Shown: one piece after another, positions 1-21,631 of the stretch
Numbering within the stretch: position 1 is the first letter of the stretch
Layout of the letters: the number at the start of each line of letters is the position of its first letter
IMG/VR virus record: IMGVR_UViG_3300031576_000283
Coordinates: 1-21,631 of that record
Source: a virus
DNA length: 21,631 bases
Reading direction: 5' to 3' (one strand)
Notes under the pieces: model-generated
What the model was told of the DNA's origin: nothing
Databases searched by the model: none
The model's input: only the letters and a program-made list of their open reading frames with translations
Program-made: the position numbers and the translations under genes

Positions 1-110
1 GCCACACTCGTGCGCCCGCAGTTCGGGATCCGATGGCGCAGCGCGTCAAAATCCTTGAGGAAACGGGAGATTCAGGTGCCGAACCCGCCGAAGCCCGCCG
101 CCCTGAATGA
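1..110 (+). CDS. possible 3' end of an upstream gene (HNH endonuclease tail?)
   Basis: A frame entering from the left edge stays open to a TGA at 108-110 and reads HTRAPAVRDPMAQRVKILEE and onward. If the base before the window completes a TGC codon, it would begin CHTR, which resembles the last Cys-His element of phage HNH nucleases (C..CHxxK). HNH genes very often sit directly upstream of terminase small subunits, so the context fits. It would overlap the terS start by 35 bases. Only about 35 residues are visible and no full motif can be checked, so this is a weak call; it may be chance coding. Confidence 0.22.
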   Translation, partial: HTRAPAVRDPMAQRVKILEETGDSGAEPAEARRPE

Positions 111-486
111 TCTGGCCGGGAACCCCGGCAAGCGCCGCAGGTCCGCAGAGCCGCGCGGCGCAGCCTTCACGGGACGCCGCCCGGCTGGGCTCACGGGCGA
201 GGCCGCCGCCGCCTGGGTCGAGCTCGTGGCGCGCCTCCGCCCCCTGGGGGTGCTCCAGGCCCAGGACGTTCCAGCTCTCGAGGTGACGGCGCGACTGCTC
301 GCCGCCTTCCGGGCGCGGGCCGCGGAGCTGCCCCCGGACCTCGAAACGGCCCGAGAGCTCCGCCAGTGGTGTCGGGAGTTCGGCTTGACGCCGAGCTCCC
401 GAACGCGCCTGGTGGCCGAGCCCCCCGAGCTCGAGGACGAGCTCGACCAGGCCCTGCGCGAGGCCGAGGCCGCGGTCCACCAGTAG
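76..486 (+). CDS. terS: terminase small subunit, P27 family
   Basis: This is the DNA-recognition subunit of the packaging motor, which binds phage DNA and delivers it to the large subunit. The N-terminus carries the P27-family signature: a proline-rich lead (PNPPKPAALNDLAGNPGKRR, residues 2-21) with the GNPGKR core, followed by helices in which AAAAWVELVARLRPLGVL resembles the conserved W..l...L..lg.l segment. The chosen GTG at 76 puts this signature at the extreme N-terminus, as in the family, and has a GGGAGA-type ribosome site 5-10 bases upstream; an in-frame ATG at 10 would add 22 unlike residues. The length, 136 aa, is normal. Its TAG shares a base with the GTG of the large subunit. Confidence 0.88.
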   Translation: MPNPPKPAALNDLAGNPGKRRRSAEPRGAAFTGRRPAGLTGEAAAAWVELVARLRPLGVLQAQDVPALEVTARLLAAFRARAAELPPDLETARELRQWCREFGLTPSSRTRLVAEPPELEDELDQALREAEAAVHQ

Positions 487-2168
487 TGCCCGAGGCCTAC
501 TGCCGCGCCGTCGAGGCGGGCCAAATCACCGCCGGCCGCCTGGTCCAGGCGGCCGTCGAGCGCCACCGGCGCGATCTCCGCGAGGGCGCCGCCCGCGGCC
601 TCACCTTCGATCCGCGCGCCGCGGCCCGCGTCCTGACCTTCTTCGCGCACCTGCGCCACTCGAAAGGCGAATGGGTCGCGCAGCGCTTCACGCCCTCCGC
701 CTGGCAGCGGTTCCTTCTGGCCTCGATCTTCGGCTGGAAACGGGCCGACGGCTTCCGGCGCTTCCGACGCGCCTACGTAGAGGTCGCGCGCAAGAACGGC
801 AAGTCAACGCTCGCCGCCGGCATCGGCCTGTATATGCTCGTCTCCGACGAAGAGCCCGGCGCCGAGGTCTACTCGGCGGCCACGACCCGCGACCAGGCGC
901 GCATCGTCTTCGATGAAGCCTCGCGCATGGTGAAGGCCTCGCCCGCCCTGGCGCGGCGACTCACGTCGTTCCGAAATAACCTGCACATTGCGGAGACGGC
1001 GTCGAAGTTCCAGGCGCTCTCGAGCGACTGGAACACCCTCGACGGCCTGAACATTCACGGCGCGCTGGTCGACGAGCTGCACGCCCACGCCTCGCGCGAG
1101 CTCTGGGACGTGATCGAGACCTCGGTCGCCGCGCGCCGACAGCCGTTGATTCTCGGCATCACCACCGCAGGCCAGGAGACGGTCTCGGTCTGCGGACAGC
1201 TCCATCACCACGCGGTGTCGGTGCTGAATGGGAGTGTCGAAGACGACGCCTTCTTCGCCTTCGTCGCGAACCTCGACCGGGGCGACGACTGGACGAACCC
1301 GGCCGTCTGGCCGAAGGCGAATCCGAACCTCGGCATCTCGGTCAAGCTCGAGGCCCTGGTCGACCAGGTCAAGCGCGCGCGGGCGGAGCCCGCCGCTCAG
1401 AACGCCTTTCGGCGCCTGCACCTGAACGAGTGGATCTCCGCCGAGTCTTCCTTCATCGACCCCGCCGTCTGGTCGGCCTGCGCTGGCCCACGCCCGCCGG
1501 CCGAGATCCTGGCCGGTCTCGCCCGCCCGCGTGCGGTCTACGGCGGACTCGATCTCGCCTCGACGATCGATCTCGCGGCGCTGGCCCTGATCGGCCTCCC
1601 CGAGGCGGGCGGCCCCTTCGAGGTCTATTGCCGCTTCTACATGCCCGAGGAGGTCGCCCGCGACCCCGAGAAGCGCCGGCGCGACCGGGTGCCTTACGAC
1701 GCCTGGGTGGACGCCGGCTGGATCACGGCCACGCCTGGCAACGTGATCGACTACGCCTGGATCCGGAAGGACCTCGAGCGCTTCGCCGCGGAGCTCTCGC
1801 TGCTCCAGGTCGGCTACGACCCCTGGAACGCCACCCAATTCGCGACGGAGGCCCAAGAGGAGCTCGGCCTCGAGATGGTGCCGATCCGCCAGGGCGTGAT
1901 CTCGCTCTCGGCGCCGACCAAGGAGCTTTTGAAGCTCGCGATTTCCGGCCGCCTCGCCCACGGCGGCAACCCGGTCCTCGCCTGGCAGGCCGCGAATCTG
2001 GTCGTCCGCGTCGACCACAACGGCAACGTCGCCCCGACGCGGGAGAAGGGCCGCAGCAAGATCGATGGCATCGTGGCGACGATCATGGCGCTAGACCGTG
2101 CGCTGCGAAACGAGGGCTCTCCCCTCTCTGGCTCGGTCTACAGCCGCGGAGGCCTGGCGGCACTGTGA
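486..2168 (+). CDS. terL: terminase large subunit (ATPase and nuclease)
   Basis: This is the motor that translocates DNA into the prohead and cuts it, a Terminase_1-type protein of 560 aa. Visible elements: a deviant Walker A, VARKNGKST (about residues 100-108); Walker B, ALVDELH (about 192-198); a coupling motif, LGITTAGQ; then an RNase H-like nuclease with acidic residues in YGGLDLAST (about 352), GYDPWNATQ (about 443) and SKIDGIVATIMALDRA (about 524). The WPKANPNLGISV stretch is typical of this family. The start is GTG 486, inside TAGTG with the terS stop; the frame is open further upstream (to 366) but only inside terS. The start of the next gene overlaps the stop. All catalytic residues are present, so it should be active. 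Confidence 0.97.
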   Translation: MPEAYCRAVEAGQITAGRLVQAAVERHRRDLREGAARGLTFDPRAAARVLTFFAHLRHSKGEWVAQRFTPSAWQRFLLASIFGWKRADGFRRFRRAYVEVARKNGKSTLAAGIGLYMLVSDEEPGAEVYSAATTRDQARIVFDEASRMVKASPALARRLTSFRNNLHIAETASKFQALSSDWNTLDGLNIHGALVDELHAHASRELWDVIETSVAARRQPLILGITTAGQETVSVCGQLHHHAVSVLNGSVEDDAFFAFVANLDRGDDWTNPAVWPKANPNLGISVKLEALVDQVKRARAEPAAQNAFRRLHLNEWISAESSFIDPAVWSACAGPRPPAEILAGLARPRAVYGGLDLASTIDLAALALIGLPEAGGPFEVYCRFYMPEEVARDPEKRRRDRVPYDAWVDAGWITATPGNVIDYAWIRKDLERFAAELSLLQVGYDPWNATQFATEAQEELGLEMVPIRQGVISLSAPTKELLKLAISGRLAHGGNPVLAWQAANLVVRVDHNGNVAPTREKGRSKIDGIVATIMALDRALRNEGSPLSGSVYSRGGLAAL

Positions 2169-2344
2169 AACGATTCGCTAGGAAGCTCTGGTGCGTGCGC
2201 GCGGAGCTGCTGGGGGATGGTATGATCGTGGGGGGGATCCTCGGGATGCTCTACGGCCTGGCAGCGGTCCACGTTCCGACCGCCTGGCTCTTCGCCGGTG
2301 GCCTCGCGGTGCTGGCGGGCTGGCGTCTCCAGGTGCGGAGCTAG
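2165..2344 (+). CDS. small two-helix membrane protein
   Basis: A 59-aa protein starts at a GTG inside the terL stop (GTGA). A basic N-terminus (MKRFARKLW) is followed by two hydrophobic stretches, MIVGGILGMLYGLAAV (residues 20-35) and TAWLFAGGLAVLAGWRL (about 39-55), joined by a tight turn, so a hairpin of two membrane helices is likely. Small membrane proteins between terminase and portal genes are common in siphoviruses, but no function is established that I can assign. An in-frame ATG at 2222 would keep only the hydrophobic part. The position suggests co-translation with terL; a holin-like role is possible but unsupported. Confidence 0.6.
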   Translation: MKRFARKLWCVRAELLGDGMIVGGILGMLYGLAAVHVPTAWLFAGGLAVLAGWRLQVRS

Positions 2345-2353
2345 ACCCCTCCG

Positions 2354-4393
2354 GTGCTGGTTCGAGCGCTCGGCCTCGAGTCGCGCAAGCTGCCGACGAG
2401 TCACCTCGGCTGGCAGCGCATCCTGGGCGGCTGGGGCGGGCTCCCGACCGAGTCGGGGGTCGTCGTCTCGGAGGCGAGCGCGCTCTCGATCTCGACGGTC
2501 TTTGCCTGCGTCCGCGTGTATTCGTTCCTGGTCGCCTCGCTGCCGCTGGTCCTCTACCAGCGCACGGGCGAGCAGTCGCGCCGGCGCGCCGTCGAGAAGC
2601 CTCTCTACCGGGTCCTGCACTCGCTCGCGAACCCGAGGACCACCGCCTTTCAGGCGCGCGCCTTCGCGACCTCGCAGATCCTGCTGCGCGGCAACGGCCT
2701 GGCCTTCGCGGAGAAGGATTCGCGCGGCGAGACGCTCGGCCTCTGGCCGCTGCGCTGGGATCAGGTGACCCCGCGGCGCGAAGCTCGCCGGATCGTCTAC
2801 GACTACCACCCGACGCAGAGCGACAGCGAACGCTTCGACGAGTCGGAGGTCTGGCACCCGATCGGGCTCTCCCAAGATGGCGTCCTCGGGCTCTCCCCGG
2901 TCGCCGCCTGCCGCGAGGCCTTCGGCGCGGCGATCGCCGCACGCGACTACGCCGCGACCTTCTGGAAGAACGGCGGCACGCCGGCCGGAGTGCTGACGCA
3001 CCCGGAGACGCTGGGCAAGGGCCAGGACGAGCGCGACGCGGCGGTCGCGCGGCTGCGGAGCGGCTGGGACGAGCTCTACACCGGGACTGAGCACGCGCAC
3101 CGGGTCGCGGTGCTCGAAGAGGGGATGAAGTTCGAGGCGATCTCGCTGAATCCCGCCGAGACCCAGGTGCTCGAAAGCCGGAAGTTCTCGCGGGGCGAGC
3201 TCGCGGCGATCTTCGGGATCCCGCCGCACATTATCGGCGACCTCGAGCGCGCGACCTTCGGCAATATCGAGCAGCAGTCGCTCGAGCTCGTGATCTACCA
3301 CCTGACGCCGTTTCTGACGGCGCTCGAGCAGACCCTGGAACGCGATCTGCTCTCCGAGGAGCAGCGCCGCCAGGGCTATTACATCAAGCACACCGTCGAC
3401 GGCCTCTTGCGCGGCGACTCGAACTCGAGGGCGAACTACTTCCGCACCGCGATCATGACGGGCTGGCTGAACGCGAACGAGGTCCGCGCGCTCGAGGACC
3501 GCGACGCCGTCCCCGGCCTCGACACCTACCTCGTGCCCCTCAACATGGGCCAGGCGCCGGGCGACGGGCTGACGCCGGGGGCTCCGATTCTGCCGCTCGA
3601 GCGCCCGGGCGGCGGCCGCTCGCTTCTCGCCGAGCCCGATCCCGCCGCGCGCGTGCGCGCCCAGGTCCGGGCGAAGCGCGCCTCGGGGCGCCCCGAGCTC
3701 GCCGCGGCCTTCCGGCCGGTGCTCGAGGACGCCTTCGGGCGCCTGCTGCGCGCCGAGGTGCGCGAGCTCAAGAAGAAGCTCGCGCTACATCTCGAGCGGA
3801 GCGAAGACTCGATGCAGATCGACCTCGAGGCCTTCTACGCCGAGGGCTCCGAGTTCTCGCTGCTCGCCTCGAAGACGCTCACCCCCGGGATCTCGGCGCT
3901 CGCGCGCGCGAGCTTCGAGCGGGCCGGCGCGGAGACGCCGCAGCCGCCGTCGCGCGAGAAGCTCGACGAGTTCCTGGCGGCGCTGGTCGGCGCCGCGATC
4001 GGACGCTCGACGATCGCCTCGCGGATCGCGCTCGTTTCCGCGCTTCAGGCGCAGAGCGAGGGTCCGCCGGCGCGCGAGCGGGTCGAGGCGCTCTTCGCGC
4101 TCTGGCTCTCCGAGCGCGCCGGTCGGGCTTCGGCCCGCGAGAGCGTGCAGATCTCGCGCGCGGCCGCGGTCGAGGCCTTCGCCCGCGGCGGCGCGCTGAT
4201 GAAGCGCTGGGTCACGCGCGGCGCGGATTGCGTCTTCTGCGCTGCGCTCGACGGCCAGGAGGTCGAGCTCCGCGCGCCCTTCGTCGAGGCGGGCCAGGTG
4301 CTCGTCGTGGGCGATCAGACGATGGTGCCGAGATCGCGGATCGGTCACGCGCCGCTCCACCGCGGCTGCGACTGCGACGTCGTCCCGGCCTAG
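2354..4393 (+). CDS. HK97-type portal protein fused to a MuF-like C-terminal domain
   Basis: The portal forms the twelve-subunit ring at one capsid vertex through which DNA enters. Residues about 25-405 are a typical HK97-family portal: VFACVRVYSFLVASLPL, LLRGNGLAF, IFGIPPHIIGDLERATFGNI and the wing ending GDSNSRANYFRTAIMTGWLN followed by NEVR..ED..PG. Usual portals end near residue 400-450; this one is 679 aa. The extra 250 residues are helical and end in a MuF/SPP1 gp7-like cluster: CVFC (C626, C629), then LDG, and PLHRGCDC (H669, C672, C674), which fits a metal-binding minor head domain. No separate MuF gene exists nearby. The start GTG 2354 lies 10 bases after the previous stop with no clear ribosome site. 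Confidence 0.9.
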   Translation: MLVRALGLESRKLPTSHLGWQRILGGWGGLPTESGVVVSEASALSISTVFACVRVYSFLVASLPLVLYQRTGEQSRRRAVEKPLYRVLHSLANPRTTAFQARAFATSQILLRGNGLAFAEKDSRGETLGLWPLRWDQVTPRREARRIVYDYHPTQSDSERFDESEVWHPIGLSQDGVLGLSPVAACREAFGAAIAARDYAATFWKNGGTPAGVLTHPETLGKGQDERDAAVARLRSGWDELYTGTEHAHRVAVLEEGMKFEAISLNPAETQVLESRKFSRGELAAIFGIPPHIIGDLERATFGNIEQQSLELVIYHLTPFLTALEQTLERDLLSEEQRRQGYYIKHTVDGLLRGDSNSRANYFRTAIMTGWLNANEVRALEDRDAVPGLDTYLVPLNMGQAPGDGLTPGAPILPLERPGGGRSLLAEPDPAARVRAQVRAKRASGRPELAAAFRPVLEDAFGRLLRAEVRELKKKLALHLERSEDSMQIDLEAFYAEGSEFSLLASKTLTPGISALARASFERAGAETPQPPSREKLDEFLAALVGAAIGRSTIASRIALVSALQAQSEGPPARERVEALFALWLSERAGRASARESVQISRAAAVEAFARGGALMKRWVTRGADCVFCAALDGQEVELRAPFVEAGQVLVVGDQTMVPRSRIGHAPLHRGCDCDVVPA

Positions 4394-4407
4394 GGAGGGC
4401 CCCGCGT

Positions 4408-5079
4408 ATGGACCTCGAACTACTCGAGCTCGACTACGACCGCCGGGGCCTGGCCCGGGAGATCCGGCTCGACGAGGACGCGGGCCCGCCGAGGGTGCGG
4501 GGCTATGCCGCGGTCTTCGACCAGGAGACCGAGCTCTGGCCGGGCTACCACGAGGTGATCCGCCCGGGTGCGTTCCGCGAGAGCCTCGCGGGAGTAGCCT
4601 CGAAGAAGGCGCTCTGGAATCATCAATCCGGCTCGCCACTCGGCTCGACCTCGGGGAACCCACCGCTCCGAGTGTGGGAGGACGCCCATGGGCTCGGCTT
4701 CGAGTTCGAGCCGCCCGATACCCAGGCCGGGCGCGAGCTCGTGGTGCTCCTCCGCCGCGGGATCGTCGACGGGGCGTCGTTCGGGTTCCGCGCGCTCGAG
4801 GCTCCCGAGAACGCCCGCAAACGCAACACGGACGCCGGGGTGGTGATCCTGCGCGAGCTGCGCAAGGTCGTGCTCTTCGAGATCTCGCCGGTCTCGTTCC
4901 CGGCCTACGCCGGGACGGAGGCTCTGCTGCGGCGCTTCGACGACGTCTCGCGCCGGGCCTTGACGGATGCCTCGCTTCGCCCCATGCTGCAACGTGCTCC
5001 CCGGGGGTTCGGTTCGCCAGAGCGGGCCGCCCCGAGAAGAGAGCGCCTCGCGGAGATCCTCGAGGCCTCGAGGCTCTGA
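4408..5079 (+). CDS. prohead maturation protease (HK97 family, peptidase S78)
   Basis: The protease is built into the prohead and cleaves the capsid N-terminal region and itself. The 223-aa protein has the family order: VRGYAAVFDQE near the N-terminus, ALWNHQ with catalytic His72, GIVDGASFGF with nucleophile Ser124, and VVLFEISPVSFPAYAGTEA with the acidic Glu158. The ATG at 4408 is preceded by GGGAGGG at 4393-4399, an ideal ribosome site; the frame is open upstream only inside the portal gene. It lies between portal and capsid, the standard place. The C-terminal 50 residues are Arg-rich and unconserved, which may be a capsid-targeting tail removed on maturation (inference). Confidence 0.95.
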   Translation: MDLELLELDYDRRGLAREIRLDEDAGPPRVRGYAAVFDQETELWPGYHEVIRPGAFRESLAGVASKKALWNHQSGSPLGSTSGNPPLRVWEDAHGLGFEFEPPDTQAGRELVVLLRRGIVDGASFGFRALEAPENARKRNTDAGVVILRELRKVVLFEISPVSFPAYAGTEALLRRFDDVSRRALTDASLRPMLQRAPRGFGSPERAAPRRERLAEILEASRL

Positions 5080-5114
5080 CCGAGCCCCCAGCGCGGGCGC
5101 GCAACCCGAGAAAC

Positions 5115-5132
5115 CCAGGCCTCCCAGCCTGG
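5115..5132 (+). other. short inverted repeat ahead of the capsid gene
   Basis: CCAGGC-CTCCCA-GCCTGG is a perfect 6-bp stem with a 6-base loop inside the 107-base gap between protease and capsid genes, the largest gap in the operon. No T run follows, so it does not look like an intrinsic terminator. It could stabilise or process the mRNA of the highly expressed capsid gene, but in such G+C-rich DNA a chance 6-bp stem is quite possible. Confidence 0.3.
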
Positions 5133-5186
5133 CCGCGTGCCGCGCCCGAGCTCCCGAGCTCTGCGGCACGCCCGGAGGGCTCTCCG

Positions 5187-6503
5187 ATGACCCTGACCGA
5201 GCTCCGCGCGCGCCGCGAGACCCTGGCGAAAGAACTCCGCGGGATCCTCGACAAGGCGAAGGCCGAGAACCGAGATCTCTCGCCCGAGGACGAGAAGGCC
5301 TGGCAGGAAAAGAAGGCCGCCGCCGACAAGGTCTCGGCCGAGATCTCCCGCGAGGAGGAGCTCGAGCGGCTCGAGGCCGACGCCCAGCGCTCGACCCGCA
5401 CGACGCCGCCGCCGGTCCCGGACGTCGACCCGAAGGCCCCGCGCGCGCCGGCCGTGCACGCGAAGGAAGACCGCGAGTACTCGCTCGTCCGCCTCTTCCG
5501 GGCGCAGATCTCGGGCGACTGGCGCGACGCCAAGCTCGAGCGGCGCGTCGGCGACGAGCTCCGCGAGCGACACGGCGAGGCCCCGCACGACGAGCGCGGA
5601 TGCTTCGTCCCCTACTCGGCGCTGCTCCCGAGCAAGCGGCAGCGCGAGATGGAAAAACGCGACGTGCTGAGCACCACGGCAGGCTCACTGATCGCGGTCG
5701 ACCTGGTTCCCGACGAGTTCATCGAGCTGCTCCGAAACGAGGCGATGGTCGTGCGCGCCGGCGCGCGGATGCTCCCGAACCTGGTCGGGAACGTCGATAT
5801 CGGGCGCCAGAACGCGGCCGCGGTCGGAGGCTGGATCGCGACCGAGGCCGCCGATGCGGTCGAGGGCCAGCTCACCACCGACAAGATCACGCTGACGCCG
5901 AAGACCTTCGGGCTCTACCAGGAGCTGAGCCGCAAGATCCTGAAGCAGTCGACCCCGGGCGTCGAGGACCTGGTGCGCGAGGACATTCGCCAGGTGATCG
6001 GGATCGGGATCGATGCCGCGGCGCTCAACGGCACCGGCGCCGCGGGCCAGCCGACGGGGATCCTGGTCGCGGCCGGGACCTCGACGGTGACCCACGGCGC
6101 GGGCCTCGTGACCTGGCCGAACGTGCTCGAGTACGAGGCGGACCTCGGCACCTCGAACGCGCTCCGCGGGCGCCTCGCCTGGATGATGCGGTCGTCGGTC
6201 CGCGCGGTCGTCAAGGCGACGGCCAAGGCCTCGGGCACGGTGGCGGGCTTCGTGATGGAACCCGACGGCACGATGAACGGCTTCCCGTCGTTCGTGACCG
6301 AGCAGATGCCGCCGCTCGGCACGACCGGGGCGCTGCTCTTCGGGAACTTCGCGGAGGTGCTGATCGGCATGTGGGGCGTCCTCGACCTCTTCGCCGATCC
6401 CTTCACGAAGGGCAACGCGGGCACCGTGGTGGTGCGTGGGTTCCAGGACATCGACATCGGGATCCGTCACGCGGCGAGCTTCTCGAAGAGCCTGGTCCTC
6501 TAG
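5187..6503 (+). CDS. major capsid protein (HK97 fold)
   Basis: This is the shell subunit, 438 aa. Residues 1-75 form a charged coiled coil (LRARRETLAKELRGILDKAK and following), the delta or scaffold domain that the protease normally removes; a Pro/Arg-rich linker follows (about 76-157). The HK97 fold starts near KRDVLSTTAGSLIAVDLVPD (about 157) with the typical N-arm, then GGWIATEAADAVEGQLTTDK and LYQELSRKIL, the ALNGTGAAGQPTGIL loop that is highly conserved in the family, LLFGNFAEVLIGMWG and the C-terminal VVRGFQDIDIGIRHAASF. The ATG at 5187 has GGAGGG at 5174-5179. It is followed at once (TAGTG) by a small gene. Whether the protein cross-links through Lys-Asn, as in HK97, cannot be read here. 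Confidence 0.96.
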   Translation: MTLTELRARRETLAKELRGILDKAKAENRDLSPEDEKAWQEKKAAADKVSAEISREEELERLEADAQRSTRTTPPPVPDVDPKAPRAPAVHAKEDREYSLVRLFRAQISGDWRDAKLERRVGDELRERHGEAPHDERGCFVPYSALLPSKRQREMEKRDVLSTTAGSLIAVDLVPDEFIELLRNEAMVVRAGARMLPNLVGNVDIGRQNAAAVGGWIATEAADAVEGQLTTDKITLTPKTFGLYQELSRKILKQSTPGVEDLVREDIRQVIGIGIDAAALNGTGAAGQPTGILVAAGTSTVTHGAGLVTWPNVLEYEADLGTSNALRGRLAWMMRSSVRAVVKATAKASGTVAGFVMEPDGTMNGFPSFVTEQMPPLGTTGALLFGNFAEVLIGMWGVLDLFADPFTKGNAGTVVVRGFQDIDIGIRHAASFSKSLVL

Positions 6504-6754
6504 TGCTGCGGCGGATCCGGATCCTGCGCGGCTGCTGCGGAGACACCGATCCCGGATCGGGCGCGCAGCAGCTCTTCGCGGCCGGCCAGGAGGTCGAGCT
6601 CCGGTCGGATCTCGCGGGGCTTCTGGTCTCGGCGAATCAGGCGGAATGGGCGGACCTCGAGCAGCTCCGCCGCGCCCAGGCAGAGCGCAAGGCCGAGGCC
6701 GCCACCTCGGAGGCTCCGGAACGCGCGGCACGCGCGGGAAAGGCCGGCCGCTAG
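6503..6754 (+). CDS. small phage protein of unknown function after the capsid gene
   Basis: An 83-aa protein starts at the GTG that shares its first base with the capsid TAG. The N-terminal part (MLRRIRILRGCC, then GQEVELRSDLAGLLVSANQAEW) has the pattern of short phage proteins found between capsid and connector genes, with a beta strand, a G-x-x-V-E-L turn and a helix ending in A..AE. The last 25 residues are low-complexity Ala/Arg/Glu/Lys. Function is not known to me; a structural or head-joining accessory role is inferred only from position. Two adjacent cysteines (CC at 11-12) are unusual for a cytosolic phage protein. Confidence 0.65.
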   Translation: MLRRIRILRGCCGDTDPGSGAQQLFAAGQEVELRSDLAGLLVSANQAEWADLEQLRRAQAERKAEAATSEAPERAARAGKAGR

Positions 6755-6784
6755 CGCGCGCCGGCGCCAGGCGGAGGGCGTCCC

Positions 6785-7705
6785 GTGTCTGACCGAGTGC
6801 CGATCGGGACGATTCCCGGGGCGGTCCTGCCCTGGGTCGGCGTCGATCTCGCGCTCGCGAGCTTCGGCCGTGCCGCGACCATCTCGCGGCTCTTCCTGGT
6901 CCGCCGAGGTCAGGCCGGGGGCGACGTCGTCTCGGGCTCGCTCCGCGACGCCACGGGCGGCGGCGGCTCTGGGATCGCCTGGAGCTTCGCCCCGGGTGCC
7001 GCCACCGCGGTCGCGACCGGAGCGCTCGCGATCTCCGCGGCGGAATCGGTCTATCTGCGAATCACCGCCGCCGACGCGAATAGCCAGGACCTGCGCGGCT
7101 GGTTCGAGGTCACGGGCGCGGCCGGGGTGACGACGGCCTTGACTTCGCTCGTGCGCGTGAAGGCCTGGCGCGGGATCGTGACCAGCGCGCAGGATGCGCT
7201 GCTCGAGGAGGTGATCGCCGGGGTCTCGGCCCGGATGCAGTCCTTCCTACACCGGCGGATCGTCGCCGAGGATCTCATCGCCGAGCTCTACGACGGGCCC
7301 CGCGGCGATACGCTGACGCTCCGAGCCTTCCCGGTCCAGGACCCCGGGGCGCTGGTCGTCCGCGAGGGTGGGGTCGTCGTCGCGAGCTCCGAGTACGTCG
7401 TCCGCGCCCCGGCCGGGCAGATCGTCCGGGTCTCGAACGGCGAGGCCGGAAGCTGGGAACGCGGGCGCCTGAACGTCTCGGTCGACTATCAAGCGGGCTA
7501 CGACGAGGTTCCCGAAGACCTGGCGCTCGCCGCGACGCGCCAGGCGGCCTACGTCTCGCTCGAGACGCCCGCCGGAAACGCCGGACGACTCGGGAACCGC
7601 GGCACCGCGCTCGAGACGGGCGGCAGCTCGGAATACGTGACGACCGAATGGCTCCCGGGCGTGCTCGCGACGCTCGAGGGCTATCGCGATCGGAGGCTCG
7701 CATGA
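6785..7705 (+). CDS. head-tail connector (gp6-like) with extra N-terminal beta domain
   Basis: The C-terminal part (about residues 115-306) matches the HK97 gp6/gp15-like connector pattern: a helical start (TSAQDALLEEVIAGVSARMQ), FLHRRIVAEDLIAELYDGP, LRAFPVQDPGALVVREGG, SEYVVRAPAGQIVRVSNG, and NVSVDYQAGYDEVPEDLALA. These proteins form the ring under the portal. Residues 1-112 are not usual for the family: they read as a beta-rich unit (ATISRLFLVRRGQAGGDVV, VYLRITAADANSQDLRGWFE) like beta-sandwich decoration domains of virion proteins. The total of 306 aa exceeds the about 100-200 aa typical of connectors. Start GTG 6785 has GGAGGG at 6773-6778. The stop overlaps the next ATG (ATGA). Confidence 0.82.
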   Translation: MSDRVPIGTIPGAVLPWVGVDLALASFGRAATISRLFLVRRGQAGGDVVSGSLRDATGGGGSGIAWSFAPGAATAVATGALAISAAESVYLRITAADANSQDLRGWFEVTGAAGVTTALTSLVRVKAWRGIVTSAQDALLEEVIAGVSARMQSFLHRRIVAEDLIAELYDGPRGDTLTLRAFPVQDPGALVVREGGVVVASSEYVVRAPAGQIVRVSNGEAGSWERGRLNVSVDYQAGYDEVPEDLALAATRQAAYVSLETPAGNAGRLGNRGTALETGGSSEYVTTEWLPGVLATLEGYRDRRLA

Positions 7706-8169
7706 GACGTCTGCTCGCTCTGTTTCTCGTACTGGTCTGGGTGGCGCCGGCCGCCGCCCAGAGCTGGGCCAACCCCGAGAGCCCGAACTCCGTCCTGTGT
7801 CAGGCTGCTCCTGGCACCGGCGATGCGACCTGCCCGATTTTCACGCTGCCGGCGCTCTACAAAGGCTTCTGCGCCTATGCTTTCGACAACGCCTCGGGCG
7901 CTTCGACCTGGAACCTCGACCTCGTCGCCCTCATCGGTAACGACCTCGAACCCTTCAACTGGACGGTCGCCGGCGGCGCATCCAAGGCGGCGGCGAACGA
8001 GGGCGCGAGCTGCTGGTATCCGACCACGATTACGACGCTGCCGACGATCTTCGGTGCCGCGATTGCCGACCAGGTCGTGACCACGATCCCGACCCGGCTG
8101 CGGATTGTGATCGACAAGACCGCCGCCGTCTCGACCCAGTTCTCGCTCTACCTCTACTTCCTGCGCTAG
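7702..8169 (+). CDS. secreted small beta-rich protein with signal peptide
   Basis: The 155-aa product starts with a clear Sec signal peptide: MRR, the hydrophobic core LLALFLVLVWV, then APAAA before a probable cut at A19/Q20. The mature part has four cysteines (33, 44, 57, 104), enough for two disulfides, and alternating hydrophobic strands ending RLRIVIDKTAAVSTQFSLYL, like a beta-sandwich decoration protein. ATG 7702 overlaps the connector stop (ATGA) and has GGAGG at 7692-7696. It sits where a head-closure stopper protein is usually encoded, yet export would keep it away from cytoplasmic assembly. I do not recognise the family. It could be a lysogenic-conversion or surface protein, or a virion protein that joins after lysis. 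Confidence 0.75.
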   Translation: MRRLLALFLVLVWVAPAAAQSWANPESPNSVLCQAAPGTGDATCPIFTLPALYKGFCAYAFDNASGASTWNLDLVALIGNDLEPFNWTVAGGASKAAANEGASCWYPTTITTLPTIFGAAIADQVVTTIPTRLRIVIDKTAAVSTQFSLYLYFLR

Positions 8170-8173
8170 GAGG
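8168..8173 (+). promoter_or_regulatory. perfect ribosome binding site that decides a non-canonical start
   Basis: AGGAGG at 8168-8173 overlaps the TAG of the preceding gene and lies five bases before an ACG codon at 8179. No ATG, GTG or TTG is in frame nearby, so this site argues that translation of the gp10-like gene begins at ACG (or at ATT 8185). Confidence 0.7.
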
Positions 8174-8178
8174 CCACC

Positions 8179-8613
8179 ACGCCCATTCGGTTCTCGGCCC
8201 GCGTCACGGGTCTCTCCGAGCTCGATCGCGGCCTCGGCGAGCTCGCGCGCGGCCGCTACATCGCGCGCGGGCTCGAGCGTGCCTCGCAGCGCACCGTCGA
8301 CGTGGCGCGCGAGACGCGCTTCCGCCAGTCCTCGGGGCCGGCGGTGCCGGGGATCCTGACCGAGCGCAGCGGGGCCCTCGCGCGCTCGATCCGTGTGCGC
8401 CGCGGCCGCGCGCACCGCCGCGGCGGGAGCGCCGCATTCCACGACGTGATCTTCGGCGCCGGCGGGCGGCACGGCGCGTTTCACGAGCTCGGGACGCGCC
8501 GCCTGCCCAGGCGCCCGGTGCTCGAGCCTGCGCTCGCGACCGCCTCCAGCAGCTTCGCGGCGATCTTCCTCGAGGAGCTCGACCGGGAGATCCGAGCGGG
8601 ATTCCCGGGGTGA
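8179..8613 (+). CDS. HK97 gp10-like head-tail joining protein, probable ACG start
   Basis: The 144-aa reading fits the HK97 gp10 family: an N-terminal strand and helix (RFSARVTGLSELDRGLGELA), a long helix with ASQRTVDVARETR, the substrate-like loop PGILTERSGALARSIRVRRG (the family's P..TG.L..SI), FGAGGRHGAFHELGTRRLP (family ...Y...vEfGT...p..P) and PVLEPALATASSSF. The only canonical start is GTG 8302, which would delete the first 41 residues including the conserved first strand and helix. The frame is open from just after the previous TAG, and ACG 8179 stands five bases after AGGAGG. The start is therefore read as ACG; ATT 8185 is the other option, and an ATG-to-ACG sequence error cannot be excluded. 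The product likely links connector and tail terminator. Confidence 0.82.
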   Translation, partial: TPIRFSARVTGLSELDRGLGELARGRYIARGLERASQRTVDVARETRFRQSSGPAVPGILTERSGALARSIRVRRGRAHRRGGSAAFHDVIFGAGGRHGAFHELGTRRLPRRPVLEPALATASSSFAAIFLEELDREIRAGFPG

Positions 8614-9029
8614 GTGCCGCCAGCGCGATCATCGCCGCCGTGCTCGCGAAGGTCTCGGCGGCGGTCCCGGGGGTCACGGTCTCGCGCCAGCCGCGCCCGG
8701 CCCTCCACCTCGAGAGCTTCCCGCACGCGATGCTCGCCGCGACCGACTATGAGGCGGAGAGGCTCGACTTCGGCCAGGAGCTCCGCACCTGGTCGGTCTC
8801 CGTGATCCTCGTCTGGAAGCGCGCCGAGCCGCCCGACGCCTCGGTCGACGGCGAACGCGAGACCGCGGCACTCGCTCTCGAGGCGATCGCCGAAGCGATC
8901 CGGCTCGACCCCTCGCTCGGCGGCGCCGCCGATGCGCTGGCGCGGCTCGCGACCGGGCAGGTGCTCTCGCACCCGGACGAACCCTTCGTCTATGCGTCGC
9001 TCGTCGTCGCGGCCTCGAGGCACGCCTGA
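8610..9029 (+). CDS. tail terminator / tail completion-like protein
   Basis: The 139-aa product starts at GTG 8610, overlapping the gp10-like stop by four bases (GTGA). It has an N-terminal helix (ASAIIAAVLAKVSAAVPGV), a central strand pair (ELRTWSVSVILVWKR), then the RLDPSLGGAADALARL segment, which matches the D..LgG.vd motif of phage tail-terminator proteins, and a closing strand (EPFVYASLVVAAS). These proteins cap the tail tube at the head-proximal end. Position after a gp10-like gene and before the tube gene supports the role. The family is short on fixed residues, so the assignment rests on pattern and order. Confidence 0.7.
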   Translation: MSAASAIIAAVLAKVSAAVPGVTVSRQPRPALHLESFPHAMLAATDYEAERLDFGQELRTWSVSVILVWKRAEPPDASVDGERETAALALEAIAEAIRLDPSLGGAADALARLATGQVLSHPDEPFVYASLVVAASRHA

Positions 9030-9440
9030 ATGAATCTCGCGACGCTCCAGGCCGCGCTCGTCGCGAAGGCGATCGCGGACACCTCGGCGACGCTCGAGCT
9101 CGCCGGTCCGCTCGCGCGCCGCGCGCTCCTCTCCGCGGGGCAGACCGGGATCCTGCCCTTCGGGGCGGTCGCTGGCTACACGTTCCAGAGTAACCAAGCG
9201 CACGCGGTCGCACTGATCCGGCTCGCGGTGATTCACCGCCTCGCCGACCCGGCGAACGAAGACGCCTATCTCGATAGCGCCTTCGCGACCGATACGGCGA
9301 TCCTGCTCGACCGTCGCTGGTGGAAGGTCGTCGAGGCGTATGACGTCCTGGTGGCGCCCGAGCTCGTGATCCCCGAAGGCGCTCGGATCGGGAACGTGAT
9401 CGAGTACGAGGTAGCTTCACAGCTGCGCTTCATCCCGTAG
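9030..9440 (+). CDS. second tail-completion-like structural protein
   Basis: This 136-aa product starts at the ATG directly following the previous TGA. Sequence features: a hydrophobic helix at the N-terminus (LATLQAALVAKAIAD), VALIRLAVIHRLADP, a strand-rich middle (WWKVVEAYDVLVAPELVIP) and a final RIGNVIEYEVASQLRFIP. Size, position and mixed alpha/beta character resemble tail-terminator or neck proteins, and it may pair with the preceding gene product at the head-tail joint. I cannot name the family with confidence. A GAGG at 9017-9020 may serve as ribosome site, or re-initiation may suffice. Confidence 0.6.
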   Translation: MNLATLQAALVAKAIADTSATLELAGPLARRALLSAGQTGILPFGAVAGYTFQSNQAHAVALIRLAVIHRLADPANEDAYLDSAFATDTAILLDRRWWKVVEAYDVLVAPELVIPEGARIGNVIEYEVASQLRFIP

Positions 9441-9452
9441 GAGGGCTTCAGC

Positions 9453-10532
9453 ATGGCCGACATTCCCTTCGATCTGGCGATCGCCGTGGGGACGCAGACC
9501 GCGCTCGGCACGCCGAACCCGACCATCTCCGGCCTTGCCGGCGCTCTCAACGCCGCCGCGCACGGGATCGTCTCCGGAGACCCGGAGACGGGCATCGGCG
9601 AAAAAGGTATCGACGTCAAGTGGGCGCGCGAGCTGAAGGAAAACGCGAAGCTCGCGAACTTCACGACCCAGGCCTCGAGCTTCCTGCGCGAGGCCGTCGA
9701 CGACCTCTCGGTCGGCTGGTTCCTGAAGGGCAACGGGAACGTGCTGTCGGGCGCGCCGGCCGACGCGGAGTTCGCGCTCGACCCTGGGATCGACGCGCTG
9801 CTTCAGGGGCTCGGACTGGTCTCCGCCGATTGGTCCGGGGGGATCGGCAAAATCTACACCCCGGCCCCGGCGAAGTACCTGACCGTGAAGCTCTGGGTCG
9901 GGCTTCGCGCATCCTCCCCGTGGCAGCTCGCTTGGGTCTTCCAGGACTGCGTCGCGACGGGCAAGATCACGTTCACGCCGGCGGGGATCGGGCAGGCTTT
10001 GGCCGAGCTCTCGGTCGGGGCCGTGACGTCGTTCGGGGAGGTCCTGGGCGGGTCGCCCACGACCTTCGACTACCAGGAGCAGACGACCGTATCCGCCCCG
10101 GTCGTGCAGGGCGTCGCGCACGCCTGGGGCGTGGCCCGGGGCTTCCAGAAGTTCGAGCTGGGCGTCGAGAACGAGATCGAGGAGCTCGACGACTCGAACC
10201 AGCCGACGGGCGTCCGCCAGCGCTTCGTCGACCGCGCAATCACCGCCTCTGCCGAGCTCTACGCCGACGACTCCGACTTCGACTTCGAGCGCGCCGAGCT
10301 CGTGCGCGGGACGGCGCCCACCAATCTGATGAGCTTCACGGTGCCGAATCCTGCACCCGACGCGACCCCGACGGCGACGGGCCAGCGGATGCGCGCCTAT
10401 CGGGTGCGGCTCACGACGCCCGAGCTCCGCGCCCTGGCGCCGCTCCGGATCGGCGACCTGCTCGGCTGGTCGGTCGATCTGACCGCCGTCTCGGGCGTCG
10501 CGAACGGGGACTTCGAGCTGATTCTGCTCTAG
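9453..10532 (+). CDS. major tail tube protein
   Basis: The 359-aa product is the probable tube subunit: it lies directly before the tape measure and has the beta-rich layout of phage tube proteins. Typical parts are the N-terminal LAIAVGTQTALGTPNPTI, then paired strands KYLTVKLWVGLR, WQLAWVFQDCVATGKITFTP with LAELSVGAVTSFGE, and a second copy-like half with FQKFELGVENEIEELDDSNQ and RAITASAELYADDSDFDFE. Two similar halves fit the double-barrel or large tube proteins that form threefold or sixfold rings. The ATG 9453 has AGGAGGG at 9439-9445, one of the best ribosome sites here, as expected for an abundant protein. Confidence 0.85.
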   Translation: MADIPFDLAIAVGTQTALGTPNPTISGLAGALNAAAHGIVSGDPETGIGEKGIDVKWARELKENAKLANFTTQASSFLREAVDDLSVGWFLKGNGNVLSGAPADAEFALDPGIDALLQGLGLVSADWSGGIGKIYTPAPAKYLTVKLWVGLRASSPWQLAWVFQDCVATGKITFTPAGIGQALAELSVGAVTSFGEVLGGSPTTFDYQEQTTVSAPVVQGVAHAWGVARGFQKFELGVENEIEELDDSNQPTGVRQRFVDRAITASAELYADDSDFDFERAELVRGTAPTNLMSFTVPNPAPDATPTATGQRMRAYRVRLTTPELRALAPLRIGDLLGWSVDLTAVSGVANGDFELILL

Positions 10533-10546
10533 GAGGCCGGGCCGCA

Positions 10547-11965
10547 ATGGCCGATCGTACCGTCAGCGTCCGGATCGAGGCCCAGGATCGCGCGAGCGCC
10601 GAGATCGAGCGCGCCCAAGGGTCCTTCGAGCGCCTGGGATCCTTCCTGTCCTCGCGCTTCGTCGTGACGCTCGGAGACCTGACGCGCGCCTTCGGGAGCG
10701 TGCGCCGCGGGATCACGTCGTTCGTCACGGCGGCCGCCGAGCAGGAGGCCGCCTCGAAGCGGCTCGCGGCAGCGCTAGGCGACCTCGGCCCCGGGACCGC
10801 GGAGTTCCTCGCGAGCCTCGAGCGCCAGGCCGCAGCGCTGCAAGAGACGACCCGCTTCTCCGACGACGCCATTCTCGGGGCGCAGGCGCTGCTGCGAACC
10901 TTCGGCGCGGCACCGGCGCAGCTCGGCCCGGCGACAGAAGCCGCGGTCGACCTCGCTGCAGCGCTCGGGATCTCGCTCCCCGAGGCGGCGCGGCTCGTGG
11001 GCTCGACGCTCTCGGGGATCACCCGGGGCGTCGACCGGGTCGTGCCGGGACTCCGGGATCTCGGCAAGGAAGCGCTCGCCGCGGGCGACGGGATCGACCT
11101 CATCGCTGCCCAGTTCCGCGGGCGCGCCGCGGCCGATGCGACGACCTTCTCGGGCGCGCTCGAGGTGCTAAAAAACGCCTTCGGCGAGCTTCAGGAGGGC
11201 GTCGGAAACGCGATCGTGCAGAACGAGCAGGTCTCGAGCTCGATCGGGAACCTGACGACGAAGCTCCGCGAGGTGACGCCGAGCGTCTCCGAGTTCACGG
11301 CCGTGATGGTTGACCTCGCCTCGAAGCTCGGGCTCGGGGTCGTGGCCGCGCTCGAGACCGTGGGGACGGCGCTCGGCGAGCTCTTCGTGCGGCTTACGGC
11401 CTTCGAGACGGGCGCCGGCGCCCGGGTCCAGACGAGCATGGACGCGCTCGGTGCGACCGCCGACCGGCTCGGGATCAGCGTCGAGGAGCTTCAGCGCCGG
11501 ATCGAGGGCAACGTCGCCGCGCTCGGGACCCAGGTCGGTGTCCTCGGCTCGAATAGCGCGGCGATGAGCGCCGGCGCGGCCGCTACCAGCGCGATGGCGG
11601 CACTCCAGCAACAGCTCGCCACGGCCGCGGCGGCGGTCGCGCCCTCGGTCGCGGCCGCTGGGGGGGCGATCGCAGCCGAGGCCGTCGCCGCGGCCCAGGC
11701 CTCGGACGAGGTGGTCGACCTCTCGGCCACGATCCGGGCGCTGGGCAGCGAGCAACGCCTGCTGCGCACTACCACCGACCAGCTCGCGAGCTCTTTCGAT
11801 CGCGCGGCCGCGAGTGCCGCGGCCTTCAATCTCCAGGTCGGGGTGGTGGCGCGCTCGCGGCGCGCGCAGAGCGAGGTCGACGCCGCGGTCGCCGCCGGGA
11901 ACCGACCTTACCTCGGCGGGACGCGGATCCGCACGCTGGACGGCGGCTCTCGGCTGGTGGGCTAG
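10547..11965 (+). CDS. tail tape measure protein (short)
   Basis: The 472-aa, mostly helical, Ala-rich protein starts at ATG 10547 behind AGGAGG (10531-10536). The opening TVSVRIEAQDRASAEIERAQ is the characteristic N-terminal motif of tape measures, followed by long heptad-like helices, SLERQAAALQETTRFSDDAI and LRTFGAAPAQLGPATEAAVD (the l..fg....... a..lA aalG motif), and LEVLKNAFGELQEGVGNAI. It sets tail length and is ejected ahead of DNA. At roughly 0.15 nm per residue, an established rule of thumb, the tail would be about 70 nm, short for a siphovirus. No lysozyme or peptidase domain is seen. Upstream frame (from 9620) is shadow inside the tube gene. Confidence 0.88.
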   Translation: MADRTVSVRIEAQDRASAEIERAQGSFERLGSFLSSRFVVTLGDLTRAFGSVRRGITSFVTAAAEQEAASKRLAAALGDLGPGTAEFLASLERQAAALQETTRFSDDAILGAQALLRTFGAAPAQLGPATEAAVDLAAALGISLPEAARLVGSTLSGITRGVDRVVPGLRDLGKEALAAGDGIDLIAAQFRGRAAADATTFSGALEVLKNAFGELQEGVGNAIVQNEQVSSSIGNLTTKLREVTPSVSEFTAVMVDLASKLGLGVVAALETVGTALGELFVRLTAFETGAGARVQTSMDALGATADRLGISVEELQRRIEGNVAALGTQVGVLGSNSAAMSAGAAATSAMAALQQQLATAAAAVAPSVAAAGGAIAAEAVAAAQASDEVVDLSATIRALGSEQRLLRTTTDQLASSFDRAAASAAAFNLQVGVVARSRRAQSEVDAAVAAGNRPYLGGTRIRTLDGGSRLVG

Positions 11966-12741
11966 TGGCCTACGCGAACCCGGCCTACGGGATCCGCCAC
12001 GCCGCGGCCGAGGCGGGCTTCGCGAAGATCACGACCAAGTACGCCACGGCCGCCGGCTTCGGGAAAGAGCGCCTGATCGACTACCGCGGCGCACTGCTGA
12101 TGAAGTTCGCCGCCTCGCAGGCCGACCACGACGTCGAGATCGACCGGGGGACGGGACTGCTCGAGGCGCTGGATCGCCTCGCGATCCCGCCCGGTCACAA
12201 CCTCTCCGGCGTGGATCTCGAGATCTACGGCGGCGCGACCTCGCCGGCGGCGACCCTGCTCGCCGAGACGGTCGTCGCGCTGTCTTCGCTCTGGGTCGAC
12301 TTCGCTTTCCCGGCGAGCAGCGACCGCTACCTGCGGCTCAAGTTCAACACGACCGGCACCTGGGAGCTCGGAGAGCTCTGGTTTACCCGCTACCTCCAGC
12401 CCGCGACAGGGATCGTGCGCGATTGGGAGGCGCCGCTGCTCACGCCGCGCCAGGTGGTCGAGTTCCCGTCGCGCGAGGCGGTCGCGCTGCTCGCGACCCC
12501 GCGCCGGCGCATGCAGCTCGAGCACCAGGGCCTCGCCGAGGCCGGCGCCGACGAGCAGATCTACCGGCTGCTCGCGAGTTCGGGCGTCGCGCTGCCGTTT
12601 CTATTCTGGGGGATGGACACCGCCGCGATTCCGTTTGTCGCCCGGCTCGAGGAGGACCTCGAAAAGACCCAGGACCACCCGCAGCCGAAGACCCAGGTCG
12701 CCTACACCTACAAGCTCGCGCTGCGCGAGCAGCTGCTCTAA
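11965..12741 (+). CDS. distal-tail-like protein with discoidin-like segment
   Basis: A 258-aa product starts at GTG 11965 inside TAGTG with the tape measure stop. It occupies the place of a distal tail (Dit) or baseplate protein. The middle segment SDRYLRLKFNTTGTWELGEL (about residues 118-137) resembles the end of an F5/8 type C (discoidin) jelly roll, where RY.R..F......i.El recurs; such folds bind carbohydrate. The C-terminal half is strand-rich (VEFPSREAVALLA, QVAYTYKLALREQLL), as in Dit N-terminal rings. I see no catalytic motif. The Dit role is inferred from order; the discoidin-like reading rests on one short stretch. Confidence 0.55.
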   Translation: MAYANPAYGIRHAAAEAGFAKITTKYATAAGFGKERLIDYRGALLMKFAASQADHDVEIDRGTGLLEALDRLAIPPGHNLSGVDLEIYGGATSPAATLLAETVVALSSLWVDFAFPASSDRYLRLKFNTTGTWELGELWFTRYLQPATGIVRDWEAPLLTPRQVVEFPSREAVALLATPRRRMQLEHQGLAEAGADEQIYRLLASSGVALPFLFWGMDTAAIPFVARLEEDLEKTQDHPQPKTQVAYTYKLALREQLL

Positions 12742-12755
12742 CACCCGGAGGGCCC

Positions 12756-13196
12756 GTGCCGAACGTCTACAACCGCACCAAGCGCAACGCGCTCGAGGGC
12801 GACCTCGAGCTCGACTCGGCCACGATCAAGTGCCTGCTGCTCAAGAGCTCGGCGCCGGCCTTCAACCCGGACCACAACTTCGTGGCCGACCTGGTGCCCG
12901 GGACGAACGAGATCACCGGCGGCGGCTACCTGCGCCAGACGCTCGGCTCGAAGACCTTCGTGCAGGACGATCCAAACGACCGAGCCGAGGCGCGGAATAA
13001 CGAGCTGACCTTCCTGACCGTCGCCGCAGGTCAGACGATCGGCGCGGCCGTGGTGTACCGCGAGGTGACGACCGACGCCGACTCGGTGCTGGTCGGCTAC
13101 TACGACCTGCCCGACACCCCGACCGACGGCAGCGACGTGAAGCTGCGCTTCGACGGCCAGGTGACGGCGGGCGCCTTCCTGCGCGCGAACCCCTAG
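12756..13196 (+). CDS. small phage structural protein (tail-associated)
   Basis: The 146-aa product begins at GTG 12756 with GGAGGG at 12747-12752. It follows a pattern common to small phage proteins near tail-tip genes: VYNRTKRNALEGDLELDSAT, IKCLLLKSSAPAFNPDHNFV, DLVPGTNEITGGGYLRQTL, then NNELTFLTVAAGQTIGAAVV, YREVTTDADSVLVGYYDLP and DVKLRFDGQVTAGAFL. The alternating strands suggest a beta-sandwich. Members of this group are usually left as hypothetical or minor structural proteins; I know no proven role. The setting between distal-tail-like and hub genes implies the tail tip. Confidence 0.65.
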   Translation: MPNVYNRTKRNALEGDLELDSATIKCLLLKSSAPAFNPDHNFVADLVPGTNEITGGGYLRQTLGSKTFVQDDPNDRAEARNNELTFLTVAAGQTIGAAVVYREVTTDADSVLVGYYDLPDTPTDGSDVKLRFDGQVTAGAFLRANP

Positions 13197-13202
13197 CCTC
13201 CG

Positions 13203-16200
13203 ATGGCCTTCCCGTCCCTCGCCGCCGTCGCCGTCACCTCGCGCGGGACGCCCGAGACCTCGAGCCCCGTGAGCCTCCCGGCTGGCGTCTCGAGCGGCGA
13301 GCTCTTGCTCGCGATGGTAGAGACGATCTTCACCTCCGACATCGTCTGGCCGGCCGGCTGGACCGAGCTCTTGCAGGAAGACGTCGGCGGCGGCCGCTTC
13401 TCGATCGCCTATCGCCGCGCCGACGGGAACGAAGGCCCGACCGTCACCGTCACGCATGCCTCGGCGCTCCTGGCGGGCCTCGCCTATCGAATCACGAACG
13501 CGCAGGACCCGGCGGTGCAGCCCCCGGAGATCTCGGCGGGCGTTGCCGGCAGCGACGCGAACCCGAACCCGGACTCGTTCTCGCCGACCGGCGGCGCAAA
13601 GGACTACCTCTGGCTCGCCCTCGAGTGGCACCTCGGGCCGAACGAGGACGTGAGCGCCTACCCCCTGAACTATCCGCTGCTGCCGACGCAGGCCTCGGCG
13701 GCGCCCTTGGCCGGCGGCCGGGTCTCGGCTGCCGGCCGACAGCTTGCCGCGGCAGCCGAGAACCCGGGCGCCTTCACGCTGACGCAGACTGCCGACTGGC
13801 GGGCCCACACGATCGCGATCCACCCGTCCGGCGCACTGACCGCTCCCGCAGCCGTGCTCCAGCTCGACGCGCCCGCCGCGACGATCCGCTTCCCGTATCA
13901 GCTGGCGCTCGCGACCCCGGCCACGCTCGAGCTCTCGGCGCCGGCCGCGCAGCTGGTCGCCACGCCGCGGATCCCCGAGGGCCAGAGCGCGCTCGCCGCC
14001 GCGACGATCCACGCGCCGGTCGTGCTGGTGAAGCTCACCACGTTTAGCGACCACGGCGCCGGCAGCGTGCAGGCCGAGTATTTCTGGACCGCCGGCCAGA
14101 ACGTGCTCTACCGCTACCAGGGCGGCCCCGATCGCAGCTTCGAGGACGCGATCCTGCGCGTCGGCACGATCACCCGAAAGATCGAGCACCTCCCGAACGC
14201 GACGCTGATGGACCTGCGCCAGACCGGACTCGAGCTGGTCGTCGCGAACGAGGCGCTGCCGGCTGGCGGCACGCGCTGGAGCGAGCTCCGGACCCGGAAC
14301 CTCCTGTATGCGCGCGTCGAGCTCTCGGTGCTCCTAATCAACCCGGCGCGGCGGCGGCCCTCGAGTCCGATGTTCGACTCGACGCTCGAGTGGGACCTGC
14401 GCGATCTGGTCGGGACAGATCACGTGGTCTGGTTCCGCGGCGAGTGCCTGCACGTCGGCCCGATCACGCCGACCGAGATCCCGCTCAGCTTCGAGGCGAC
14501 CGAGCCGGTGCTCGACTGGCCGCGCGCGACCGCCGCGGCCGACTGCGACCCGCGCCACCTGGGCGCCCGCTACCCGATCGCGATCGGGCGCGCCAAGGGA
14601 CTCCCCGTCGTGAATCGGAAGGTCGGCTGGGTCACGACGCTGGCCGCCGAGATCCCGAACGAGAGCGCCACGGGGCCGTTTCTCGTGACCGACGCGACAG
14701 GCCTGCCCGACGCGGGCTCCTTCACGCTTCAGATCGGCGCCGAGCGCGTCACCGCGACGAAGGTCGGCCTGAAGACGATCTCGATCTCGGCGCGCGCCGC
14801 GGCGGGAACGCTCGGCATCGCGCACCGCCCGAGCGAGCAGCTGATCGAGGTCCTCGCCGAGTCGCTCTTCGTGGTCTCGGGCGTGGCCGCGAAGGCGCTC
14901 GACGCGCTCTACGTGGTCTCCCCACTGACGGGAGAGAAGGTCGAGATCAGGACCGGGTTCAGCGTCGCCCTGGCCGATCCCACGGTCGACACCGGCCGCA
15001 CGCTCGCCGTGGTGCGCTTCACCGCGCAGCAGTTCGGGGCGATGATCGACGCCATGGCCGCGGTCTCGCAGCAGCCGACGCTCTCGGGCGGGGGTTCGGC
15101 AGACGGGATCCCGTTCCAGGCCTTCGACGCCGTCACGCCGTCCCCATACACCGCCGAGGTGCGCGCGATCGCGCAGGCCTCTCCGAACCGGATCTCGGTC
15201 ATCCCCTCGGCCGCGATCGACTCCTACGGCCGCGTGCGCTGGACCAGCACGGCCGGGATGCCGAACCCGAACGAGCAGGTGACGCGCTTTCGCCTCCGCT
15301 TCTCACTCCAGGGCTTCGGCGGCGATGGCTCGCCGGGCAACCAGCGGGTGACGCTCTGGTGCCGGCTCGAGTCGATCTACGGCCGCACCTTCGACCAGCT
15401 GCTCTACAGCTTCGAGCAGGAGGCCGCCGAGTTCGGGATCTCGGTCGAGACGCAGTGGTTCAACCCCGGTGCGGGAGGGCCCTTCGCCGAGTCGGCGCTG
15501 ACGGCCGGGCAGCTGCACTTCTGGATCACCGACGACCTCGGCCAGGGCCAGGGCGCCTGGGTCTTCCCGCCGATGATCGCCGAGGTTCTGATCGACTCCT
15601 GCGAGATCGAGGTCGAGCTCACGCCGGCGACGCTCTCGGACATCGCGATCGCGGCCGTCTCGCTGGGCTGGGGCCTCGAGTTCATGGCCGACGTAGAGGG
15701 CGCGATGGACGCGAGCGCAGCGCTCGTCGAGTCCGGCCCGGACGTGATCGAGTGGCTGATCTCGGTCTTCGCCGGGCTCGGCCCGGGCGCCATCGAGCGA
15801 ACGAGCTTCACGGCGGCCGAGGCGAACCTCGGCACGCACAAGCTGGCAGGCGATCTCCGGGTGCTCGGCGATACTTTCGCCCTGGTGCTCCAGGGCCTTG
15901 CCTTCCACTCGCGGGCGAACCTGGCGGTGCGCGAGGCGGTGCTCGGGAGCCGCTATCGCCTGCTCTGCGCTGCGGCCTCGAACGCCTTCGGGACGCCGCT
16001 GCGCACGCTGACAGAGCTCCGCGAGCAGATCGAGACCCGGCGCGAGGCGAGCGAGCAGGTGACGCGCTTCCTCGGCCACTACCAGTTCGAGAGCTCGCAG
16101 CTCGAGGGGCGCCCCGGGCCCGAGCAGGCGCGCGGCCTGGTGCGCATTGACAAGGACGCGAACGACGCCACCGCGAAGGTCGCCACCGCAGCGCTGACGG

Positions 16201-16490
16201 CGGCCGAGGCGAAGTACGGCAAGCGCATCGGCGAGCCGCTCTCGTTCCCGTTGATCGGTGACCTGGCGACCGCCATCGATGTGCTCGGCTACTACGCCTT
16301 CGAGTCGATCGCTGACCGCGGGCGCTTCGCCGTCACCGTTCCCTACGCCGAGGGCTACGACCTCGAGCTCGGCGACGTGGTCTCGCTGATCCCGCAGGGC
16401 TACGCCGGCACGCTGAAGGTCCGGGTCGTCCAGCTGACGCTTCACCCGGGCGAGCCCCACGTGGGACTCGTGCTCGAGGAAGTGACGTAG
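13203..16490 (+). CDS. large tail hub / baseplate protein with N-terminal beta domain
   Basis: This 1095-aa protein is the largest product and follows the tail-tip genes, where siphoviruses encode the hub (Tal/gp27-like). Residues 1-205 form a recurrent phage tail module: LPAGVSSGELLLAMV, WPAGWTELLQED, FSIAYRRADGNEGPTVTVTH and DWRAHTIAIHP at its end. From about 275 a tail-tip body begins (SVQAEYFWTAGQNVLYRYQG, ILRVGTITRKIEHLPNATLM). The C-terminal 100 residues, RFAVTVPYAEGYDLELGDVV and LKVRVVQLTLHPGEPHVGLV, look like the last barrel of hub proteins, where a D.v.l...g......v..v....g..v.l pattern is typical. No peptidase or lysozyme motif is visible. ATG 13203 lacks a strong ribosome site; re-initiation after the stop at 13196 is likely. 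Confidence 0.72.
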   Translation: MAFPSLAAVAVTSRGTPETSSPVSLPAGVSSGELLLAMVETIFTSDIVWPAGWTELLQEDVGGGRFSIAYRRADGNEGPTVTVTHASALLAGLAYRITNAQDPAVQPPEISAGVAGSDANPNPDSFSPTGGAKDYLWLALEWHLGPNEDVSAYPLNYPLLPTQASAAPLAGGRVSAAGRQLAAAAENPGAFTLTQTADWRAHTIAIHPSGALTAPAAVLQLDAPAATIRFPYQLALATPATLELSAPAAQLVATPRIPEGQSALAAATIHAPVVLVKLTTFSDHGAGSVQAEYFWTAGQNVLYRYQGGPDRSFEDAILRVGTITRKIEHLPNATLMDLRQTGLELVVANEALPAGGTRWSELRTRNLLYARVELSVLLINPARRRPSSPMFDSTLEWDLRDLVGTDHVVWFRGECLHVGPITPTEIPLSFEATEPVLDWPRATAAADCDPRHLGARYPIAIGRAKGLPVVNRKVGWVTTLAAEIPNESATGPFLVTDATGLPDAGSFTLQIGAERVTATKVGLKTISISARAAAGTLGIAHRPSEQLIEVLAESLFVVSGVAAKALDALYVVSPLTGEKVEIRTGFSVALADPTVDTGRTLAVVRFTAQQFGAMIDAMAAVSQQPTLSGGGSADGIPFQAFDAVTPSPYTAEVRAIAQASPNRISVIPSAAIDSYGRVRWTSTAGMPNPNEQVTRFRLRFSLQGFGGDGSPGNQRVTLWCRLESIYGRTFDQLLYSFEQEAAEFGISVETQWFNPGAGGPFAESALTAGQLHFWITDDLGQGQGAWVFPPMIAEVLIDSCEIEVELTPATLSDIAIAAVSLGWGLEFMADVEGAMDASAALVESGPDVIEWLISVFAGLGPGAIERTSFTAAEANLGTHKLAGDLRVLGDTFALVLQGLAFHSRANLAVREAVLGSRYRLLCAAASNAFGTPLRTLTELREQIETRREASEQVTRFLGHYQFESSQLEGRPGPEQARGLVRIDKDANDATAKVATAALTAAEAKYGKRIGEPLSFPLIGDLATAIDVLGYYAFESIADRGRFAVTVPYAEGYDLELGDVVSLIPQGYAGTLKVRVVQLTLHPGEPHVGLVLEEVT

Positions 16491-16514
16491 CCTATGCTCT
16501 CTACCGGTCCCCGC

Positions 16515-16530
16515 GGGCGCCAGCGCGCCC
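16515..16530 (+). other. short G+C-rich hairpin between tail hub and exported genes
   Basis: GGGCGC-CAGC-GCGCCC is a perfect 6-bp stem with a 4-base loop in the 82-base gap before the first beta-helix gene. No T run follows, so intrinsic termination is not indicated; it could attenuate or protect the transcript at the border between virion genes and exported genes. Chance is a real alternative in this base composition. Confidence 0.3.
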
Positions 16531-16572
16531 CACGGCGGGCAGCCCTGGCAGGCCCCCAGCGCGGGCCCTCGG

Positions 16573-18852
16573 ATGGCGACGATGCGTCACCACCTCGGGC
16601 GCGCCCTTCCGCTCGCGCTGTCTGCTCTTTGCCTCGGCTTGGCGGCTCCCGGCCAGGCTGCCCCGGTCCCCGGCGGGAAGGTCCTGACGCTCCGCGGGAA
16701 TGCTCTGCCCGGAGGCGACGAGGAGACCCTCTCCGCGCTCTACGAGCTCCGCACGTTCTCCGGCCTGAATGGAAACCAGTTCCTTAGCCAGATGTGGGCG
16801 GACCCGTACCGCGGGAGCGATACCACGGGGACCGGGAGCTTCGCGGCGCCCTTCAAGAGCTTCGCGAAGCTCAAGGCCGAGTGCCTTGCGAAGCCCCACA
16901 TGCGCTGCACCGTCAAGGGCAGCGGGCGCGGGCGCGTGTTCTCGCCGCTCACGTATACGGTGTCTGGCATCGCTGGCGGGGAGAGCTTCCAGCACGGAGA
17001 GGGCGTCACCTGGTCGGGCTCGACCGGGACCGTGCTCGATTGGGATGGCTCGACGAATACGATCGTCCTCGCGAGGCTCACCGGCACGGATCCTGCTTTG
17101 AGCGTCGCCCTGACCGGGGCACAGTCCGGGGCGACCGCGACCACCGCGACTCGCGCCGACACGCTCGGCGGGCACCCGACGATCACCCCGACGGCGATCG
17201 ATACGGCCGCGAATACCTTCACCTTCACCGCTCACCCGTACACGAACAACCAGGGCCCGCTGCGCTTCTTCCAGTCGGGCTCGAGCGTGACGGGGGTCAC
17301 GGAAGGGACGGACTACTACGCCTGCGCGGTCGCTGCCAACACGTTTACTGTCCAGACGAGCTCGACCTGCGCGGGCGCAGCGGCCGATCTCGGCGGCACG
17401 GTCGACGGCCAGTGGACGGGGGCGTCGAACGTCGGAGTGATTACCCCGCTGGCGCCGGTGTGCACGAACCGGGACCGCATCTGCTCGCTCCTCGAGTCGG
17501 AGGATCCAGACTCGCCGGCGACGCTCGACGCGAACGGGTTCTATCCCGTGGGGGTCTCCTACGCGGAAGCCTCGGCCGACTTCTGGCCGAGCGACTTCAA
17601 CATCGGGGGAATGCTCTCCGTCGACGGGACGCTCGCGGGAGGCTTTCTGGGGATCCAGAACCTCGTGATCCAAAACGTCGCCCACGACGCCTTCGGAAGT
17701 CTGGGTCCCGGGAAGCTCATCGCTCTCAACCTAGAGACCTTGAATATCCGCAACGGGGCGAGCGACCGGAGCACCGGCTCCGCGGCGACTGCCCACAACT
17801 CGTGCGTGATCGCGACCGCCGAGGGGGGCACGGGGCTCGGCTCGGTCGTCTACTGGCTGAACGGTCGCGGCAGCAATGACCAGGGCAGCAGCATTGCCTC
17901 GGGGTCTTGCTTGAACCCGAACCAGGAGGGCGCGCTGCGCCTGATCTCGCGCGGCGAGTTCTCGACCGACGTGATCGCCGGCGACACCAACTGCGGGGGC
18001 GGGCAGTGTCCGGGAAACATCATGGTGGCCCCGGGCGGGGATACCGTGGTCCTCGGTCCGACGCTGACCAGCATCGCGGGCGCCCATGCGTCCCACTTCA
18101 TCACGAGCAACCACGCCGAATCGACCGGCCCGAAGACGCGAAAGCAATTCTACCGGGCGCTCTGGAACGTCCGGAACACAGGCAGCGGTTCCGGGGCGTT
18201 CCAGTGGACTGCGAACAACGCCATCACCGAAGTCTTCCTCAACGAGGTCACGATCCGGCACGCGGGGAGCGGCAGCGCGGCGGCCTTCGTCTCGTGCGGA
18301 TTCTGCTTCGACGAGGACTGCACGGGCTCGGGCGGACCCGCGACCGACGGTCAGGGCCTCTTCGATCTAAGAAACCTGCTGATCGACAACGCGCCCTATT
18401 GGTGGTACGGGAGCGACTGCGGAAACCCGAACCTCGACCCCGACAGCTCGATCTCTAAAGTCCGGATGCACTGGTCGGGGATCTACGACGACGAGGACGC
18501 CGCCGGCGGCGACGCGACCGAGTGGTTCCACAACCCCACGGCCTACGCCACGCGGACGACCTACCGCTCCGCGCAGATCGCTCTTCTGACCGACGACGAC
18601 CGCTGGAACTTCCTCGAGGCGGGGAGCTTCAACTCCGGCGCAGGCGCCGACGGAACGCAGTGGGGAACCGACGCGGCCTTCCGCTGCCAGGCCGGTCAGG
18701 AGTGCTACCACGCCGCCTCCGGAGGGCCGTACCTCGCGGACTTCTCGTCGGTCTACGGATCCGACAGCGACGACGCTTGCCTCCCGGCCGACGTTCTCGG
18801 CGCCCCGGTCTGCGGTCTCGAGCTCGTCCCGACCCACATCGGCGGCAGATAG
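16573..18852 (+). CDS. exported Cys-rich beta-helix protein (large)
   Basis: The 759-aa product has a Sec signal peptide: MATMRHHLGR, then PLALSALCLGLAAPGQA with a likely cut at A29/A30. An ATG at 16582 (fourth codon) is an equally good start. The mature part opens with WADPYRGSDTTGTGSFAAPF and KSFAKLKAEC, the entry motif of many parallel beta-helix (DUF1565/pectate-lyase-like) proteins, and later shows rung-like repeats (LGIQNLVIQNVAHDAFG, LNLETLNIRNGASD, ITEVFLNEVTIRHAGS, LFDLRNLLIDNAPYWW). I count 18 cysteines after the signal, an even number consistent with disulfides outside the cytoplasm. It stands where tail fibres or spikes are expected. No polysaccharide lyase or hydrolase residues can be assigned. 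It may be a surface adhesin or a spike-like protein; codon use looks slightly less G+C-biased than in the head genes. Confidence 0.72.
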   Translation: MATMRHHLGRALPLALSALCLGLAAPGQAAPVPGGKVLTLRGNALPGGDEETLSALYELRTFSGLNGNQFLSQMWADPYRGSDTTGTGSFAAPFKSFAKLKAECLAKPHMRCTVKGSGRGRVFSPLTYTVSGIAGGESFQHGEGVTWSGSTGTVLDWDGSTNTIVLARLTGTDPALSVALTGAQSGATATTATRADTLGGHPTITPTAIDTAANTFTFTAHPYTNNQGPLRFFQSGSSVTGVTEGTDYYACAVAANTFTVQTSSTCAGAAADLGGTVDGQWTGASNVGVITPLAPVCTNRDRICSLLESEDPDSPATLDANGFYPVGVSYAEASADFWPSDFNIGGMLSVDGTLAGGFLGIQNLVIQNVAHDAFGSLGPGKLIALNLETLNIRNGASDRSTGSAATAHNSCVIATAEGGTGLGSVVYWLNGRGSNDQGSSIASGSCLNPNQEGALRLISRGEFSTDVIAGDTNCGGGQCPGNIMVAPGGDTVVLGPTLTSIAGAHASHFITSNHAESTGPKTRKQFYRALWNVRNTGSGSGAFQWTANNAITEVFLNEVTIRHAGSGSAAAFVSCGFCFDEDCTGSGGPATDGQGLFDLRNLLIDNAPYWWYGSDCGNPNLDPDSSISKVRMHWSGIYDDEDAAGGDATEWFHNPTAYATRTTYRSAQIALLTDDDRWNFLEAGSFNSGAGADGTQWGTDAAFRCQAGQECYHAASGGPYLADFSSVYGSDSDDACLPADVLGAPVCGLELVPTHIGGR

Positions 18853-18860
18853 GGCTGCAG

Positions 18861-19958
18861 GTGCGTGGTCACGTTCTGAGCCTCTGGCTCGCGCTCTTCG
18901 CCGGCGCGGCGCGCGCGGAAGAGGTCCCGATCGAGCTGGCGTCGGTCGTCGCAAACCAGTGCGGGCCCGAGGGCTACCGGCCGGACGGCGGCTGCGCGAT
19001 TGAGCTTGGCGATGGGACCTACACGGTCGCAGCGACCGTGCGCCTCGGGCGCTGCGAAGCGGGTGCCAACGGCACTCGCAACAGTGTGGCTCTCGTCGGC
19101 CAGGGAGCCGGGCTCTTCGCCACGGTCCCGAGGTTCACGACCGCCGGCACGACGCTGCGCTGGACCGGGCCGCCGGGCGTGCCGATGCTCGAGGTCTGCG
19201 GCTCGTGGCTGACGCTTCAGCACCTAGCGATCGACGGCAAGGGGGCCTCGCACTGTATCCGGCTGCTGGGCCATAACGCGGGCTCTGCGATCCACCACTT
19301 TCCGCGCCTGGCCTCGCTGGCGCTCTCCGGCTGCGGGATCGGCGTCGAGGTCACCGGAAGCGATCGCGACGACCAGGTCGATTTCGTCCAGCTCGAGCGC
19401 GTCTCGATCACCGAGGTGGACGTCTGCTACTCGCAGGACTCGCAACAGTCGGTCGCTGGACGCGTCGAAACGGTCGAGTGCGTCGCGCGTCGCAAGGGCT
19501 TCGAGCTTCGAGGCGGGAGCCTCGACTGCGACGGCTGCTATGTCGGGAACATGGCGCGCGCCGACGGGACCTGGGATCCGGCCTTCGTGGGGTTCCACTT
19601 CACGAGCTCGGCGCGGGTCGACGGGCGCTCGTTCTCGCACCACCAAGCCGAGATCGAGGCCTCCCACCTGGAGCTTCGCACCGGCCGCTTCATCGTCGGC
19701 GACGTCTCCGCGAACCCCTACCCGCTGCGGCTCGTCGGAAACTCGTTCTTGCTCCAGTGCCAGGCGCCCGGCTGCGAGATGGGGGTCGTCGAGTGGCGCG
19801 GGAAGGCCCCGGTCGTGATGCAGGCAAACACCGTGCAGGCCTCGACGCCGTACCCGAGCGCTCCGCCGTCGGGGCGCTTCTGCGCGCCCGCAGGCTGGCG
19901 GAATACCGGGAACGTGCGCAAGCCCGAGGTTCGTGCGCTCGTCTGGACCTGCCCGTGA
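18861..19958 (+). CDS. exported Cys-rich beta-helix protein (small)
   Basis: The 365-aa product starts at GTG 18861, eight bases after the previous stop, which gives a signal peptide MRGHVLSLWLALFAGAARA with a cut at A19/E20. The frame is open upstream, but only inside the previous gene. The mature protein has pectin-lyase-like features: CAIELGDGTYTVAATVRLG near the N-terminus (the IxLxdGtYtl entry of beta-helices), SVALVGQGAG, SWLTLQHLAIDGKGASHCIR, LASLALSGCGIGVEVTGSDR, VQLERVSITEVD and ASHLELRTGRFIVGDVSANP. Fourteen cysteines (even) suggest disulfides. It appears to be a partner or diverged relative of the preceding protein in layout. Enzyme activity is not evident. Its stop overlaps the next ATG (TGATG). 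Confidence 0.72.
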   Translation: MRGHVLSLWLALFAGAARAEEVPIELASVVANQCGPEGYRPDGGCAIELGDGTYTVAATVRLGRCEAGANGTRNSVALVGQGAGLFATVPRFTTAGTTLRWTGPPGVPMLEVCGSWLTLQHLAIDGKGASHCIRLLGHNAGSAIHHFPRLASLALSGCGIGVEVTGSDRDDQVDFVQLERVSITEVDVCYSQDSQQSVAGRVETVECVARRKGFELRGGSLDCDGCYVGNMARADGTWDPAFVGFHFTSSARVDGRSFSHHQAEIEASHLELRTGRFIVGDVSANPYPLRLVGNSFLLQCQAPGCEMGVVEWRGKAPVVMQANTVQASTPYPSAPPSGRFCAPAGWRNTGNVRKPEVRALVWTCP

Positions 19959-20320
19959 TGCGCCTCGACCAGTGGATCCCGTCGCTCGTCTCGGCCGTGC
20001 TGGTCGTCGGCGCGCTCGGATCCTTCGCGCTCGCGAACGAAGGCCGGATCTCCTCGCTCGAGTCGAAAATGTCCGCGATGGAATCCGGCCGCTCGACACC
20101 GATGGCCGACTCGACGCGCGAGCGCTTCGACGCGCTCGCGCACCAGCTCGATAGCCTCGACGCCGGGATCGGGCGGCTCGAGCTGCGCCTCGACTCGCAC
20201 TCGGAGCGCGTGTCGCGGATCGAAGGCAAGCTCTTCCCCGAGAAGCGGAGCGGAGTCGCGCTCCCGAAGCCTCCGATCACGCCCACGCGGGGGGCCGCGT
20301 CGCGCGAGCAGGGCGGATGA
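19958..20320 (+). CDS. membrane-anchored coiled-coil protein (inner spanin-like candidate)
   Basis: The 120-aa product starts at the ATG overlapping the previous TGA (TGATG). One transmembrane helix, IPSLVSAVLVVGALGSFALA (residues 7-26), is followed by a long heptad-rich region: GRISSLESKMSAMES, then FDALAHQLDSLDAGIGRLEL and HSERVSRIEGKLF. The tail is Pro/Arg-rich. This topology, an inner-membrane anchor with a periplasmic coiled coil, next to an endolysin and a lipoprotein, resembles an inner-membrane spanin; a holin is less likely with a single helix and long coil. The GTG three bases earlier (19955) is also in frame. Confidence 0.62.
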   Translation: MRLDQWIPSLVSAVLVVGALGSFALANEGRISSLESKMSAMESGRSTPMADSTRERFDALAHQLDSLDAGIGRLELRLDSHSERVSRIEGKLFPEKRSGVALPKPPITPTRGAASREQGG

Positions 20321-20664
20321 CCGGGCTCCTCGAACGTCAGCAGCTCTTCGCCGGCCTTTTGGTCGAGCTCATCGACCGCGCCGCCGAGCTCGGCTACGGG
20401 GTCACGCTCGGCGAGGTCTACCGGCCCGACGCGACCGTCGAGCTCACCGCCCTGGCCGGGCGCGGGTCGCGCGCGAGCCTTCATCCGCTGCGCCTGGCCG
20501 TCGACCTGCACCTGTTTCGAGGCGCGGTCTATCTGACACGGACCGAGGATCACCGCGAGCTCGGCCTGTGGTGGGAGAACCGGAACGCGCTCTGCCGCTG
20601 GGGCGGGCGCTTCGCTCTGCCCGACGGAAACCACTACTCGCTCGAGTGGGAGGGCCGGGCATGA
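20317..20664 (+). CDS. endolysin, M15-family D-alanyl-D-alanine/L-alanyl-D-glutamate peptidase
   Basis: This 115-aa zinc peptidase cleaves peptide bonds of peptidoglycan at lysis. The core motif SLHPLRLAVDLHLF (residues 54-67) supplies His56 and Asp63 (the SxHxxxxAxD signature), and GNHYSLEW supplies the third ligand, His106, close to the C-terminus. Other hallmarks: GYGVTLGEVYRPD (27-39), YLTRTEDHRELGLWWEN and CRWGGRF (93-99), typical of the compact phage subgroup. Length is normal for a single-domain enzyme, with no cell-wall-binding domain, as usual in phages of Gram-negative hosts. There is no signal peptide, so a holin or other export route is needed. The start overlaps the previous stop (ATGA) with a GGGCGG before it. 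Confidence 0.92.
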   Translation: MTGLLERQQLFAGLLVELIDRAAELGYGVTLGEVYRPDATVELTALAGRGSRASLHPLRLAVDLHLFRGAVYLTRTEDHRELGLWWENRNALCRWGGRFALPDGNHYSLEWEGRA

Positions 20665-20975
20665 GCGTGAGTCGCGACCTGGTCGACGCCCTGGTTGGGG
20701 CCGTCCTGGTCTTCGTCCTGGCGACCGCCCTCGGGCTCGCGCTGGCCTGGCTCGCGGGCTGCGCCTCGTTCGGACAGCGCTGCCGCTATGACGCTGCCGG
20801 GCGCCTGGTCGAGCAGGCGACGCGCTCGCTGGTCATCGGAACCGGCGAGACCGAGCTCGTGACCTCTGCCTGCGCGGCGCTCTCGTATGCGACCCAGGGC
20901 ACCGGGCTTTCCGACAACGGGCGCGCGGCGCTAGGGACCGTGGCCGAGGGCGCGGTCGCGGGAGCGCTGCCCTGA
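20661..20975 (+). CDS. predicted small lipoprotein in the lysis region
   Basis: The 104-aa product starts at an ATG overlapping the endolysin stop (ATGA). The hydrophobic segment LVGAVLVFVLATALGLALAW (residues 11-30) runs into LAGC (31-34), a good lipobox with Cys34 as the lipidated residue. The mature part, ASFGQRCRYDAAGRLVEQ and onward, ends with TGLSDNGRAALGTVAEGAVA; similar short proteins occur in phage lysis regions but have no proven role known to me. It could be an outer-membrane spanin partner for the coiled-coil protein two genes upstream, though it lacks the Pro-rich character of classical Rz1. A simple membrane anchor is the alternative. Confidence 0.62.
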   Translation: MSVSRDLVDALVGAVLVFVLATALGLALAWLAGCASFGQRCRYDAAGRLVEQATRSLVIGTGETELVTSACAALSYATQGTGLSDNGRAALGTVAEGAVAGALP

Positions 20976-21388
20976 ACCGCCGACTCGTCCGGGAAGAGCT
21001 CCGGGCCGAGCTCGAGCAGATTCCCGAGATCTTCCAGGATGACGGCTGTAGCGCGGCGCCGGATCAGATCCTTGGCATCTCCGTGCGCTCTGCCTGCCGC
21101 GCCCACGATTGGGCCTACTGCACCCGCGCGCATGCCCAGGGCGAGCTGGATCAGGCCTATCGCGGACGCGCAGATCGACTGCTCGGTCGCCGGATCCGGG
21201 CGCATCTCCCCTTCGGAATCGGCTGGGTCGGCTGGATCTACTGGCGCGCCGTCCATCGCTTCGGGGGGGATTCGGCTTTCGATTCCTGCGGCCCGGCGGC
21301 CGGCGCGAGCTGCCGGCACGGGATCGCGCCGCCCTCCTGGATGATCCGGCCTGCGCTGCGCGCGGCCTCGAGCGCCGCCTCGCTGTAG
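20972..21388 (+). CDS. phospholipase A2-like protein, probable CTG start
   Basis: The frame reads, from CTG 20972, a 138-aa protein with DDGCSAAPDQILG (residues 23-35) followed by ACRAHDWAYC (41-50). C42-x-x-H45-D46-x-x-Y49 is the CxxHDxxY catalytic motif of phospholipase A2-type enzymes, and the preceding Gly/Asp loop fits their calcium-binding segment. After it come a basic helix and a hydrophobic stretch, LPFGIGWVGWIYWRAVHRF. The only canonical start, GTG 21083, would remove the loop; CTG 20972 makes the same four-base overlap with the previous stop (CTGA) as ATGA elsewhere here. There is no signal peptide. Position in the lysis region suggests action on membrane lipids at lysis (inference). 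The 3' 151 bases overlap the convergent ORF. Confidence 0.68.
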   Translation: MNRRLVREELRAELEQIPEIFQDDGCSAAPDQILGISVRSACRAHDWAYCTRAHAQGELDQAYRGRADRLLGRRIRAHLPFGIGWVGWIYWRAVHRFGGDSAFDSCGPAAGASCRHGIAPPSWMIRPALRAASSAASL

Positions 21389-21630
21389 CGACGGTTCGCG
21401 GCGCTGCGCTGCTCGAGCCGCCGGCGTGCGGGGTTCGCGGCGCGCCGGCGGCTGGACTTCTCGCGGGCCTTCTCGGGGTTCGCGGCGTACCAGCGGCGGG
21501 ACTTCTCGCGGGCCTTCTCGGGGTTCGCGGCGCGCCAGCGGCGGGCCTGCTCGCGGGACTTCTCGCGGGCCTTCTCGGGGTTCGCGGCGCGCCAGCGGCG
21601 GGCCTGCTCGCGGGCCTTCTCGGGGGGCAC
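21238..21630 (-). CDS. Lys/Arg-rich tandem-repeat ORF, probably partial at the right edge
   Basis: On the - strand the frame from a GTG at 21630 reads repeats of the form RRWRAANPEKAREKS for about 65 residues, then an unrelated tail ending at 21238. Such NPEKxRE-type basic helical repeats occur in phage and bacterial proteins, often beside an HNH/endonuclease VII domain, but no such domain is visible here. The gene may continue to the right, so the true start is unknown. It runs convergent to the late operon and overlaps its last gene by 151 bases. The repeats make the reading on this strand likely; the last 50 residues, lying in the overlap, are less certain. Function unknown. Confidence 0.5.
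   Translation of the reverse strand: MPPEKAREQARRWRAANPEKAREKSREQARRWRAANPEKAREKSRRWYAANPEKAREKSSRRRAANPARRRLEQRSAANRRYSEAALEAARSAGRIIQEGGAIPCRQLAPAAGPQESKAESPPKRWTARQ
21430..21620 (-). repeat. in-frame tandem repeat, 45 and 57 bp units
   Basis: The plus-strand word GGGGTTCGCGGCG recurs at 21430, 21475, 21520 and 21577, spacings of 45, 45 and 57 bases; a further partial copy reaches the window end. All spacings are multiples of three, and the 57-bp unit equals a 45-bp unit plus 12 bp (REQA added). This fits unit duplication by slippage or unequal recombination inside a coding region, giving 15- and 19-residue protein repeats. Confidence 0.85.
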
Positions 21631-21631
21631 G

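Follow-up and report, generated by a model that had tools for sequence, protein, structure and literature searches.

The window analysed here, a 21,631-nt stretch of viral DNA (IMG/VR record IMGVR_UViG_3300031576_000283, positions 1 to 21,631), carries near its right end a chain of four plus-strand genes (19958-20320, 20317-20664, 20661-20975 and 20972-21388) whose successive overlaps read ATGA, ATGA and CTGA. The features of this region are as follows:

19958..20320, plus strand: candidate i-spanin or single-TM holin-like protein, 120 aa, assigned by topology only
20317..20664, plus strand: putative endolysin, M15-type peptidase, 115 aa, with an M15 profile match below the gathering cut-off; ATGA overlap with the upstream gene
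20661..20975, plus strand: small lipoprotein with lipobox LAG-C34, o-spanin-like by topology, read from the sequence; ATGA overlap with the endolysin stop
20960-20964, plus strand: Shine-Dalgarno-like GGGAG in the sequence, 7 nt 5' of the CTG start of the next gene
20972..21388, plus strand: phospholipase A2 (PLA2)-like enzyme, 138 aa, with Ca-loop D24-G25-C26, helix C42-xx-H45-D46-xx-Y49 and D68 on the second catalytic helix

The PLA2-like reading frame, whose translation opens LNRRLVREELRAELEQIPEIFQDDGCSAAPDQILGISVRSACRAHDWAYC, starts with CTG (20972-20974), a rare start type here preceded by a good Shine-Dalgarno sequence, and this codon shares the four bases CTGA with the stop of the lipoprotein gene. 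No in-frame ATG, GTG or TTG was present upstream of 21083, and the GTG at 21083 was rejected as a start, because it would cut off the conserved first helix and the DGC loop. The original prediction had held that the gene is translationally coupled to those of the endolysin and the lipoprotein; as four-base start/stop overlaps chain these genes, such coupling is structurally plausible. No promoter-like or terminator-like sites were found within 19900-21631. The contig ends 243 bp 3' of the PLA2 gene, within a tandem repeat of ~45 bp (21429-21625) that reads as EKAREKSRRWRAANP repeats on the minus strand; this repeat probably caused the assembly break.

The product of 19958..20320 has a single N-terminal hydrophobic segment followed by a charged coiled-coil-like region, and it gave a weak XhlA match (E 0.035), coiled-coil matches and phrog_1009 (E 0.0042). 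The endolysin matched Peptidase_M15_4 (E 4.6e-4, under the gathering cut-off) and a PHROG endolysin family (E 0.0056), and proteins 45-49% identical to it are encoded on two further viral contigs. The lipoprotein is 35-38% identical to the product of the gene immediately 5' of PLA2 in three T7-like contigs (L006, L007 and L009). A signal sequence was neither seen on the window endolysin nor visible on the window PLA2. Elsewhere in the window, three structural or late-region proteins (16573-18852, 18870-19958 and 7705-8169) have Sec-signal-like N-termini, for example MRRLLALFLVLVWVAPAAAQ and MATMRHHLGRALPLALSALCLGLAAPGQAAP, which is unusual for virion-region genes; none of the three products gave an informative Pfam match.

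The motif first read at this locus was borne out by the translation, which shows D24-G25-C26-S27..P30-D31 and C42xxH45D46xxY49, and a disulfide C26-C42 is predicted. When the single window sequence was searched against the PDB with phmmer, only PLA2s were returned (7ygk, 1.8e-5; 4aup, 6.4e-4; 8k1w, 0.0035; 1faz, 0.023). The Pfam family Phospholip_A2_3 (PF09056) scored 28.6 bits on this protein against a gathering score of 29.4, missing the cut-off by 0.8. The same four solved PLA2s were matched by the broad family profile at 7.5e-10 (4aup) and 2e-9 (1faz) to 6.6e-8, and by the window-like family profile at 2.4e-9 (8k1w) to 6.8e-5. Because these family-profile matches are strong, kinship with PF09056 is clear despite the missed Pfam threshold. 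The window protein had no match to DUF1353 (PF07087) at E<=1.

An alignment of 68 phage relatives showed C26, C42, H45, D46, Y49, D68, Y90, V94 and G98 to be invariant, and H45/D46 and D68 align with the catalytic His, the Ca-binding Asp and the dyad Asp of solved PLA2s. The AlphaFold2 model obtained with this alignment as input (pLDDT 88, pTM 0.79) places H45/D46 on a helix at 39-49 and D68 on a helix at 61-78. In a Foldseek search of the PDB, the Tuber borchii and Sciscionella PLA2s were found at probability 1.00 and nothing else was credible; E-values were modest (best 4.9e-3, TM about 0.5), with a match that is partial outside the core. The top match in a viral library was to a Vibrio phage protein with an existing PLA2 domain annotation, and the weak matches there include parvovirus VP1 proteins. 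Profile searches, structure prediction and H45/D46 conservation across the relatives thus all uphold the PLA2-like identity originally proposed, with PLA2 families matched, the two active-site helices predicted and a fold that matches solved PLA2s. Judged from its sequence and predicted model, the window protein is truly related to the secreted PLA2s of group XIV (bacterial/fungal). With the members of that group from Streptomyces violaceoruber (1faz/1lwb) and Tuber borchii (TbSP1, 4aup; PF09056) it has in common the DxC loop, the CxxHDxxY helix, the second-helix Asp, a like fold and two cysteines at the spacing of the conserved disulfide. Unlike them, it lacks a secretion signal, lies in a phage late operon and has an extra C-terminal Cys-His-W region.

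The relatives were found by profile-based scans alone. A single-sequence scan of viral contigs gave none, and tblastn of the window protein against INPHARED phages and against plasmids gave no real relative; a Pseudomonas Y13 match (tblastn, E<=10) was rejected as a chance frame. A first small profile (A1) detected 12 viral loci, and refined profiles detected 8 for the window-like group (A2) and 201 for a broader group (A3), of which 80 were kept. At least 200 viral contigs encode PLA2 relatives, and 22 further PLA2 loci were found on host-genome contigs, where profile A2 had no matches. Since DUF1353 is matched by 43 of the 68 relatives (E<=0.01) and Phospholip_A2_3 by 36 of the 68, the phage set bridges these two families. 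Note that PHROG 1158, labelled 'tail assembly chaperone', matches 54 of the 68 members, and that the relative in Thiohalocapsa phage LS06-2018-MD03 (locus L124, 3935-4354) is annotated as 'DNA binding protein'; both labels are likely wrong for the PLA2 group.

The genes around these relatives are a separate observation, because the PLA2 queries hold no lysis-gene sequence. We searched 48 records, a set partly picked for long contigs, over their whole length with four endolysin families (M15, GH108, GH24 and Amidase_2), and called neighbouring ORFs by a simple longest-first rule. Seventeen endolysin matches exceeded the curated cut-off, 13 of them within 500 bp of PLA2 where 0.7 would be expected (P about 1e-15 under uniform placement), and a strict lipobox test was passed by 19 of 100 same-strand immediate neighbours vs 0 of 393 distant ORFs (Fisher P 1.6e-14); both P-values overstate independence because the loci share ancestry and deduplication of the relatives went no further than 85% PLA2 identity. 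In 31 of the 48 records there was no above-cut-off match to the four endolysin families. Pfam searches of 145 near neighbours gave 17 peptidoglycan-hydrolase matches (M15_4, 8; GH108, 4; Amidase_2, 2; Phage_lysozyme, 2; Amidase_3, 1), and no peptidoglycan hydrolase was among the 25 most frequent of the 45 Pfam families of 145 distant ORFs, so that single matches may yet lie among the rest. The association of the gene with endolysins and lipoproteins is therefore strong, in keeping with the lysis-cassette setting first assigned to it.

Like cassettes with differing endolysin types recur across T7-like, siphovirus-like and prophage loci. T7-like contigs have the order lipoprotein, PLA2, (terminase small subunit), M15 endolysin; L012 has membrane protein, M15, lipoprotein, PLA2; and several deltaproteobacterial contigs have an Amidase_3-like gene, PLA2 and lipoprotein. 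The order is PLA2, GH108 in L010 and L011; PLA2, coiled-coil protein, amidase in L015; and GH24, PLA2 in L031. Elsewhere PLA2 is away from the endolysin (5 kb in L071, 6 kb in L097), adjoins head genes (L016) or comes after the terminase (Vibrio phage 1.097.O). A lipoprotein-like gene in three relatives (L006, 5475-5954; L007, 4511-4960; L018, 5499-5975) has its lipobox after an N-terminal coiled-coil region of ~45 residues, and either its start is misplaced or it is a fused holin-like/lipoprotein gene, possibly with dual starts. The labels of the 22 host-genome contigs name diderm bacteria in 21 cases (Desulfobacterota-type, Gammaproteobacteria, Campylobacterota, Bdellovibrionota-type and Gastranaerophilales), an archaeal MAG in one and Gram-positives in none; this small, clumped sample suits an enzyme aimed at a two-membrane envelope. 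The archaeal case (L106), a PLA2 contig with a GH108-like neighbour binned in a Candidatus Methanoperedens MAG, is either a misbinning or a phage-like element.

We next consider spanins. The Rz family PF03245 was found in none of the 48 PLA2-bearing records, which is not proof of spanin absence because this profile detects only some spanins. In the window, the 19958 product, a single-TM coiled-coil protein, and the 20661 lipoprotein are spanin-like by topology only, and PLA2 may therefore work alongside spanins. In Thiohalocapsa phage LS06-2018-MD03, PLA2 and an annotated Rz-like spanin lie ~4 kb apart, indicating that replacement of spanins by PLA2 is not general. The original prediction was of a lipid-cleaving lysis enzyme acting in addition to or instead of spanins: its first part is favoured by the PLA2 homology, the fold and the recurrent endolysin and lipoprotein neighbours, and the words 'instead of spanins' are weakened by the spanin-like candidates of the window and the Rz-like spanin of this one relative.

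Taken together, we consider it probable that the gene product is an active Ca-dependent PLA2 belonging to the group XIV/DUF1353 superfamily and acting as a lysis protein. Since similar genes adjoin the endolysin in many unrelated phages, phages probably use PLA2 in bursting diderm membranes. What we infer of catalysis, timing, Ca gating, membrane target and the role of the lipoprotein is as follows. PLA2 would be co-translated with endolysin and lipoprotein and, lacking a secretion signal, would gather harmlessly in the cytoplasm. With no signal peptide visible on the endolysin either, that enzyme too would wait there for the holin. Secreted PLA2s require Ca2+ at levels absent from the cytoplasm, and we propose that the phage tolerates PLA2 until lysis because free Ca2+ in the cytoplasm is very low. 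Opening of the inner membrane by the holin would admit both enzymes to the periplasm at once; the endolysin would cleave peptidoglycan, and PLA2, now supplied with Ca2+, would cleave phospholipids both in the inner membrane and in the outer membrane's inner leaflet. The lysophospholipids and fatty acids so released would destabilise the last barrier, beside or replacing spanin-driven membrane fusion. The neighbouring lipoprotein may be an o-spanin, or possibly recruits PLA2 to the outer membrane. In two relatives (L010, 5740-6282; L011, 5737-6279) an N-terminal membrane helix is fused to the PLA2 domain, and these genes overlap or abut the GH108 endolysin gene. The positive charges that flank the helix suggest a cytoplasmic PLA2 domain, a predicted topology that hints at an inner- rather than outer-membrane target and counts against outer-membrane action in the lysis reading above.

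Lipolytic enzymes have precedents in lysis. Mycobacteriophage LysB is a lipolytic lysis-cassette enzyme that acts on the outer layer; unlike the window PLA2, it is an alpha/beta-hydrolase esterase on mycolyl-arabinogalactan, and its hosts have a different outer membrane. In Wolbachia phage WO, a patatin-type phospholipase was proposed as a lysis enzyme (PMC9203015); its fold is unrelated to that of PLA2, and it replaces the endolysin in Wovirus, whereas the window PLA2 accompanies one. In colicin release, a bacteriocin release protein triggers OMPLA dimerisation (Dekker et al. 1999, cited in PMC4353708). This likewise partners a small lysis lipoprotein with an outer-membrane phospholipase A, though that phospholipase is a host beta-barrel and the window phage would supply its own soluble PLA2. 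In addition, Fusobacterium phage FNU1 has a DUF1353 gene and an amidase gene two genes apart (PMC6591296), one sentence on E. coli phage ST2 speculates that a phospholipase aids outer-membrane lysis (PMC9404725), and a toxin survey noted Tox-PLA2 domains in a Campylobacter phage (PMC3482391).

A link to a proven enzyme is given by TtaP, a DUF1353 PLA2 that hydrolyses PE/PG and is inactive as the catalytic-Asp mutant D85A (Gartly et al. 2024, PMC11525133). TtaP and the window protein are both small, PLA2-type proteins without signal peptide and with the same catalytic residues; TtaP lacks the cysteines of the window protein, and DUF1353 matches many of the phage relatives but not the window protein. 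The typhoid toxin islet in which TtaP is encoded also holds the gene of the phage-type muramidase TtsA, and the authors of that study pointed to the likeness of TtaP to prophage DUF1353 proteins and of the muramidase to prophage muramidases, and suspected a role in outer-membrane perturbation; a phage lysis function is not among their proposals in the text consulted. They observed no envelope defect upon TtaP expression in the host and no phenotype upon deletion, and found no role for it; this absent phenotype counts against the lysis reading of PLA2. In the literature searched, with subscription papers and preprints outside the search, we found no account of a group XIV/DUF1353 PLA2 as a recurrent part of phage lysis modules. 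The enzyme class itself is known already, and a part for phospholipases in phage lysis has been a matter of speculation.

Other readings were weighed against a lysis enzyme. Parvoviruses are known to use PLA2 for membrane penetration, their VP1 proteins acting at endosome escape, and their appearance among the weak fold matches, together with the tail or head genes that lie close to the gene in its T7-like and N4-like relatives, could point to a virion-associated PLA2 that aids genome passage across the host membrane at entry. We regard this as unlikely, since the PLA2 stands alone, without fusion to a structural protein, and across unrelated phages it keeps to the vicinity of endolysin and lipoprotein genes, not of any one structural gene. 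Decidedly unlikely, in our view, is a moron, a lysogenic-conversion enzyme of use to the lysogen or active outside the cell, as the secreted PLA2s encoded by some streptococcal prophages would suggest. The gene does lie at the operon end, as such an enzyme might; however, it has no signal peptide, no promoter or terminator of its own was found, its start is overlapped within the lysis operon, and the genome matches are labelled diderm (with one archaeal MAG) and have the same lysis neighbours.

A role in lysis without catalysis, the PLA2 fold being a scaffold or lipid binder, would agree with the partial fold match beyond the core and with TtaP, a cytoplasmic relative that leaves its own host undamaged (PMC11525133). 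The catalytic His and Asp and the Ca-binding Asp are, however, invariant in 68 divergent sequences, which is needless for a scaffold, and this distant relative is catalytically active, making a non-catalytic role very unlikely. Finally, the lysis adjacency might reflect shared late transcription only, with the enzyme remodelling lipids earlier in infection, for example in superinfection exclusion or membrane reorganisation. The gene does lie kilobases from the endolysin in several records; against this, the enrichment is seen in the genes directly next to it, and specifically for lysis and lipoprotein genes, not late genes generally, so that we hold earlier remodelling to be highly improbable.

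These results bear on a question of lysis biology, namely by what means phages lacking recognisable spanins get through the outer membrane. Beyond the lysis reading for this gene, which we prefer, it is conceivable, though we put it somewhat below an even chance, that phages of diderm hosts widely use a Ca-gated PLA2, often accompanied by a small lipoprotein, as a hitherto unrecognised membrane-breaking lysis component able to replace spanins; the muramidase and PLA2 of the typhoid toxin islet would then be a phage endolysin-PLA2 module that has been domesticated. If true, this would answer that question with a small, soluble catalyst whose gene adjoins that of the endolysin across many unrelated phages. 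Part of DUF1353 would thereby gain a function, the PHROG label 'tail assembly chaperone' would be corrected, and there would be a hypothesis on what the typhoid toxin islet's orphan PLA2 does.
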